From a bacterium (GTDB taxonomy: Bacteria > Bdellovibrionota > Bacteriovoracia > Bacteriovoracales > Bacteriovoracaceae): a stretch of DNA of 64,000 bases. Both the position numbers and the translations under genes were made by a program. Positions 1-64,000 of this stretch are shown here, in pieces (positions within the stretch are counted from its first letter, which is position 1; every line of letters starts with the position of its first letter). The notes under the pieces are model-generated. The model was not told the DNA's origin, made no database searches, and was given only the letters and a program-made list of their open reading frames with translations. Location of the stretch: positions 62,001 to 126,000 of the forward strand of contig JAUHVL010000005.1 of NCBI GenBank assembly GCA_030425045.1, in the 5' to 3' direction.

Positions 1-2
1 CA

Positions 3-1466
3 GTTTGGCGTTCACAGTCTTTAGGAACAAGAGATAATGAAGATATTGAAACTTCTTATGCTGGTAACGTTAGCTTAAATAAAGAATTCCTTGCCACTTG
101 GGACGTTGAAGGAACCATCGGTGCCCAAAGATTAAAAAGAAGAAACCAATCTATTAACGGTTATGCTCTAGCAGACGTTATGCAAAGAGCGATTGAATCT
201 GGTCAGATTAATCCATTTACAAACGAGATCACATCGATTCCTGAAGACTTAAAATACAACCCAACAGAAATCATGAGATCACAAAATACTTATGGTGAAG
301 TTAAAACTTCTGGTGAATTATTTGATAACTGGGCAGGCCCGGTTAGTGTCGCCTTTGGTGGTGGTTACTCTTATGACAAATTCTCTAACGAATTTGATGC
401 ACAATCATTAGCAGGAAACGTTGTTGGTGGTGGAGCCGGTGCAACTGGTTATGGTACTCGTCAATCGCAGCATGCTTTCACAGAGCTTGCCTTTCCTCTT
501 CTCAGTAACTGGGATTTAAACATTTCAGGTCGTGCTGATAGATATAGTGACTTCGGTAACTCTTTTAACCCTAGAATCGCTACTAGTTTTCAACCAATTC
601 AAGCTCTAAAATTAAGAGCGAGTATCGGGACTGGTTTTAAAGCCCCAGATCTTATTGATATGTATCAAGTATCTTCAGAAGGAAACCCAACAGTTGAAAG
701 GCTTGATGGATCTGTTGGTCAAGTTAACGCTATTACAGCGGGTAACCCTGAGTTAAAAGAAGAGACATCAAAGTCTTATAATATCGGTATGATTGTTGAG
801 CCTAGTAAGCATTTCAATATGTCTTTTGACTTCTTTAGAACAGATATCGACGATCAAGTTGGTGTAAGTTACCAAGGAATTGTTGATGCAGTAGCAAGAG
901 GTGAAACAGCAGCTCTCGAGGCTTCTGGGACAACCATTGATTACAACACCAATGGATCTATTAGAACTATCAACACTCGTTTATCAAACGTTTCAACAAC
1001 AAAGATCTCAGGTTTTGATATCGAAGCCCAAGGGCGTTTTCATATTAGAAGAATTGGTAGTTTTGTTATCAGTGATCAGTACACGAGAATGTTAAAGTAC
1101 GAGCAATCAAACTTTATCACAGCTCCTGCAAAAGACCTTCTCGGAAGTGAAGGAACTCCACGTTGGAGAAACCAAGTTTCTGTTTCCTACGTTCCTACTG
1201 ATAGACTTGTTATTCGTAATAGCTGGTTAACTACGGGTAAATCAGACAAGAAAGTTGAATCAGAAGGTGAGATTCCTCATTACACAAGATGGGATACTCA
1301 AATCTCTTTTCAAGCGTGGAAAGGAAGCACAATCGCCGTTGGTGCTATTAACGTTCTTGGTGAAGATCCACCATGGGATAGAACTGATGCTACGAACTTT
1401 ATCGACTCTGATCTTTACGATCCAGTAGGTAGAAGATTCTTCGCTTCATACAAACAAAGATTCTAA
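3..1466 (+). CDS. TonB-dependent outer-membrane receptor, C-terminal part (5' end outside window)
   Basis: The reading frame is open from base 3, so the gene begins upstream of the window and only about 487 C-terminal residues are seen. The protein has the alternating polar/aromatic strands of a TonB-dependent receptor barrel, with recognisable family phrases (RASIGTGFKAPD, NPELKEETSKSYNIG) and a C-terminal strand ending in Phe (FFASYKQRF), the usual outer-membrane assembly signal. Such receptors import ligands (siderophores, cobalamin, carbohydrates) using TonB-transmitted energy. The substrate cannot be told because the plug domain and TonB box are missing. It sits 18 nt upstream of a full TonB-ExbB-ExbD operon on the same strand, so it is probably that system's dedicated client. 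Confidence 0.9.
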   Translation, partial: VWRSQSLGTRDNEDIETSYAGNVSLNKEFLATWDVEGTIGAQRLKRRNQSINGYALADVMQRAIESGQINPFTNEITSIPEDLKYNPTEIMRSQNTYGEVKTSGELFDNWAGPVSVAFGGGYSYDKFSNEFDAQSLAGNVVGGGAGATGYGTRQSQHAFTELAFPLLSNWDLNISGRADRYSDFGNSFNPRIATSFQPIQALKLRASIGTGFKAPDLIDMYQVSSEGNPTVERLDGSVGQVNAITAGNPELKEETSKSYNIGMIVEPSKHFNMSFDFFRTDIDDQVGVSYQGIVDAVARGETAALEASGTTIDYNTNGSIRTINTRLSNVSTTKISGFDIEAQGRFHIRRIGSFVISDQYTRMLKYEQSNFITAPAKDLLGSEGTPRWRNQVSVSYVPTDRLVIRNSWLTTGKSDKKVESEGEIPHYTRWDTQISFQAWKGSTIAVGAINVLGEDPPWDRTDATNFIDSDLYDPVGRRFFASYKQRF

Positions 1467-1484
1467 GAAAAGGATAGATAGAAC

Positions 1485-2231
1485 ATGAAAAAGCTAATCG
1501 CTATTTTAACGTTAACATTATTGGTACAGGCAGAGGCTAATACTGACAAAGTGGTCAACACTCAGATGGGTGCCGATAATGATGCCCGTAACTCTCAAAA
1601 AAGAATTAATACTCTTGCTGATAGCAAAGACGAGCTTTTAAGAGAGTATCGAGTAACTCTTAAGAAAATTGAGAATGCTAAAGTTTATAACGATCAACTT
1701 CGTAAAATCATTGCTAATCAAGAAGTCGAACAAGAGTCGATCACAAAACAAATTGAAACATTAAAAGAAACAAATGAAGGGATTGTTCCTCTTACCTTAA
1801 GAATGGCCAAGAACCTTGAAACGTTTGTTGAACTTGATGTTCCTTTTTTACCAAAAGAAAGAAATAAGCGATTAGCTGATCTCAAGCTCATGATGGACCG
1901 AGCGGATATCTCTACTTCCGAGAAATTCAGAAGAGTTCTTGAGGCTTACCAAGTTGAAAATGAGTACGGAAGAACGATTGAAGCCTATAGAAGTGTTCAA
2001 ACAAGAGAAGGAAAAGAACTCACTGTTGATTTCTTAAGAATCGGACGAGTGGGTCTTTTCTATCAAAGTTTAGATGGCTCTATTACGGCTCGTTACAATC
2101 CTGCTAATAAAACATGGGAAGACCTTGGTAGCGAATACAGAAAATCAATTCGTGAAGGCCTTAAGATGGCCAGAAAACAAATGGCGCCTCAGTTAATTAA
2201 ACTTCCTATTCAATCTCCGGAGGTGATCTAA
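1485..2231 (+). CDS. DUF3450 family periplasmic protein of a TonB system
   Basis: The 248-residue product begins with a signal peptide (MKKLIAILTLTLLVQAEA) followed by a long charged, heptad-rich region (about 35-110) expected to form a coiled coil, then a globular segment with the phrase LRIGRVGLFYQSLDG. The overall pattern matches the DUF3450 family, which is typically encoded next to TtpC/ExbB/ExbD/TonB2-type systems. It is preceded by AAGGA and its stop codon abuts the next start. The role is inferred: a periplasmic partner of the long ExbB-like protein. No catalytic motif is seen. Confidence 0.8.
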   Translation: MKKLIAILTLTLLVQAEANTDKVVNTQMGADNDARNSQKRINTLADSKDELLREYRVTLKKIENAKVYNDQLRKIIANQEVEQESITKQIETLKETNEGIVPLTLRMAKNLETFVELDVPFLPKERNKRLADLKLMMDRADISTSEKFRRVLEAYQVENEYGRTIEAYRSVQTREGKELTVDFLRIGRVGLFYQSLDGSITARYNPANKTWEDLGSEYRKSIREGLKMARKQMAPQLIKLPIQSPEVI

Positions 2232-3560
2232 ATGAAATCCTTATTAGTATTACTTTTAGCCACTAGTCTTAATATTTTTGCCGCTAATAACCTCGATGAA
2301 CTTTTAAACCAAGTTAAAAAAGATCAAATTGCTCAACGAGCTGATCTTCAAAAAAGAGAAGCTCGCTTTAAAGCAGAGAAAAATCAACAAGCGGCCATGC
2401 TTTTAAAAGCTCAAAAAGAACTTAAAGCGCTTGAGGCTCAAACCAAACGTCTTACGTCAACATTTGAAGCTAACGAGAAGAAACTGAGCGTACTTGAGGA
2501 AAACCTCAATACGGCGATGGGAACTCTTGGAGAAATGTTTGGTGTCGTTAAACAAATTGCAGGTGATTTCAGAGGTCAATTTACAAACTCTATTATCACG
2601 AATCACTATCCAGAAAGACTTACTTTTGTAAGTGATCTGGCAGAAAGAAAAGCTCTTCCGACCATCACTGAGCTTGAAAAACTTTGGTTTGAAATCCAAA
2701 GAGAAATGACAGAGTCGGGAAAAGTCGTCAGCTTTAAATCTGAAGTGGTTAAGCCCACGGGAGAAAAAGCCGAGGCGATGGTTACCAGAGTTGGACCATT
2801 CAACTTGGTAAGTGATGGGAACTACCTTAACTATCAAGCATCTACAAAACAAATCGTAGAACTTCCTCGTCAGCCACAATCAAAGTTTCTTGGTTGGGCC
2901 GCTGACTTAGAGGGCTCTAAAAACGAAATTGTTCCTTTTGGTCTTGATCCTTCAAGAGGAGCGATCCTTTCACTTCTCGTTCAAGCTCCTAGTTTATGGG
3001 AAAGACTTCAGTACGGTGGAATCGTTGGTTACGTTATCCTCTCACTTCTTTTCTTAGGACTTGTTCTTGTGGCAGAAAGACTTTTCACTCTTAATAAAGA
3101 GGGAAAAAAAGTACGTGCTCAACTTGAAAGAAAAGAAATTACTGAAGACAACGCTCTTGGTAAACTAATGAAAGTTTACAATGAAAACAAAAATAAAGAC
3201 CTCGAGACATTAGAGCATAAACTCGATGAAAGTATCTTAAAGTCACTTCCTACTTTTGAAAGAGGAATTCCGACGATTAAGATTCTTTACGCTGTAGCTC
3301 CCCTTCTTGGTCTACTCGGTACCGTAACTGGTATGATTAACACGTTCCAAACCATTACACTTTTTGGAACTGGTGATCCGAAATTGATGGCCGGTGGTAT
3401 TTCAACAGCTCTCGTGACCACAGTTCTTGGTCTTGTTTGTGCGATTCCACTTCTTTTATTACACAATCTTGTTTCATCACAATCAAAGTCAATCATCCAA
3501 ATTCTTGAAGAACAAAGTGCTGGTATGATGGCCCTTCGTTCAGAGCAGGAGGAAGCTTGA
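2232..3560 (+). CDS. TtpC-like long MotA/TolQ/ExbB family protein
   Basis: The 442-residue product has a signal peptide (about 1-18), a long periplasmic coiled coil (about 20-100), a periplasmic linker, then a membrane segment near 261-284 and two further segments near 350-370 and 392-415. The last part carries the proton-channel signature LLGLLGTVTGMI. This is the architecture of TtpC of the Vibrio TonB2 system: an ExbB-like channel with a large periplasmic extension. It follows the DUF3450 gene with no gap and overlaps the standard ExbB gene by 4 nt, so two ExbB-family proteins are co-produced. It probably stabilises or extends the energising complex across the periplasm (inference). Confidence 0.85.
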   Translation: MKSLLVLLLATSLNIFAANNLDELLNQVKKDQIAQRADLQKREARFKAEKNQQAAMLLKAQKELKALEAQTKRLTSTFEANEKKLSVLEENLNTAMGTLGEMFGVVKQIAGDFRGQFTNSIITNHYPERLTFVSDLAERKALPTITELEKLWFEIQREMTESGKVVSFKSEVVKPTGEKAEAMVTRVGPFNLVSDGNYLNYQASTKQIVELPRQPQSKFLGWAADLEGSKNEIVPFGLDPSRGAILSLLVQAPSLWERLQYGGIVGYVILSLLFLGLVLVAERLFTLNKEGKKVRAQLERKEITEDNALGKLMKVYNENKNKDLETLEHKLDESILKSLPTFERGIPTIKILYAVAPLLGLLGTVTGMINTFQTITLFGTGDPKLMAGGISTALVTTVLGLVCAIPLLLLHNLVSSQSKSIIQILEEQSAGMMALRSEQEEA

Positions 3561-4078
3561 TCTCGACGTTTTTTGAAAGCATCGGAGACTTTTTAGCTTC
3601 AGGTGGAGACGTTCTCACGATCATTTTCTTTACCACTTTATTGTTATGGGTATTGATTGCTGAACGTTTCCTCTTTTTCTCTAAGGACTTCCCAAAAATG
3701 GCGACAGAACTTAAAGAAATCTGGGGAGCAAGAACAGATCGCTCTAGCTGGAAAGCTAAAAAAATCCGTGAATACTTTATCTCTAAAACAAATAGCGAAT
3801 TAAATCGTTATATTCCCTTTATTAATACTCTGGTTGCCGCCTGTCCTTTACTGGGTCTATTAGGAACCGTAACCGGTATGATTGCCGTTTTTGATACCAT
3901 GGCGATCTCAGGGACTGGAAACGCACGTTTAATGGCCTCTGGTATTTCGATGGCAACGATCCCCACTATGGCGGGAATGGTTGCGGCCCTATCGGGAATT
4001 TACTTTAGTCGTTTATTTGAAGGAAGAATCAAAAAAGCTCTTCGCCAATTAGAAGATGAGCTCGATTTGAATATTTAA
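3557..4078 (+). CDS. exbB: ExbB proton-channel subunit
   Basis: The 173-residue protein has three membrane segments (about 15-37, 90-115, 135-157) and the ExbB/TolQ signature LLGLLGTVTGMIAVFDTMA followed by GTGNARLMASGISMAT. It forms the proton-conducting stator with ExbD that energises TonB. The start is TTG at 3557, overlapping the previous stop (TTGA), which suggests translational coupling. The length is that of the short ExbB2 class. MotA/TolQ relatives are excluded by the neighbouring ExbD and TonB genes rather than by sequence alone. Confidence 0.92.
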   Translation: MISTFFESIGDFLASGGDVLTIIFFTTLLLWVLIAERFLFFSKDFPKMATELKEIWGARTDRSSWKAKKIREYFISKTNSELNRYIPFINTLVAACPLLGLLGTVTGMIAVFDTMAISGTGNARLMASGISMATIPTMAGMVAALSGIYFSRLFEGRIKKALRQLEDELDLNI

Positions 4079-4094
4079 AAGTTAGGAATTAATA

Positions 4095-4502
4095 ATGAGA
4101 AAAAGAATTGCAGCCCCAGAGGAAAATAATATCGACCTTACGCCAATGCTCGACGTGGTCTTTATTATGCTTATTTTCTTTATTGTGACCACCTCGTTTG
4201 TTAAAGAAGCGGGTATTGATGTGAACCGCCCAAGTGCGGCGACGGCGCAGAAAAAGCCAAAAGCATCGATACTCATTGCGATCAACCAAACTGGTGATAT
4301 CTGGATTGATAAAAGAAAAGTTGACGTGAGATCAGTTCGTGCCAACGTTGAAAAACTTCATGCCGAAAGCCCTGAAGGCTCTGTGGTGATCCAAGCCGAT
4401 AAGAGTTCAAACACTGGTGTTCTCGTTCAGGTTATGGATCAAGTGAGACTTGGTGGTGTTACCAATATTTCAATTGCTGCTTCAGAGGGCTCTCCACAAT
4501 GA
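4095..4502 (+). CDS. exbD: ExbD biopolymer transport protein
   Basis: The 135-residue protein has a short cytoplasmic N-terminus, one membrane helix (about 16-38) with the proton-relay aspartate in the family motif DLTPMLDVVFIMLIFF, and a periplasmic ExbD/TolR domain. It works with ExbB to harvest proton-motive force for TonB. It lies 16 nt after exbB and overlaps tonB by 4 nt (ATGA). Confidence 0.93.
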   Translation: MRKRIAAPEENNIDLTPMLDVVFIMLIFFIVTTSFVKEAGIDVNRPSAATAQKKPKASILIAINQTGDIWIDKRKVDVRSVRANVEKLHAESPEGSVVIQADKSSNTGVLVQVMDQVRLGGVTNISIAASEGSPQ

Positions 4503-5128
4503 GATTGGTTTACGCTGGAGCGATTGGGCTCCCCACGACTTTATGCTTATTTGCTTTAATGGCTCACCTTATAAGTGGTGGAGCAAAAAGAGGCAAACTT
4601 AGTGATAATGAAAACTTCATCGAGTTTGTACGAGTAGCTAAAAATAGCCAAACACAAACCAGAAGAAGAACTCTCCCTAAAAAACCTGAAACACCTAAAG
4701 CTCCACCGAAAATGCCAAAGATGGCCGTTCAAAGTGAAGCTGCGAAACCTCAAGCTCCATCGCTTGCCATGAATGTCCCTATGCTCAACTCTCCTCTTAG
4801 TTTTGGAGATGGACCGTATGTTGGTTCTGCTGCGGCCGCTGCTGCTGGTGGAGGAAATACAAGTGCTGTTCCGCTGATTAGAATTGAGCCGCAGTATCCT
4901 GTGAAAGCAGCTCGTGCTGGAACAGAGGGTTGGGTTCAAATGAAGTTTGATATCACACCTCAGGGAACTGTCGAGAATGTTGAGGTAGTAAAATCTCAAC
5001 CAAGAAGAATCTTTAACCAAGCAGCGAAAAGAGCACTTTTAAAGTGGAAGTACCGTCCAAAAATTATTGAAGGGAAACCTGTTGCTCAACCTCAACAATA
5101 TGTTCAACTGGATTTTAAATTACGATGA
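4499..5128 (+). CDS. tonB: TonB energy transducer
   Basis: The 209-residue protein has an N-terminal membrane anchor (about 5-27), a proline/lysine-rich periplasmic spacer with an unusual run of alanines and glycines near 112-124, and a C-terminal TonB domain: RIEPQYPVKAARAGTEGWV, then WKYRPKIIEGKPV. TonB links the ExbBD motor to outer-membrane receptors. Both ends overlap neighbours by 4 nt (ATGA), so it is tightly coupled to exbD and the TPR gene. The length is in the short TonB2-like range. Confidence 0.92.
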   Translation: MRLVYAGAIGLPTTLCLFALMAHLISGGAKRGKLSDNENFIEFVRVAKNSQTQTRRRTLPKKPETPKAPPKMPKMAVQSEAAKPQAPSLAMNVPMLNSPLSFGDGPYVGSAAAAAAGGGNTSAVPLIRIEPQYPVKAARAGTEGWVQMKFDITPQGTVENVEVVKSQPRRIFNQAAKRALLKWKYRPKIIEGKPVAQPQQYVQLDFKLR

Positions 5129-6339
5129 AAACAATATTAGCTTTTTTTCTTTTATTTAATATTTCTGCCAAAACTGATTGGAAAGCACTTAAAAGCTCTA
5201 TTGATTCGAGGGCATCAAAGGCCATGAATCCTCAGATCCATAAGAGAATGAAAAGAGCTCAAAAGTATATTGGAAGTAAAGACTATAAAAATGCCATTAG
5301 CATTTTAGAAGGCGCTATTACTTCCGCAAAAAACTATCCTTATGCGAGAGCGTCTGTTTACCAATCTCTTGGTTATGCTTACGCTCAATCTGAGAACTAC
5401 AAGAAGGCCCTACCCGCCTTTAGAAAAGCTCTGGAAATTAATGTTCTTCCTAAGCATACAACTCTTCAAATTATGTTTTCTCTCGCTCAATTAATGAGCA
5501 TGAATGAAGATCATAAAAATGCTCTCGATTTAATGGAAGGTTATTTCATTATCAATGATAAGCCAGTTCCAGCAGCTCACGTTTTTGTCGCCACCCTTTA
5601 TGTTGGGATAAAAAACAAAGAGAAGGCCCTCTTTCACGTAGAAAAGGCCATCTCAATGGATAAAAACCCACAAGAAAACTGGCTCACCTTTGCTGTTTGG
5701 TTAAACTATGAAAAGAAAAACTACAAAAAAGCGGCTGGTTATTTAAAGCAACTGGTAGGAATCGACCTAAAGAAGAAAAACTACTGGACACAATTAGCGG
5801 GTAATTTGATTGAACTCAATCGAGAAAAAGAAGCCCAAGCTGTTTTAGAACTAGCATACAAGCTTGGCTTACTTGATCAAGAAGGTGAAATTAAAAATGT
5901 GGTCGCTTTAATGCAAGTATCGGGAATGCCTTTTCAAGGAGCTTCGCTTTTAGAAAAGGCCATTAAAGATAAAAAAGTTAAGGCCAATAAAGATAGTTAC
6001 CGTATGCTTTCTCAGCTCTATATCGCAGCGAGAGAAAATGATAAGGCACTAGCTCCCCTGGCCAAAGCAGCATCACTATCCAACGATGGTAACCTGTATG
6101 CTGATCAAGGAAGAGTTTATCTTGCTAGAGAAGATTGGAAAAAAGCGCTAGAAGCTTATAATCTCTCTTTCAAAAAAGGAAAGCTTAAAAATAAAGGGCA
6201 AGTTCACGTTCAAAAAGCGATCGCGCTTATAAACCTAAAACGTTTTAAAGATGCGACTGATCAGCTTAATATTGCCTTGAAGTTTAAAAATGCAGAAGAC
6301 TCCGCAAAAAGCTGGATCTCCTACATTCAAAGTATCTAA
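5125..6339 (+). CDS. TPR-repeat protein of the TonB operon
   Basis: The 404-residue protein has a signal peptide-like start (MKTILAFFLLFNISA) and at least eight tetratricopeptide-like helical pairs with the W/L-G-Y-A-F-A-P periodicity (for example ARASVYQSLGYAYAQSENY, and NLYADQGRVYLAREDWKKAL). TPR arrays are protein-interaction scaffolds. A TPR gene ends many TonB2-type operons, so this is probably a periplasmic accessory of the system. It starts inside the tonB stop codon and ends 3 nt from a convergent gene. Confidence 0.82.
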   Translation: MKTILAFFLLFNISAKTDWKALKSSIDSRASKAMNPQIHKRMKRAQKYIGSKDYKNAISILEGAITSAKNYPYARASVYQSLGYAYAQSENYKKALPAFRKALEINVLPKHTTLQIMFSLAQLMSMNEDHKNALDLMEGYFIINDKPVPAAHVFVATLYVGIKNKEKALFHVEKAISMDKNPQENWLTFAVWLNYEKKNYKKAAGYLKQLVGIDLKKKNYWTQLAGNLIELNREKEAQAVLELAYKLGLLDQEGEIKNVVALMQVSGMPFQGASLLEKAIKDKKVKANKDSYRMLSQLYIAARENDKALAPLAKAASLSNDGNLYADQGRVYLAREDWKKALEAYNLSFKKGKLKNKGQVHVQKAIALINLKRFKDATDQLNIALKFKNAEDSAKSWISYIQSI

Positions 6340-6342
6340 TTT

Positions 6343-6837
6343 TTAGTATTCGTAGATATCAAAGCCCATCTTCGCTTCTTCGGCGAGTAAGTTCTCTTCA
6401 CATCTTAGAACTTCACTTACCGTAGCAACAACTTTGAGGGCCTCATATTTCTTAGATCTTTTATTCCACTTCGAAAGCTTAACAACCGATTGTCCAACCG
6501 TATTGGCCATCGAGTTTGAAGAATAAATGGCCGCCGCACAGAAATTAAGAAGAACGGTCTCTCCATTCATCTCACCAATAACGGCATTAATTTTAAAATG
6601 CTCATCATCACCACCGCTAACGATGTCTAAGGTTACTTCTGTGAAAAATGGGATCGATTTAATGGTGTAGTAATTTTCATCTTGTATAATTTCTACATCA
6701 GCAGAAGAGTTCATCAAAAAGACGACGGTTTCTTCCATTCCTTCAAAGTCTACATCGAGTTTGTATCTTCCGTAAGAATTGGTCGCCGCTGTTGTTAATG
6801 AAAAAAGTAAAAGTAAAAGAAAAGATAAGTATTTCAT
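6343..6837 (-). CDS. small secreted protein, unknown family
   Basis: The 164-residue protein has a clear signal peptide (MKYLSFLLLLLFSLTTAA). The mature part is beta-rich with repeated polar/hydrophobic alternation and two cysteines (in NFCAAAI and LRCEEN) that could form a disulphide. No domain is recognised. It is convergent with the TonB operon (3-nt gap) and lies downstream of the histidine-kinase pair, with 95 nt between them that could hold a promoter. Probably periplasmic or surface-exposed; function unknown. Confidence 0.65.
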   Translation of the reverse strand: MKYLSFLLLLLFSLTTAATNSYGRYKLDVDFEGMEETVVFLMNSSADVEIIQDENYYTIKSIPFFTEVTLDIVSGGDDEHFKINAVIGEMNGETVLLNFCAAAIYSSNSMANTVGQSVVKLSKWNKRSKKYEALKVVATVSEVLRCEENLLAEEAKMGFDIYEY

Positions 6838-6932
6838 TGATAGTCCTTAGTGTTATTTCAACACCTTCCTATCAATTGTGATCAAAAAGTTCAAATGATG
6901 ATGAACTTTTTACTTATTTGTAACGATTTTAA

Positions 6933-7121
6933 TTATTTAGACTCTAAAAAATCCCTCAAGCCTTTGATAATATCAAAGCTTTCTTCACACCATTTCTCAA
7001 TTTTATCGAGCTCAACTTTTTGCTCGTCAGAAGCCGTTTTACGCACCTTGAATAACTTTCCATGAATCATGGTCAGTTTATTATTAATATCGTGAATAAA
7101 CTCTCTTTCTTTATCTTGCAT
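6933..7121 (-). CDS. H-box microprotein: isolated DHp-like hairpin (62 aa)
   Basis: The product has no kinase ATPase domain, but its N-terminal helix carries IHDINNKLTMIHGKL, which matches the phospho-acceptor H-box of HisKA/DHp domains (H-[DE]-I-N-N-x-L). The putative acceptor is H10. A second helix ends IIKGLRDFL, matching the end of the second DHp helix of the adjacent kinase (ITEGLRKFA). The start is uncertain: ATG at 7121 leaves a 10-nt gap after the kinase stop, while TTG at 7139 gives an 8-nt overlap and six more residues. Neither has a strong ribosome site, so coupling to the kinase is likely. It may be a phosphotransfer module or a partner that competes for kinase dimerisation (inference). 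Confidence 0.6.
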   Translation of the reverse strand: MQDKEREFIHDINNKLTMIHGKLFKVRKTASDEQKVELDKIEKWCEESFDIIKGLRDFLESK

Positions 7122-7131
7122 AAAACCAACT

Positions 7132-8691
7132 TTACTCAAATAGAGATTTTACTAATTTAATCATTTCTTTACGATTAAACGGTTTATAGATACAGCCATC
7201 AAATTCTTCTTTAACGTCACCATTTTCTTTATCAAGGTTTAAATTTACCCCACCTGTAATGAAGAGAAAGCGAGGTTGCTTGATATCTTGATTTTCCCTT
7301 AAGACTTTTAAAAAGGTTGTTCCTGTCCAACCAGGCATTTTGACATCTGAGATGATCAAGTCGTAGTCTTCAGGATGTTCACAGTATTCAATATAGGCTT
7401 CTTCTGCTCTTGAGAAACTTGAAACACTAGCACAGAGATCCTCTAACATTTCTCCCAGTACATCTCGAATCCCATCTTCATCGTCGACGATGAGTATTTT
7501 ATTTTTTATTACCGTGCCACTTGATAAGTTAGTCTTCTCATTCACTTCTTTCGTTTCTTGAAAAAGTGCTTTTCTCTCAACGGGCAACGTAATGATAAAA
7601 CTCGTCCCCTTATTTATTTCCGAGTTAAGGCTCAAACTTCCTCCAAACTCTTCAATAATACTTTTAGAAAGACTCAGCCCAAGCCCTGTTCCGTCCCCCA
7701 CTTTCTTAGTGGTAAAAAAGGAATCAAATATTTTTTCTCTTAACTCTTCAGGAATACCAGACCCAGTATCACTAATTGTAATTCTCACTTGTCCTGGTAC
7801 TTCATCAAGTATAACGTCTATACTTTTATGTGAAGATTTTTTCATGGCATACTTAGCGTTCGTAAACATGTTTAAAAAAACTTGCTCTAAACGACCTTTT
7901 GAACCACAAATAAATAAATCTTTAGATAAATTATTTTGAAGTTGAATTTCAATAGCATCAGAGTGAAAGACTTCTCTAATCATCGTAATCAACTCTTCGA
8001 CGCTCTCTTTAATAGAAAATAATTCTTTTTTCTCAGAATCAACATGAGCAAATTTTCTCAAACCTTCTGTAATATTTTTAATTCGAGATAAGTTAGCATC
8101 TATTTTTTGAGCAATCTCTTTTGCTTTATCAGATTCAAGATACTTTTCTTTTAGTAAATCCAAATACGACCAAGCCACAGAAAGAGGGTTATTAATCTCG
8201 TGACCGACTCCGGCAGATAACTCTCCAAGAGAAGCGAGTTTAGCTTGGTGCTGGGCCATCTCTTTTTGCTTCTGTGCTAACTTTTCAAATTCAACTCTTT
8301 TGGTAACATCTTGGAACGTTCCGATGAGTTTAACGACATTACCCTCATCATCACAAATAGGTTCTCCATAACTATGGACCCACTTCTTCTGCCCTTTAGC
8401 ATCACAAAATTCAAACTCACCAAAGAAAGGTTTTCTCTGCTCTATAGAATTCATAATCATTTTTGCTAATCGTTCTCTTTCTTGAGGAGCATAGAAACTC
8501 ACCCCTTCATCTTTAGATAGTGAGCGAGTGGAATCGAGGCCATAGATTTTATAAACCTGCTCACTCCATTTTGTGAGTTCTGTTTTTAAATCCAGCTCCC
8601 AAATGCCAATATTGGCGAACTCTTGAATTTTAGAAAGTAGATTCTTATCAAAAGAAATATCTTTTTCAGAATCATTATTGATCACGTTCAT
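7132..8691 (-). CDS. hybrid sensor histidine kinase (PAS-HisKA-HATPase-receiver)
   Basis: The 519-residue soluble kinase has a PAS fold (about 20-125), a HisKA dimerisation domain with H164 in GVGHEINNPLS, a HATPase domain (DTGSGIPEE, then GTGLGLSLSKSIIEEFGG) and a C-terminal receiver (about 397-515) with acceptor D449 in ISDVKMPG, then FITGG and YKPF. No membrane segment is seen, so it senses a cytoplasmic signal through PAS. It should autophosphorylate H164 and pass phosphate to D449. The output partner is not encoded beside it, except for the DHp-like microprotein directly downstream. A 130-nt upstream gap should hold its promoter. Confidence 0.9.
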   Translation of the reverse strand: MNVINNDSEKDISFDKNLLSKIQEFANIGIWELDLKTELTKWSEQVYKIYGLDSTRSLSKDEGVSFYAPQERERLAKMIMNSIEQRKPFFGEFEFCDAKGQKKWVHSYGEPICDDEGNVVKLIGTFQDVTKRVEFEKLAQKQKEMAQHQAKLASLGELSAGVGHEINNPLSVAWSYLDLLKEKYLESDKAKEIAQKIDANLSRIKNITEGLRKFAHVDSEKKELFSIKESVEELITMIREVFHSDAIEIQLQNNLSKDLFICGSKGRLEQVFLNMFTNAKYAMKKSSHKSIDVILDEVPGQVRITISDTGSGIPEELREKIFDSFFTTKKVGDGTGLGLSLSKSIIEEFGGSLSLNSEINKGTSFIITLPVERKALFQETKEVNEKTNLSSGTVIKNKILIVDDEDGIRDVLGEMLEDLCASVSSFSRAEEAYIEYCEHPEDYDLIISDVKMPGWTGTTFLKVLRENQDIKQPRFLFITGGVNLNLDKENGDVKEEFDGCIYKPFNRKEMIKLVKSLFE

Positions 8692-8821
8692 AGCAATAAA
8701 ACCTACTAAAGTTATTTAATTGTATTAGACATTATAGCTTAACGGCATACTGAATGCATTAGAATAGAAATCATGTCACTTTATGACGTAAGAATATTAC
8801 TACAAAGTGGTCACACCTTTG

Positions 8822-10510
8822 TCATAATGTTTTTAAATATTCTCTTAAGTCTGCTTTTTGAGCTTCAGAAATTTTTGCTGAGCCATCTTCATTCCAGAAC
8901 ATTTCATCATGGCCTGTATTTCTGAGCCCTTCTTTTCTGGCATCAAAAATAGCATCTCTTTCACGCCACCACCTTCTTGGAATCTTATCTCCTGTTGGAT
9001 AGCCCAAACAATTGTCGTCATAATCTTCCTCAACTTCAGATGGACCTTGCACCCATCTAGTCGGTCTTTTACTTGGATGTTCCATTAAAGCACATAAGTT
9101 TGGAATAGAATTATTATGCATATATGGGTATCTCAAAAAGATCCCCACCAAGGGTGAAGGAACATATCCTTTTTGAAGCTCCATATTGAGCCCCATATAT
9201 TTAGAGATCTTAAAACTGTTGAGTGACTCCGCTAATTCATCAGTTCCCAAGTAACGGTTTGGATCAGTACCAACATTTTTGATCGGTGTTTTCTTATGAT
9301 AAAGCACTTTGGTGGTTTTAACTTTCTCAGCAAAACTTAATTCATCTGCATTAGCAGCAGACCAACCTTTTTGATAAACACCATGACACTTCATACAGGT
9401 ATTATTAAAAACAGTTTCTCCTCTTTTGGCGGCCACAATATCGATGGAGCTTTCAGGAAAAAAATCTAACCAATGAGGTGGCTCATTGGCAAAAACGGCC
9501 GTCGTTAATTCTTTTACTTTTGTCTCATTATTTTTCATCCATTTTTCTAACTCAACTAAATCCGTGCCTCGACCAATTTCGTTCCATAAAATATTCATTA
9601 AAATAGGATTACCTGAAATTATCGATCCATCTGAAAGCCATTTTGTTTTATATTTTAAATTCCACCAAGGCATTGGCTTTGAGTCTGCAACAAAATGCTC
9701 TAAGCGATGTGGCCTCGGTCTTTTGGCAGCCTTAGGGTCTAACGTCGCGACATCATCTTTGGCCCTTCTTGAAAGAGATAACGCCACATGAGCAGACGAC
9801 GTATCCAAACCTAAGACTTGAGGTTTTCTCGTATTGATGTATTTAAGTCGATCTTTTGTTCTTTTAAAAATTTCACGTTCATCGTCAGTCGCTTTTGTCG
9901 AGTTCTGAAACATTTTTTCACCAACAAAAGGAATATATTTTTTCGCTAACCAAAAAAATTCATTCGCTCTAGAGCGTTTATTTGTCAGGCCCATTACAGA
10001 CTTACCCATAAAAGTACCAGAGTGGCAGGTAGCACAGCTAAAAGTCATGCCCTTACCTTGAGGTGTCTCTAAAATACTTGCCCCCATTCGATAATCAGGT
10101 CGGTAGTCGTGAGGAAAAGGAATTTGAAAAACTCCTGTTTCATTTTCCTCGGGGTATTTATTTAAACCTAACCAATCATACATCCCATCCATCGAGTAAT
10201 AACCAAGTTGAGCTTTGGCCACTTGTTCTAGTAAAAACCTTAAGGGATTACTTTTTTTATCCTCCATAAAAAAGCGCAGTGGCTCATAGGGAATCATCAA
10301 CCCTGTTATTTCAACAGGCCATTGAAGGGCGTGGATATAGCCTTGCTTTTTGGCCATTTCCAGTTGATCTTCCGGCAGAGAATAAATATTTCCTCGATGA
10401 GTTCCTGGCTTAATCGAAGCATTCACCGACCAGTCAGGCTCTGACCAATCGTAGGCCGTGGTTTGAGTAATAAAAAATACTGTCAAAAAGAGTGTTATTA
10501 TGTTTTTCAT
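8822..10510 (-). CDS. secreted di-haem c-type cytochrome, RoxA/MauG-like
   Basis: The 562-residue protein has a signal peptide (about 1-19) and two haem-attachment motifs: C159-A-T-C162-H163 and C372-M-K-C375-H376, about 213 residues apart. Two widely spaced CxxCH motifs in a large periplasmic protein fit the di-haem peroxidase/MauG superfamily. The length and the surrounding text (YPYMHNNSIPNLCALMEHPSKRP) are closer to RoxA-like proteins than to the ~330-residue cytochrome c peroxidases. It probably performs haem-based oxidation in the periplasm or outside the cell; the substrate is unknown. It stands alone between a kinase and a divergent acyltransferase. Confidence 0.72.
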   Translation of the reverse strand: MKNIITLFLTVFFITQTTAYDWSEPDWSVNASIKPGTHRGNIYSLPEDQLEMAKKQGYIHALQWPVEITGLMIPYEPLRFFMEDKKSNPLRFLLEQVAKAQLGYYSMDGMYDWLGLNKYPEENETGVFQIPFPHDYRPDYRMGASILETPQGKGMTFSCATCHSGTFMGKSVMGLTNKRSRANEFFWLAKKYIPFVGEKMFQNSTKATDDEREIFKRTKDRLKYINTRKPQVLGLDTSSAHVALSLSRRAKDDVATLDPKAAKRPRPHRLEHFVADSKPMPWWNLKYKTKWLSDGSIISGNPILMNILWNEIGRGTDLVELEKWMKNNETKVKELTTAVFANEPPHWLDFFPESSIDIVAAKRGETVFNNTCMKCHGVYQKGWSAANADELSFAEKVKTTKVLYHKKTPIKNVGTDPNRYLGTDELAESLNSFKISKYMGLNMELQKGYVPSPLVGIFLRYPYMHNNSIPNLCALMEHPSKRPTRWVQGPSEVEEDYDDNCLGYPTGDKIPRRWWRERDAIFDARKEGLRNTGHDEMFWNEDGSAKISEAQKADLREYLKTL

Positions 10511-10590
10511 AGCAAAATGCTAAAGAATAGATCTTTTGTTGTCCAAAGATAGTGGCTTACTTTAGTTGACAATAATGATAGAAATGACTC

Positions 10591-11247
10591 ATGAAATTAA
10601 AGATTTTATCAAGGCTGATTTATTTCATTGTTCGTTTATTAAATGGCACATACCGTTACCGTTATCTCGGTAATGAAAATCTAGAAAAGCCCCGTTCAAA
10701 GCATATATTAGCGATCTGGCACCAAAACCTCTTTCCAGGTATTTTGGCGCAAAATAACCAACATTATGTTGTCATCGTCTCCAAATCAAAAGACGCTGAA
10801 CCTGTGGCCTATACTTGCCAAACTTTGGGCCATAGAGTTGTTCGAGGGAGTTCCAAAAGAAATGGCGTTGATAAGGGCGGAAAGGCCGCTAAAGATGAAA
10901 TGATTACAGTGCTTCAAACAGGAATACCCGGAGCTGTCACAATTGATGGGCCTAAAGGCCCCGCCAAAGAAGTTAAGCCAGGCATCATTGATATGGCCAA
11001 AAAAGCGAATATTCCCATTGTTCCCTACGTGGTCATCCCCGATCGCTACTGGAGTTTTAATAGTTGGGATCGCTTTCGTATGCCAAAACCTTTTTGCCGA
11101 ATCATCGTCTGTTATGGAAGCCCCATTGATCAATCACTATCCTTTGAGGCCATGGCAGAGGCCCTCAAAAATCAGCTAAATCAACTTGAACAGAAAGTTA
11201 CCCAAAGCTTTGAAAACTGGTCAGAGCTGGATAAAAATAACCCTTAA
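10591..11247 (+). CDS. DUF374 / lysophospholipid acyltransferase family protein
   Basis: The 218-residue protein matches the DUF374 branch of the LPLAT superfamily: LAIWHQNLFPG near the N-terminus, then the hallmark TIDGPKGPAKEVKPGI. The acyl-transfer histidine is probably that of IWHQN. An amphipathic or hydrophobic N-terminus (LSRLIYFIVRLL) would place it on the inner membrane. The family is thought to acylate lipid or Kdo2-lipid A-like acceptors; the exact acceptor here is unknown. It is divergent from the cytochrome gene with an 80-nt shared upstream region. Confidence 0.85.
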   Translation: MKLKILSRLIYFIVRLLNGTYRYRYLGNENLEKPRSKHILAIWHQNLFPGILAQNNQHYVVIVSKSKDAEPVAYTCQTLGHRVVRGSSKRNGVDKGGKAAKDEMITVLQTGIPGAVTIDGPKGPAKEVKPGIIDMAKKANIPIVPYVVIPDRYWSFNSWDRFRMPKPFCRIIVCYGSPIDQSLSFEAMAEALKNQLNQLEQKVTQSFENWSELDKNNP

Positions 11248-11300
11248 AAAACCAAACCTTTTTACTCAACTTTATTTCATTTTATTCCGATACGTTTCTA

Positions 11301-12350
11301 ATGAAATGGAGAAAGAACATAAAAATACATGAGTTTGGTGATGCCATGGAGTCGAAGTCTTATAGCTTTGTTTCTAATTGGATGAACAACTTACTCGATT
11401 CATTTTTCTTATTCAAAAAAAGAAAAGGTGATATTGTCGCTGGTAGCGCAACCTTCTTTGCCATTCTTTCTTTCGGTCCCATTTTATTATTAATGATCAG
11501 TCTCATGGGTCAATTCTATGGAGATGTGGGAGAGGCCAAAACTCATGTTCTCAATTCAATTGAAAATAATATTCCTCATCTTGCTCCATGGATCTTAGAG
11601 TCGTTTTCAAAAATTATAGATACTCAGCTTAAACAAAAAAGTGGAATGAATATACTGAACACATTCTTTTTACTGTACTCCGTTTTAGGTGTGGTTAGTT
11701 CGATGATGTTTGGAATTAATACCATTGCTCAAAAGAAAACTCGGGGTGGTTTTTATATTGAAGATTTCCGCTCGCTCATTCTAGGAGCGACATCTGCAAT
11801 TTTTGTTGTAGGAATGCTTTATCTCAGTCATCCCCCATCACTTAAAAAAGTTCTTGGGGTGGGGTTAAACCACACTGGTTTGATGAATTTTTTAATTGAA
11901 TACCAAGTTATCCCAATGGCCATGAGCTTATTATTTTTTAGCTTTCTTTACAAAAGTGTTATCCCGTTAAAAGTGAGCATAAAAGATTCTTTTGCTGGTG
12001 CACTTACCTTTGTCGGATGTTTTATGGCGGGCAAATCTTTTTATTGGGTTTATCACCTCTACAGTAAAGATGGACTATCTCAAGCATATGGAAATTTCTA
12101 TACAATGGTGATTGCAACATTTTGGATATATTTTCTTATGAGTTCTTTTTTCTATGGAGCCTGTGTGGCCAGTTTAAAAACTCAAAAAATGATGGATCAG
12201 AAAATGAATGCCGATGAAGATAATTCAGTGGCACAAATGATAAAAGGACAAAGTGGAGAAGAACCTCCTCCACTTCACCTCGTCCCTCCTATAAAAGAAG
12301 AGACGAACGCATCAAAACAAGCAACATCTTCCAAGAAGAAAGCCGCTTAA
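11301..12350 (+). CDS. YihY/BrkB family inner-membrane protein
   Basis: The 349-residue protein has about six hydrophobic segments and the family phrases GDIVAGSATFFAILSFGP and YGNFYTMVIATFWIYFLMS that mark YihY/BrkB proteins (formerly mis-assigned as ribonuclease BN). Function is not established; a transport or envelope role is usual. The C-terminal 60 residues are charged and low-complexity (DEDNSV, EEPPPLH, KKKAA). The start may instead be ATG 11346 (MESKSY); neither start has a strong ribosome site. It is 53 nt downstream of the acyltransferase. Confidence 0.85.
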   Translation: MKWRKNIKIHEFGDAMESKSYSFVSNWMNNLLDSFFLFKKRKGDIVAGSATFFAILSFGPILLLMISLMGQFYGDVGEAKTHVLNSIENNIPHLAPWILESFSKIIDTQLKQKSGMNILNTFFLLYSVLGVVSSMMFGINTIAQKKTRGGFYIEDFRSLILGATSAIFVVGMLYLSHPPSLKKVLGVGLNHTGLMNFLIEYQVIPMAMSLLFFSFLYKSVIPLKVSIKDSFAGALTFVGCFMAGKSFYWVYHLYSKDGLSQAYGNFYTMVIATFWIYFLMSSFFYGACVASLKTQKMMDQKMNADEDNSVAQMIKGQSGEEPPPLHLVPPIKEETNASKQATSSKKKAA

Positions 12351-12351
12351 C

Positions 12352-12789
12352 TTAATCTCGACAGAGAATCATTGAGTTCCCTGAATTATCACAAATGACA
12401 TAAGCACTTACCGTTCTACGGTCTTTTGATGTTCCTAGAACATTTTCAGAAAAAGGTGTCCCGTCTGAATATTTAATTGTTAGCTTTTTAGCTGTAATCG
12501 ATTGCCATTGAGCGACTCCCCCTCCACTTTCTGAACAATTTTTACTTGAAGTACTATCGATGATCACTTCTTTACCAAACTCAACTTTTAAATCATACAA
12601 GCTCAATTCAATTTCATTTTCTGTAACCTTACCGTTGTTATACTCTCTTTCAGTTAAGACCACTTTGTTTGAAACATGGCCGCTAGTAAACTTAACGGTT
12701 CCCTCAGCATTAGAGCAGCTCTCTTGAAAAAAAGAAGCTGATCCTGCAAAGCTAAAAAGTGCAGCAATAGTAATGATCATCTTTTTCAT
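12352..12789 (-). CDS. small secreted protein, unknown family
   Basis: The start at 12789 is chosen because GAAGGAG lies 6 nt upstream and the product then begins with a standard signal peptide (MKKMIITIAALFSFAGSAS). The 145-residue protein has five cysteines, four in the mature part around SCSNAEG, KNCSESGG, VICDNSG and ILCRD, suggesting two or more disulphides. No family is recognised. It resembles small periplasmic or secreted proteins with a TSGHVSNKVVLTEREYN-type beta-rich core. Two palindromes at 12836-12898 lie upstream and may control it. Confidence 0.65.
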   Translation of the reverse strand: MKKMIITIAALFSFAGSASFFQESCSNAEGTVKFTSGHVSNKVVLTEREYNNGKVTENEIELSLYDLKVEFGKEVIIDSTSSKNCSESGGGVAQWQSITAKKLTIKYSDGTPFSENVLGTSKDRRTVSAYVICDNSGNSMILCRD

Positions 12790-12835
12790 TTTATTCTCCT
12801 TCATGATTAACCCTCCCATCATGTTGAAGACTTTT

Positions 12836-12898
12836 TGCCACGAACCGTGGCATATGGAAATAGTTTTTGAATTAAAATGTGGCAGACCGTTGCCACAT
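12836..12898. promoter_or_regulatory. paired palindromes sharing the half-site TGCCAC/GTGGCA
   Basis: Two perfect inverted repeats are seen: TGCCACG-AAC-CGTGGCA (12836-12852) and ATGTGGCA-GACCGT-TGCCACAT (12877-12898). Both are built from TGCCAC and its complement, but in opposite order. Their centres are about 43.5 bp apart, close to four helical turns. They lie 47-109 bp upstream of the secreted-protein gene starting at 12789. This fits a two-site operator for a dimeric regulator. No U-run follows either, so they are unlikely terminators. Confidence 0.45.
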
Positions 12899-13002
12899 AT
12901 AAAGCTTACAAACTGATTTACTTAAATGGATATGTTTCATTTTTGAAATTTAACATATTTTTGATGATCCTATAAAAACGTCCCTGTTTTTAGACATTTA
13001 AA

Positions 13003-13140
13003 ATGCTCCCGTCGTGGTCGCACCCACTTCGTGGGCAAGTTTTAAACATCCCTTGTTTTAAAATAGGAGATGACCAATACTTGCCCGAAGGGTCGGGGCA
13101 GGATGACCCGATATTGGTTATCGCAAAACATGGAAGTTTT
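13003..13140. repeat. GC-richer intergenic block with nested inverted repeats
   Basis: The 409-nt gap between genes (12823-13231) holds this block, visibly richer in G+C than its surroundings. It contains a CCCAC-TTC-GTGGG hairpin (13023-13035), an 8-bp long-range pair GGGCAAGT (13033-13040) with ACTTGCCC (13079-13086), and an 11-bp stem with one G-T pair (13069-13079 with 13112-13122) that encloses GGGTC/GACCC and TGCCC/GGGCA. The alternative pairings suggest a structured RNA or the remnant of a repetitive element. Overlapping frames exist on both strands but show no protein-like features. Confidence 0.45.
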
Positions 13141-13231
13141 AATTTATTTTTTGTTAATATTTGGAACTTAATAAATATTACTAGTTTACGTCGAAAACTT
13201 ATCTCCAATTAAGGGGGTCAGTTTATAAGCT

Positions 13232-13927
13232 TTAAATAAAAAAACGAAGTTTTATTAGAGTAACAAAATAAGTAAAAACAAACTTAAAAAGATTTCTTTT
13301 TGTGAGACCAAACATTCTTTGCTTAAAGGAAAAGGGAATCTCTTTTATTGAAATACCTTTATTATTTTTAATAAGTTTATAAAGAATTTCTTCGACGATA
13401 TCAAAATTATCACAACGAAGTTTTAGTTCTCGCAGCTGATCACCAGGATAAAGCTTAAAGCTATTGGATATATCTTTACATTTAATATTGAGAACGAAAG
13501 AGAATCCCCAGTTAACCATCTTACTCATTAAAATTAATATCGGAGAGTTTTCCGTATTTCCGCCTTTGATATAGCGAGAAGCGATGACGATATCGAATTG
13601 ATCTTTAAGATTTAGTAGCTCTGGAATAAACTCTGGGTTATGAGATCCATCGGCATCCATGAAAATAACATGCTTTCCGCGGCTGGATTCAATTCCTGTT
13701 CTCACCGCTGAGCCATAAGAATTATCACCTTTTCTTGGGATATACCTAAGTGTGAATTCATCACAAAGTTCTTTTGTCAGATCCATCGGTTCTTGTGTAT
13801 CGACAATAATAATTTCGAAAGTAAGGCCCGTTGCCCCGGCCGTGGTTTTTAACCTTGGGGCCAATAATCTTAGGTTTTGTTCTTCCATATAAGCTGGAAT
13901 CACAATCGATAAATCAAATTTTTCCAT
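13232..13927 (-). CDS. GT2 family glycosyltransferase, dolichol-phosphate-mannose-synthase-like
   Basis: The 231-residue protein has the GT-A fold signatures SIVIPAYMEEQNL at the N-terminus, the metal-binding DADGSHNPE (DxD-type) and a C-terminal basic, hydrophobic end. It most resembles polyprenyl-phosphate mannose/glucose synthases (DPM1-like) without the membrane domain. It probably charges undecaprenyl phosphate with a hexose, or extends a surface glycan. GAGG lies 5 nt before the ATG. It is divergently oriented from the dideoxysugar genes with a 147-nt intergenic region that probably contains both promoters. Confidence 0.85.
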   Translation of the reverse strand: MEKFDLSIVIPAYMEEQNLRLLAPRLKTTAGATGLTFEIIIVDTQEPMDLTKELCDEFTLRYIPRKGDNSYGSAVRTGIESSRGKHVIFMDADGSHNPEFIPELLNLKDQFDIVIASRYIKGGNTENSPILILMSKMVNWGFSFVLNIKCKDISNSFKLYPGDQLRELKLRCDNFDIVEEILYKLIKNNKGISIKEIPFSFKQRMFGLTKRNLFKFVFTYFVTLIKLRFFI

Positions 13928-14074
13928 AATAGCCTCGGATTATAGTGTTTTTTATAAACATGAGAAAGAAATGTATAAAATATATTCTTTTGTGCGTGGC
14001 ACTTTTAGAGTCCATTTGTTTTAGAAGTAGGTTGAATTTGCTAAGATGAGGATCAGTTAATTTAATTTGAAGCG

Positions 14075-15385
14075 ATGCGTGGTACTACGATGGCAGTTGA
14101 AAGAGAAGACATAATTCACTTAGCGAGATCTTTTCAGCGAGAAAATAACAATCGAGTTATTGTTCCTGGAAAAGATTATATTCCTCCTTCCGGAAAGGTG
14201 ATGGATGAAGAGGACATGGGCTATTTGATCGATAGTTGTTTAGATATGTGGCTAACCGCTGGACGTTATCATGACCAGTTGGAGAAAAAGTTTGCCGAGT
14301 TTATGGAGCAAAAATTTTGTTTATTAGTAAATTCTGGTTCTTCTGCAAACTTGCTGGCGCTTTCAGCATTAACGTCGCCAGTTCTTGGTGAAAAAAGTTT
14401 AAAGCCTGGTGATGAAGTCATTACGGTTGCAGCAGGTTTTCCAACAACTGTAAATCCAATTTTTCAAAACGGACTCGTTCCCGTTTTTGTGGATGTTGAA
14501 CTTGAGACATATGAAATTAATACGGACCTTCTAGACAAAGCACTATCAAAAAAAACTAAGGCCATTATGATTGCCCATACCTTGGGTAATATGTTTGATG
14601 TTAAAAAAGTGAAAAAGTTTTGCGACGAACATAACCTCTGGCTCATTGAGGATACATGTGATGCCGTTGGTGCTACATTTGATGGCAAAATGGCGGGAAC
14701 ATTTGGTGATATCGCGACGGTTTCATTTTACCCTGCTCATCATATGACCATGGGAGAAGGTGGAGCTGTTCTAACGTCAAATCCAAAGTTGAATAAAATT
14801 TTACTTTCGTTCAGAGACTGGGGGAGAGACTGTTGGTGTCCCACAGGCAAAGACAATACTTGCGGTAAAAGGTTTGGTTATCAATTAGGAGATCTTCCAA
14901 AAGGTTTTGATCATAAATATATTTATTCTCATATTGGTTACAATCTTAAAATTACAGATATGCAAGCAGCACTAGGAATTAGCCAGTTAAAAAAACTTCC
15001 CGGCTTTATTAAAAAGAGAAATAAAAACTTTGATTCTCTCTACAAAAAACTCCTCCCGCTAGAGTCTCAACTCATGTTACCAAGAGCGACTGAAGGAAGT
15101 GAGGCTAGTTGGTTTGGCTTTCCTATTTCTGTTACTGAAAACTGCAAATTATCTAAGCAGGAGCTTTGTGAAAGGCTGGAGGAAAAGAAAGTTGGAACAA
15201 GACAGCTCTTTGCTGGAAATCTAATTAAACAACCTCTTTATCGTGGAAAAGAATACCGAGTCGTTGATGAGTTAAAAAATACAGACTTTATTATGAATAA
15301 CACGTTTTGGGTTGGTGTATGGCCTGGATTAGATGAAAAGCATCTAGATTATATGGCAGAAGTTTTTATGGAGTTATTAGCTTGA
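14075..15385 (+). CDS. rfbH: CDP-6-deoxy-4-hexulose 3-dehydrase (E1, RfbH-like)
   Basis: The 436-residue protein is a DegT/DnrJ-fold enzyme, but the usual PLP-binding lysine is replaced by histidine in SFYPAHHMTMGEGGAV, the defining feature of E1 dehydrases. A cysteine group, RDCWCPTGKDNTCGKRF, matches the [2Fe-2S] ligand region. With an E3 reductase it removes the 3-hydroxyl of CDP-4-keto-6-deoxyglucose. ATG 14090 (MAVERED) is an alternative start. It is the first gene of the dideoxysugar operon and overlaps the next by 4 nt. Confidence 0.93.
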   Translation: MRGTTMAVEREDIIHLARSFQRENNNRVIVPGKDYIPPSGKVMDEEDMGYLIDSCLDMWLTAGRYHDQLEKKFAEFMEQKFCLLVNSGSSANLLALSALTSPVLGEKSLKPGDEVITVAAGFPTTVNPIFQNGLVPVFVDVELETYEINTDLLDKALSKKTKAIMIAHTLGNMFDVKKVKKFCDEHNLWLIEDTCDAVGATFDGKMAGTFGDIATVSFYPAHHMTMGEGGAVLTSNPKLNKILLSFRDWGRDCWCPTGKDNTCGKRFGYQLGDLPKGFDHKYIYSHIGYNLKITDMQAALGISQLKKLPGFIKKRNKNFDSLYKKLLPLESQLMLPRATEGSEASWFGFPISVTENCKLSKQELCERLEEKKVGTRQLFAGNLIKQPLYRGKEYRVVDELKNTDFIMNNTFWVGVWPGLDEKHLDYMAEVFMELLA

Positions 15386-16401
15386 AGTTTTTAGTGACCG
15401 GAGGTGCCGGCTTTCTCGGAAGTAATTTAGCAGCAGAAGTTTTGGCCCGTGGGCAAGAGCTCGCCATTATCGATGGCCATATGAGAAAAGGCTGCGATGA
15501 AAATCTAACTTGGCTTAAATCACTAGGATCGTTTCAAGAATATATAATTGATATCAGAGACAATAACGAGATCAATAAAGTTTTTGAACAGTATAAGCCC
15601 GATATTGTTTTTCATGTTGCAGGTCAGGTTGCAATGACCACATCGTTAGAAAACCCAAGAAGAGATTTTGAAACAAATGCTCTGGGAACTTTTAATATTC
15701 TGGAAGCTGTAAAAAATTATTCTCCTAACGCAAAGTTGATTTATTCCTCTACAAATAAAGTATATGGCGACCTTGAGCATCTTACTTATCTGGAAGGAGA
15801 ATCGAGATATACGGTTAAAGAATATCCTGAGGGGATGCCTGAATCGATTGGACTAGATTTCACAACTCCTTATGGTTGTTCAAAGGGCTGTGCAGATCAG
15901 TACATACAAGACTGGGCAAGGTGTTACGATTTGAATACTGTCGTTTTTCGCCATTCTTCCATTTTTGGTGGTCGCCAATTTTCTACTTTCGATCAAGGTT
16001 GGATTGGTTGGTTTGTCGACAGGGCCATAAAAACTAAAAGAGGGGAACTCGATCAACCTTTCACTATTGCTGGAAATGGAAAACAGGTAAGAGATGTTTT
16101 GTTTGCCGAGGATCTCGTTAAATGTTACTTCAGTGCCCTTGAAAAAATGCCTGACATAAAAGGCGAAGTATTTAATATTGGTGGTGGGTTTGAAAACAGC
16201 CTTTCACTTTTAGAATTGTTTCAACATTTAGAAGAACTATTAGATATTAAACTTAATTATACAAAATGCGACCCTCGTAAAAGTGATCAGAAAGTCTTTA
16301 TCGCTGATGTAACCAAAGCTCAGAAGATGTTTGGGTGGAGACCGACGGTAGATAAAGTGCAGGGCCTAAAAAAAATGATCTCTTGGGTAGAGTCTCTATA
16401 G
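15382..16401 (+). CDS. tyvE: CDP-paratose 2-epimerase (tyvelose epimerase-like SDR)
   Basis: The 339-residue extended short-chain dehydrogenase has the NAD motif TGGAGFLGSNL, the catalytic STNKVYGDLE region and Y-G-C-S-K (YxxxK). The phrases FHVAGQVAMTTSLENPRRDF, FRHSSIFGGRQFSTFDQGW and GNGKQVRDVLFAEDL are close to CDP-tyvelose 2-epimerase (RfbE/TyvE). It would convert CDP-paratose to CDP-tyvelose by C2 epimerisation via a keto intermediate. The start is TTG overlapping the previous stop (TTGA). UDP-glucose epimerase-type activity is less likely given the operon. Confidence 0.85.
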   Translation: MKFLVTGGAGFLGSNLAAEVLARGQELAIIDGHMRKGCDENLTWLKSLGSFQEYIIDIRDNNEINKVFEQYKPDIVFHVAGQVAMTTSLENPRRDFETNALGTFNILEAVKNYSPNAKLIYSSTNKVYGDLEHLTYLEGESRYTVKEYPEGMPESIGLDFTTPYGCSKGCADQYIQDWARCYDLNTVVFRHSSIFGGRQFSTFDQGWIGWFVDRAIKTKRGELDQPFTIAGNGKQVRDVLFAEDLVKCYFSALEKMPDIKGEVFNIGGGFENSLSLLELFQHLEELLDIKLNYTKCDPRKSDQKVFIADVTKAQKMFGWRPTVDKVQGLKKMISWVESL

Positions 16402-16428
16402 AGATTGCTTTTTAAAAAAGGAATTAAG

Positions 16429-17202
16429 ATGAAAGTATTAATTTTAGCTGGTGGTTATGGAACTCGTATCAGTGAAGAAACTGGCGTAAGACCTAAGCCA
16501 ATGGTTGAAATTGGTGATAAGCCAATCCTTTGGCATATCATGAAACAATACAGCTCTTTTGGTTATAACGAATTTGTCATTCTTTGTGGTTACAAAGGGC
16601 ATATGATCAAAGAGTACTTTGCAAATTACTATCTTCACAGTAGCAGCGTTACCTTTGATTTAAAAAATAACTCTATGGAGTCAATAAGCTCGGATGTAGA
16701 ACCTTGGAAAGTGACACTTCTTGATACAGGAGTAAAGACTTTAACCGGAGGAAGAATAAAAAGGGCACAAGAACTTATTGGAGATGAGCCTTTTATGCTG
16801 ACTTACGGGGATGGGGTTTCAAATATTAATATTAAAGAGTTGGTTGAAGGACATCAAAAGTCCAACAAGCTTTGTACGATGACGGCCGTTCAACCTTCTG
16901 GACGCTTTGGAGCATTGGATATTGAGGAAGACGGAACCATTAGCGCTTTCAAAGAGAAACCCCAAAATGAAATTGGTTGGATTAATGGTGGGTTTATGGT
17001 CTGTCAGCCTGAGGTCTTTAATTATATTAAACAAGGTGATGAGACTATTTTTGAAAGAGATCCTCTCGAATCACTTGCAAAAGATGGCCAACTGAATTGT
17101 TATAAGCATTTTGATTTTTGGAAGTGTATGGATACACTTGCCGATAAAAACGTTCTCGTAAAAATGTGGGAAAGTGGAGAAGCTAAGTGGAAGACTTGGT
17201 AA
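16429..17202 (+). CDS. rfbF: glucose-1-phosphate cytidylyltransferase
   Basis: The start at ATG 16429 is preceded by AAGGA at good spacing. The 257-residue protein has the nucleotidyltransferase motif LAGGYGTRISEETGVRPKPM, then WHIMKQYSSFGYNEFVILCG and FMLTYGDGVSNINI, all typical of RfbF. It makes CDP-glucose from CTP and glucose-1-phosphate, the first committed step of CDP-3,6-dideoxyhexose synthesis. The C-terminus overlaps the 4,6-dehydratase gene by 16 nt. Confidence 0.94.
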   Translation: MKVLILAGGYGTRISEETGVRPKPMVEIGDKPILWHIMKQYSSFGYNEFVILCGYKGHMIKEYFANYYLHSSSVTFDLKNNSMESISSDVEPWKVTLLDTGVKTLTGGRIKRAQELIGDEPFMLTYGDGVSNINIKELVEGHQKSNKLCTMTAVQPSGRFGALDIEEDGTISAFKEKPQNEIGWINGGFMVCQPEVFNYIKQGDETIFERDPLESLAKDGQLNCYKHFDFWKCMDTLADKNVLVKMWESGEAKWKTW

Positions 17203-18284
17203 ACCAACACCTTTTTGGTGGTATCTATAATAATAAAAAAGTCCTTGTTACCGGCCATACTGGTTTTAAAGGTTCTTGGCTTTGCTATTGGTTAGATAAA
17301 ATGGGTGCGGAAGTTTTAGGTTATTCCCTCCCTGCTCCAACGAATCCTAGTCATTTTGAATTACTCAACTCAAGTTATGAATCAGTCATTGCTGATATTA
17401 GAGAGACAAATCTTTTGAACGACACGTTCAAACGTTTTCAACCAGATATTGTTTTTCATATGGCCGCTCAGCCTCTCGTCAGACTCGCTTATGAGCTTAT
17501 AGACGAAACTTATGAAACAAATGTAATGGGAAGTTTGAGGGTTTATGAGGCTTGCCGACAAACAAAGAGTGTAAAATCTATTGTTAGTATTACGACAGAT
17601 AAGGTTTATGAAAACCTCGAAGAGGATCGAGGCTTTGTCGAGTCTGATCCTCTTGGAGGAAAAGATCCCTATAGTGCTTCAAAAGCGGCAATGGAAGTGA
17701 TGACGAACTCGTATCGTCACTCTTATTTTCATCACGATAAATTGTCAGAGCATAATAAAGTCTTAACAACGGTGAGAGCAGGAAATGTTATTGGTGGGGG
17801 AGATTGGTCTAAAGACAGGCTCATTCCTGACCTTATTCGTGCCTACCGTGAAAAGGAAACCGTTCTCATTCGTTCCCCACAAGCTGTTAGGCCTTGGCAA
17901 CACGTTTTAGAATGTTTGGCCGGTTATTTAGTGGTGGGACAAAAAAGTTTAAATGATGAAAGAATCGCAGATGCTTATAACTTTGGTCCCGACCTCAATG
18001 AAAAAATTACAGTAGAAGAGGTCATAAAAATTTTTAATCAATTTATCGCTGTCGATTATAAAATTGAAGCGGCTGATTTATTTGAATCGACAATGCTGAG
18101 ACTTAATTGTGAAAAAGCACAACAGGATCTTAAATGGAAACCCATTTGGAGCGCTGAAGAAGCCTTAAAAAGATCTGCAAGATGGTATAGAGATTTTTAC
18201 GAACAACGAGAATTAACTACTGAAAATGATCTTATGGATTATATCAATCAAGCTAAGGAGAGTGGACTTGAGTGGTGTAAGTAG
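17187..18284 (+). CDS. rfbG: CDP-glucose 4,6-dehydratase
   Basis: The 365-residue SDR has the NAD motif VTGHTGFKGSWL, the S/TTDKVYEN catalytic segment, and the DPYSASKAAMEV (YxxxK) motif that identifies CDP-glucose 4,6-dehydratases. It yields CDP-4-keto-6-deoxyglucose for the RfbH step. The start is GTG 17187, with GGAGA about 6 nt upstream and inside the end of rfbF. Later in-frame TTG 17196 has poorer spacing. Confidence 0.92.
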   Translation: MEDLVNQHLFGGIYNNKKVLVTGHTGFKGSWLCYWLDKMGAEVLGYSLPAPTNPSHFELLNSSYESVIADIRETNLLNDTFKRFQPDIVFHMAAQPLVRLAYELIDETYETNVMGSLRVYEACRQTKSVKSIVSITTDKVYENLEEDRGFVESDPLGGKDPYSASKAAMEVMTNSYRHSYFHHDKLSEHNKVLTTVRAGNVIGGGDWSKDRLIPDLIRAYREKETVLIRSPQAVRPWQHVLECLAGYLVVGQKSLNDERIADAYNFGPDLNEKITVEEVIKIFNQFIAVDYKIEAADLFESTMLRLNCEKAQQDLKWKPIWSAEEALKRSARWYRDFYEQRELTTENDLMDYINQAKESGLEWCK

Positions 18285-19092
18285 GGCCTTGGTTTCGGGG
18301 GGGACCGGATATCTCGGAAAATACCTTTGCGAGTTATTATTAAATAAAGGTATTGAGGTTGTCTGCTTAGTTCGTGAAACCTCAAATATAAGTTCACTTC
18401 CAGAAGGTGTGGTTACCATCTCTTCTTTAAATAAGATAAAGTCATGCCATTACTTTTTTCATCTCGCCACTTGTTATGGCCGTAATGGAGAATCAGATCA
18501 AGAAGTTAGAAAAGTTAATGTTGAATATCCAACAGAAATTTGTCAGAAGCTTGATGATGAGGCGATTGTTTTTAACTTTTCGACGTCATTACCGGCTAAC
18601 GTAAATATCTATGCCCAAACAAAATTTGAATTTTCAGATTATATGAATCATCTCAATAGGTTTAAAAAATTTATTAATCTCGAAGTTGAACAATTTTATG
18701 GACCTGCAGATAAGACTTTTATTGGAAGTATATTAAAGCATCTTCAAAAGAACACTCCAGAAATACCATTAACAGACGGAAGACAAAAAAGAGATTTTAT
18801 CTATATTGACGATCTTCTCAACGCCGTAGACTGTCTTCTTAATAACTTAAAGAAAATTGATTCGGGATATTCGAATATTTCGATTGGCTCCGGAAAAAGT
18901 TATTCCATTAAAGAAGTCGTAGAACTTCTAAAAGAATTAACGGGTTCATCGTCTCGTTTGGACTTTGGAAAAATTCCTTACCGAGCAAATGAGCCCTTAG
19001 AGCTAAAGGCCGATATTACTTTTCTCCAGTCTCTGGGTTGGGACACCAAAGTAGATCTTAAAGACGGTCTTCAAAAAACGATACAATATTAA
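18268..19092 (+). CDS. NAD-dependent sugar epimerase/reductase (CDP-paratose/abequose synthase-like)
   Basis: TTG 18268 is preferred because AAGGAG sits 7 nt upstream; an earlier in-frame ATG at 18226 would overlap rfbG by 59 nt. The 274-residue SDR has SGGTGYLGKYL for cofactor binding, Y-A-Q-T-K (YxxxK) in NIYAQTKFEF and RDFIYIDDLL typical of sugar reductases. In this context the likely reaction is 4-keto reduction of CDP-3,6-dideoxy-4-hexulose (RfbS/RfbJ role). The exact stereochemistry, paratose or abequose, is not readable, but the neighbouring 2-epimerase favours paratose. Confidence 0.75.
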   Translation: MSGVSRALVSGGTGYLGKYLCELLLNKGIEVVCLVRETSNISSLPEGVVTISSLNKIKSCHYFFHLATCYGRNGESDQEVRKVNVEYPTEICQKLDDEAIVFNFSTSLPANVNIYAQTKFEFSDYMNHLNRFKKFINLEVEQFYGPADKTFIGSILKHLQKNTPEIPLTDGRQKRDFIYIDDLLNAVDCLLNNLKKIDSGYSNISIGSGKSYSIKEVVELLKELTGSSSRLDFGKIPYRANEPLELKADITFLQSLGWDTKVDLKDGLQKTIQY

Positions 19093-19254
19093 ATTTGCCT
19101 TGAATGTAAGGCTCCAAAGACTTCTCCAAAGATACCTGACAGTCACCCAAATATATGAAATTACAATTATTTCTAGCTTTGCGCTCGGGTAAAGACAAAA
19201 TCAAGATAAACTCTTAATAAGTCGATAAGTACTAGAGATTTATACGAATTGAGA

Positions 19255-22098
19255 ATGAAAAATATTTTGTTTCACCTTTTATTGCTTTGCCTTTTTTCTC
19301 AGCAGGTGCTGGGCCTAGGCTCCTCTCAAGAATTTGGACTTGGTCCAAGGGGTGAACTTATTGTGAGTTCGACTCCAAGAACTCACGACGAAATTGATTT
19401 TAGAGCATTTTTAGATTTAGAAACGTCAGTAATTCATCATGCTTTTGAAAGTGATGATGAAGAGCTGGTCGATATGATTGAAGAAGTCATTATTGATTAT
19501 GAACAATATGACCCTATTGGTTCAAGCGAGGAAGATAAAACATATCTAGCGAACCGAATGAGAGAACGTCTTTTACACTTGAGGGAAAATCACCCTGATG
19601 TCTTTAGAAATATTCAAGCAGATAGGCAACGAAGGGAAGGTTATGACTTTAGTAATGAGGGATTACCAGCTTATTGTGAAAATTTTCCTTCGATCACGGG
19701 TGATGATCTTGAAATTTTTTATTCAGAGGCGGCGGGTAATCCAAATGATCCCATTTGTAGCCGAACAGTAGGCGAGCATATTGTCCATAATGATATTGGC
19801 CACGTCTCTAAAGTCATGCGAGAAATTCAAAATGAAGCACTTGCTCCACAGCTCGCAGATTTTCGCTCGGAAATGATGAGTGAGGTTGCCAAAGGTATCT
19901 TTCAACAAAGAGGAATTTATGGAGGACTTGAAGGGAACGCAAACTCTCTCTACCCAGCTTGTTTTAGTCCTTCTTCTGAATTTAATAATGAAAGTTTTCA
20001 AGCTTCCTTAAATGAATCTTTTAATGAGGCTCGCACGGCTGGCAGTAGAGACAGCGCCTCGAGAGAAAGTCTGATCAGATCAAGTATTGAAAGTATGATT
20101 TATCAAGAGGCACTTCGGGCCTATCAAGAGCACGCTCTTCCACCGCCTCCTGTTACGGCAAATCCTGGTGTCTTTCACTGTCGAACAAAATACGCCTTAA
20201 GTGAGGGAATTAGTTTTGAAGGGGTTGCAATGAATCCCATTTCAAATTGTCATAGTAATAGAATTGTCGTGCTTTATTTTCAAGATAATGATCAATGTGT
20301 AACTGCACATAACTCACTTATAAATGGTGATCGCCGTGAAGAATTTGAAACCTGTGTTCAAGAAAATCAAAATGCCACAACCCATACTGAAGCTCATACT
20401 CAGGTTGATCAGCTCTTAACATCTCAGATCGAAGAAACGCCACTTCTCTTTGGGCGAAATAGGCAGGGGCTTGGAAACGATTATATTTCGAGTATGGGAA
20501 GAAGTATTAAATCTTTGCCTGGTATGAATGATATTATTCGAAATATGGTTCCCCATATGCAAGGTGGTCTTTTAAATTTTAATAATAATTTTAATGCACT
20601 TTTAGGTGAAAATAACTCACAACTCGAAAGCATATATCAAGCGGCTCTTGATAATCAGGAACTTAATGGTGTGATTGATACTGAGATTGCTGATTATCAA
20701 CAGTCTCTCGATAATTCACTTAATGAGATGTGTGAAAATGGTGGTGAAAACCTTCATCATATTCCTGAGTTAGTTGAAACTGTACGACAAAATATGGTTG
20801 CAGATGCTTCAGGAGAAAGTGGTAGGGAAGAGGCCCTTGTCCGCTCACAACAAGTCGAATGTCATCTTTTAAGAGAAAATCCTCCAAGTGATACTGGAGG
20901 ACTTCATCCTGCAGTTTACTACCTTGGTATTGCTGGTGGTATTGCTCTTAGTTTTGCAAACCCACTTGTTGGAGGGGCTGTCATTTTAGCTGTTGAAGGT
21001 GCCAACGGATACTCTGCAATTACAACGACTCAAGGTCAACTAGAAGATATTCTAGCGTCTGCCCATGCGGGATTTAGTTCTCAAGAAAGAGTTATTGAGG
21101 CCCGTGATGCTAGAGATGGTGCTGTCATTGATCTTGTTTTAACTGGTGCCGGTGAAATTGTCGGTGTTGGAATCGGTGATGATATTCTAAGAGGCATTCG
21201 AGCAACAACAGGTGGAACAGATAATGCAACCACTACTGTGATAAGAGGTGGTGACGAAGCTACTGTTGCAACCAGAGCTGAGATACCCACGGGCCGTAAT
21301 GCTGATCAAGCTCCTTTGAATGCATCGACTATCCAACCAAGCTCTTTTAACAACCTAAGATTTAGTGCTCGAAACTCAAACCATCCTGAAGCAGAAGCAT
21401 TGCTTGCTGGTTTTAATTTTGATGTTGTTCCAGATGCATTTGGAGAAGGACAAAGAATGGGAGCAATGAATGTATCCTCAAGACTTGAAATGAAAAGAAA
21501 AATGGAAAAATATTACGAAAGTATCGGTAATGAAGAAGCACTAGTTAGAGTAAGAGCTGCAATGAGAGATAGGGACGCTCCAAATATTTATGTTCAATAT
21601 GACTTAGAACATCCCGAATTTCCTGACTCTGTATATATTTACATGTTAAGAAATGGTAGTGCCTCTCGCACTAAAGACGCAAATTTACCTATTCCAGGGG
21701 CAGGTAATTTCTTTTTACGTAAACTGGCGCAAGAACACCCTGGAAAACCGTTTATTTCCACTATGGGCTATGATAATGCTGCTGGTTTTAAAAATACTTT
21801 TCTAGAAGTTGCCAAGAACGGAATTGAAAACGTAGGTCCTGAAGAATTAACTCAAATGTTACAACGAATTCCAACGGTTAGAAGTTTTCCTGGTACTGTT
21901 CGATTTCAGCCTAAGTTTGATGAAGCAGGAGAGATTGTAGATATTTATGTCATAAGAGTGCCGGATTTAAACTCAAATACAACTACTATTGAAGGAGTTG
22001 ATGAGCTTCTTTCTGATTCAAATTTTAATAATTGGATTAACTCTTTACCAGATAGACCTGAGGATTATTTTAATAGAGAAAATTCTCTTTTTAACTAA
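19255..22098 (+). CDS. large secreted protein of unknown family (947 aa)
   Basis: ATG 19255 (two codons inside a TTG) starts a clear signal peptide (MKNILFHLLLLCLFSQQVLG). The mature protein is acidic and helical, with about ten scattered cysteines in the first 550 residues (for example PAYCENF, DPICSRT, VFHCRTK). A hydrophobic Gly/Ala-rich segment near 560-590 (GIAGGIALSFANPLVGGAVI) is followed by a distinct C-terminal region from about 695. The layout, secretion signal-helical body-hydrophobic segment-separate C-terminal domain, resembles large effector proteins. No domain was identified, and a role in the glycan locus is not shown. It stands alone between the dideoxysugar operon and a convergent glycosyltransferase. 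Confidence 0.7.
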   Translation: MKNILFHLLLLCLFSQQVLGLGSSQEFGLGPRGELIVSSTPRTHDEIDFRAFLDLETSVIHHAFESDDEELVDMIEEVIIDYEQYDPIGSSEEDKTYLANRMRERLLHLRENHPDVFRNIQADRQRREGYDFSNEGLPAYCENFPSITGDDLEIFYSEAAGNPNDPICSRTVGEHIVHNDIGHVSKVMREIQNEALAPQLADFRSEMMSEVAKGIFQQRGIYGGLEGNANSLYPACFSPSSEFNNESFQASLNESFNEARTAGSRDSASRESLIRSSIESMIYQEALRAYQEHALPPPPVTANPGVFHCRTKYALSEGISFEGVAMNPISNCHSNRIVVLYFQDNDQCVTAHNSLINGDRREEFETCVQENQNATTHTEAHTQVDQLLTSQIEETPLLFGRNRQGLGNDYISSMGRSIKSLPGMNDIIRNMVPHMQGGLLNFNNNFNALLGENNSQLESIYQAALDNQELNGVIDTEIADYQQSLDNSLNEMCENGGENLHHIPELVETVRQNMVADASGESGREEALVRSQQVECHLLRENPPSDTGGLHPAVYYLGIAGGIALSFANPLVGGAVILAVEGANGYSAITTTQGQLEDILASAHAGFSSQERVIEARDARDGAVIDLVLTGAGEIVGVGIGDDILRGIRATTGGTDNATTTVIRGGDEATVATRAEIPTGRNADQAPLNASTIQPSSFNNLRFSARNSNHPEAEALLAGFNFDVVPDAFGEGQRMGAMNVSSRLEMKRKMEKYYESIGNEEALVRVRAAMRDRDAPNIYVQYDLEHPEFPDSVYIYMLRNGSASRTKDANLPIPGAGNFFLRKLAQEHPGKPFISTMGYDNAAGFKNTFLEVAKNGIENVGPEELTQMLQRIPTVRSFPGTVRFQPKFDEAGEIVDIYVIRVPDLNSNTTTIEGVDELLSDSNFNNWINSLPDRPEDYFNRENSLFN

Positions 22099-23484
22099 CT
22101 AATTATTGCAATAAAAGAGACTAAAAACTTTTGATCGTTTTCTATTTTTCTCAGGCATAAGATTTAAGAGCCATTCAGGATAAGACAAATATTTGTTGGT
22201 ACAACTTTCTTTTGTTTGAAGAGTTTTAAAATAGTGAAACTTATTGGAGAAAACCCAGCCTTGAAAGCTTGTCTCTTTTGAAACCTTACGAAGTGTTATT
22301 GTTTGATCTCTAAGATATAATGTTAATGGTTTGGGGAAGTCGCCTAAGACCTGTACCTCTCTAATCTGATTATCCCAAATAAAGTGATAAAGGCCAATAG
22401 CACTAAAAGCTGGCTTGAGGCTCGCAACGGGTAGTAAGATGAAGTTTACAGTCATCGCAATCTTGAGAATGATATCTCTTTTCGGAATACGCTCTATCCA
22501 GACAGCAGAAATGAGAGGGAAAAACATGGCCAAGGGATATAGAAATCTCAGTTCTTTATGAGCGATAAAGCAATGGACAACAAAAAAGGGAATCATAAGC
22601 CACGTGATAAGACTTTTTGGTTTCTTTACCCAGTACCAAAATATCGAGGCAAACATAATGATACTTAATGGAGGAATGCCTTTAAGAAAAATTTTCTTAA
22701 AATAAAAATGCCAAGGATCTTCTCCAATTGAAGAGGCCACACCATCAATGATATTAAATTTCCAATAATTCCATGGGGTAAAACTAAAGCCACTATAAAA
22801 GTAACTATCGATGGCAATCATCAATGCTGAACCAAAGAGACCACCTAAAATAATTTGATGAACACCATCTCTTTTGAAAATGAATAACCAAAGAATGAGC
22901 GGTCCAATCATCGTTACCATTTGAAATCTCATAAAAAAACAAACGGCGAGAAAAAGTCCTGCATATAAAAAACTTTTTCTGTTTAAGATAAAATGAAGAG
23001 CGATGAGAAATAGTGAAATTCCAAAGTTTTCTGCGGTTGATCTGGCGTGAAAATAAGGAAAGAACCAAAAAAGTGTAAGAACCAAAATAGATATCTTTTT
23101 TTGAAAGGAAGTATCTAAAAAATAATCTTGGATCTTGATCAGTGACCAAATTCCGAAAAGGCCAAAAATAGAGGAGATAAGCCTCATCATTGTATTAATG
23201 ACAAAAGGGTTTTCTCCTCCAAGTAAAGTATAGGGTGAGATGGGAATCATATACAAAAGAGGTTGGATCCAGGGACGTATTTGCGCGGGGTATTCCCCTG
23301 GATTGAGAAAGCTCTCGTCCCATAAACCTAGTCCATATCCCGTATAGGCAAAGATACCCCCATACTCATCGAGTTTATGATGACCCTCTGAAAATATCAC
23401 GGCGATGAGGTGGAGAAAAATGGTAATAAAAAAAGAAATTTTAATTGTCTTTTCAACAGGAGTAGCTTGATCAAAGATAGACAT
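22099..23484 (-). CDS. GT22-like (ALG9/PIG-B type) membrane mannosyltransferase
   Basis: The 461-residue protein has about ten hydrophobic segments and an N-terminal HHKLDEYGGIFAYTGYGLG with the early acidic motif of GT-C transferases, plus QIRPWIQPLLY, typical of ALG9/GT22 family enzymes. These use a polyprenyl-phosphate sugar and act in the membrane. The chosen start (ATG 23484) avoids the overlap produced by ATG 23499, but both are possible. It is divergent from the next gene, with start codons that interleave. Confidence 0.75.
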   Translation of the reverse strand: MSIFDQATPVEKTIKISFFITIFLHLIAVIFSEGHHKLDEYGGIFAYTGYGLGLWDESFLNPGEYPAQIRPWIQPLLYMIPISPYTLLGGENPFVINTMMRLISSIFGLFGIWSLIKIQDYFLDTSFQKKISILVLTLFWFFPYFHARSTAENFGISLFLIALHFILNRKSFLYAGLFLAVCFFMRFQMVTMIGPLILWLFIFKRDGVHQIILGGLFGSALMIAIDSYFYSGFSFTPWNYWKFNIIDGVASSIGEDPWHFYFKKIFLKGIPPLSIIMFASIFWYWVKKPKSLITWLMIPFFVVHCFIAHKELRFLYPLAMFFPLISAVWIERIPKRDIILKIAMTVNFILLPVASLKPAFSAIGLYHFIWDNQIREVQVLGDFPKPLTLYLRDQTITLRKVSKETSFQGWVFSNKFHYFKTLQTKESCTNKYLSYPEWLLNLMPEKNRKRSKVFSLFYCNN

Positions 23485-24901
23485 GATATGCTTAAGCATG
23501 CTTAAAAACCGTGTTCAAATTTCGTTATTACTAGCAATAGTTTTATCATTTTTAGTCTTTTTAGGAAATGCTAAGTTTTTGATGAATCACTGCTTAAGTG
23601 TCTTTAATTACGGAATTTTTCAACAGGGCGTTTTTGAGCTCGCTGCAGGCAACTCCTTTAATCCAATGATGACTGTCCGAGGCCTTAAGCTTTTTAATGA
23701 TCATTTTCCTCCTATTTTATTTTTAACCGCACCTTTTATAAAAATCTTAAATTTTCATCCTTTATCATTATTGATTTGGGAATACTTATGGTTTATCGCA
23801 TTACTCTTTTTTGTCTATCGATCAAAAACACAGGAAAAGTGGCTCGCGCTATTAATGATTGTTTTTAGTAAGGGATTGCTTAAAGCTATGGAGTTGCCAG
23901 GTCATCCCGGAGTTTGGCCAGCGGTTATTCTTGCTTTTATTCCACTTTTTATCAAAAGAGAGCAATTTAAATATATAATGGTGGCCTTATGCTCACTCAT
24001 GCTTTTTAGAGAATCGTATGTCTTTATGTTTTTTGGACTATCTTTGTCCTATCTTTTTATCAATCGAGATCCTAAAAAGTTTTTGATGTTATTTCTTTTT
24101 GGGGTGGGCTTTTATCTTGGAATTTATAAAGGTAGGCCTTATTTTCTTGGGGAAATTTACGATTATGGTAATGAATTTATTAGTCAGCTAACGACGAGGC
24201 CATTCTCATATATTTGGGAAAGAACAGTAGGCTTTGATTATAAAGGACTTTTCAAAACATTTTATCCGTATCTCATTCCGCTTTTTTTAATTAGAAGCCG
24301 AAAGCTCGTTCTCCAAGTCTTTTTAATGCTATCACCTTTATTATTTTTGCATTTTTTGGCCAATAAATTTTCATTTCAGTACGGACCAATGTTTGCTGCT
24401 CCTATCTTAGGGTTAATTATTTTTTCCGGAGTAAATAAGAAAATCTGTGAAAACAAAAAACTCTTGTCATTAGTTTTAATCCTTTTTCTTGCTTCTTCTA
24501 TGGGACGCTATACAAAGATGGTAAAACGTTTAACTGGTAATTATTTTGGAGGGTGTGAAACAAGTACAAAAAAAGCTCTCTCAAGTGAAAAAATTTATCT
24601 TTTATTAGAGAAAGTTCCCCTTGAAGCATCCTTAATGGCCACGCCGGGTATCATACCGAGAATTTTAAAACCCGGGATGAATCTATATCACCCAGGAAGA
24701 GGGCATAATATTATTATTCTTGATCAATTTGAATATATGCTGATTGAAAGAAATGAAACAGGAGGAACATTGCCTCTTAAAAAAAATGATCTAGAAAAAA
24801 TTATTAATCAATGTCGTCCTTATGAGACAGAGCAATTGTATAAAGACCATTATTATTATTTTGCAAAAGGAAATTTTCCTAAATCATGTTTTTCATACTG
24901 A
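23483..24901 (+). CDS. DUF2079-like polytopic membrane protein (putative GT-C)
   Basis: The 472-residue protein has about ten membrane segments. Its N-terminal loop (LSVFNYGIFQQGVFELAAGN, then LKLFNDHFPPILF) matches DUF2079, a family of GT-C-like membrane proteins. It probably transfers a sugar from a lipid carrier to a surface glycan. The start could be ATG 23483 or ATG 23498; no ribosome site decides. Its last 23 nt overlap the convergent GT9 gene. Confidence 0.7.
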   Translation: MICLSMLKNRVQISLLLAIVLSFLVFLGNAKFLMNHCLSVFNYGIFQQGVFELAAGNSFNPMMTVRGLKLFNDHFPPILFLTAPFIKILNFHPLSLLIWEYLWFIALLFFVYRSKTQEKWLALLMIVFSKGLLKAMELPGHPGVWPAVILAFIPLFIKREQFKYIMVALCSLMLFRESYVFMFFGLSLSYLFINRDPKKFLMLFLFGVGFYLGIYKGRPYFLGEIYDYGNEFISQLTTRPFSYIWERTVGFDYKGLFKTFYPYLIPLFLIRSRKLVLQVFLMLSPLLFLHFLANKFSFQYGPMFAAPILGLIIFSGVNKKICENKKLLSLVLILFLASSMGRYTKMVKRLTGNYFGGCETSTKKALSSEKIYLLLEKVPLEASLMATPGIIPRILKPGMNLYHPGRGHNIIILDQFEYMLIERNETGGTLPLKKNDLEKIINQCRPYETEQLYKDHYYYFAKGNFPKSCFSY

Positions 24902-25862
24902 GTTCTGCTATCAACTGATCTGGTCCAAATTGATTGAGGCATATCATTTCAGGACACACACTTAGTCCACAATAATGAGCTTCTCTTGTTCTGCAGGTTA
25001 ACCCTTCAAGGTAATAGTAGGGGTTCTTTTCCGTATCATAAGGGTGCCATTCCCCAGGAGGCTCTGGTCCAAATAATGTATAAGAGGGAATACCGAGCGC
25101 AATGGCGAGATGTTTTAAGCCTGTATCATTTCCTATATAGAGTTTTGATCCAGCAAGTGCTTCAGGGAGTTCCTTGAGGGGTTTCTCCAAAAATTCGGCT
25201 TTAATATTATAACTGATAAGTTTTTCTTTAATTGCTTGATCAACCTTAGAAGGGGAAAGAGGAATAATGATGTCTTCTTCTAATTTGTGACTTAGTTCTG
25301 CAAAAAACTTTAAAGGCCACATCTTTGTTTCTCTTGTCGCCACAACTCCAAATATTATTTGATTTCTTTTTTGAGAATCGATTGTGAAAACAGGTTTGTA
25401 ATTTAAGTAATGTGGTATTTCTCCCCCAGAAAAAAAAGTCCACGCACCATCGAGATCTCTTTGAATATTTGATTTTATTTTTCCTTGATCTAAAACAGGT
25501 CCAGTACTTGTGTGATGATTATGATAAAAATAAGGTATTCCTTTCAGTTTACAATAGAGAGAAAAAAACTTACTCGTTCTTCCTGATTGAAACATTTCAA
25601 AGACACAATCTGGTTTGAGCGATGAGATGACTTTATAGTTACGCCACCAATCAGATAGACTTTTGAAATCTAAACCAATGACATGATCAATCCTCGTTGC
25701 AACTTTTTCAAAAAGAGGGGCAATCCATTTTGGGACAAGATAAGATATCGTTGCATTTGGGTAGAGCTCTTTGAGGTATTGTATCGTTGCCGTTCCGATA
25801 ATAGCATCACCCATGGCCCTATTTTTAACCACTAAAATATTAGAATAGGAGTTTTTCTTCAT
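24879..25862 (-). CDS. GT9 family (ADP-heptose:LPS heptosyltransferase-like)
   Basis: The 327-residue protein has the GT9 N-terminus ILVVKNRAMGDAIIGTATIQ and the C-terminal donor motif YIGNDTGLKHLAIALGIPSYTLFGPEPP, characteristic of WaaF/WaaC-like heptosyltransferases. It acts on the LPS core at the inner-membrane face. The cysteine-rich C-terminal region (TCRTREAHYCGLSVCPEM) is common in this family. It overlaps the convergent DUF2079 gene at the 3' end and is divergent from a WaaE-like transferase. Confidence 0.88.
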   Translation of the reverse strand: MKKNSYSNILVVKNRAMGDAIIGTATIQYLKELYPNATISYLVPKWIAPLFEKVATRIDHVIGLDFKSLSDWWRNYKVISSLKPDCVFEMFQSGRTSKFFSLYCKLKGIPYFYHNHHTSTGPVLDQGKIKSNIQRDLDGAWTFFSGGEIPHYLNYKPVFTIDSQKRNQIIFGVVATRETKMWPLKFFAELSHKLEEDIIIPLSPSKVDQAIKEKLISYNIKAEFLEKPLKELPEALAGSKLYIGNDTGLKHLAIALGIPSYTLFGPEPPGEWHPYDTEKNPYYYLEGLTCRTREAHYCGLSVCPEMICLNQFGPDQLIAELSMKNMI

Positions 25863-25908
25863 GTATAATTATACTAATTCAACTAAGTAAAAAAGTCTCT
25901 AGGTGACC

Positions 25909-26667
25909 ATGGTTAGTCTAAGTGCAGCAATAATTACATTAAATGAAGAGCAAAATATTGCCAGATGTATAAATTCACTTCAGGGAATTGCAGATGAGAT
26001 CATCGTTGTCGACTCTTTTTCTTCTGATAAAACAGAAGAAATTTGCATGAGCTTTAGTAATGTAAAGTTTTTTAAAAATAAATTTATAGGTCACATTCAG
26101 CAAAAGAACTATGCTTTCTCAAAAGCCTCTGGAGAATTTGTACTAGGTATTGATGCAGATGAAGTTGTAAGTCCAGAGCTAAGAAATTCGATTTTAAAAG
26201 TTAAAGAGAACCCAACGTCAAATTTCTATAGCTTTACGCGATTAAATAATTATGGAGGTCACTGGGTAAAACACTGTGGTTGGTATCCGGATATCAAGTT
26301 ACGATTAGTAAAAAAAGGAATGGCAAAGTGGGGTGGAGTTAACCCTCACGATATTTTATTACCCCAGACAAACGATGATACATCTTTTTTAACGGGAGAT
26401 TTACTTCACTATAGTTATGCTTCCATTGCAGATCATATAAATCAGACAAATAAATTTTCATCCATTGCAGCAGAATCTTTTTTTCGTGAGGGAAAAAGAA
26501 GTTCCGTTTTCCATATTTTAACGAGACCTCCACTCAAATTCTTGAAAGACTATATTCTAAAAGCGGGTTTTCTCGATGGTTGGAAAGGGTTAGTGATCTG
26601 CCTCATTAATGGTTTTTATACTTTTTTGAAATATTCAAAAATTTATGAGTTACAACGTAAAGAATGA
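25909..26667 (+). CDS. GT2 family, WaaE/KdtX-like LPS core glycosyltransferase
   Basis: The 252-residue protein starts at ATG 25909, preceded by TAGGTGA; GTG 25903 is possible. It has SAAIITLNEEQNIARCI, VVDSFSSDKTEEI and GIDADEVVSPEL (DxD-type), and the GWYPDIKLRLVKKG motif of WaaE-like enzymes. It probably adds a hexose to the inner core. Its last 25 nt overlap, antisense, the H-box microprotein at 26643-26807. Confidence 0.85.
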   Translation: MVSLSAAIITLNEEQNIARCINSLQGIADEIIVVDSFSSDKTEEICMSFSNVKFFKNKFIGHIQQKNYAFSKASGEFVLGIDADEVVSPELRNSILKVKENPTSNFYSFTRLNNYGGHWVKHCGWYPDIKLRLVKKGMAKWGGVNPHDILLPQTNDDTSFLTGDLLHYSYASIADHINQTNKFSSIAAESFFREGKRSSVFHILTRPPLKFLKDYILKAGFLDGWKGLVICLINGFYTFLKYSKIYELQRKE

Positions 26668-26807
26668 AAGATACTTTTTATTTTTTCAAGCTCAGACTCA
26701 AGGTGTTTGATACATTCTTCGTTATCTTCTTCATCACTATTTCGTAATAAATCATAGATAACTTTTATTTTCGTAAGCGAATTATTAATTTGATGAGTTT
26801 TATCCAT
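26643..26807 (-). CDS. H-box microprotein: isolated DHp-like hairpin (54 aa)
   Basis: The frame begins at ATG 26807, 8 nt inside the 3' end of the response-regulator gene, and ends at TAA 26643-26645. The product starts MDKTHQINNSLTKIK: H5 is followed by Q-I-N-N-S-L-T, the histidine-kinase H-box pattern. A second predicted helix ends in IKSIFHSLR, like the second DHp helix. No ATPase or receiver domain is present. It shares HxINNxLTxI and a terminal I-x-x-LR with the microprotein at 6933-7121, so the two are likely homologous. It is probably translated by coupling to the regulator gene. Confidence 0.55.
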   Translation of the reverse strand: MDKTHQINNSLTKIKVIYDLLRNSDEEDNEECIKHLESELEKIKSIFHSLRCNS

Positions 26808-28149
26808 GAGATGTCTCGTCTTTTGAAAGAGAAGCTAGTCGATAATAAACACTTTTCGATATTCTTAATTCTCTTGAAATTTTATTGATTCTTTCTCCAT
26901 ATTCTTTTTGAGCATGATGAAAAGCCTCTTGTTCAATTTTCTTTATTAAGTCAGGTAAGCCATGCTGTTTAATATACGATAAGTTTTTTGGAGATAAAAA
27001 ACTTTCTATTTCATCACTTGAGCTATGTGGACCTTTTAATAATGCTTGAGGTAAGTCAGACACTTGTATCGCCCCAGAATGAGTTAAGATAAGAGACTGA
27101 ATGATATTTTTTAGCTCTCTAATATTACCAGGCCAAGAATATTCATGAAGTATGTTTAATACTTCGTTAGTTAAAAATATTTTTTTAGAACTATTAGCTA
27201 TAAAAAAGTCTATGAGGGGAACTATATCGTGTATTCTTTCTTTAAGTGGAGGAATCGTAACTTCGTAACCTTTGATTCTAAAATAAAAGTCAACTCTGAG
27301 ATTACCTTGTTCAATATTTTTTTCAATGTCTTCACAAGTCGCGGAGATAAGTTGAAAGTCTACTTTGAGAGGCTTTGTTCCTCCTACAGGTGTAAACTCT
27401 TTTTCTTCAATAACTTTTAATAACTTTTTTTGAATTGATAGAGGAAGGCTTGCAATTTCATCCAAAAATAAGGTGCCACCATCGGCCATTTTGAGTAACC
27501 CATCTTTGTCTTGAGTTGCTCCGGTGAAAGAACCTTTAATATGTCCAAAAAGCTCTGACTCTATTAAGTTTTCATTAATCTCATTGAGGTTTTTTGCAAT
27601 AAAAGGACCATTGGTATTAGTCATATCGTGAATGATTTTAGCTACCGTCGTTTTTCCAACACCGGTTGGTCCTGTTAAAAGAATGGTCTTATTAAGTTGA
27701 GACTGTTCGACTGCGAACTCAATAGACCTAATCAGTGGTTCATGGCGAGTAATATATTTTTGTGAAAAGAGGGTCTTTGTTGTCGGCTTTTTCTTATTTT
27801 TTAAAAAAGATTTAAGTAAAAAATCAATGTTTTCGCTTAACTCAACTTTTGTAAAGTATTGTTGTGTTCCGAGTTTAAATGCCTGTTCAATGATGTTCTT
27901 ATCTTCATGACCAGTTAAAACGGCGCATTTAATATTTTTTTTCACGCACTCTTTTAAAACATTAAGCCCATCGAGCTTATCCTCATCATTGAGGTTTAAA
28001 TCAATAAGGGCGAAATCAAACTGATGATCTTCTATGATCGTGAGGGCAGCCTTTAAATCACGGCAAGCTTGAGTCTCCCCAAATTGTTGACATTTTTTGG
28101 TAATAAATTTTCTTAAAATGAGGTCATCTTCAACACATAATATTCGCAA
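26800..28149 (-). CDS. sigma-54 dependent response regulator (receiver-AAA+-Fis)
   Basis: The start is TTG 28149 with CGGAG about 6 nt upstream. The 449-residue protein has a receiver with D8/D9, acceptor D50, T79 and K101, an AAA+ domain with Walker A GPTGVGKT (160-167) and Walker B LFLDE (227-231), and a C-terminal Fis-type helix-turn-helix (KISRELRISKSVYYRLASL). The sigma-54 contact loop reads GSFTGA (206-211) rather than the usual GAFTGA. It should activate sigma-54 promoters when phosphorylated. No kinase is adjacent, only the DHp-like microprotein. Confidence 0.92.
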   Translation of the reverse strand: MRILCVEDDLILRKFITKKCQQFGETQACRDLKAALTIIEDHQFDFALIDLNLNDEDKLDGLNVLKECVKKNIKCAVLTGHEDKNIIEQAFKLGTQQYFTKVELSENIDFLLKSFLKNKKKPTTKTLFSQKYITRHEPLIRSIEFAVEQSQLNKTILLTGPTGVGKTTVAKIIHDMTNTNGPFIAKNLNEINENLIESELFGHIKGSFTGATQDKDGLLKMADGGTLFLDEIASLPLSIQKKLLKVIEEKEFTPVGGTKPLKVDFQLISATCEDIEKNIEQGNLRVDFYFRIKGYEVTIPPLKERIHDIVPLIDFFIANSSKKIFLTNEVLNILHEYSWPGNIRELKNIIQSLILTHSGAIQVSDLPQALLKGPHSSSDEIESFLSPKNLSYIKQHGLPDLIKKIEQEAFHHAQKEYGERINKISRELRISKSVYYRLASLSKDETSHG

Positions 28150-28228
28150 TTTTAACTCCGTACCTTTTTAGACTGTACGTTCTATTATCTACCTTGCGAT
28201 AAGTCAAAAGACTGTTTCATAAATGAAA

Positions 28229-31200
28229 TTATTTTAGTAAAGCTTCGAAATTTTCCATAGTTAGCTTACCTGTAAAGAGCTCATCACTACTGTTCTCAGG
28301 TAATAACTCTTGAAAGAGCTCTCGTTTTGTTTGCTGGAGCTCGAGGACTTTCTCTTCAACCGAGCCTTTCACAATTGGCCTATAAACAGTCAGATTATTC
28401 TTTTGGCCAATTCTGTGAGCACGGTCAATTGCTTGGGATTCGACAGCAGGGTTCCACCAAGGGTCCATGACAAAGACATAACTAGCTGCCGTTAAATTGA
28501 GACCAACACCACCAGCACGAAGTGAGATTAAAAAGACTTGGCTTTTTCCACCTTGAAAAATTTCAACTTGTTCTTGTCGTTTTTTTACACTTTGAGAACC
28601 ATCAATTCGAGATAGCTTCAAGTGCTTCTCATGTAAAACTTTCTGAATCAAATCAAGATAAGTCGTAAACTGAGAGAAAACGATCGCTTGATGACCTTCT
28701 TCTATAATTTGATCAAGTGTTTCAACTAAAAACTCAATTTTTGTTGAATTGATATTGGCCATTGAAAAAGTGGGGTTATCTTGTTGCGGTTGCCATAAAC
28801 ATCTCTGACGTAACTCAAGCAGACCTTTTAAAATTTCTCCGTATTTTCTTTTCGAAGGAGCATCGTCAATTTTCTTTCTCACAGTCGATAAGGTTTCAAT
28901 ATACCTTGTTTTTTCATGAGTAGAGAAATTGAGATAAACATTATTTTCAATTTTCGGAGGTAGGTCAGAGAGCACTTGTCCCTTTGTTCTTCTTAAAATG
29001 AATGGACTCGCTGTTTTTCTTGCCAGTAATCTCGATTTTTTATTAGAACTCGTTCTGAAAAAATGCAAATCACCCCAGATCCCTGGAATAGATAAATCTA
29101 AAATATTATAAAACTCGGCAAGATCATTTTCTACTGGGGTACCCGTTAAGCAAATTCTAAAATCGGCTTTCAGTTTCCTCGCAGCAAAGGAACCTTGGCT
29201 TCTGATGTTTTTAAGGTGCTGTACTTCATCGAGAATAAAGATATCGAAATGAACATCAGCAAAAGTATCATGGATTTCTCTTTTTAATATTCCATAACTG
29301 GTAAGGATAATTTTAGAGTCTTTGTCATAGCTTCTTTCACCACCGTGATAAATTGAGACATCGAGATTTGAGAACTTCTTAAATTCTTTTTCCCAGTTGA
29401 GAAGTAATGTCACTGGACAGACAATTAGGATTTTATCGACTTCTTCATATATAGAGGTGATGAAACTAATTGTTTGAAGTGTTTTCCCAAGTCCCATGTC
29501 ATCGGCAAGACAAGCTCCCAGTTTATTTTCATAAAGAAAGCGTAGCCATTGAAATCCCGTTTTTTGATAAGGTCTCAGTACATCTTTTTGATTAGATGGA
29601 ATTTCGTATTCGGGCATTTCTTCAAGCGAAGAGAGCGTTTCACAGATTTTGATTTCTTCCTCTGTTAAAGCTCCCTCAATCCCCATCTTCTTTAGTTCGA
29701 AAAGCTCAAATATTCTTGCTCGTTGAAAGGGGATGACAAATTTATTAGTGGTTGTGTTGTCATCTTTGGTTTCTTTGTAAACTGATTGCTTTTCATATTC
29801 AGTATATTTTTTAAGAAACTTCACGAGCTCTTTTTGCTCTCGATTTAATAGAATGAGCTTGTCATCAGTAATAATATAATCTTGTCCGATTTTTGCTTGT
29901 TTTAGTATTTCGAGATCTTCGTCATTAATCTCTAGCTCAAGATCAAACCAATTAGATGCTTTTGATTTTCTTTCAAACCGTACTCTCGAAGACCAGTGAC
30001 CAGCTTCACTATTTTGATAAAGGATATTGAGATGATAAGTATTGAGAGCATTGTGAAAACCATGAAGACCCTCAAGTAATATAGTTGTTCCCACTTTGTA
30101 ATTAAGTTCATTGATTGTGGAATCAAAAGTAGAAAATCTAAAAAAGGTTTCACCAAAAGATTTTAATGCTTGAGAGATATACTTTTTAATAAATGTATTT
30201 TCGTATTTAAATAGTACTTTTTCGTGAACATGGTAAACATTAGTTTCTTCAGTGTCCCTAAGGCTATCAATGAGATCGATTATTTTAAACTTTCTACTCG
30301 TGCTTGTGAGTTCTTTTTTATAATTTTGAGTATTGAACTCAAAGTCATTAACTAATGTGTGAATAAACTGATAAGCATCGATTTTTCTTTTAAAGCTAGA
30401 AAGCTCACCACCATTAAAGTTAAAAAGTTTTAAAACGGCTGGTATGGGAGCTTTGACACCATTAGAACCTTTAAAAGAAATAGCTATGTCAAATTGGCTA
30501 TTGCCCTTTTTGCGATCTATTTCAAAATAAGGTGCTGCAGACATGATAGGAACTTCTTCAAGGGGAATCCCATCGAGAGAAACTTTAAAGTTATCGCTAA
30601 CATAGGCTCCAGCGATAGCAATAATGTCATTGATATTATAGCTATGAATATTATGTCTTATCTTTTGGATAAGTAATTTAATATCACCATCGATATTATA
30701 AGCCTCACCATTTTTCCAATTGAATATATAGATATGCTCAAACAGTGAAATTTCAGATGTCTTTTTTCCCTCACTATCTTTTAAATAAAAAGTTAATTGA
30801 GGGATACTACTAATATTTTCATTTTCCTCTGTTTTAATAACGGATTGTATATCCATTACCAATGTATGTTTAAAATTTGTTGGAAGAGGAAAGTTTTTAA
30901 CTTCTCGGTTTTGGAGAAGATATTGGAGTGATGAGTAGGTTGAATTAGGTTTGGCCCCCACAAGTTTATGTGGCCCATCTAAAATTTTTCCATATTCATA
31001 GACACTAACAGCGTAATGAAAAAGTGTATGACTAGGTGGTAGGGGAGATGATGAACTTTCTTCAGAAGCTTGTTCGTTGAGTTTAAGTTTTATGCAATAA
31101 CTTAAAAATAGAGCAACGACATGATAGCAGTGCCCATGCTCTGTCCACTCTTTACAATTGCAATCAGAGCTGACGGGACTTTCATCAGTATCTTCGAGTC

Positions 31201-31417
31201 TTTTTTTATAGGTAACTTTTGTCTCGTAGTTTCCACTGTCACGAACGAGACCACTACAAATGAAATACGTATCGAAGTTTCCTTTACTAAAAGAAATTGA
31301 AATTTGTGATTGTTCTACTAATTGTTCTGCTTTTCCAATTAGTTTGGTATCGAAATATTTACTAGCTTTTGTCTTTAACTCTGTTGTTAGTGACCTTCTG
31401 CTATAGTCAGGTATCAT
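28229..31417 (-). CDS. SNF2 family helicase with N-terminal SWIM zinc finger
   Basis: The 1062-residue protein has a SWIM finger (CNCKEWTEHGHCYHVVAL, near 95-112), a long middle region, then the SNF2 motor: Walker A DDMGLGKT, DEVQ box in FILDEVQHLKN, LTGTPVEND, and the C-terminal helicase motifs SLRAGGVGLNLTAAS and QAIDRAHRIGQ. Such bacterial SWI2/SNF2 proteins are double-stranded-DNA translocases thought to remodel DNA-protein or RNA polymerase complexes. AAGGAAAG precedes the ATG. It follows rpoD on the same strand after 112 nt with a possible hairpin between. Confidence 0.92.
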   Translation of the reverse strand: MIPDYSRRSLTTELKTKASKYFDTKLIGKAEQLVEQSQISISFSKGNFDTYFICSGLVRDSGNYETKVTYKKRLEDTDESPVSSDCNCKEWTEHGHCYHVVALFLSYCIKLKLNEQASEESSSSPLPPSHTLFHYAVSVYEYGKILDGPHKLVGAKPNSTYSSLQYLLQNREVKNFPLPTNFKHTLVMDIQSVIKTEENENISSIPQLTFYLKDSEGKKTSEISLFEHIYIFNWKNGEAYNIDGDIKLLIQKIRHNIHSYNINDIIAIAGAYVSDNFKVSLDGIPLEEVPIMSAAPYFEIDRKKGNSQFDIAISFKGSNGVKAPIPAVLKLFNFNGGELSSFKRKIDAYQFIHTLVNDFEFNTQNYKKELTSTSRKFKIIDLIDSLRDTEETNVYHVHEKVLFKYENTFIKKYISQALKSFGETFFRFSTFDSTINELNYKVGTTILLEGLHGFHNALNTYHLNILYQNSEAGHWSSRVRFERKSKASNWFDLELEINDEDLEILKQAKIGQDYIITDDKLILLNREQKELVKFLKKYTEYEKQSVYKETKDDNTTTNKFVIPFQRARIFELFELKKMGIEGALTEEEIKICETLSSLEEMPEYEIPSNQKDVLRPYQKTGFQWLRFLYENKLGACLADDMGLGKTLQTISFITSIYEEVDKILIVCPVTLLLNWEKEFKKFSNLDVSIYHGGERSYDKDSKIILTSYGILKREIHDTFADVHFDIFILDEVQHLKNIRSQGSFAARKLKADFRICLTGTPVENDLAEFYNILDLSIPGIWGDLHFFRTSSNKKSRLLARKTASPFILRRTKGQVLSDLPPKIENNVYLNFSTHEKTRYIETLSTVRKKIDDAPSKRKYGEILKGLLELRQRCLWQPQQDNPTFSMANINSTKIEFLVETLDQIIEEGHQAIVFSQFTTYLDLIQKVLHEKHLKLSRIDGSQSVKKRQEQVEIFQGGKSQVFLISLRAGGVGLNLTAASYVFVMDPWWNPAVESQAIDRAHRIGQKNNLTVYRPIVKGSVEEKVLELQQTKRELFQELLPENSSDELFTGKLTMENFEALLK

Positions 31418-31453
31418 TGCTTTCCTTAAAAGATAAAGACATATTATAACTTA

Positions 31454-31475
31454 GTGGGAGAATGTTTTCTCCCAC
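31454..31475 (-). terminator. hairpin between rpoD and the SNF2 gene
   Basis: A 7-bp perfect stem, GTGGGAG (31454-31460) and CTCCCAC (31469-31475), encloses an 8-nt loop. In the direction of rpoD transcription it is followed by UAAGUUAUAA rather than a U-run, so termination may be weak or need another factor. On the plus strand, GCAATTTTTT follows the stem. It may attenuate read-through from rpoD into the SNF2 gene. Confidence 0.4.
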
Positions 31476-31529
31476 GCAATTTTTTCGTTTCAATTTTTTT
31501 TATTCAATAAGAAGTAATTTTTCTTCGAA

Positions 31530-33299
31530 TTAATGATTGTTTGAACCACCGTCTCCATCGATATAGGCTTTCAATAATTTTGCCCTAGATGGGTGACGTA
31601 GCTTTCTAAGAGCTTTGGCTTCAATTTGTCTAATTCTTTCTCTGGTAACGAAGAAATCTTGACCAACTTCCTCGAGCGTATGGTCAGATTTTTCACCGAT
31701 ACCAAATCTCATTCTGAGAACTTTTTCTTCACGTGGAGTTAAACTTGATAAAACTTCACGTGTTTGTTCTGAAAGAGTAATTGAAATGGCAGCATCAGCT
31801 GGTGAAATAATTTTCTTATCTTCAATAAAATCACCGAGCGAACTATCTTCTTCTTCACCAATAGGAGTCTCAAGAGAAATAGGTTCTTTTGAAATCTTTT
31901 GAACTTTTTTAACTTTCTCAACGGGAAGTTCCATTCTTTCAGCAATTTCTTCTGGAGTTGGCTCTCTTCCAAGCTCTTGAATTAGTTGTCTCTGAGTTCT
32001 AACCATTTTGTTAATGGTTTCAATCATGTGAACAGGAATACGAATCGTTCTCGCCTGATCAGCAATGGCCCTTGTGATTGCTTGTCTGATCCACCATGTA
32101 GCATAAGTAGAAAATTTATAACCTCTTCGGTATTCAAATTTATCAACGGCTTTCATAAGGCCGATATTTCCTTCCTGAATAAGGTCGAGAAATTGTAGGC
32201 CACGGTTGGTATATTTTTTAGCAATAGAAACTACAAGTCTTAGGTTCGCTTCCACAAGTCTTGCTTTGGCTTCGTCAGCTTTCTTTTCACCGATGAGAAT
32301 AATTTTATAAACCTCATGGATATCATCAAATTCCATTCCTGCTTCCATACTCACACGACGAAGTTTTCTAATAATATCTTCTTGGTTTCTTACAAGTTGT
32401 TCAACTTTTGCATCAGTGGTGAATAGGTCTTTTGCAAACTTTCTTTTGAAAGCATCGCTATCCATAATTTTGTCATAGAGAACTTTGTAATCATCTAGAT
32501 TATCGACTTCTAAAAATTTAAAAATTCGATCTTGTTGATCATAAAGTGATCTGAACTGTAGGTAGTATTTTTTTACGGGCTCAACGAAGCTGTTGATAAT
32601 TTTTCTGTTGAAAGTCAGATCGGCAAGTGTTTCGGCCAGATCATCCATCTCTTTTCTTTGTTCTTTAGAAAACTTCTTTAGCGTCCCATCTTCGTTTGCT
32701 ACTTGAGCGAGAAGCGCTTCTAATTTGTCACAAGTTTCAGTGATTAACTTTTGAGTCTTCTTGATATCTGCTTGAGATGATTCATCATCAAGACCACGAA
32801 CAAGCTCTTTTACAAATTCAGCTTGGTTTTCTTGAGTATTAATCTTGTCTCTTAGTTTTACGATTTCGCTAAGGGCGTGAGATGACTTAAGTGAAGAAAG
32901 AATAATTTCTCTTTCACCTTCTTCAATTTCTTTTGCAATCTCGACTTCTCCATCTCTTGTTAAGAGTGGTACTGAACCCATTCTTTTTAAATATAATTTA
33001 ACAGGGTCTGTGGAGGCAGATCTTAATTCTGCTTTTTCTTCTTTCGACAGAGTTTCTTCGATAATTTCGGTTCCGTCTAAACGAATTCCTTCTTCATCCT
33101 CTTCGTCGTTTTCAACTTCTTGAACTTCTATTTCAAGTTCTTCAAGTTTTTTCATAATCATATCGACATCAGTAAAGCCGACAATACTTGCAGGGATGGC
33201 GTCGTTAACTTCTTCTGGAGTAAGACTTGATTGGTCTTTTCCCTTAACGAGTAGTTTTGAAAATTCTTTTGAATTTAGAAATTTTTCAACAGCGGACAT
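31530..33299 (-). CDS. rpoD: primary sigma factor RpoD (sigma-70)
   Basis: The 589-residue protein contains region 1.2 ([20 protein letters not shown]), region 2 ([20 protein letters not shown], then [20 protein letters not shown]), region 3, and region 4 ([20 protein letters not shown], then [20 protein letters not shown]). The full set of regions and the length mark the housekeeping sigma factor. AAGGAG lies at good spacing before ATG 33299. It follows dnaG by 9 nt in the order trmB-dnaG-rpoD. Confidence 0.97.
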
Positions 33300-33308
33300 T
33301 CAGACTCC

Positions 33309-35201
33309 TTAAATAATTGTTGAAGATTTTTTTCTTGAGTTCTTTTTTAGTTGGGCCAATCTTTTTTCAACAGTAATCAACTCATTGAAAAGTTTTTCTT
33401 GAGACTCTTTGTCCAGAACATTCTTTTGTTGATTCTTAATTGATATTTTTTTGTCCCTTAACATTTCTTCTTCCAATTTTGCGCTTAGATCGGTGAGCAT
33501 CTGATCGACAACTTTGTCTTCAAGTGGATGAGGTCGGTAAGTCCATAATGCGGCACCTACTGTTCCTGCTAATTCTTTAGAATATTGATCCCCTGAAATG
33601 ATACTCCTAATGACTGATAAGTACTCTGCTTCGTCGATTTCAAAATAAATATCTTTAACTGCGCAAACAAACCTTTTTACCTCATTTTCACCAATAAAAT
33701 CAAGCAATTTGCCTAGCTCGTCATGACCCAGTAGTTCAGGAAATTGGATCAGATTTTGCATTAGAGTTTTTTCAACTTTTGTAATTTGCGCCGGTGGAAG
33801 ATCAACATGTTTTTCTTCCGATTTTAGAGTTGGATTTGTTGTCGTCGTTTGAGTTTTTGGAGCTGTTCTAGGGGCACTTGTTTTGTTGCCCTGCAAATAG
33901 TTTTTATAATTTTCTAAAATAAGATTTGAGTCACTTTTTAATCCCAATTCAGAAGCGAAATTCATAATTCTTTCAGTAGCTTGCAAAGAATCTTTCAAGG
34001 GTGAAACAGCTTTATAAGCATCTTGCAAAAGGGAGAGGGCCTCGTCAGTAGAGGCATCTTTACCACTATCAATCAGATCGGAGAGAATTAAATCAATCAT
34101 AGGGCCGGCACTTTCTAATTGGTTTTGAAAGGCCAAGCCTCCTTTGGCGACGATAAACTCATCAGGATCTTTTACATCCATCAACGAGACAAATTTTGGC
34201 GTAATGCCATGGGCCATAAAAAGTGTATTAGCTTTAATGGCCGCTTGTTTACCGCCTTGATCATTATCGAGACAGAGGTAAATATTTTTAGTCAGTTTTA
34301 AAAGGTACTCCACATTGTTTTCGGTAAGCGCTGTCCCCATAATTGCGACACAATTTTGAAATCCTGCTTGAAATAGTGAAATTTGGTCCATATTTCCTTC
34401 AACCAATATGACAGCATCCTGCTGTCTAATAGCAGTTTTTGCAAAATTGATTCCATAAAGGATCTCACTTTTATTGAACATAAAAGATTCAATTGAGTTT
34501 AAATAACGTGGTTTTTGATCAGGTCTGGTAATCTTGCTAGTGAATCCAATTACTTGGCCACTAACATTCCAGATGGGAAACATAATCCTCTCTCTGAAAG
34601 TGTCATAATAGGCTTGGCCTTCATATTTTGAGGGACGAATTAGCCCCAGCTGACTAGCAATCGAAAGGGCGAAATCTCGTTCTTTTTGATTAGGGATAGA
34701 GTTCAAATATTCAAAGAGAGCATTATTCTTTGGACTAATTCCTAATTGATAGTTTGTGGCCGTTTCTTCATCAATTCCTCTTGTTTTTAAAAACTCAGTG
34801 AAAGCGGGAAAGTTTTTTGTTTCAGCACATTTTTTAAAGAGGTGAGTGGATTTGGTAAGAATTTTTTTGGCCATCTCAAGTTTGGGGGACTGTTTAGTTT
34901 TGCTTTGATATTGACTGAAGTCCCAACCCATGGCCCCGCAGATATCTTCGAGAGCATCGACGTAATTAAGGTTTTTATAATTCATGACAAAGGTTATAGC
35001 GTCGCCACCCATATTATCGACGAAGCAATACCACATGCCTTTTTGATCATTAATATTTAAAGACGGATGACTATCATCATGGAAAGGACATTTTGCAAGA
35101 GTCTGAGCACCTTTTCTCGTGAGTGTTAGGTACTGCCCAATAATCTCCGATATTGGAAGATCTTTTATCTTTAATTTTAAGTCGTCTAAAGTTCCGGTCA
35201 T
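33309..35201 (-). CDS. dnaG: DNA primase DnaG with an altered zinc-binding motif
   Basis: The 630-residue primase has the N-terminal CHC2-type domain, the catalytic core and the TOPRIM motifs VILVEGNMDQISLF and YLCLDNDQGGKQ. It makes RNA primers at the replication fork; the C-terminal ~200 residues should bind the helicase. The zinc motif reads C38-P-F-H41 and then C59-F-V-D62: the fourth ligand, normally Cys, is Asp. ATG 35201 is 3 nt after the trmB stop and rpoD follows 9 nt downstream, recalling the dnaG-rpoD macromolecular-synthesis operon. Confidence 0.95.
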   Translation of the reverse strand: MTGTLDDLKLKIKDLPISEIIGQYLTLTRKGAQTLAKCPFHDDSHPSLNINDQKGMWYCFVDNMGGDAITFVMNYKNLNYVDALEDICGAMGWDFSQYQSKTKQSPKLEMAKKILTKSTHLFKKCAETKNFPAFTEFLKTRGIDEETATNYQLGISPKNNALFEYLNSIPNQKERDFALSIASQLGLIRPSKYEGQAYYDTFRERIMFPIWNVSGQVIGFTSKITRPDQKPRYLNSIESFMFNKSEILYGINFAKTAIRQQDAVILVEGNMDQISLFQAGFQNCVAIMGTALTENNVEYLLKLTKNIYLCLDNDQGGKQAAIKANTLFMAHGITPKFVSLMDVKDPDEFIVAKGGLAFQNQLESAGPMIDLILSDLIDSGKDASTDEALSLLQDAYKAVSPLKDSLQATERIMNFASELGLKSDSNLILENYKNYLQGNKTSAPRTAPKTQTTTTNPTLKSEEKHVDLPPAQITKVEKTLMQNLIQFPELLGHDELGKLLDFIGENEVKRFVCAVKDIYFEIDEAEYLSVIRSIISGDQYSKELAGTVGAALWTYRPHPLEDKVVDQMLTDLSAKLEEEMLRDKKISIKNQQKNVLDKESQEKLFNELITVEKRLAQLKKNSRKKSSTII

Positions 35202-35204
35202 TAA

Positions 35205-35903
35205 TTACTTTATATTCTCAAGGACAAAAGCCTTAATAGGAATGTTTTGACCCAAGAAAATTTTTTCAAATTTTGTAATATGATTAGCTAGAAAATGTTC
35301 CGGGAAATGTTCGTGTAGATCAAAAGTTTTCAGTTGCAGTTTAAAGTCTTTATTTTGTTCAATCCGTTCGGCCATCCAATGGGCGTAGCCTTCGTGATCT
35401 GTTTTCACATAAAGTTTACCACCTGGCTTGAGAACCTTAGATGCAGCTTTGAGAAAAGGCTCTTGAAATAATCTTTTTTTGAGATGTTTTCTCTTTGGCC
35501 AGGGATCAGGAAAGAAATAAAAAATGGCATCGAGTTCTGAGTCGGCAAACATATAGTCGATTCTTTCTCCTCGTGCTCTTAAAAATCTAAAGTTTTGAGT
35601 CGGGTGCTGTTTTAGTTTTCTGGCCAAATTAAAACTTCTTTTAAAGCGAAAATCCATTCCAAGGTAATTCACATGCGGATTTTTTTCACAGAACTCCAGC
35701 ATAAAGTGGCCATAGCCTGAGCCTACTTCTAAATATAGTGGAGCTTCTCGATTAAAAACTTCAAGGTTCCACTTCCCACGATACTCTTCAGTCTGTTCAT
35801 CGCGAATAACGAATTCCTCAAAATCACTGAGTTTATCGTGATAAGGATTTCTATGAGAATATTTAAATGTTGGAGATGTCAGAGTCACCGATTCACTTTC
35901 CAT
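35205..35903 (-). CDS. trmB: tRNA (guanine46-N7)-methyltransferase
   Basis: The 232-residue SAM-dependent methyltransferase has LEVGSGYGHFMLEFCEKNP for SAM binding and FYFFPDPWPKRKHLKKRL, the TrmB signature that contacts tRNA. It forms m7G46 in tRNA. ATG 35903 (MESESV) is taken; a TTG 15 nt earlier has no ribosome site. It lies in the minus-strand series aminotransferase-trmB-dnaG-rpoD. Confidence 0.95.
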   Translation of the reverse strand: MESESVTLTSPTFKYSHRNPYHDKLSDFEEFVIRDEQTEEYRGKWNLEVFNREAPLYLEVGSGYGHFMLEFCEKNPHVNYLGMDFRFKRSFNLARKLKQHPTQNFRFLRARGERIDYMFADSELDAIFYFFPDPWPKRKHLKKRLFQEPFLKAASKVLKPGGKLYVKTDHEGYAHWMAERIEQNKDFKLQLKTFDLHEHFPEHFLANHITKFEKIFLGQNIPIKAFVLENIK

Positions 35904-35938
35904 GGCCTTCTGTATCAAAAATAATGTGAATTTGAAAC

Positions 35939-37042
35939 TTACTTACCTAAAAATTCTTTTAGCTTAGTGCTAACGTATTGAATTTGCTCAGATGAAAGAA
36001 AGGGGTGCATCGGCAAACAAAGTAATCTACCTGCTAAGTTCTCTGCATTTTCTCTTTCACCAGCATAGTCTTTAAGGGGTGGCTCTTGAGTCATCGCCTT
36101 TTCATAAAAAGGAGCCGAGCCAATTTTATTGTCATTGAGAAAAGCTTGAAGAGCTTCTCTTTGATTTTGATCTTTAAGAAAAATGGGAAAGAGATGCCAG
36201 GCAGATTGTTTTAGCGAATTTTCTGGCAAGAGTTGAACTCCAGTATCTTTTAATAAATTAAAATACTCTCTAGCAATTTCACTTCTTTTTTTATTATGCT
36301 CAATAGTACTTTGAAATTTTGCATCAAGGACTGCGGCTTGGATATGATCACAACGAGAATTTCTTCCCAGAGCGTGATCATCGCCTCTACCGTGGTTACG
36401 TATGACTTTAATTTTTTCAGCGAGTTGATCATCTTGTGTGAGAATACAACCAGCATCACCAAAAGCGCTTAAATTTTTTGTTGGATAAAATGAAAAAGTG
36501 GTTAGACCAGTCATACTTCCAACGGGATTTCCGTTTTTATAATGCCCTCCAAAAGCTTGAGCAGAGTCTTCAATGACAGCAATCTTTTGTTCGTCACAAT
36601 ACTGATAAATATTTTCCATATCAGCGACGTTGCCATAAATATGAACAGGCATGACTGCTTTAAGTTGTTGAGCTTGATGAACTCTTTTTAATGACTCCAG
36701 AGAAAATAGAGCATCTTCTAAATTGACATCGATATGAACAGGAATGGCCCCAATATTGATAACCGCTTCTGCCGTCGCATAAAAAGTAATTCCGGGAACA
36801 CCTACTTTTTCTCCAGGTTTTATTCCAAGAGCGAGGAGTGATACTTCGAGAGCATCTGTTCCGTTAGCGACCAGTAGACAATGTTTAACTTTATTATGTT
36901 CGGCAAACTTTTTTTCAAATTCTCGATTGTAAGGACCTTCAACAAAAGATCCCTCTTGAATGATGTGATCAACACGATTAACGATATCTTTTCTAAGAGA
37001 ATCGGTATGTAATTCTTCAAAATTATAAAATGATACTTCCAT
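35939..37042 (-). CDS. DegT/DnrJ/EryC1-family sugar aminotransferase
   Basis: The 367-residue PLP enzyme retains the catalytic lysine in TFSFYPTKNLSAFGDAG, unlike the E1 dehydrase at 14075. Other family marks are LLVANGTDALEVSLLALG, the phosphate-binding and EDSAQAFGGHYKN segments, and GRNSRCDHIQAAVL. It transfers an amino group to a keto-sugar nucleotide for surface glycan synthesis. GAGG precedes ATG 37042. It lies away from the main glycan locus and directly upstream of trmB; its sugar substrate is unknown. Confidence 0.88.
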   Translation of the reverse strand: MEVSFYNFEELHTDSLRKDIVNRVDHIIQEGSFVEGPYNREFEKKFAEHNKVKHCLLVANGTDALEVSLLALGIKPGEKVGVPGITFYATAEAVINIGAIPVHIDVNLEDALFSLESLKRVHQAQQLKAVMPVHIYGNVADMENIYQYCDEQKIAVIEDSAQAFGGHYKNGNPVGSMTGLTTFSFYPTKNLSAFGDAGCILTQDDQLAEKIKVIRNHGRGDDHALGRNSRCDHIQAAVLDAKFQSTIEHNKKRSEIAREYFNLLKDTGVQLLPENSLKQSAWHLFPIFLKDQNQREALQAFLNDNKIGSAPFYEKAMTQEPPLKDYAGERENAENLAGRLLCLPMHPFLSSEQIQYVSTKLKEFLGK

Positions 37043-37075
37043 AGGCACCTCACGAGAGAATGTGCTTATTGTACC

Positions 37076-37339
37076 TTAGATGACTTTCTTAGTCTTTGTT
37101 TTTTGATTAGACTCATCACCTAGCATCAATGAAATAATCATCGCGGCTTTCTTTTGAGCCGCCGGGTCGTTTTTCAATTTGTCTTTGATTTTCTTTAAAT
37201 AAGCCTCTATTTCTTTTTTATCTTCAATTTGGCTCCGCTTGCTATTTTTTTCTCTAGCAGAGCCCTTTTTATAAGACATACTCAAAGTCTGAATGCTTTT
37301 TCCCTCGAAAATATGTTGAAAGGGTTTTTTCTTTGCCAT
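37076..37339 (-). CDS. small basic protein, unknown function (87 aa)
   Basis: The product is highly charged and lysine-rich at both ends (MAKKKPFQHIFEGKS, KTKTKKVI). A central helical segment has EIEAYLKKIKDKLKNDPAAQ. No signal peptide or known domain is seen. It lies 13 nt downstream of another small gene on the same strand and 33 nt upstream of the aminotransferase gene, so these may be one transcript. A nucleic-acid-binding role is possible from charge alone. Confidence 0.55.
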   Translation of the reverse strand: MAKKKPFQHIFEGKSIQTLSMSYKKGSAREKNSKRSQIEDKKEIEAYLKKIKDKLKNDPAAQKKAAMIISLMLGDESNQKTKTKKVI

Positions 37340-37352
37340 TTTAAATCACAAA

Positions 37353-37568
37353 TTAAATGGCTTCAGGTTGTTTTCTATGACGAGCAACTTTATTCATATG
37401 CTCCTCAATAACATCAAACAGTTCTAGTTTAATCGAAAAGGGATCCATTCCATCAGGTAATGTCGAGTAAACAACTTCGTCATTTATTTCAGAGAAAACA
37501 AACCATGTGCTTCCTAGCTTTTGAAATAATACTTCGTTCTCGATGATGTCTTTGATTTCTTTTTTCAT
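37353..37568 (-). CDS. small protein, unknown function (71 aa)
   Basis: ATG 37568 is preferred because AGGAGGGAAGGC lies directly upstream; an earlier in-frame TTG at 37592 would contain that ribosome site inside the coding region. The product (MKKEIKDIIENEVLFQ...) has a central STWFVFSEINDEVVYSTL beta-like stretch and a basic C-terminal helix (HMNKVARHRKQPEAI). No family is recognised. It probably shares a transcript with the 87-residue basic protein. Confidence 0.55.
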   Translation of the reverse strand: MKKEIKDIIENEVLFQKLGSTWFVFSEINDEVVYSTLPDGMDPFSIKLELFDVIEEHMNKVARHRKQPEAI

Positions 37569-37751
37569 GCCTTCCCTCCTGGATAATGGCAAAAACGTTA
37601 AATATATTAAGTCATCCTGACTTGCCTTGATAAACTTATCGCTGCAAAAAGATTAATCTTTAAAAAAATTACTAAAGTTTTAAAAAAATAAAGTTTTACC
37701 TATATTGACAAGGGTAATGTTGATTATTTTACTCAGAAAGAGCTGCATTGA

Positions 37752-38804
37752 TTAATATTGAAATTGAAAGCCAATCATCCCATTCCATATAGCGGTAAGG
37801 GGGTAAGCTAAAGTATCTTCTGAAGTCCCGTATTGATTCCAAAGATCAGGTGCATTTGGTTCCGTATTTGACGTAAGAGTGGTTGGCAAGATGAGTTGCA
37901 TATCAGCTCCAATAAAGAAGCTGCCACTTTCAAAGACATTTATAAAGTGAAAGGAGGTTCCAATTTTTGGAGATACAGTGAAGCCGGTAAAACTTCTTTC
38001 TTCTTTTAACTCATCCCCTCGATCTTCTCTTTTGATAAGCACTCGATTGTAATCAAACGTAACTTGTAAGAGTAGGTTGATCATATAGTCTTCTGTTTTC
38101 CAAGTATCGTAGGAAAAAACAGGACCAAAGCCGACTTGTCCCTTGTTTTCTGTACTATTTGTTCCATCGAATAGATCATACTCCGCCGTTGAGGCCCAGA
38201 TATGAAAAGTTCCGCCCCAGTAAACTCTATCCTGTGTATCCCAATTTGCTCTGGTGAGGTAATTAAGCTGGAGACCACCTCTTTGAGAAAACTTTTCTTT
38301 CTCCATAACTGAGGTATAGGGATAATTTGATTTTAAGTCAGGACCAGCAAATAAAGAGATAGCAGAACGATAAGAGTTTTCTCTTAAGACGGGATAACCT
38401 TCAGGCAGTGGCTCCGGTAAACGATAGTCAAAAGGATCTGGTTTAAAGGGAGTAACGGACTGAGTGATTTCACGACCATCTCGATAAATAAGCTTAGCAT
38501 ACTCCTTTGGAAGGTAGGCATCTTCACCTGTATTATCCCTCGTTAAATAATAACCCGGATGCTCATCTTCTTCATATTTAATGAGATCAGGATAATGTTC
38601 TTTAAAGTAACGGCTATCTAAAGGACTATTGAGAAAATGTTTTTTATGAATATAAATATGCTGACCTTTTCGAACACTTTGAACGACTTTTGCATCAACT
38701 CTAGGTTCTTTCAAAAGTTGAGCTTCATGAACAACAATCATCGCTTCACCAGCAGTTGTCGCTTTAATAAAAACAAAGAAGATTGAATGAAGAACTAATT
38801 TCAT
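37752..38804 (-). CDS. secreted barrel-like envelope protein with SH3-like N-terminus
   Basis: The 350-residue protein has a short hydrophobic N-terminus (MKLVLHSIFFVFIKATTA) and an N-terminal segment IVVHEAQLLKEPRVDAKVV that resembles a bacterial SH3 repeat. From about 130 onward come alternating beta strands rich in Tyr/Phe/Trp, ending IGFQFQY, like an outer-membrane barrel. Function is unknown. It overlaps its upstream partner by 4 nt. Confidence 0.6.
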   Translation of the reverse strand: MKLVLHSIFFVFIKATTAGEAMIVVHEAQLLKEPRVDAKVVQSVRKGQHIYIHKKHFLNSPLDSRYFKEHYPDLIKYEEDEHPGYYLTRDNTGEDAYLPKEYAKLIYRDGREITQSVTPFKPDPFDYRLPEPLPEGYPVLRENSYRSAISLFAGPDLKSNYPYTSVMEKEKFSQRGGLQLNYLTRANWDTQDRVYWGGTFHIWASTAEYDLFDGTNSTENKGQVGFGPVFSYDTWKTEDYMINLLLQVTFDYNRVLIKREDRGDELKEERSFTGFTVSPKIGTSFHFINVFESGSFFIGADMQLILPTTLTSNTEPNAPDLWNQYGTSEDTLAYPLTAIWNGMIGFQFQY

Positions 38805-39718
38805 AAGTTAAGTATCCATGGTTTATAAAAGCCAATGGTGGCACCGATGCCAAAGACAGTATCTCTGTCTCGATTTGTCTCAAGATATTCACTTGTTTCT
38901 TTGATCGATGATTGCGATAAATTGATGGCACCACCGAGAGTGAAACTTCCGTATCTCATCTTGAATGATTGACTAATTTCAATTCGAAGCATGTTCGTTG
39001 AGAATTTATGTTCATCGGGATCAAACTTTGATTTATGGCTTAAGGATTTTAAAGCACTGACGTGAAGATGTAATGCCCCTCCCTCGGACTCCCATAGGTT
39101 GGTGTGAATGGTAGGTCCAATAAAGGCAGAACTCCAAGTGATTGTCCCGACATCATCATTATAAAAACCTCTATGAATTGAGCCGGCAATTCCAAAATCA
39201 ATGGGAATCGTGGGGTGAGAAAAATATTGCTTTATACCTAATTGACTCTCGACCGCAGCAGTGGAAGTTCCTCGATAGATTTCAGCGTAGTAATCAGTCG
39301 AAATAAAACTCAATTGATAATCGATAAAAGATAGAGTTTGAAACTTACTATTATAAAGAATTTTTTCTCCAGAATAATCATAGACGGCGAGGTGGTCGAC
39401 TTGTGGAGCTAATTTCTTATCGTCTTCTACTGATACAAGGTATTCCGTGAGGGTAAAATATTTTTTCTTTCCGTCAATGGTATAGATATCTGAATAGAGG
39501 CCACCGATTTTATGTTGTTTTGCTTTCACTTTAATGGTGGCCGGAACCATCATTTTTTGTTTCGTTTTATGATCGACGACAATGGTGCCTTTCTCTAGAA
39601 TCGCTATGAAGGGAGCGTTTAAACTCTCAAGAACTTTCTTTGAGCTGTTTTCCTCCTCTGCCAAGATGGAAACATTAAAGAAAAAACAGAGAGCGACTAT
39701 TATTCGTGAGAGGATCAT
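38801..39718 (-). CDS. secreted barrel-like envelope protein
   Basis: The 305-residue protein has a signal peptide (MILSRIIVALCFFFNVSILA), an N-terminal ~100-residue segment with ILEKGTIVVDHKTK, then beta-strand-like repeats with aromatic ends (FGIAGSIHRGFYND, GSFTLGGAINLSQSS). Its layout, N-terminal periplasmic-like segment plus barrel-like body, parallels the next gene, with which it overlaps by 4 nt, so the two may form one complex. It has no recognised family. Confidence 0.6.
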   Translation of the reverse strand: MILSRIIVALCFFFNVSILAEEENSSKKVLESLNAPFIAILEKGTIVVDHKTKQKMMVPATIKVKAKQHKIGGLYSDIYTIDGKKKYFTLTEYLVSVEDDKKLAPQVDHLAVYDYSGEKILYNSKFQTLSFIDYQLSFISTDYYAEIYRGTSTAAVESQLGIKQYFSHPTIPIDFGIAGSIHRGFYNDDVGTITWSSAFIGPTIHTNLWESEGGALHLHVSALKSLSHKSKFDPDEHKFSTNMLRIEISQSFKMRYGSFTLGGAINLSQSSIKETSEYLETNRDRDTVFGIGATIGFYKPWILNL

Positions 39719-39833
39719 CCATGTTCCTATAAGTGATATTTCTCTTAATTGTACTACAATCTGCCTGAAAAATTAGGCATAGATGACCCAACTCTTGAAA
39801 ATTTTTTTGGTCTAAAAACGAGCAAAACATCAT

Positions 39834-39861
39834 TTGACTTCATTTCTCAGCCAGCTAATCT
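39834..39861 (+). promoter_or_regulatory. candidate sigma-70 promoter for the hydrolase-PilZ gene
   Basis: TTGACT (39834-39839) and TAATCT (39856-39861) are separated by 16 nt. They lie about 60-85 nt upstream of ATG 39920. The rest of the 201-nt gap 39719-39919 shows no gene. Both boxes are one or two bases from consensus. Confidence 0.4.
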
Positions 39862-39919
39862 AATTTTAACTAAATAATTTACTAAAACGGTCCGATATAG
39901 GCAGAACAACGAGTTTTTT

Positions 39920-41140
39920 ATGTTTAATTCCGCACCAGTCGCTATTTATGAGTTTGTTGGTAATGGTAAAAGGTTGAGATATTACAACTCTGTTAAACCA
40001 GATAAGGCCATGCTTACTCCTGTCATTTTTATTGCAGATAATATAATTACCGCCGATTTTTACTACGAAAATTTTAAAAGTGTCGCTAAAGATAGACCTT
40101 TCTACGTCATTGAACTTCCCGGCATGGGCACAAATAACGAAAGGCCTAATAAGGCCATCGATCAAGATATTAACTTAATCAATAATTGGGTTGAGTCACT
40201 TGGTTTTGAAAAAATTAATTTAGTTGCAAACTCCTATACAACTTTGTGGGCAATTGATTTTGCCCTCGGGTTTCCTGAAAAAGTTGAAAAGCTTGTTCTC
40301 TACGGAACAACATCTCGAATTAGAGAGTCAACTCGCAAGATTTTATCTTATCAGCTTGATCAGCTGAGAGAAGAAAACTATAAGGACTTCGCTATAAGTA
40401 TGGCCCATACGATGACGAACTATCATAAGATTTTAGATCGCGATAAATTAGATCACGCTATCGATAAGTTTGTTGAACTCGCTCATTTACAAAAGAAAAA
40501 CCTAGAGGCCTATCTTGAGAAAATTCTCGCTTGGGAAGATATTTTCCGTGGGACGGAGTCTTCGACCGATGTTTTAATCGTGACCGGAGAGTATGATCCT
40601 CTTAGTGGCCCCTACGAAAGCTTTCTCATATCTAAAAAATGTGTTTCAAGATCAATGGCCATTATTTCAGAAACAGATCATCAATGTTTATGGGATAAGC
40701 CCGATATTTGTTTGAGGTTATGTAAAAGGTTTTTAAAAGGTCAGCCACTTGGACGAATGAAAGATATTCAGCTTTATCAAAAAACAGAATATCCCATGGA
40801 AAAAATTAGACAATCAAATCGCTGGTTGCTCGATACCAAAGGACATCTTGATTTAGAGATTGGACTGAATGTTCCTGTTGAAATTAAAGAGATTAGTGCA
40901 GGCGGCTTTCACTTCACTTGTCGCGATGTCGAACAGAAATTTATAGCAATGAATCACGATGCAGTTGCGCATATTCCTAATGAGGACATTCTTATCAAAG
41001 TGGCGATTGTTCCTGTTCCAGATAAGAAAGGGCATTATATTGCGCATTATAACCCTCAAGACTTTAATCATTTAAACAATATACATACATTAATTGATCG
41101 TCTTGCAATGCAGGGTAAACCTTTCTGGAAAGCTGCTTAA
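39920..41140 (+). CDS. alpha/beta hydrolase fused to a PilZ-like domain
   Basis: The first ~275 residues are an alpha/beta hydrolase with nucleophile S105 (VANSYTTLW, where the usual GxSxG is NxSxx), D226 (GEYDPLSGP) and H254 (ETDHQCLWD). The remaining ~130 residues carry R297-QSN-R301, followed by E324-I-S326-A-G-G329. This is close to the RxxxR and [D/N]xSxxG motifs of c-di-GMP-binding PilZ domains, with Glu in place of Asp/Asn. Hydrolase activity could thus be under c-di-GMP control, but the altered residue leaves ligand binding in doubt. The gene is monocistronic. Confidence 0.7.
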   Translation: MFNSAPVAIYEFVGNGKRLRYYNSVKPDKAMLTPVIFIADNIITADFYYENFKSVAKDRPFYVIELPGMGTNNERPNKAIDQDINLINNWVESLGFEKINLVANSYTTLWAIDFALGFPEKVEKLVLYGTTSRIRESTRKILSYQLDQLREENYKDFAISMAHTMTNYHKILDRDKLDHAIDKFVELAHLQKKNLEAYLEKILAWEDIFRGTESSTDVLIVTGEYDPLSGPYESFLISKKCVSRSMAIISETDHQCLWDKPDICLRLCKRFLKGQPLGRMKDIQLYQKTEYPMEKIRQSNRWLLDTKGHLDLEIGLNVPVEIKEISAGGFHFTCRDVEQKFIAMNHDAVAHIPNEDILIKVAIVPVPDKKGHYIAHYNPQDFNHLNNIHTLIDRLAMQGKPFWKAA

Positions 41141-41183
41141 ACGATTGTCACACGATGCTCCCAAGTGATATTAATATAGGGAG

Positions 41184-41843
41184 ATGAACACTCAAGCATT
41201 TATAGAAAATTTTTCGCTCAGTGTCCCCGGTTTCTTACTGGCCATTGTTTTTCATGAATACGCTCACGCGTGGATGGCAAAACGTTTTGGTGATAACACA
41301 GCTGAGCTTTCTGGAAGGATGACTTTTAATCCCATGGCCCATTACGACCTCATGGGTACTGTGATCTTCCCTCTTTTTGGGGCCCTTATTGGTGGAGTCA
41401 TGTTTGGTTGGGCCAAACCTGTTCCCGTCGATCCTCGTTATTTTAAAAATGTTCGTTCTGGGGTTTTCTGGGTTAGCTTTGCTGGTCCTCTTGCGAATAT
41501 TTTACTGGCCGTTATCTCAACTTTTATCGTTGCTTTCATTATGGTTTATTACCCAACAGCTGACGGTATTTTAGCGACAGTTCAAAAGATGGCCCATAAG
41601 AGTTTATGGATAAATATGATCCTCGCTGTTTTCAACTTAATCCCATTTCCACCACTTGATGGATCAAAAATGGTTTCGACATTTTTAGACTATGAAGCTG
41701 CAAGAAAGTACGAAGAACTTGGGCGTTATAGTTTTGTTTTTATTTTGTTACTTTGGTTTACCAATATCTTTAGTTATTTATTATTGCCAGCTCAGTATCT
41801 GGCGCAGGGGATGTTGGTGGTATTTTTAAGTGTGCTTGGTTGA
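41184..41843 (+). CDS. site-2 protease family membrane metalloprotease (M50)
   Basis: The 219-residue protein has several membrane segments, the zinc motif H24-E-Y-A-H28 in FHEYAHAWMA and the third-ligand motif NLIPFPPLDGSK near 150-160. This matches small M50 (site-2 protease) proteins without a PDZ domain. It cleaves within membranes; the substrate is unknown. It sits just before scpA and scpB on the same strand, an arrangement common in many bacteria. Confidence 0.9.
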   Translation: MNTQAFIENFSLSVPGFLLAIVFHEYAHAWMAKRFGDNTAELSGRMTFNPMAHYDLMGTVIFPLFGALIGGVMFGWAKPVPVDPRYFKNVRSGVFWVSFAGPLANILLAVISTFIVAFIMVYYPTADGILATVQKMAHKSLWINMILAVFNLIPFPPLDGSKMVSTFLDYEAARKYEELGRYSFVFILLLWFTNIFSYLLLPAQYLAQGMLVVFLSVLG

Positions 41844-41886
41844 TCTCTAGGAAGGAAGAATTCTAATCACATAAATTGAGAGGCGT

Positions 41887-42795
41887 ATGTTAAACACTGA
41901 AATTAATATTCAGACGCAGCAGTTTGATGGTCCACTGGCCTTACTACTTCTTCTTATCCAAAAAGAAGAAATGGATGTAAGAGAGTTAGATCTCGTCAAA
42001 ATTACAAGTCAATATTTGCAATACCTTTCTCTTATGAAAGAGCTCAATTTTGATGTTGCCGGTGATTATCTTTATTTAGCTTCAACATTAATTTATCTAA
42101 AATCAAAAACGGTAATTTCAATTGAAGATCAGGCAGAGTTAGCGAAGCTTTCGCCTGACTCCGCAGTTAATATTGTCTCTCAAGAAGACTTAATTAGAAG
42201 GCTAGAGGAACTCCAACGCTTTCAGAAATTAGCAAAAAATCTTTGGGGCCTACCTAAAAAAGGTCATGAGATTTTTGTTAAACCAAAAATTAATAGAAAA
42301 ACTATTATCGATTCTATTCTCACTCCACTAGCTCTTGATGAGTTAACGGGAGCGATGATGGATTATCTTGAGCGTGAAAGACGTAAATATACTGTCGTTA
42401 AGCGTGATCGCTTAAGTATTAAGGAAAAGCTCGTTTCTCTTAAAAATAATTTAAAGATGGGGGAGTCTTTCTCTCTAAGAGGGTTACTCAATGAGTCCGC
42501 AGAAGATGGTATCTCTGATATCGTTATTACATTTATTAGTTTGTTAGAACTGGCTCGACTTAAGAAAGTAGAAATTAATCAAGAAAATAATAAATCAGAT
42601 GTTCTTGTAAATGTTGTGAGCTCTTTGGATGATCTCGATGTCGATCAGGCAAATGGATTTGATGATGAGAATGCATCAGCTTCTGAATCAGAAGATGAAC
42701 AAGTTGAAGTACAAAAAGAAGAAAATTTAGAAGAAACCCCTGTGGCACCCGAAGTTATAAAAACAGAAGATGGTGAAACTCCGGTTTATCATTAA
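41887..42795 (+). CDS. scpA: segregation and condensation protein A
   Basis: The 302-residue kleisin has the N-terminal FDGPLALLLLLIQKEEMDV motif and the middle YLYLASTLIYLKSKTVI of ScpA, and a C-terminal winged-helix region near 190-235 (SLRGLLNESAEDGISDIV). With ScpB it closes the SMC ring in chromosome condensation. The last ~50 residues are an acidic tail rich in Glu/Asp beyond the family core. It lies 12 nt before scpB. Confidence 0.93.
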   Translation: MLNTEINIQTQQFDGPLALLLLLIQKEEMDVRELDLVKITSQYLQYLSLMKELNFDVAGDYLYLASTLIYLKSKTVISIEDQAELAKLSPDSAVNIVSQEDLIRRLEELQRFQKLAKNLWGLPKKGHEIFVKPKINRKTIIDSILTPLALDELTGAMMDYLERERRKYTVVKRDRLSIKEKLVSLKNNLKMGESFSLRGLLNESAEDGISDIVITFISLLELARLKKVEINQENNKSDVLVNVVSSLDDLDVDQANGFDDENASASESEDEQVEVQKEENLEETPVAPEVIKTEDGETPVYH

Positions 42796-42807
42796 AAAGG
42801 TTTAGTT

Positions 42808-44106
42808 ATGGATGAAGTTCAAATGGAAAATCAAAATACTGAAGAGTGGGAGTTGAACCCGAAGTTTCCTGAAGGGGAAGATTCACTATATCCAGGCGAA
42901 GAAGCATTTGAGTTCGTACAAGAATATTACGATGATCAAAAACAAGAAGATAGTCTTTGGATGGCCAGAACGGGGCTCGACTATGATTCTCTTTGTGGCG
43001 CTATTGAAACGCTAATTTTCATGAGTGATAAACCGCTTGCGATTACAAAAATTAGAAACTTAATCGATGAAGAGTTACCTCTTAGAGTTGTTCATCAGTC
43101 TCTAGAAAGACTAATGGAAGGATACGAAGAAAAGCATCATGGTCTTCGATTAGTTGAAGTCGCTGATGGTTATCAATTTAGAACCAAAGCTACTTATTCT
43201 CGCTACGTTCAAGATTTATTTAAAGTAAACGCACTTGTCTTAACGCCTTCTGCCTTAGAAGTTCTGGCAATTATTGCTTACAGACAACCTGTATCTAAAG
43301 TTGAAGTGGATCGAATTAGAGGTGTAGACTCTGGTCATATTGTTAGAGTCCTTATGGACAAAAGACTTGTAAAAGTTGTTGGTCGATCTGATGAAGTGGG
43401 AAGACCTGTTCTTTATGGAACGACTCCAGAGTTTTTAGAAGTGTTTAATTTACCAAATATTGATCAACTTCCTCCAGAGAGTGAACTTGAAGCATTGGCG
43501 ACAGATAAGAAAAAAGAAATCTCAGAAATTAAGAGTATTGTTGCTGAGGGTGATAAAGCCAAATTTGTTTTTGATGAAATTGAAGAACTCGATCAGTTAA
43601 GTGAATCCATTAAAGCTATCTCAGCTGATACAGAGTTTACAAAAACAATTAAAGGTAATGACGAAGAAAAATCCGCCTTTGATATTCTCGAAGAGTTTCT
43701 TGGAAAAGAAGTGACAACTAAGTTTAATCAAGAAGCTGTAGAGTCTGAACTTGTTAATAGTGCCTTTGATCCAAAAGTAATTTCTGATTTAACGGCGGGT
43801 CCATTTAATCTTCCAGAAGAAGAGGAAGAGTTTGAAATGATCGATCTCGATACTGGTGAGCCCATCGAAGCTGATGCCATTGCCGAGTTTAATGAGTTAT
43901 TTGGTGATTCAGATGACGAAGAAATTGAGCTCGATAAAGCGCTAGATGACGCTTTTGAAAAATTAACTGGTGAAAAGCTAGAGGCCTTAGACGAGTTGGT
44001 TGAAGAAGTTGAGGAAACTGCCAAAGATCTTGATTTGGATTTAAGTTTTCTTAAAGGTGAGTCTAATCAAAACAGTGAGTTAGATGAACCTACTGATCTT
44101 CAGTAA
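42808..44106 (+). CDS. scpB: segregation and condensation protein B with long acidic tail
   Basis: Residues about 50-220 match ScpB (LCGAIETLIFMSDKPL, then VLAIIAYRQPVSKVEVDRIRG), with the two winged-helix domains that bind ScpA. The product is 432 residues, about twice the usual ScpB length. The C-terminal ~200 residues are strongly acidic (EEEEEFEMIDLDTGE, DDEEIELDKALDDA). The tail is a lineage-specific extension of unknown role, possibly electrostatic. ATG 42820 (MENQN) is an alternative start. Confidence 0.92.
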   Translation: MDEVQMENQNTEEWELNPKFPEGEDSLYPGEEAFEFVQEYYDDQKQEDSLWMARTGLDYDSLCGAIETLIFMSDKPLAITKIRNLIDEELPLRVVHQSLERLMEGYEEKHHGLRLVEVADGYQFRTKATYSRYVQDLFKVNALVLTPSALEVLAIIAYRQPVSKVEVDRIRGVDSGHIVRVLMDKRLVKVVGRSDEVGRPVLYGTTPEFLEVFNLPNIDQLPPESELEALATDKKKEISEIKSIVAEGDKAKFVFDEIEELDQLSESIKAISADTEFTKTIKGNDEEKSAFDILEEFLGKEVTTKFNQEAVESELVNSAFDPKVISDLTAGPFNLPEEEEEFEMIDLDTGEPIEADAIAEFNELFGDSDDEEIELDKALDDAFEKLTGEKLEALDELVEEVEETAKDLDLDLSFLKGESNQNSELDEPTDLQ

Positions 44107-44195
44107 GTTTTTCTAGTCTACTTGACCATTTGTGGACAAAAACATAGTTTGAAAGCTCATTAATTATAACGGTCGTGAGATCGATAGGAGTCAAA

Positions 44196-45188
44196 ATGAT
44201 CAGATTACAAAAGTATATCGCCGATGCCGGCATTACATCTCGTAGAAAAGCAGAAGTTTTAATTGAAGAAGGAAGAGTTGCTGTAAACGGTAAAAAGGTT
44301 ACTCTTCTTGGAACAAAAGTCGATCCTTCAAAGGATGTGGTGACAGTTAAAGGTGAAGTTATCGATCCCGATGCAGTCGATCGTGTTTATATGGTTCTTC
44401 ATAAGCCTCGTGGTTATATGACGACGGTATCAGACCCAGAAGGAAGAAAGACAGTCATGGATTTAATTCCAGCATCTCTTGGGAGAGTTTATCCTGTAGG
44501 GCGCTTGGATTATTTATCAGAAGGGCTTCTTATTATGACTAACGATGGTGAGCTGGCCAATGATATTATTCACCCTTCTTCAAATATTACTAAAGTTTAC
44601 GAAGTAAAAGTTTTTGGTGGTGTTAACCACAAACTTCTAAAAGAATTAAGAGCTGGTTTTGATGACCCTGAAGTCGGAGCGATCAGGCCACAAAGTGTGC
44701 GCGTGATTAAACAGCTTCCTTCAAAAACTTGGTTAGAAGTTAGAATTAGTGATGGGAAGAACCGTGAAATTAGAAGACTTTGTGAAGGACATGGTTTAAC
44801 AATTGATAAGTTAAAGCGTGTTTCAATTGGTGGTCTTGCTATTTCGGGAATTGGGCCAGGCTCATATGAGTTTATTACTAAACGACAATTAGAAGACGCT
44901 ATAAAAGAAGAGTTTCAATCAGATAAAAAATCGATCAAAGTTAAAAACAGACCACTGCAAGCTGGCCCTCATGCTGCTGATAAAACGTTTTTACGTTTTA
45001 GAAAAGAAAACTACTTCGATACGATAAATCAAAGAAAAGAAAAGTTAAGACAAATTGAGCTTCAAAAGAAACAAGAAAGAGAAGAGCAAGATAAAGAATA
45101 CCTTAGAAAAAGAGAAGCTCGTAAGAAAAGACTCGATAAAAAGCGTGAAGATAAAATGCGTGGAGTTCACGCAATGGTCGTTAAGTAG
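44196..45188 (+). CDS. rluB: 23S rRNA pseudouridine synthase, RluB-like
   Basis: ATG 44196 has AGGAG 5 nt upstream; GTG 44175 is a weaker alternative. The 330-residue protein has an N-terminal S4 RNA-binding domain (RLQKYIADAGITSRRKAEVL) and the RsuA/RluB catalytic core with D105 in GRLDYLSEGLLIMTNDGEL. The C-terminal ~70 residues are extremely basic (KKQEREEQDKEYLRKREA). It isomerises a uridine in the large-subunit rRNA. It follows scpB as in many genomes. Confidence 0.92.
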   Translation: MIRLQKYIADAGITSRRKAEVLIEEGRVAVNGKKVTLLGTKVDPSKDVVTVKGEVIDPDAVDRVYMVLHKPRGYMTTVSDPEGRKTVMDLIPASLGRVYPVGRLDYLSEGLLIMTNDGELANDIIHPSSNITKVYEVKVFGGVNHKLLKELRAGFDDPEVGAIRPQSVRVIKQLPSKTWLEVRISDGKNREIRRLCEGHGLTIDKLKRVSIGGLAISGIGPGSYEFITKRQLEDAIKEEFQSDKKSIKVKNRPLQAGPHAADKTFLRFRKENYFDTINQRKEKLRQIELQKKQEREEQDKEYLRKREARKKRLDKKREDKMRGVHAMVVK

Positions 45189-45190
45189 TT

Positions 45191-45505
45191 TTAGTTATCG
45201 TAAGAGACAACTTTAGATGACGTCATATGTTCTTGAAGAACGTCTAATGAAAATTCTAAAGCTTGTTCTTCATAGGGGATTGAACTGTCTCTCTCTTGGT
45301 CGAGAAAGTTAGCTTGTTTAATTAATGAAGCACAGATTCTAATGGCCTCAGCACTGTTATCAAAATACTCTGATTCGCTTTCTGTTGTAAGAACATGCTG
45401 GAGGAGATGGTTTAAAGTTTTGATCGTTCTGATTTGAGCTTGTGTAAGTTCAGCAGAATCTAATTCGATAAAAATTTTGTTTTCTAGTTTTAAATCTTGA
45501 GACAT
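45191..45505 (-). CDS. small helical protein, unknown function (104 aa)
   Basis: ATG 45505 (MSQDLKL) is taken because GGGGGAA lies 6-7 nt upstream. The product is helix-rich and acidic, with SAELTQAQIRTIKTLNHLL and SAEAIRICASLIKQANFL segments, no signal peptide and no recognised domain. It is convergent with rluB (2-nt gap). A cytoplasmic interaction partner is the most that can be said. Confidence 0.55.
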   Translation of the reverse strand: MSQDLKLENKIFIELDSAELTQAQIRTIKTLNHLLQHVLTTESESEYFDNSAEAIRICASLIKQANFLDQERDSSIPYEEQALEFSLDVLQEHMTSSKVVSYDN

Positions 45506-45652
45506 AACTTGTTCCCCCAACTCCTGATCTTGGTCATTCTAATTAAAGTATCGACATTTTTTTCAATGATTTTAGTACTTTATGTTGGATCAAATTACTC
45601 TGGATGGCACAAAAAGTTGCAAGTACTAGACATAAGAGAGTAAATAGATTAG

Positions 45653-45680
45653 TTTACTAGACCAGTTACTAACGTAATTT
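45653..45680 (+). promoter_or_regulatory. candidate promoter for the initiator tRNA gene
   Basis: TTTACT (45653-45658) and TAATTT (45675-45680) are separated by 16 nt and lie 12 nt upstream of the tRNA 5' end, which suits a short leader. The remaining 5' gap from 45506 shows no other gene. Confidence 0.35.
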
Positions 45681-45691
45681 TAGTCAATTAG

Positions 45692-45768
<77 letters not shown>

Positions 45769-46004
45769 ATTTTTAAAGTCCCTCAAATTAATTAGTTTTA
45801 GCAAAATAAGTGCTCAAACGACCTTTGGTCCTGCAGGCTGAATGCTCAAGCCGCATTCAGTGGTTCGAATCCAGCCCCCGCAACCAATTTTTAAAGTCCC
45901 TCAAATTAATTAGTTTTAGCAAAATAAGTGCTCAAACGACCTTTGGTCCTGCAGGCTGAATGCTCAAGCCGCATTCAGTGGTTCGAATCCAGCCCTCGCA
46001 ACCA
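45769..46004 (+). repeat. two tandem 118-bp units each ending in the tRNA 3' tail
   Basis: Units 45769-45886 and 45887-46004 are identical except for C to T at 45996. Each has 93 nt of spacer followed by the 25-nt T-arm, acceptor 3' strand and CCA of the preceding tRNA (45862-45886 and 45980-46004, copying 45744-45768). The spacer holds an 8-bp hairpin (CTGAATGC 45838-45845, GCATTCAG 45853-45860, loop TCAAGCC) and a 12-nt complement of the tRNA, AACGACCTTTGG at 45817-45828. No reading frame is present. tRNA-tail duplications are classic integration-site footprints, but no integrase is seen. Confidence 0.85.
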
Positions 46005-46125
46005 TTTCCCTTAATTTACCTTATCATTACTTTCGTCATCGATCTGATTTGGTCACGTACTTGCGTACGCTTCCGGCATCAGCTCTCTTCCTCAAGCAAG
46101 CATGAGGGAAATTAAGGAAAATGGT
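46001..46125. repeat. 125-bp inverted-repeat element
   Basis: Seventeen-base arms, ACCATTTCCCTTAATTT (46001-46017) and AAATTAAGGAAAATGGT (46109-46125), are complementary at 16 of 17 positions. The left arm shares its first four bases with the CCA end of the last tRNA-tail repeat. Inside are further pairs: CTGAT/ATCAG, GTAC-TTGC-GTAC and CCTCA/TGAGG. The size and termini fit a small non-coding MITE-like element or a structured transcript end. With the tandem units it accounts for most of the gene-free stretch 45769-46222. Confidence 0.6.
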
Positions 46126-46222
46126 GTTGTTATTAGAGAGGGGATTTTGCTGTGATTTTTGGACTGATAGCTGGTGTGTTGGTACAAACGATTTAATTAT
46201 TTTTTATAGAGAAGAGGGTTCT

Positions 46223-47098
46223 ATGAGTTTAGAGATTACGGGAATTACGAAAACGTATGCGAATGGGGTGAAGGCCTTAGATAATGTGAACTTGTCGATG
46301 GAGAAGGGGATGTTTGGTTTACTTGGACCTAATGGTGCGGGTAAATCCTCTTTGATGCGTACTTTGGCCACATTACAGCCACCTGATAGCGGTGACATTA
46401 AGTTTAACGATATTGATGTTCTCAATTCTCCAGAGTCACTACGAGCTCAGCTTGGTTATCTTCCGCAAGAGTTCGGTGTTTATCCAAAAGCGACAGCAAA
46501 TGATTTGTTAGATTATTTGGCCCAGCTAAAGGGGATTGCTAATGCTAAAGAGCGAAAAGAGCTGGTGGCACAACTTTTAGAAATGACAAACTTAACGGAT
46601 GTAAAAAAGCGGGCCGTCTCGACCTACTCTGGTGGGATGAAGCAACGTTTTGGAATTGCTCAAGCGCTAATTGGTAATCCTAAGCTCATTATTGTCGATG
46701 AACCAACAGCGGGGTTGGATCCGCAAGAGAGAGTTCGTTTTTATAATATTCTAAGTGACATCGGTGAAGAAGTAACTGTTCTTCTCTCTACTCATATCGT
46801 AACGGATGTTTCTGATCTCTGTTCAAATTTTGCCATCATGAATAAGGGAAAAGTTTTGGTAAAGACGACTCCCGAAAAAGCAATTCAGTCTCTTGAGGGA
46901 AAAATCTTTAGTAAGCTTATGAAAAAGAATGAAGCAGATGAAATGGAGAGTATACATAAAGTTGTTTCTTCAAGGTTTAAGTCAGGGAATATCTTATTAA
47001 AAGTATTTGCTGATCAATGCCCTGAGGGATTTGATGCAGAAGAAGTTGATTTAGAAGATTATTACTTTGCTCACATAAAAGGGTTTATCAATGCTTAA
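46223..47098 (+). CDS. ABC transporter ATP-binding protein
   Basis: ATG 46223 follows GAAGAGGG; the frame is open for 34 more codons upstream but these overlap the inverted-repeat element and look unlike the family. The 291-residue ATPase has Walker A GPNGAGKSS, Q-loop LPQEFGVYP, signature TYSGGMKQRFGIAQAL and Walker B LIIVDEPTAGLDP. It powers the membrane protein encoded 8 nt overlapping downstream. Substrate is unknown. Confidence 0.93.
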   Translation: MSLEITGITKTYANGVKALDNVNLSMEKGMFGLLGPNGAGKSSLMRTLATLQPPDSGDIKFNDIDVLNSPESLRAQLGYLPQEFGVYPKATANDLLDYLAQLKGIANAKERKELVAQLLEMTNLTDVKKRAVSTYSGGMKQRFGIAQALIGNPKLIIVDEPTAGLDPQERVRFYNILSDIGEEVTVLLSTHIVTDVSDLCSNFAIMNKGKVLVKTTPEKAIQSLEGKIFSKLMKKNEADEMESIHKVVSSRFKSGNILLKVFADQCPEGFDAEEVDLEDYYFAHIKGFINA

Positions 47099-50000
47099 GA
47101 TTATAATAGCGAATATTCTTTTTGAGCTAAATCTTAAAAAAAGACTGATTTCAACTTATGCTTATTTTCTTTTGTTTGCGGCTTTTAGTGCTTTGATGAT
47201 GGTCATTGCAGGGGGTGGCATTAAAGGAGCGGTTGTTAGCTTTGGTCTTTCAAATAAGGTCAATATAAATTCCTCCGTATCACTAACAATGATTACAGCT
47301 TTTATGGGAGTTTTTGGGCTTTTTATTATTGCACCTGCTTTTGGTCAGGCTTTGTTTAAAGATTTCGGAAATAAGTTTGATCAGATTATTTATAGTTATC
47401 CCGCTAACAGGAAAGGCTTTTTAATTGGACGTTTTCTTGGGGCTCTTCTCGCTCAAATTTTTATTTTTTCTAGTATTGCCTTGGGGCTTTGGATCGGTAC
47501 ATTATTTCCTAACGTGCAAGCGGGACTGGTTGGAGAAAATAAGTTATTTCTCTATATTCTCCCGTATTTTACTTCACTGATTCCAAACTTTTTTATCTTT
47601 GGGTCTATGTTCTTTTTGATTTCCTCTAAAACCAAAAAAATGGCTCCTGTTTATATTTGTTGTATTATTCTCTTTATGGCATGGATGCTTTCCGGTCAGT
47701 TGCAAAGAGAAATCGACAATAAGTTACTTTCAACATTAATTGATCCTTTCGGGCTTGAGGCCATTTCTCAAAGTATCCGTTATTGGTCAGCAGCTGAGCA
47801 AAATAATAACGTTGTTGTTTTGTTTTCATACTATCTTTACAACCGTCTCCTTTGGGGGAGCATCGGTTTAATTCTCTTCATCTATAGTATTTTTACATTT
47901 AATCATCAGCTCAAAGTGAAGAAATCTAAAACCGTGGATGTCAAAGAAGATATTAAAAAGGTTGTCGTGGCGAAATTAAAAGATATGAATCCTGTTTTTA
48001 ACTTCACAACATTGATAACAATGACGAAGTTTGAAATCTCTCAGGCCATTAAAAATATTTATTTCCAAATGATTCTTTTGGCGGGAATTCTTTTTGTCTT
48101 TGTGAGTAGTACACAGATTGGCAAAATGTATGGAACAAATACTTTTCCTGTAACAGAAAATGTTATCTCCTTAGTTGGTGGAAGTTTCTCGCTCTTTATC
48201 CTTATTATCCTAACTTTTTATGCTGGAGAAGTGGTTTGGAATGAAAGACAGGTTAAAATAAATGAAATTTTAGACTCTTATGATACGCCAACATGGATGA
48301 AAGTCGTTTCGAAATGGATGACGTTAAATCTTATTATCATTATTTTACTAACAACAATTTTCTTTTGTGGACTGATTGTGCAAACGGTTATGGGGTATCA
48401 TCAGTACGACTTTTCTCAATATTTCTTTAGATTGTTTGTCGTAAAATTTATTAGTTATTTTAATTTGGCCATGTTTGCTTTTTTTATTCAAGTTATTGTG
48501 AAGAGTAAGTATTTGGGTCATGCCTTAATGATTTTATATTATTTACTTTTGACATGGTTACCTTCTCTGGGATTTAGTCATAAGATTTATCGGTTTAATG
48601 CAGCTCCTCTTGCAACATATTCCGATATGAATAAGTTTGGTCGATTTATAGAAGGATATTTTGCTTTTAAAATTTATTGGTTCTTCTTAGCGTTTGCTCT
48701 TCTAATTGTTGCGGCACTTTATTGGCAAAGAGGATCTTTAAGTAATTTTAAAGACAGAAAACATCAATTCATTCAACGATTGAAGTCTTCATTTTTGAAG
48801 TGGCCTCTTTTCATATCTCTAGGCATGTTTTTTGTTCTCGGTGGTTTTGTTTATTATAATACGAACGTTCTTAATACTTATCGTACTTCAGCGGAACTCA
48901 ATCAGCGTAAGGCAGATTATGAGAAAAAGTATAAAAAATATGCTAACGAGCCAATTCCTATTATTACCAGTGTTGATGTAAGAGTTAATATCTTCCCCAA
49001 AGAAGCTAGAGTTGAGTTTGACTCAAGCGTAAAACTTGAAAATAAAACAAACCAGCCAATTAAGAAGTTTTTGTTTCATGTTATTAGTGATCAAATTACC
49101 TTCGATGCTAAGTTTTCTAAAAATGGTAAATTTATTGAGGATGAAAACCTTAAAGGTATATGGTTTTTTGAGTTTGAAGACCTTTTTATTCCCGGAGAAA
49201 AAATTGATTTTTCTTATAAAGGAAAAATTGAGTATCTAGGTTTTGCGAATGAGGTAATAGGAACTGATATTGTTGAGAACGGAACATTTTTTAATCAATG
49301 GAGTTTTATGCCAAGTTTTGGATACCAGCCAAACTTCGAACTTAGCTCAACCAAAGATCGAACCAAGTATGGTCTAGAGAAGAAAAAACGTATGCCACCT
49401 ATTGATGATGAGCATGCGCTACAATTTAATTATATTTCAAACAACGCATCTTGGATTGATTATCGTGCAGTTGTTTGTACAGATCCTGATCAAATAGCTA
49501 TTTCTCCAGGTTACTTACAAAAAGAGTGGGTTGAAGAGGGTAGACGATGTTTTGATTATAAAATGGATCAAAAGATATTAAATTTCTATTCGTTTCTTTC
49601 TGCACGTTATGAAGTGAAAAGAGATAAGTGGAATGATGTCAATATCGAAGTTTATTACCATAAGGGACATGAATATAATTTAGATGGGATGATCGAAGCA
49701 ACGAAGAGCTCGCTTGATTATTTCACAAAGAACTTTAGTCCATATCAGCATAAACAATTTCGAATTTTAGAGTTTCCTAGGTATGCAACTTTTGCACAAG
49801 CTTTCCCTAACACCATTCCATTTTCTGAGGCCATTGGCTTTATTGCAGATGTTGACGACACTGACCCAAAGGATGTTAATTTTCCATACTATGTAACAAG
49901 TCATGAAATGGCCCACCAATGGTTTGCTCATCAGATCATCGGTGGTGGTGTTGAAGGTGTTACGATGCTATCAGAAAGTTTCGCTCAATATGGTGCACTT

Positions 50001-50669
50001 ATGGTGATGAAGAAAAAGTATGGTCATCAAAAAATGAGAAGATTTTTAAAACATGAATTAGATAGATATCTCTTCGGTCGATCTCAAGAGCACGAGTATG
50101 AAAACCCACTTTATCTCAATGAGAATCAACAATATATTCATTATCAAAAGGGAAGTCTCATTATGTATGCTTTACAAGAGCATTTCGGTGAGAAATTGGT
50201 TAACTCTGTTATCAGTGAGTTTATTTCACAAAAAGGATATCAAGAAGCTCCTTTTACGACCTCATTAGAGTTTTTAGATTTACTCTATTCAAAAGTACCG
50301 CAGGATGATCACCCTTTTTTAGATGATTTGTTTAAGAGAATTGTTCTCTTTGATAATAAAATTGTCAGCGCTAAGCAAAAGAAATTAGAAAATGGAAAAA
50401 TCGAACTCGAAGTTGAAATCGAAGGAAAAAAGCTAGTAGCCGATCAAGACGGTCAGGAAAAGGAAGAAGACTTTGAAAAAGAATTCACTTTTGCCGTTGA
50501 GCAGAAAGAGGGTGAATACATTTATTTTCAAAAACATCTCATTAAAAATGGCATGAATAAAGTAAAGTTTGTTTTAGAAAAGCCGGGAAAGAAGTTTTAT
50601 CTTGATCCAATCTTTATTAATATTGATAAGAGTCCAACAGAAAATGATAAAAAAATAGTATCAATATAA
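47091..50669 (+). CDS. ABC-2 type permease fused to an M1 family aminopeptidase domain
   Basis: The 1192-residue protein has about twelve hydrophobic segments in its first ~590 residues, including an ABC-2 permease-like half, and a C-terminal gluzincin (M1) peptidase domain. The zinc motif is TSHEMAHQWFAHQ with the downstream glutamate in SESFAQYG, as in M1 aminopeptidases. The same fusion is known from Bacteroidetes-type ABC permease/M1 proteins. It may couple transport to peptide trimming at the periplasmic face. It overlaps the ATPase gene by 8 nt. Confidence 0.88.
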   Translation: MLKIIIANILFELNLKKRLISTYAYFLLFAAFSALMMVIAGGGIKGAVVSFGLSNKVNINSSVSLTMITAFMGVFGLFIIAPAFGQALFKDFGNKFDQIIYSYPANRKGFLIGRFLGALLAQIFIFSSIALGLWIGTLFPNVQAGLVGENKLFLYILPYFTSLIPNFFIFGSMFFLISSKTKKMAPVYICCIILFMAWMLSGQLQREIDNKLLSTLIDPFGLEAISQSIRYWSAAEQNNNVVVLFSYYLYNRLLWGSIGLILFIYSIFTFNHQLKVKKSKTVDVKEDIKKVVVAKLKDMNPVFNFTTLITMTKFEISQAIKNIYFQMILLAGILFVFVSSTQIGKMYGTNTFPVTENVISLVGGSFSLFILIILTFYAGEVVWNERQVKINEILDSYDTPTWMKVVSKWMTLNLIIIILLTTIFFCGLIVQTVMGYHQYDFSQYFFRLFVVKFISYFNLAMFAFFIQVIVKSKYLGHALMILYYLLLTWLPSLGFSHKIYRFNAAPLATYSDMNKFGRFIEGYFAFKIYWFFLAFALLIVAALYWQRGSLSNFKDRKHQFIQRLKSSFLKWPLFISLGMFFVLGGFVYYNTNVLNTYRTSAELNQRKADYEKKYKKYANEPIPIITSVDVRVNIFPKEARVEFDSSVKLENKTNQPIKKFLFHVISDQITFDAKFSKNGKFIEDENLKGIWFFEFEDLFIPGEKIDFSYKGKIEYLGFANEVIGTDIVENGTFFNQWSFMPSFGYQPNFELSSTKDRTKYGLEKKKRMPPIDDEHALQFNYISNNASWIDYRAVVCTDPDQIAISPGYLQKEWVEEGRRCFDYKMDQKILNFYSFLSARYEVKRDKWNDVNIEVYYHKGHEYNLDGMIEATKSSLDYFTKNFSPYQHKQFRILEFPRYATFAQAFPNTIPFSEAIGFIADVDDTDPKDVNFPYYVTSHEMAHQWFAHQIIGGGVEGVTMLSESFAQYGALMVMKKKYGHQKMRRFLKHELDRYLFGRSQEHEYENPLYLNENQQYIHYQKGSLIMYALQEHFGEKLVNSVISEFISQKGYQEAPFTTSLEFLDLLYSKVPQDDHPFLDDLFKRIVLFDNKIVSAKQKKLENGKIELEVEIEGKKLVADQDGQEKEEDFEKEFTFAVEQKEGEYIYFQKHLIKNGMNKVKFVLEKPGKKFYLDPIFINIDKSPTENDKKIVSI

Positions 50670-50673
50670 TTTT

Positions 50674-51684
50674 ATGGCCATTAGAGAAACTGTTCCAAAA
50701 GAGATACCAGCACTGATTAATTTTGTAATTATGTTAATTGCTTGTACAACAGCTTTAGTTGCACTTTATATTTTTGAACATAGTGGCTCTGTACTTGTTA
50801 TGGTTTCAATGGCCATACTCTTTTCTTTTGTTTCAAATACAATTTTTTCACTTTTTCATGAAAGTGTTCATGGTGTTTTATTTCCTAATCGTAAATTGAA
50901 CTATTATTGCGGCGTTTTTGTGGGAGCATTTTTTCCCACAAGTTTTACACTTCAGCAAATTTTTCATTTAGGTCATCATCGTCGTAATCGCACAGATGCA
51001 GAGATTTTTGATCAATACTATCCGGGTGATAACTTATTTATTAAGCGATTTGTTTTATTTTATCTTTTGACAGGACTTTATTGGACAAGCCCTCCAATGG
51101 CGAGCTTACTTTATCTCTTCTTTCCTTCTGTGCTTAATTCTTCCAAAATTCGTGGTGCTGACTCTATGAAAAAAGGTGGCTTTTCAGATATGTTATCTGG
51201 ACTTGATCGAAAGAATATCCCATCAACAAAAATTAGATTAGAAGTACTTGCCATAATAATATTTCAGGTTTCTCTTTTCATTTTTTTAGATTTGAGCTTT
51301 TTTACATGGATTGTTTGTTATTATAGCTTTGCTGTTAATTGGAGTGCTCTTCAGTATGCTGATCATGCTTGGTCTGAACGAGATATAAGAAATGGCGCTT
51401 GGAATTTGAAAATTAATCCAATCGTTGAAAAAATATTCTTAAATTATCACTTTCATTTGGCCCATCATCAATATCCAAATGTTCCATGGATACATCTTCC
51501 TAAGCTTGTTGATGAAACAAGAGATCGACCTAGTTTTTGGATCATATACTTTAAATTATGGAGAGGGCCTACTGAGATAAAAGAACCTTGCCCAAGTATT
51601 TCTAGAGACTTTGAAGAGGAAATTTATAAAAACACATCTCTTAAGTTAGCTTCTTCGACTCAAAGTAATGAAATAGTCTCATAG
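50674..51684 (+). CDS. fatty acid desaturase family membrane protein
   Basis: The 336-residue protein has four or so membrane segments and three histidine boxes: H62-E-S-V-H66, H98-L-G-H101-H102 and HFHLAHHQYP near the C-terminus, which bind the di-iron centre of acyl-lipid desaturases/beta-carotene hydroxylase-like enzymes. It probably desaturates membrane acyl chains. It starts 4 nt after the ABC/M1 gene and its last 44 nt overlap the convergent PAP2 gene. Confidence 0.88.
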   Translation: MAIRETVPKEIPALINFVIMLIACTTALVALYIFEHSGSVLVMVSMAILFSFVSNTIFSLFHESVHGVLFPNRKLNYYCGVFVGAFFPTSFTLQQIFHLGHHRRNRTDAEIFDQYYPGDNLFIKRFVLFYLLTGLYWTSPPMASLLYLFFPSVLNSSKIRGADSMKKGGFSDMLSGLDRKNIPSTKIRLEVLAIIIFQVSLFIFLDLSFFTWIVCYYSFAVNWSALQYADHAWSERDIRNGAWNLKINPIVEKIFLNYHFHLAHHQYPNVPWIHLPKLVDETRDRPSFWIIYFKLWRGPTEIKEPCPSISRDFEEEIYKNTSLKLASSTQSNEIVS

Positions 51685-52285
51685 CTGCAAAGCCAAGCAT
51701 AAAGCCTGTCACAATATCGAGTAAATGATGCTGATGAGTAAAGAGGACAGAAAGACTCATGCCAATCATCCAAATATGAGAAATGAAATTAACGATTGTA
51801 TTTTTCCCAATACTATATTTCATAACTTCTAATGTAATAAAAGTATAAGTGATATGAAGTGAAGGGGCGAGGTTATGTGGTTTATCGATACTATAGAGGA
51901 TATCGTATAAAAGCTTAAATTGATCAACTTCTTTGGGCCAAACATAACCAATCTTTCCAGGAAACATTATAAAAAAGAATGCAGCAATGAATACAGTCGT
52001 TATCATCGTTTTGAAATAGCTTTTGTAGTATTGATGATGAATAAGAAAAAGAGCGAGAAATAAAAGCAGGTCCAGAGATCTATAAACCAAAATACTGGCG
52101 GGAATAAAAGGAGTGTTCTTTTCAAACTCAAAGTACACACGATAAAGGGATTCGGCGGGGAGTGAAGAAGCGTAGTAGTTACAACTGCCATAAACGATGA
52201 TGAAAATTCCCATAAAAAGCAATTCGCCAATAAAGTAACGTGATATTTGTTTTTTTGAGAGTTCTACAAAGATAGTTTTGGGCAT
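51641..52285 (-). CDS. PAP2 superfamily membrane phosphatase
   Basis: The 214-residue protein has six membrane segments and the PAP2 motifs PSLHITYTFITLE and HQHHLLDIVTGFMLG, with the catalytic histidines. It probably dephosphorylates a lipid phosphate. ATG 52285 is favoured over 52291 because GAAAG then falls 7 nt upstream. It overlaps the desaturase at the 3' end and faces a divergent lipoprotein gene. Confidence 0.85.
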   Translation of the reverse strand: MPKTIFVELSKKQISRYFIGELLFMGIFIIVYGSCNYYASSLPAESLYRVYFEFEKNTPFIPASILVYRSLDLLLFLALFLIHHQYYKSYFKTMITTVFIAAFFFIMFPGKIGYVWPKEVDQFKLLYDILYSIDKPHNLAPSLHITYTFITLEVMKYSIGKNTIVNFISHIWMIGMSLSVLFTHQHHLLDIVTGFMLGFAAMRLFHYFESKKLT

Positions 52286-52328
52286 TATCATACTTTCTAT
52301 ATTAAAATATTATAAAAATATTTTGCCT

Positions 52329-53075
52329 ATGAAGATTGTAGATATCAAGTACTCTCATTTATTAATTATTAGTTTAATTTTTTTATTCCAGAGCTGTTCT
52401 AAAAAGCTTAACTTGAGAGAAATCGAAGAAAAAAGAAAGGGGCATCAGCAATTTCTTACTGAAAATGCTCAAATGGCCAGTTTAATTTTAGCTGATGATT
52501 TTAATTTTCATGGAATCGAAGTTCTTTATGTTCAACCTGGTGAAAGTTATTACCAATGGTTTGGTCACTCTCTTTTAAGGCTCGTGGGGAGTGGTAAAAG
52601 TCCTTCAGAAGATTTAACTGTTAGTTTTATTGCAGACTTTAATGATGATGAGCTCGATCCTGTAAAGGCTTATTATGGCGGTTATGAGGTTCTTCCTGTG
52701 ATTAATACATGGAGGAGGACATTTAAAGAATATGCTATTGATGAAGATCGTTATATTGACCGTTATGTTTTTCTTACCTCTAAAAACGGTCGTCAAAATA
52801 TATTAACTCATTTGAAAAGCTGGATTGAAAACCCACAAATTCCAGGTACGTATTCTTTTAGAAGAAATGGGTGCACAGCACTTTTGTTAAGGCTCCTTGC
52901 AAAGGGGTCGATTGTTGATGGCGACAAAATCGTCTTTCCCGTTGAAGTTGTTCCTTATTTATCGACGCTTAATTTAATTTCATGGCGTTTTAAAAGGTTA
53001 AATAAAAACAGTACCTTTCATGATAAGTATCGAATGATTGATAAAACGGTCTATCAGGGAGTACGAGATGATTAA
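52329..53075 (+). CDS. DUF4105-like lipoprotein
   Basis: The 248-residue product starts at ATG 52329 and has a lipoprotein-type signal (LLIISLIFLFQSC) with lipidation at the Cys. The body contains VQPGESYYQWFGHSLLRLVG and YSFRRNGCTALLLRLLAKG, a pattern like DUF4105 proteins, which have a catalytic-looking Ser/Cys and His. It overlaps the following membrane protein by 8 nt. An enzymatic role at the outer or inner membrane is plausible but unproven. Confidence 0.65.
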   Translation: MKIVDIKYSHLLIISLIFLFQSCSKKLNLREIEEKRKGHQQFLTENAQMASLILADDFNFHGIEVLYVQPGESYYQWFGHSLLRLVGSGKSPSEDLTVSFIADFNDDELDPVKAYYGGYEVLPVINTWRRTFKEYAIDEDRYIDRYVFLTSKNGRQNILTHLKSWIENPQIPGTYSFRRNGCTALLLRLLAKGSIVDGDKIVFPVEVVPYLSTLNLISWRFKRLNKNSTFHDKYRMIDKTVYQGVRDD

Positions 53076-53541
53076 TACAATCTTTTTTTGCTCTCTTTTG
53101 ACTTGTTATTTGCCGCTGTTTTTAAAGACGTCGTCTCACTCTTTAGAGAGTAAATGGATGTTCTCAAAAAATGTTTTTTTTGTCTTAGGACCTCTTGTGC
53201 TTCTTGCCTTAACTCATATGCACAATAATTTAAAAATTGTAATGGCCGTACATTTATTTATTTGGTTTTGTTATCTTTTAAAACGGCTGGAAAGCTATCT
53301 CATTTTATTAAAAATTACTCACCTTGTGATCTTTTTAGCGAGCTTTTTATATTTATGGCCACCTGACATTTCTAGAGCGAGTCTGGCTTCTATTATTTAT
53401 ATTTTTAGTATTTTATTAGTTCTTATTCTTGATCTCTTTACAGTATTTATTAAAAAAAAGCTTGCTTATGTTTTGAGTTATTCTTTATTAACATTAACAA
53501 TTCTTTTTAATGGATTTATGTTTTTTGAGTTAGCGTTTTAG
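53068..53541 (+). CDS. hydrophobic membrane protein, unknown family (157 aa)
   Basis: ATG 53068 overlaps the lipoprotein's stop by 8 nt and has AGGGAG about 6 nt upstream. The product has about five closely packed membrane segments and short charged loops. No domain is recognised. It is probably coupled to the upstream DUF4105-like gene and may be its membrane partner. Its last 26 nt overlap the convergent RND gene. Confidence 0.65.
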   Translation: MINTIFFCSLLTCYLPLFLKTSSHSLESKWMFSKNVFFVLGPLVLLALTHMHNNLKIVMAVHLFIWFCYLLKRLESYLILLKITHLVIFLASFLYLWPPDISRASLASIIYIFSILLVLILDLFTVFIKKKLAYVLSYSLLTLTILFNGFMFFELAF

Positions 53542-55630
53542 CTAAGCAAATATCGCCAAAAATTGAAAAAAGAAATCCGATGGCCATTATTGGGCCAAAC
53601 TCTCTTGGGGGATTAAAATAACTTAAAAGGAAAAAGAGGCAGCTGAGACAAAGAAGGATACCCATTTGGAAGGCACATTTTTGATGATAGTGAATCCCGT
53701 CATGACCTTTTCTTTGGGCATAAATAAATTGGATGGCATTATCTCCTGTTAGTCCTACCATCATGGTCACAAAGACACAGCTAAGAAAGTTAATTTTGAT
53801 TTGAAAGATCCAAATCAGTATCAGTAAGATTGAAGGACCCCATAAACTTGCCAAAGAAAAGAGAATTGGACGAGGAAATCGAAACCTTAGTGCTAGTATA
53901 ATAATAAAGATGGCAACTGTGAGAAGTGATAGACCTAGGCTTTTCATAAAACCAAGAGGAATTTTATCTGCAAACTCAGTATAAGAAATGATTTCGCCAA
54001 TTATTTTACAGTTCTCTTGGCAAATATTTTCAATTTCATATTTTGTTTGCTTAAGAGTATTAAACTGTGAACTTTTAAAATAAAGAATATGTCTTTGTTT
54101 ATAATACTCAGATTCATATCTCTTATTTAGTTTGGATCCTCTAAAGTCATTTTTAACAGCTTCTTTATATTTTTCGGGGATACCTGTTGTGATGAACCTA
54201 TTTAGCTGATCTTGATTTTCAATATATTTAATATTTTCGATTTTTTGAATTTTGTTAATGATTTTTTCTTGTGTCTTAAGCGTTTGATTTTCATCAAAGA
54301 CAAGTGAAGAGTAAGCTTCCCAATCTCGAGATTCAGAAAAAAGAGAAAAATCGTATTTTATAGCGTGGTTTTTAGGAAATAAGGAAAGGGGGGAGTCAGA
54401 AACTTGTAAATTAAATAAAATGGCTATCGAGAAGGGAAAACATAGTAGCGTTAAGTAACTAAGTATTTTTTTGGGTTTGATCTTTTGTAAAAAATGATCC
54501 CATTTAGGTGATGTGATAAAATCACGACTTTTATCTATGAGTGTTGTGACTTTTAATAACTTAAATACCTCTGGTAACACGATAAAGACGGCAAACCACT
54601 CTAGAAGAGCTCCTATTGCGGCCATCACTCCAAACCGAGCGACTAAATCAATACCACTAAAATACAAACTTCCAAAGCCTAGAACAGTTGTACAAGAAGT
54701 AAGAAGGCTTGGCATTTTAAGAGATTCAAAGGCTTCGTCTAGAGATTTACCTTTTGCATTTTCATGAAGAATAAAAAAGTAGTCTTCAAGAGATGAGACG
54801 GCAATCATGATAAATAAACCAGATGAAAGAATTTCTAGAGGAATTTTAAATGTCGCCATGATGGCGTAAACAATAATTCCTACCCAAGAAAAACTTAGGA
54901 GAAGAAAAAATCCACTTTTAAAAGTACCAAATAAAAACTTAAATAAAACAAATAAAAACAAAAGGTAAGCAATATTTAAAAGAGTATTTTGTTTCACACC
55001 AACAAAAGCATAATAGGTAAAAGCCGCTGGCCCAATTACCAGTACTTGATACGTTTGTGAGAATATATCATTGGCACTTTTGATTATTTTTTTTATGGAA
55101 AATGGGTCAAAAGAGCCAAACTTTTGTGGTGGAGGAGCATCAGCAAGTTCAATCTCCATCGAGAATTCATTCCCCGCTTCATTGGTAATGATGTTTTTCC
55201 AAGGTGTTTGATTAAAAAAATTAAGATTACTTTTTTCATGATCTCTTTTGATTATTTTCTTATAGAAAATATAATCTTCGTCTTGTATTTCTGTTTTTAG
55301 AAAACTAAATGGTGAGGTAATTTGCTCTGCGAGATTTTTTTCATAAAGAATTTCGTTTTGCCAGTTTTCAATTTTGTTAAATTCATCTTTTGACCAATTT
55401 CTGGTCTTCTTTTTTAAAATGATAGAAAAAGTATTTTTGAGATTAAATTCTTCTTTAAAATGTTGATAATTTTGTGAACTTGGTAGGTTCTTATCAACCA
55501 GTTCAGACATGGACACAAGGATTTTTAAGTCTTTGAGTTTTGGTACAAGTGCCACTGTTAATAGGGTAATGATAGTGCAAATCGCAAAACTTTTCCGAGT
55601 GGAATGCTTGGGTACTTCTTTATTTCTCAT
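53516..55630 (-). CDS. RND superfamily (MMPL-like) exporter
   Basis: The 704-residue protein has an N-terminal membrane anchor, a first periplasmic loop (about 35-205), a block of five or six helices with a sterol-sensing-like SSLEDYFFILHENAKGK segment, a second periplasmic loop (about 400-540) and a second helix block with GLTGDNAIQFIYAQRKGHDG. This two-fold layout is that of RND/MMPL lipid exporters. It probably exports a lipid or hydrophobic compound. It is monocistronic, opposite to the lipoprotein genes. Confidence 0.85.
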   Translation of the reverse strand: MRNKEVPKHSTRKSFAICTIITLLTVALVPKLKDLKILVSMSELVDKNLPSSQNYQHFKEEFNLKNTFSIILKKKTRNWSKDEFNKIENWQNEILYEKNLAEQITSPFSFLKTEIQDEDYIFYKKIIKRDHEKSNLNFFNQTPWKNIITNEAGNEFSMEIELADAPPPQKFGSFDPFSIKKIIKSANDIFSQTYQVLVIGPAAFTYYAFVGVKQNTLLNIAYLLFLFVLFKFLFGTFKSGFFLLLSFSWVGIIVYAIMATFKIPLEILSSGLFIMIAVSSLEDYFFILHENAKGKSLDEAFESLKMPSLLTSCTTVLGFGSLYFSGIDLVARFGVMAAIGALLEWFAVFIVLPEVFKLLKVTTLIDKSRDFITSPKWDHFLQKIKPKKILSYLTLLCFPFSIAILFNLQVSDSPLSLFPKNHAIKYDFSLFSESRDWEAYSSLVFDENQTLKTQEKIINKIQKIENIKYIENQDQLNRFITTGIPEKYKEAVKNDFRGSKLNKRYESEYYKQRHILYFKSSQFNTLKQTKYEIENICQENCKIIGEIISYTEFADKIPLGFMKSLGLSLLTVAIFIIILALRFRFPRPILFSLASLWGPSILLILIWIFQIKINFLSCVFVTMMVGLTGDNAIQFIYAQRKGHDGIHYHQKCAFQMGILLCLSCLFFLLSYFNPPREFGPIMAIGFLFSIFGDICLAKTLTQKT

Positions 55631-55722
55631 AGGAAAATTTTATTTATTTCATAACTGGCTACAATGGGGGATAATTCCATAAAATAACCTTACTGAGTTA
55701 GTGTATAGCCTTGGGGAACATC

Positions 55723-57228
55723 ATGAAAGTCATTGTATTAATTTTAAGCTCATTATTTTTTCTTGGTAATTCTTTTGCCGCAAAAGAGAAAAATTCTGGA
55801 AATCACAAGTTTAAGTGGATTAAGGGAAATGAGATGAAGGGCCTCATCATCAAGGCAAGAAAAAGGTCGAAAAAACGTTCTGTTGCAAATAGCTCAATCA
55901 ATTTAAGCCGTATGTCTAAAGAATTTAAAGAAATTCAGGCGGGAATTTTTGCGGCAGATACTCCTGAAAAAATCGATCATATGCTTAATGAATTAGAAAA
56001 AAATATTGATTCCTTACCAAATGATGCAAAATTTTTAGCGACTCAACTTCTTTTACTCAAACCTTTTAGAGGTTTAACCTATAGAATGATCCCCTTGGCC
56101 GAGAAAGAGAGAATTTCTCATTCGTTTTTACGAACTCAAGTTAAAAAGACAGCATCTAATATGAATGTTCACTTACCAGAGCTAGTGTATTGGGAAGCAG
56201 GATTTAAGTATATAACAGAGCCTTTTAAAGTCGAAGGTGAGGTGGTTTCTCAGTTTAAAGACAAGTTTAGCATGACTGGAAATGGGACAAGCGGTACCTT
56301 AGAGTTCCAAAAGTATATAGAAAACGAAATTCATAATGCACTAGCTACGGCAATATCAAGAATAGAGTCAATTAATCTCGATAATGGAGAATATATTATT
56401 TGGGATAATAGAACTCTTTTTGGTCAAAATTCTTTTCAAGATGATATTGAAGATATTCGTTATAGAAAAATTACCAAAGCAGAACTGAATTTGGCGTTAA
56501 GCTCTCTTCATATGGGGTTACATTATATAAACTACTTTGTTTCGTACGATATTAGAGGTCTATTAAGCCTTTCAAGAGATATTGGTAAACTATACGGAAT
56601 TGATGGCTTTTTATCGAGAGACCCTAACGGTGTCTCTTCTAAGCAGATCACAGATGTCATGAACGAGCGCCAGTATAGAAATATTTTTACCTTTAAAGAT
56701 GGTTATGAAGAAAAAATGAAAACAAGTTATCTTCATTTAAAACAAGGTCTTCGCTATTTGAGAATTGCTAGAGAAGAAATAAGAAATAAGCCTGTTGATC
56801 GTTTTCTTGCGATAGACCCTTCGAAGGTTAACGTTTTTGATACAGACATTGAGAAGCAACTTAAAAATATTGAATGTTTAATTCAAGATCAAAATGAAAA
56901 TAACTCTTCAAACTGCCCTATTAGAAGTGCTGTGACTGGGCATACTGTTGTTGTTGATCTGAAAAGGTTTTATGATAATCCACCAAAAGACTTAAAGGCA
57001 TTTCTTCCTACGAGTCATGAAACAGGAAGTAAAAAACTATCAAAGCACGGTGTAAAATATCCCAATTATTATATCGGTAGACCAAATGCTTGGAATTTAG
57101 AGCCTTATAAAAATCACATTTTTCCAACTCTTGGGAAACAAGAAGATGTCATGAAGTATGTGAGAACGTTAAGGCAATCTTATGGTGGTGAAGCTTTTGG
57201 AGCTCCCCTAACTCTCTTTGTTCAATAA
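55723..57228 (+). CDS. secreted protein of unknown family coupled to phenylalanine hydroxylase
   Basis: ATG 55723 follows GGGGA at 5 nt spacing. The 501-residue product has a signal peptide (MKVIVLILSSLFFLGNSFA) then a basic stretch (KARKRSKKRSVANS) and long helical segments, with two cysteines (IECLIQD, NCPIRSA). No family is recognised. Its stop lies 11 nt before the hydroxylase start, with a shared short ribosome site, so the two are co-transcribed. Why a periplasmic-looking protein is paired with a cytoplasmic amino-acid hydroxylase is unclear. Confidence 0.65.
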   Translation: MKVIVLILSSLFFLGNSFAAKEKNSGNHKFKWIKGNEMKGLIIKARKRSKKRSVANSSINLSRMSKEFKEIQAGIFAADTPEKIDHMLNELEKNIDSLPNDAKFLATQLLLLKPFRGLTYRMIPLAEKERISHSFLRTQVKKTASNMNVHLPELVYWEAGFKYITEPFKVEGEVVSQFKDKFSMTGNGTSGTLEFQKYIENEIHNALATAISRIESINLDNGEYIIWDNRTLFGQNSFQDDIEDIRYRKITKAELNLALSSLHMGLHYINYFVSYDIRGLLSLSRDIGKLYGIDGFLSRDPNGVSSKQITDVMNERQYRNIFTFKDGYEEKMKTSYLHLKQGLRYLRIAREEIRNKPVDRFLAIDPSKVNVFDTDIEKQLKNIECLIQDQNENNSSNCPIRSAVTGHTVVVDLKRFYDNPPKDLKAFLPTSHETGSKKLSKHGVKYPNYYIGRPNAWNLEPYKNHIFPTLGKQEDVMKYVRTLRQSYGGEAFGAPLTLFVQ

Positions 57229-57239
57229 AGAGGCTATTC

Positions 57240-58064
57240 TTGGGTGGTCATACTTATATTTCTAAAGAGTCTGATCGTGACGGTTTTGTTAAGTGGACAA
57301 ATATAGAGAATGAAACCTGGTCAAAGTTAATAGCAAGACAAAATGAAGTCGCAAAGACCAATGCTTCTGAAATCTTTCTCGATGGTCTTGAGAAGTTAAA
57401 TTTTCCAAACGACAGAGTCCCTCAAATACCAGATATTAATAAAACTCTTAAAGAGTTAACAGGCTGGTCAGTTGTTCCTGTGCCCGCCTTAATTCATCCA
57501 TCAGAATTTTATGCTCTTCTCGCTGATAAAAAGTTTCCAGCGGCCACGTTTATTAGAATTCCAGAAGAGCTCGATTATATTGAGGAGCCGGATATCTTTC
57601 ATGAGATTTATGGTCATACACCACTTTTATGTTCAAAAGAAGTGACCGACTTTATGTATGACTTTGGTAAATTGGCTGAAAAGGCAGATAAAAAACATAG
57701 AAGAAGATTGTTTCGATTGTTTTGGTTTTCAATTGAGTTTGGAATGATTCGTGAAAATGAGAAACTAAAAGCGTTAGGAGCAGGAATTCTATCTTCGATT
57801 GGTGAAACCAAATATTGCTTAACGGACAAACCCGTTATGCAAGACTTTGTACCTGAAGAAGTAGTGAGAACTCCTTACCGAATTGATATCATGCAGCCAC
57901 TATATTTTGTTCTCGACAATATTTATGAACTTGCTAAAGCCCTAAAAACAGAGCCTCTTGCTATGATTGAGCAGGCCATTACCTTGGGGGATCATACCCC
58001 GTTATTTGAATCAAAAGGAAAAACGCTAGATACTGACTCTGGTGCTATGGAAGATCATAATTGA
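57240..58064 (+). CDS. phhA: phenylalanine 4-monooxygenase
   Basis: The 274-residue protein matches bacterial aromatic amino acid hydroxylases: H121 and H126 in FHEIYGHTP and E166 in FWFSIEFGM form the iron-binding 2-His-1-Glu triad, and WSVVPVPALIHPSEFYALLA is the family's pterin region. It converts phenylalanine to tyrosine using tetrahydropterin and oxygen. The start is TTG 57240 with AAAGAGG about 6 nt upstream. No homogentisate or pterin-recycling gene lies nearby. Confidence 0.93.
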   Translation: MGGHTYISKESDRDGFVKWTNIENETWSKLIARQNEVAKTNASEIFLDGLEKLNFPNDRVPQIPDINKTLKELTGWSVVPVPALIHPSEFYALLADKKFPAATFIRIPEELDYIEEPDIFHEIYGHTPLLCSKEVTDFMYDFGKLAEKADKKHRRRLFRLFWFSIEFGMIRENEKLKALGAGILSSIGETKYCLTDKPVMQDFVPEEVVRTPYRIDIMQPLYFVLDNIYELAKALKTEPLAMIEQAITLGDHTPLFESKGKTLDTDSGAMEDHN

Positions 58065-58119
58065 TTGTTACTTAGTGATCTAAGGTCTAGAATATGATCT
58101 TCTTATGAAAGGAGCTCAG

Positions 58120-58470
58120 ATGAAGTTTTTAGTGGTAATGTTTTTACTCATGTCTAATGTCTATGCAGATAAAATAATTAAAATTGAAATCGGAAAAGAT
58201 TATAAAAACTACTCAACAGAAGAACTTAGACAAAGAGTTTGGAGATTAGAAAAAGCTGTATGGCAATTACAAAGACGAGTATTTGAACTTGAAGCGACCT
58301 CTCAAAACTCTGAGAAAAAAGACTGGATTTGTAAAATTACGGCCATGGGGCAGACCTATACAGGAATTGGTGGCTCACGGGCCGTTGCCGAAGCCTATGC
58401 CTATGAAAACTGTAAAAAAGGCCAGAAGGGATCTACTTTCTTTTGTAAAGTACCCAAATGTTCAAACTAA
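58120..58470 (+). CDS. small secreted protein with a cysteine-rich C-terminal domain
   Basis: ATG 58120 has AAAGGAG 5 nt upstream; an ATG 15 nt earlier would include it. The 116-residue product has a signal peptide (MKFLVVMFLLMSNVYA), a heptad-like helix (ELRQRVWRLEKAVWQLQRRV) that could form a coiled coil, and a C-terminal region with four Cys (WICKI, ENCKK, FFCKVPKC). It is probably a small periplasmic oligomer. No family is recognised. Confidence 0.65.
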   Translation: MKFLVVMFLLMSNVYADKIIKIEIGKDYKNYSTEELRQRVWRLEKAVWQLQRRVFELEATSQNSEKKDWICKITAMGQTYTGIGGSRAVAEAYAYENCKKGQKGSTFFCKVPKCSN

Positions 58471-58520
58471 GACTGATCTGGGTCAATAGATTTTTTGTGA
58501 CCATGATGTAGACTTTTCTT

Positions 58521-59318
58521 ATGAAGAGTATAGAGCTTGAAGCATTCGTTAGAATTGTTCCTTTTTTAAGTGGTTTGATAATTTTCAGCCTAATCGGCTT
58601 TATCAAACCTTTTAGAAAACAAAAGAGAAAACTATCGAGTTACTTTTCAAATATTGTGCTTACATTTTTAAATTCATTTCTCGCAAAATTGATTTTACCG
58701 CTTTCTCTTGGTGCTTGGGCAATAGAGGTTTCAAGTAATGGTTGGGGGCTTTTCAATTTCCTAGGGCTAAATTTTTACGTGAATATTATTTTAACAGTAG
58801 TGTTAATGGATCTTGTTGTATATTGGCAGCATCGAATATTTCATCTCGTTCCAGCTCTTTGGAGATTACATAGAGTACACCACACAGATATTCATTTTGA
58901 CACGACAACAGCATTGAGATTTCATCCCCTTGAAATTCTTCTATCAATTCTAATCCAAGGATTTTTTATAACACTTCTTGGAGCGAGCTTTTGGGGTGTG
59001 CTACTATTTAGTAGCCTATTAAATTTTTCGGCTATGTTTAATCACGGAAATTTTGCGTTACCTCGTGTCGTTGAAAAACTCTTGGTCAGCATGATTGTGA
59101 CACCTGACATGCATCGTGTTCATCATTCTGTCGTTAAAAATGAGACAAATTCTAATTATGGATTTTTCTTATCAATCTGGGATAAAGTGTTTTCCTCTTA
59201 CGTCGAAATGCCAAAATCTGATCCTCAAACGATGGATATCGGTATAGAGTATTTTCGTGAAGAAAAAAATAGCAGGCTAGATCAATTACTAATTCAACCC
59301 TTTCGGAGATCATTATGA
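58521..59318 (+). CDS. sterol desaturase / fatty-acid hydroxylase family protein
   Basis: The 265-residue membrane protein has the histidine boxes HRIFHLVPALWRLHRVHHTD, then RFHPLE and HRVHHSV, which ligate a di-iron centre. Four or five membrane segments surround them. It belongs to the broad FA_hydroxylase superfamily that hydroxylates or desaturates sterols, fatty acids or ether lipids; the lipid here is unknown. It overlaps the rhodanese gene by 4 nt (ATGA). Confidence 0.88.
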   Translation: MKSIELEAFVRIVPFLSGLIIFSLIGFIKPFRKQKRKLSSYFSNIVLTFLNSFLAKLILPLSLGAWAIEVSSNGWGLFNFLGLNFYVNIILTVVLMDLVVYWQHRIFHLVPALWRLHRVHHTDIHFDTTTALRFHPLEILLSILIQGFFITLLGASFWGVLLFSSLLNFSAMFNHGNFALPRVVEKLLVSMIVTPDMHRVHHSVVKNETNSNYGFFLSIWDKVFSSYVEMPKSDPQTMDIGIEYFREEKNSRLDQLLIQPFRRSL

Positions 59319-59662
59319 AAATTGTTTTATCAATTCTTTTATCGCTAGTTATGTTCATCTCTCAAGCTGGAGATCTCGATTCTTGGAAAAAAATGTTAAG
59401 TGAAGATAAGGCGATTGGATTAGACATAAGAAGTTACCCTGAGTTGAAATTAAACCCTGCAGAGGGAGCAATTCATTTGTCATATTTTGGTTTTAGTCAG
59501 GATAAAATTAAGGCCCTTAAAATGGATCCGAATAAGACGATTCTTGTTTTTTGTGAGTCAGGAGGAAGAGCAAGTAAGGCACTCGATGACTTAAAAGAAG
59601 CAGGATTTTCTAAAGTAATTAATATCAAAGACTGGAGAACTTGGAATAAGATTAAAAACTAA
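59315..59662 (+). CDS. secreted single-domain rhodanese
   Basis: The 115-residue protein has a signal peptide (MKIVLSILLSLVMFISQA) and a rhodanese domain with active-site C80 in VFCESGGRASKAL. Periplasmic single-domain rhodaneses are thought to handle sulphane sulphur or act as redox/sulphur carriers. It is coupled to the lipid hydroxylase gene and overlaps the convergent DUF2914 gene by 4 nt. Confidence 0.88.
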   Translation: MKIVLSILLSLVMFISQAGDLDSWKKMLSEDKAIGLDIRSYPELKLNPAEGAIHLSYFGFSQDKIKALKMDPNKTILVFCESGGRASKALDDLKEAGFSKVINIKDWRTWNKIKN

Positions 59663-60741
59663 AAAGTATGTTTTTTCCATACTCTTAATGTTTCTTCATT
59701 AGAGTTTGTTATGATAAAGCTAATACTACCAATTTCAAGGCCTGACTGTGTTTCAACGTAAGCACGCCACTTACCCTCAGTGTAATTTTCTTTATAGGCA
59801 AAACCTCTAAAACCTTTCTCTCTTCCGCCTGTAATACGGAGAGGAATTTTGTCACTTTGTTTCCACTTTCCTCTGATTTCTTTTTCAAAGCGTAAATAGA
59901 TTTTATCCTCAAAACCGCGAGGGGCAAAAATGCTGGCAAAGAAATAAACTTTATCTCCAGCTCGAGCAGAAAAGCGTTGATCTCCTCTGTGCCAAAAGCG
60001 ATACCAGGGATTTTGGTGATAGAGGTGATATTTTCCCTCAATCTTTTCAAGGTTGTGATAGATTCCTGCATATTGAAGACTGAGTGGAATTGGTGGAATG
60101 ACTTTCAAGAGATATAAAAAGAGAAAGAAACATGCTGTGATAAGACCTGGTTTTAAATAGAGGTTTTTAAGTTTAACGATGTTACTTGTTTTTAACTTAC
60201 AAATCAGTTTGAAATTAAGATAAATAAGAAAACAGAAAACACTTACCGATAAAAAGAATGTCAGCATATTCATTTTGCCAATAAGCTGGGGGATGACGGC
60301 AATAATAAAGCTAAAGAAGTTTAGGTGAAACAAGATACTTTTAACAAGGGGACCTAATCTTTTAAAGAAATCAACTTCATTGAGAATTAAAAAAGTTGTA
60401 ATGATTAATATAAAAATAAATGACGATATTCCGCTAGCGCTTTTGAAGTAGAAAATACTGAACGCACTTAAGAGGGCCCCTTGGCAAAAATGATAGGCTT
60501 CATCGAGATAAGGGGCAATAAATCTAAGAAACTTTGGAAGTTTTAACTCCCATTCCCATTCTTGAAGGTGTCCTAATAAAATAACCCCAGAAATGAGAAA
60601 GTAAGCGATGAATGAAATCAGATTGAAGGGGTCGTCAATTCTTCCAAGAGTTAAAATATCAAATAAAAAACCACCAAGAAAAAAAGCAATATTGTAATAG
60701 CTATGATACTTTTCATGGAATTGTTTTATTGCTGTGTTCAT
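59659..60741 (-). CDS. DUF2914 family membrane protein
   Basis: The 360-residue protein has about eight membrane segments in the N-terminal two-thirds and a C-terminal soluble domain with KIPLRITGGREKGFRGFAYK and GKWRAYVETQSGLEIG, matching DUF2914. Function is unknown; the soluble domain is probably periplasmic and beta-rich. It has no operon partner on its strand. Confidence 0.82.
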   Translation of the reverse strand: MNTAIKQFHEKYHSYYNIAFFLGGFLFDILTLGRIDDPFNLISFIAYFLISGVILLGHLQEWEWELKLPKFLRFIAPYLDEAYHFCQGALLSAFSIFYFKSASGISSFIFILIITTFLILNEVDFFKRLGPLVKSILFHLNFFSFIIAVIPQLIGKMNMLTFFLSVSVFCFLIYLNFKLICKLKTSNIVKLKNLYLKPGLITACFFLFLYLLKVIPPIPLSLQYAGIYHNLEKIEGKYHLYHQNPWYRFWHRGDQRFSARAGDKVYFFASIFAPRGFEDKIYLRFEKEIRGKWKQSDKIPLRITGGREKGFRGFAYKENYTEGKWRAYVETQSGLEIGSISFIITNSNEETLRVWKKHTF

Positions 60742-60791
60742 GGTTCCCCTTGGCCTTGAACCATTATAAACTAAAAAAATGAGAATAAATT

Positions 60792-61763
60792 TTGAATTTT
60801 CTTAAGTCCATCAATTTTGTTCAATGCCTTTTTCTACTGATTTGGATTGGCTTAATCTTTGTTGGTGGTGTCTATCCCGACTTTTTTAATCATGGATTCA
60901 TGTCCATTACCATGCTTTTTGGTTCTTTTATTGCTGGTGCAACGAGTGAAGGAGGAGGGGCGGTTGCATTTCCTGTAATGACATTATTATTTAATATAGC
61001 CCCTCAAGATGCGCGTGATTTTTCAACCTTAATTCAAAGTTTTGGTATGACGAGTGCCAGTTATATAATTATTAAAAGTAAAATTAAGATTGCTAAAAAT
61101 CTTATTTTGATTTGCCTTGTCGGTAGCTTTATGGGGCAGCTTTTTGGTTTTCACTTTTTGGAAAAAGTTATTTCTCCAGTATCATTAAAAATAGCCTTCA
61201 CCTCTATTTGGATGAGTTTTGCTCTTGTTTTATTTCTCCAACTTAAAAAACAAAATAAAGAAGAGGATATTTCTTTTACTCCATTAAGTATCACTTTGTG
61301 CTTGGTTTTTTCTTTGTTTGGTGGAGTCATCACGTCCTTGACTGGAAGTGGTGTTGATATCTTTACGTTCTCTATTGCTGTACTTTATTTTGGGATTTGT
61401 GAAAAGATAGCCACACCGACGTCCGTTGTTCTTATGGCCATTAATTCAATTATTGCCTGTCTTCTAAAGTTATCACTTTATGATGGGATTTCTTCAGAGG
61501 CATATTCTTACTGGCTGGTTTGTCTACCCGTGGTTATTTTTGGTGCGCCAATTGGAGCACTTTTTATAAACAAACGATCTAAAAAGTTTATTATCTATTT
61601 TTTGCAGGCTTCGATCATTCTTCAGTTTATTTATTCTTGGATAATCTTGCCTTTAAATCAAAATCAAAAAATATTGAGTCTTAGCTTGCTGATAGGTGGT
61701 TTGTTGATCTTTTTTATGATGAGTAAAAAAGAAACAAACCGTCTAGACAGGGGGGGGGTCTAG
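60792..61763 (+). CDS. TSUP family (TauE/SafE) permease
   Basis: The 323-residue protein has about nine membrane segments and the paired TauE/SafE phrases SFIAGATSEGGGAVAFPVMT and GSGVDIFTFSIAVLYF. Such permeases move sulphite, sulphonates or related anions. The start is TTG 60792; no better start is seen nearby. Its last codons and stop (TAG 61761) lie within the downstream terminator hairpin. The upstream rhodanese suggests a possible link to sulphur, but that gene is not in the same operon. Confidence 0.85.
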   Translation: MNFLKSINFVQCLFLLIWIGLIFVGGVYPDFFNHGFMSITMLFGSFIAGATSEGGGAVAFPVMTLLFNIAPQDARDFSTLIQSFGMTSASYIIIKSKIKIAKNLILICLVGSFMGQLFGFHFLEKVISPVSLKIAFTSIWMSFALVLFLQLKKQNKEEDISFTPLSITLCLVFSLFGGVITSLTGSGVDIFTFSIAVLYFGICEKIATPTSVVLMAINSIIACLLKLSLYDGISSEAYSYWLVCLPVVIFGAPIGALFINKRSKKFIIYFLQASIILQFIYSWIILPLNQNQKILSLSLLIGGLLIFFMMSKKETNRLDRGGV

Positions 61764-61779
61764 ACGGTCTGTTTTTTTT
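61738..61779 (+). terminator. rho-independent terminator overlapping the TSUP stop codon
   Basis: Perfect 11-bp arms ACCGTCTAGAC (61738-61748) and GTCTAGACGGT (61758-61768) enclose a 9-nt loop (61749-61757) that is almost all G, followed after 3 nt by eight T (61772-61779). The TSUP stop codon lies in the right arm. Confidence 0.92.
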
Positions 61780-61801
61780 GATAGACTTTTAAATCTATCA
61801 A

Positions 61802-62587
61802 TTATTGATTAATAACTCTTCTTGTTGTTGTTGTGGTTCCTTCCCATACTCTTCTAAAGAACCTTCCTGTATTTCTAAGCCCATTATTTACATGGTCAAT
61901 TACAGGAGCATCAGGATCCTGAACTCTTGTGTAGGCCCTGTCTGTAATATTAACGTGATCGAGTTGATTAAAGGCGGCTGGGTTACATCCGTCTCCAACG
62001 CTTTCGTCTTCACGATTTGAGTAGTAAAAAGATTGATTTCTCAGTGCTGCTAAATTTCCTTCAGCCGTATCAACAACCAAGTGACCTTCTTCAGTTAGCT
62101 CTACACCTTCAAATTGAGGAATTCTTAATTGCTCAATTGATTGTCCTTCTAGATCATGTCCTTCAGGGTATCTCTCAAGAGCGATACCATTCATCTGTCT
62201 TTCAAGGGCACTTGCAATGCCATTAACACAAGCACTTCTCGCCATTTGGTCAGGCACAGCTGCTGAAAGTCTTTCGTGCATTAATGGTCTGGTTACGATA
62301 GTGTGAGGCCCATGCTGTTGACCACTATGATCGTCGTTATATGTAAAGAAAGCATTACTGATAACATAGTAGTAACATCTTCCTCTATCTTTCCTATCCC
62401 ATTCTCTTTGTGTGTAATTAACTCCGTGTCTATTTAAAACACATTCTGTTTCTCTTACTTCAACATTGGCATCACCAGAGTAAGTTAAGAGATCCATTTT
62501 TCTTCCCATTCTAAGCTCATCAGCTGATGTTGCTGGGATAAGTAAAGATGCCACCAGGGCAGTTTTCAATATTGTTATTGTTTTCAT
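61802..62587 (-). CDS. secreted protein of unknown family (261 aa)
   Basis: ATG 62587 is preceded by AAAGGGAGGA. The product has a signal peptide (MKTITILKTALVASLLIPATSA) and a mature part with cysteines in ETECVLN, GRCYYYV, RSACVNG and GDGCNPA, suggesting disulphides. Segment CYYYVISNAFFTYNDD may be an exposed beta sheet. No family is recognised. The C-terminus is basic (RRVWEGTTTTTRRVINQ). It is divergent from the XRE-ImmA gene. Confidence 0.65.
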   Translation of the reverse strand: MKTITILKTALVASLLIPATSADELRMGRKMDLLTYSGDANVEVRETECVLNRHGVNYTQREWDRKDRGRCYYYVISNAFFTYNDDHSGQQHGPHTIVTRPLMHERLSAAVPDQMARSACVNGIASALERQMNGIALERYPEGHDLEGQSIEQLRIPQFEGVELTEEGHLVVDTAEGNLAALRNQSFYYSNREDESVGDGCNPAAFNQLDHVNITDRAYTRVQDPDAPVIDHVNNGLRNTGRFFRRVWEGTTTTTRRVINQ

Positions 62588-62683
62588 CGGGTCCTCCCTT
62601 TTTAATTCTATTGCCTTTTAATAAGCATATTCCGTGCCAAAAAAAGCGCTTAAATTATTGAAAAAGTGAGGAGGAAATGTCGC

Positions 62684-62711
62684 AATGATGACATTGTAAT
62701 GATGACATTGT
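62684..62711. repeat. perfect tandem 14-bp repeat
   Basis: AATGATGACATTGT occurs twice without a gap (62684-62697 and 62698-62711), and each unit contains an imperfect dyad (AATG...CATT). It lies about 100 bp upstream of the secreted-protein gene at 62587 and 247 bp upstream of the divergent XRE-ImmA gene, so it may be a binding site for either. The rest of the gap 62588-62957 holds no gene. Confidence 0.6.
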
Positions 62712-62862
62712 ATAGAAATTAGACGATTTTTGCATATAAAGCCGCCAGATGAGAATAATAATTGCCACCTTCTTGAATTCAACCCGGAAATAACAGTTAA
62801 CAACAAGCAAAATAAACCTAGTAATTTCAATTAATTAAGTACAAATTAAAGATTTGGCCTTG

Positions 62863-62929
62863 TTTTACCGAGTTAACGGTAGTAAAATTAAATTAACAAA
62901 AGTAAACAATTGTTGATCGGTTTACTTTT
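62863..62929. promoter_or_regulatory. two inverted repeats upstream of the XRE-ImmA gene
   Basis: The first (62863-62887) has outer arms TTTTAC/GTAAAA and inner TACCG/CGGTA around AGTTAA. The second (62898-62929) has perfect 10-bp arms AAAAGTAAAC (62898-62907) and GTTTACTTTT (62920-62929). They share the half-site GTAAA/TTTAC and end 29 bp before the start codon. This is the usual position of an XRE-family autoregulatory operator. Confidence 0.55.
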
Positions 62930-62957
62930 ATATGTTAGAAGGATCTGGGAATTATTT

Positions 62958-64000
62958 ATGGAAAAAAGGTTAAACACAAGATTGGTTTCTTCAAGAATGT
63001 TAGAGAAAGGATTTTCTCAACAGGATCTTGCTGACAAAATTGGTGTATCAAAAGCAGCTATTTCAAAATGGTTGAAACCGTCTTCTTTCCCTAAACCATC
63101 TTATCTTTTAAAACTAGGAAAACTCTTAAGCATTAAGCATGGTGATCTTGTTATTAATGATGCTGGCCTTATTCAACAAGTTGCTTTTAGAAAAAGTGGG
63201 AATTATAAGATTAAAGAAGAACATATTGAGCAATTTCAATTCGTGGCGAGACTCTTAAAAAGATTAGTTCCACAATTACCATTTGATCAATTCAGTGACC
63301 CTTCGATTTTGTCTAAGCCTGAGGTGAATTATAAATATATTCAAAATGTTGTTAGAAACACAAGAGGTGATATCGCAGAGGAAAATGGAGAGATTAAATA
63401 TACTTCTTTAATTAATTTATTTAATAACTTAAAGGCAATTTTAATTCCTGTTCTATGGGATAAAAAATCAAGAAAACACGGAACTCATATACATTTATCA
63501 GAATCTAAAACGACTTGGATCTTCTTGAATATTGATTCTAGTATTTTTGATTTCAAGTTTTGGATGGCACATGAATTAGGCCACGCTAAAGCTCCACAAC
63601 TTACCGGAGATGAGGGAGAAGACTTTGCTGACCGATTTGCTGGTGCTTTATTATTTCCAGAAGAAATGGCTAAAAGTACTTATGAAAAGCTAATTGGTTT
63701 AGAGAATGTATGGGATAGAGTAAATAGTGTCGTTGAAATTGCGAAAGAGATAATGATTTCTCCGTTAACAATTTACTATCAATTAAAATTTTATTGTGAA
63801 GAATATGATTTAGCTTCACTTGATTTAGAACATGATAAGAGTATTTTTAAGGCTACTGCAGACCTAAACAAACAATATAAAAACGTAAGTGAAAATATAT
63901 TTAATACTGATAATCCTTCTGTAGAGGATTATTTAAGTTTTTCTGAGAATGAGTTTGGATCGGTATTTTTTCATGCCTTGAAAGGTTTATTAACAAATGA
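62958..64000 (+). CDS. XRE-type regulator with ImmA/IrrE (M78) metalloprotease domain, 3' end outside window
   Basis: The frame is open to the window end, so about 347 residues are seen. An N-terminal helix-turn-helix (FSQQDLADKIGVSKAAISKW, 19-38) is followed by a linker and an M78 zinc-peptidase motif H205-E-L-G-H209 with FADRFAGALLFPEEMA after it. Such HTH-ImmA proteins often cleave a partner repressor or act as antitoxin-like regulators of mobile elements and stress responses. GGGA is about 7 nt upstream. The partner, if any, would be outside the window. Confidence 0.88.
   Translation, partial: MEKRLNTRLVSSRMLEKGFSQQDLADKIGVSKAAISKWLKPSSFPKPSYLLKLGKLLSIKHGDLVINDAGLIQQVAFRKSGNYKIKEEHIEQFQFVARLLKRLVPQLPFDQFSDPSILSKPEVNYKYIQNVVRNTRGDIAEENGEIKYTSLINLFNNLKAILIPVLWDKKSRKHGTHIHLSESKTTWIFLNIDSSIFDFKFWMAHELGHAKAPQLTGDEGEDFADRFAGALLFPEEMAKSTYEKLIGLENVWDRVNSVVEIAKEIMISPLTIYYQLKFYCEEYDLASLDLEHDKSIFKATADLNKQYKNVSENIFNTDNPSVEDYLSFSENEFGSVFFHALKGLLTN

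Follow-up and report, generated by a model that had tools for sequence, protein, structure and literature searches.

A DHp-only microprotein encoded with kinase-less sigma-54 response regulators

A sigma-54 response regulator gene without a neighbouring kinase gene, from a bacterium of the Bacteriovoracaceae, is followed by an overlapping frame for a DHp-only microprotein, and the same two-gene arrangement recurs beside relatives of the regulator in other genomes. The small frame is coding and conserved, its sequence is DHp-like with an invariant His, and the receivers of the partner regulators keep an invariant Asp and Lys. Sequence comparison gives good support to the regulator-microprotein pair as a conserved module. 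We hold with moderate confidence that the microprotein is a His phosphotransfer protein of the Spo0B kind, dimeric but lacking an ATPase-like domain, and dedicated to the regulator with which it would be cotranslated. Orphan (kinase-less) response regulators are common, and the route by which they are charged is usually obscure. Throughout, "the window" is the whole stretch of DNA analysed (64,000 nucleotides, contig JAUHVL010000005.1).

Results

The locus within the window

On the minus strand of the window, the ORF 26643-26807 starts with ATG and encodes MDKTHQINNSLTKIKVIYDLLRNSDEEDNEECIKHLESELEKIKSIFHSLRCNS (Table 1). The initial annotation described a 54-residue frame at this place that overlaps the regulator gene by 8 nt, and reading of the sequence bore out both the frame and the overlap. 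ATG ORFs of 45-100 aa start in the window with a background frequency of about 3% per 30 nt. The regulator does, as had been noted, lack an adjacent kinase, being flanked by the SNF2-type helicase gene and the convergent glycosyltransferase gene; a HATPase_c domain is absent from the 54-aa microprotein and from these two adjacent genes, and beyond the SNF2-type gene, upstream of the regulator and on the same strand, lies rpoD (named from its sequence). With the regulator as query, the genome contigs returned solely distant AAA+ homologues in other phyla. In the anti-phage library the regulator matched generic RtcR/PspF-type AAA+ models only and the microprotein matched none, and the sigma-54 promoter scan of the window gave no clear excess over shuffles.

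Table 1. Features of the microprotein locus (window coordinates; evidence as scored for each feature).
Feature	Position	Strand	Evidence or remark
DHp-only microprotein, 54 aa, ATG start	26643..26807	-	held-out family profile E=1.1e-6; Pfam HisKA E=3.9e-4; AF2 hairpin pLDDT 92.4
His5 codon, predicted phospho-acceptor	26793..26795	-	His in 64/64 family members
Partner response regulator, receiver-sigma54 AAA+-HTH (NtrC-like), 449 aa, TTG start	26800..28149	-	Pfam Response_reg 3.3e-13, Sigma54_activat 1.5e-54
Asp50 codon, predicted receiver phosphorylation site	28000..28002	-	D50 64/64, K101 64/64 in microprotein-paired receivers
SNF2-type helicase gene, upstream, same strand; synteny marker	28229..31417	-	same gene order in G017 (L123 and L221 compared)
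Glycosyltransferase-like gene, convergent; outside module	25903..26667	+	3' end overlaps microprotein 3' end by 25 nt

Pairing of the microprotein with regulators

A search of 59 relatives with the single 54-residue sequence gave weak matches only. One of these came from genome G016, where it immediately follows a regulator of 45% identity that had been found independently, and downstream of many other relatives of the regulator there is an ORF of 47-89 aa which starts at or just inside the regulator end and carries a His, the next residue being usually Asp or Glu. The pairing was tested with 67 regulators chosen by regulator similarity alone, the small gene being ignored in the selection. To exclude selection by eye, the microprotein alignment was divided into five parts and each ORF was scored by a profile blind to its locus. 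At E<0.01 the held-out profiles recognised 31 of the 52 small ORFs of the downstream zone versus 2 of 1,156 small ORFs elsewhere; 31/67 regulators are thereby followed by a recognised ORF of 47-89 aa (Fisher p=3e-45 against the 2/1,156 background ORFs). One of the two background matches is a genuine member of the family for which an early start had been read, and the other is the second DHp-like small ORF (L087:4400-4684, +) near L087, a locus with one such ORF already. The window ORF, when left out of training, was recognised with E=1.1e-6.

The full profile collected 64 distinct regulator-microprotein pairs. The initial annotation had looked to a profile search for repeated co-location with receiver genes and for an invariant His, and both were seen. 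The microprotein starts in these pairs cluster at the regulator stop, the commonest arrangement being a 4-nt ATGA-type overlap, which suggests that the microprotein is translationally coupled to its regulator. All nine regulators that have a kinase gene no more than 400 nt away lack the microprotein (p=0.0027, with kinship between loci uncorrected), a result that fits a module that stands in for a linked kinase; at L070 a divergent kinase lies about 460 nt from a microprotein-paired regulator. The microprotein is not obligatory, since it is absent at 27 of the 58 regulators without a nearby kinase. No stand-alone small-frame match was obtained outside the window's own family in the searches made; the profile matches listed from elsewhere in the window's phylum, as well as those in 11 genomes from other taxa, were long frames.

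Neighbours of another kind were also recorded. Further kinase-less sigma-54 regulators without the microprotein (L039, L043, L048-L051, L054, L062) have instead conserved proteins of ~110 aa (HTH-like) and ~157 aa, which are a different partner type of such regulators. After the regulators at L041, L045, L061, L053, L059 and L060, with or without an intervening microprotein, there is a conserved secreted-looking protein of ~260-290 aa, a candidate target of the regulator.

Synteny and selection

The window and genome G017 have rpoD, the SNF2 helicase, the regulator and the microprotein in identical order, and the two loci are therefore taken as orthologous; the two microproteins are hardly alike outside the H-box. 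A ratio of synonymous to nonsynonymous change near one had been set beforehand as a refutation of the coding frame. For close microprotein pairs, drawn from a well-sampled genus and from several further loci, all of them in genera other than the window's, dN/dS was mostly 0.03-0.3 with a maximum of 0.47, as expected under purifying selection; in a second genus the synonymous sites were saturated in this comparison. Together with the held-out profile match, purifying selection in the family upholds the original view that the frame is genuinely coding and DHp-like.

Residue conservation and domain identity

The His is present in 64/64 family members. The following residue (H+1) is Asp or Glu in 53/64 and Gln in the window protein, and position H+4 is Ser in 28, Asn in 13, Gly in 10, Ala in 6, Lys in 5 and Thr in 0 of the 64, the window protein having Asn (Asn9). 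Positions H-2, +2, +6, +9, +13 and +16 are hydrophobic across the family, a heptad-like spacing consistent with a helical bundle. In the partner receivers D50 and K101 are each conserved in 64/64, and S/T79 in 57/64.

Pfam HisKA (PF00512) aligned residues 4-50 of the window protein to profile positions 10-57 with E=3.9e-4, the score of 20.8 bits being below the gathering cut-off of 26.9; among 34 members compared with Pfam, HisKA was found in 7 (E<=0.1) and SPOB_a in 1. Hpt (PF01627) gave no match for the window protein, nor does it occur among the 25 families listed for the 34 members. NCBIfam gives the microprotein no name, and standard annotation misses it because it is nameless there and falls below the Pfam HisKA cut-off.

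AlphaFold2 predicted a two-helix hairpin (helices 3-23 and 30-53; mean pLDDT 92.4), the chain ending after helix 2, so that no C-terminal Bergerat-like domain follows; as the His is residue 5 of 54, an N-terminal sensor-type domain is not possible either. Among the high-ranking Foldseek matches to this predicted hairpin were the DHp of PhoR (5ukv, TMq 0.82) and LvrB (0.83), and also YycG, DivL and HK853. No Foldseek E-value was significant (0.8 or worse), coiled-coil proteins were interspersed and other helical hairpins scored similarly; Foldseek alone cannot, therefore, prove a DHp. The sequence search of PDB chains was likewise not decisive, since the EnvZ DHp (E 0.11-0.25) was outscored by coiled-coil proteins and GTP pyrophosphokinase. 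In 297 genomes from another phylum the family profile matched long frames exclusively (>=161 aa, mostly >250), with E-values as low as 9.5e-8; the three that were examined have HATPase_c after the H-box (HDLKNQ, HEINNP). The profile thus recognises, in a different phylum, the H-box region of complete histidine kinases, and the derivation of the microprotein from a DHp domain is, at the level of sequence, well supported.

Microprotein A and other DHp-like small frames

The initial annotation paired the window protein with a second one, microprotein A, and argued that two independent two-component genes in one window have a DHp-only partner. Microprotein A is a small H-box-like frame (6933-7127, minus strand) downstream of a PAS-HisKA-HATPase-REC hybrid kinase (7132-8691). 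It resembles the window microprotein over the H-box, and the string HxINNxLTxI is indeed present in both; the two also have a C-terminal motif in common, as claimed, although its spacing is I-x-x-x-LR and not I-x-x-LR. The family profile scores A at an unconvincing E of about 0.1-0.4, and neither the relatives of its hybrid kinase, in ten further genomes, nor four paralogues in its own genome have an ORF like A beside them. We rejected A as a second family member, and the argument from two cases in one window is weak because A is not conserved in these relatives.

DHp-like small frames were also seen in other settings. In genera g25 and g5 (L160, L161, L162, L168, L206) a frame of 57-79 aa with the motif LSHDILNxLERLRIMHDL overlaps or abuts fumarylacetoacetate-hydrolase-like and ApaG-like genes, with no receiver nearby. 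Those at L169, L174, L179 and L197 are of 61-79 aa, and in the neighbourhoods read (L169, L179, L197) the frame overlaps the start of a ~195-aa gene near a flavin-oxidoreductase-like gene. At L195 (992-1198, +) a 68-aa DHp-only protein comes directly after a 122-aa receiver-only protein, possibly a two-part minimal relay.

Discussion

Relation to known systems

Spo0B has a C-terminal ATPase-like domain, as has ChpT, whereas the microprotein is without one. Spo0B of Bacillus and ChpT of Caulobacter are dimeric histidine phosphotransferases in which a hairpin dimer passes phosphate between receivers (PMC3433190, PMC9981736), and together with PhyT they have been described as phosphotransferases from degenerated kinases (PMC3433190, PMC5898713). 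The microprotein is predicted to share with Spo0B and ChpT a His-bearing helical hairpin that would form a four-helix bundle by dimerisation; in contrast to them it has only about 47-90 aa, and every copy is matched with a single regulator. A HisKA domain without HATPase is also known from archaea, in proteins for which a phosphotransfer or phosphatase role has been proposed (PMC5847659). These proteins have in common with the microproteins a HisKA-like domain, a conserved His and the lack of an ATPase domain; but they carry further sensor-type domains, whereas the microproteins carry none and lie downstream of an NtrC-type regulator. NtrC-family regulators with an adjacent kinase have the same receiver, sigma-54 AAA+ and HTH domains, and here the microprotein gene replaces the kinase gene.

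The Hpt box has the consensus H-x-[LI]-K-G. Hpt proteins (PF01627) are likewise small, and K/R at H+3 and G at H+4 in some microproteins resemble the Hpt box; an Hpt protein, however, is a monomeric four-helix bundle and the microprotein is a predicted two-helix hairpin. The initial annotation regarded a class of minimal DHp proteins as new. This has to be narrowed, given the ATPase-free HisKA proteins and the phosphotransferases from degenerate kinases named above; in the literature searched, most subscription journals lying outside its coverage, no description was found of a regulator that has a DHp-only microprotein as its partner.

Function of the microprotein

A DHp that lacks an ATP-binding domain is unable to charge itself, but it can pass phosphoryl groups between receivers or aid phosphate removal. 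In the reading that we prefer, the microprotein is a stand-alone DHp of two helices, with neither sensor nor ATP-binding domain, which would dimerise into a four-helix bundle and so amount to Spo0B or ChpT minus the C-terminal ATPase-like domain. His5 would be charged by a kinase encoded elsewhere, most likely via the receiver of a hybrid kinase, and its phosphate would pass to Asp50 of the sigma-54 activator, although reverse flow may also occur. Dimerisation, phosphorylation, the direction of transfer and the identity of the donor are the steps that we infer here. The invariant His together with the invariant Asp and Lys of the partner is a signature of phosphotransfer. Possible donors exist in the window organism's own genome, with 33 HATPase_c matches, 41 receivers, several hybrid kinases and 8 Hpt domains, all as candidates only; the 8 conventional Hpt domains were also counted against a dedicated phosphotransfer role for the microprotein. 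Covariation of microprotein helix 1 with the regulator placed receiver helix-1 windows at rank 18 of 414 (42 non-redundant pairs), a modest effect that is suggestive only.

Next in standing, though unlikely, is a dedicated phosphatase, whose DHp fold would dock on the phosphorylated regulator and speed phosphate loss from Asp50; a regulator that other donors had charged would in this way stay off until needed. Separated from the catalytic domain, the DHp of EnvZ is reported to be active as a phosphatase (Zhu et al. 2000, as cited in PMC3510030), and such a function has been proposed in an archaeal census for HisKA proteins without HATPase (PMC5847659). The Asn at H+4 of the window protein is the residue type needed by HisKA phosphatases, in which Thr or Asn at this position is required for activity and loss of the His only lowers it (PMC3510030). 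Across the family, however, Asn at H+4 is confined to 13/64 and Thr to 0/64, yet the His, which merely enhances HisKA phosphatase activity, is invariant; these counts favour phosphotransfer as the shared function and make phosphatase action less probable as a role shared by the whole family. The window copy, to judge from Asn at H+4 and Gln at H+1, could itself be a phosphatase.

CheA3/CheA4 is an example of a split histidine kinase. Split kinases (PMC3591291) resemble the present case in having the phospho-acceptor separate from the ATP-binding domain, and the separate CA domain of another kinase might phosphorylate His5 in trans and thus complete a full kinase. The acidic H+1 residue in 53/64 members, needed for HisKA kinase activity (PMC3510030), speaks for this, but the window protein has Gln there, it has no linked partner kinase gene, no CA-only gene lies beside the regulators examined, and the small-frame HATPase matches inspected include no intact CA-only gene; we regard the idea as rather improbable. 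The match in the organism's own genome, on contig C24 (L214:815-1923, +), resembles a broken kinase gene with frames of 274 aa and 96 aa, arising from a frameshift or an assembly error.

Equally doubtful is a non-catalytic subunit that binds the regulator as inhibitor, chaperone or dimerisation aid, with the His kept for docking and not for phosphate. A tiny overlapping gene is what would be expected of a stoichiometric subunit, and the sequence diverges strongly elsewhere (mean column identity 20%); docking alone, however, hardly explains an invariant His along with an invariant Asp and Lys in the partner. That the frame is a chance ORF, or the functionless relic of a decayed kinase gene, might be argued from its mere 54 aa and from comparisons drawn from genera other than the window organism's own, but for the family this is, on the comparative evidence, already refuted by the kept position, the profile match and purifying selection, and we give it practically no weight.

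Implications

Dedicated phosphotransfer, extended to the whole lineage, would mean that each kinase-less sigma-54 regulator is cotranslated with its own minimal ATPase-free phosphotransfer dimer, and that distant hybrid kinases reach many regulators via private DHp adaptors; we put this forward tentatively, at somewhat less than an even chance. Each of more than 60 kinase-less regulators now has a physically linked candidate partner that can be tested directly. The microprotein shows how far a histidine kinase may be reduced with its His still under selection. If phosphotransfer is the true function, then 50-60 residues suffice for a genetically encoded phosphorelay adaptor; and if the adaptors are private to their regulators, they would rank with the smallest proteins known for dedicated phosphotransfer, and would represent a new means of insulating or fanning out phosphorelays.
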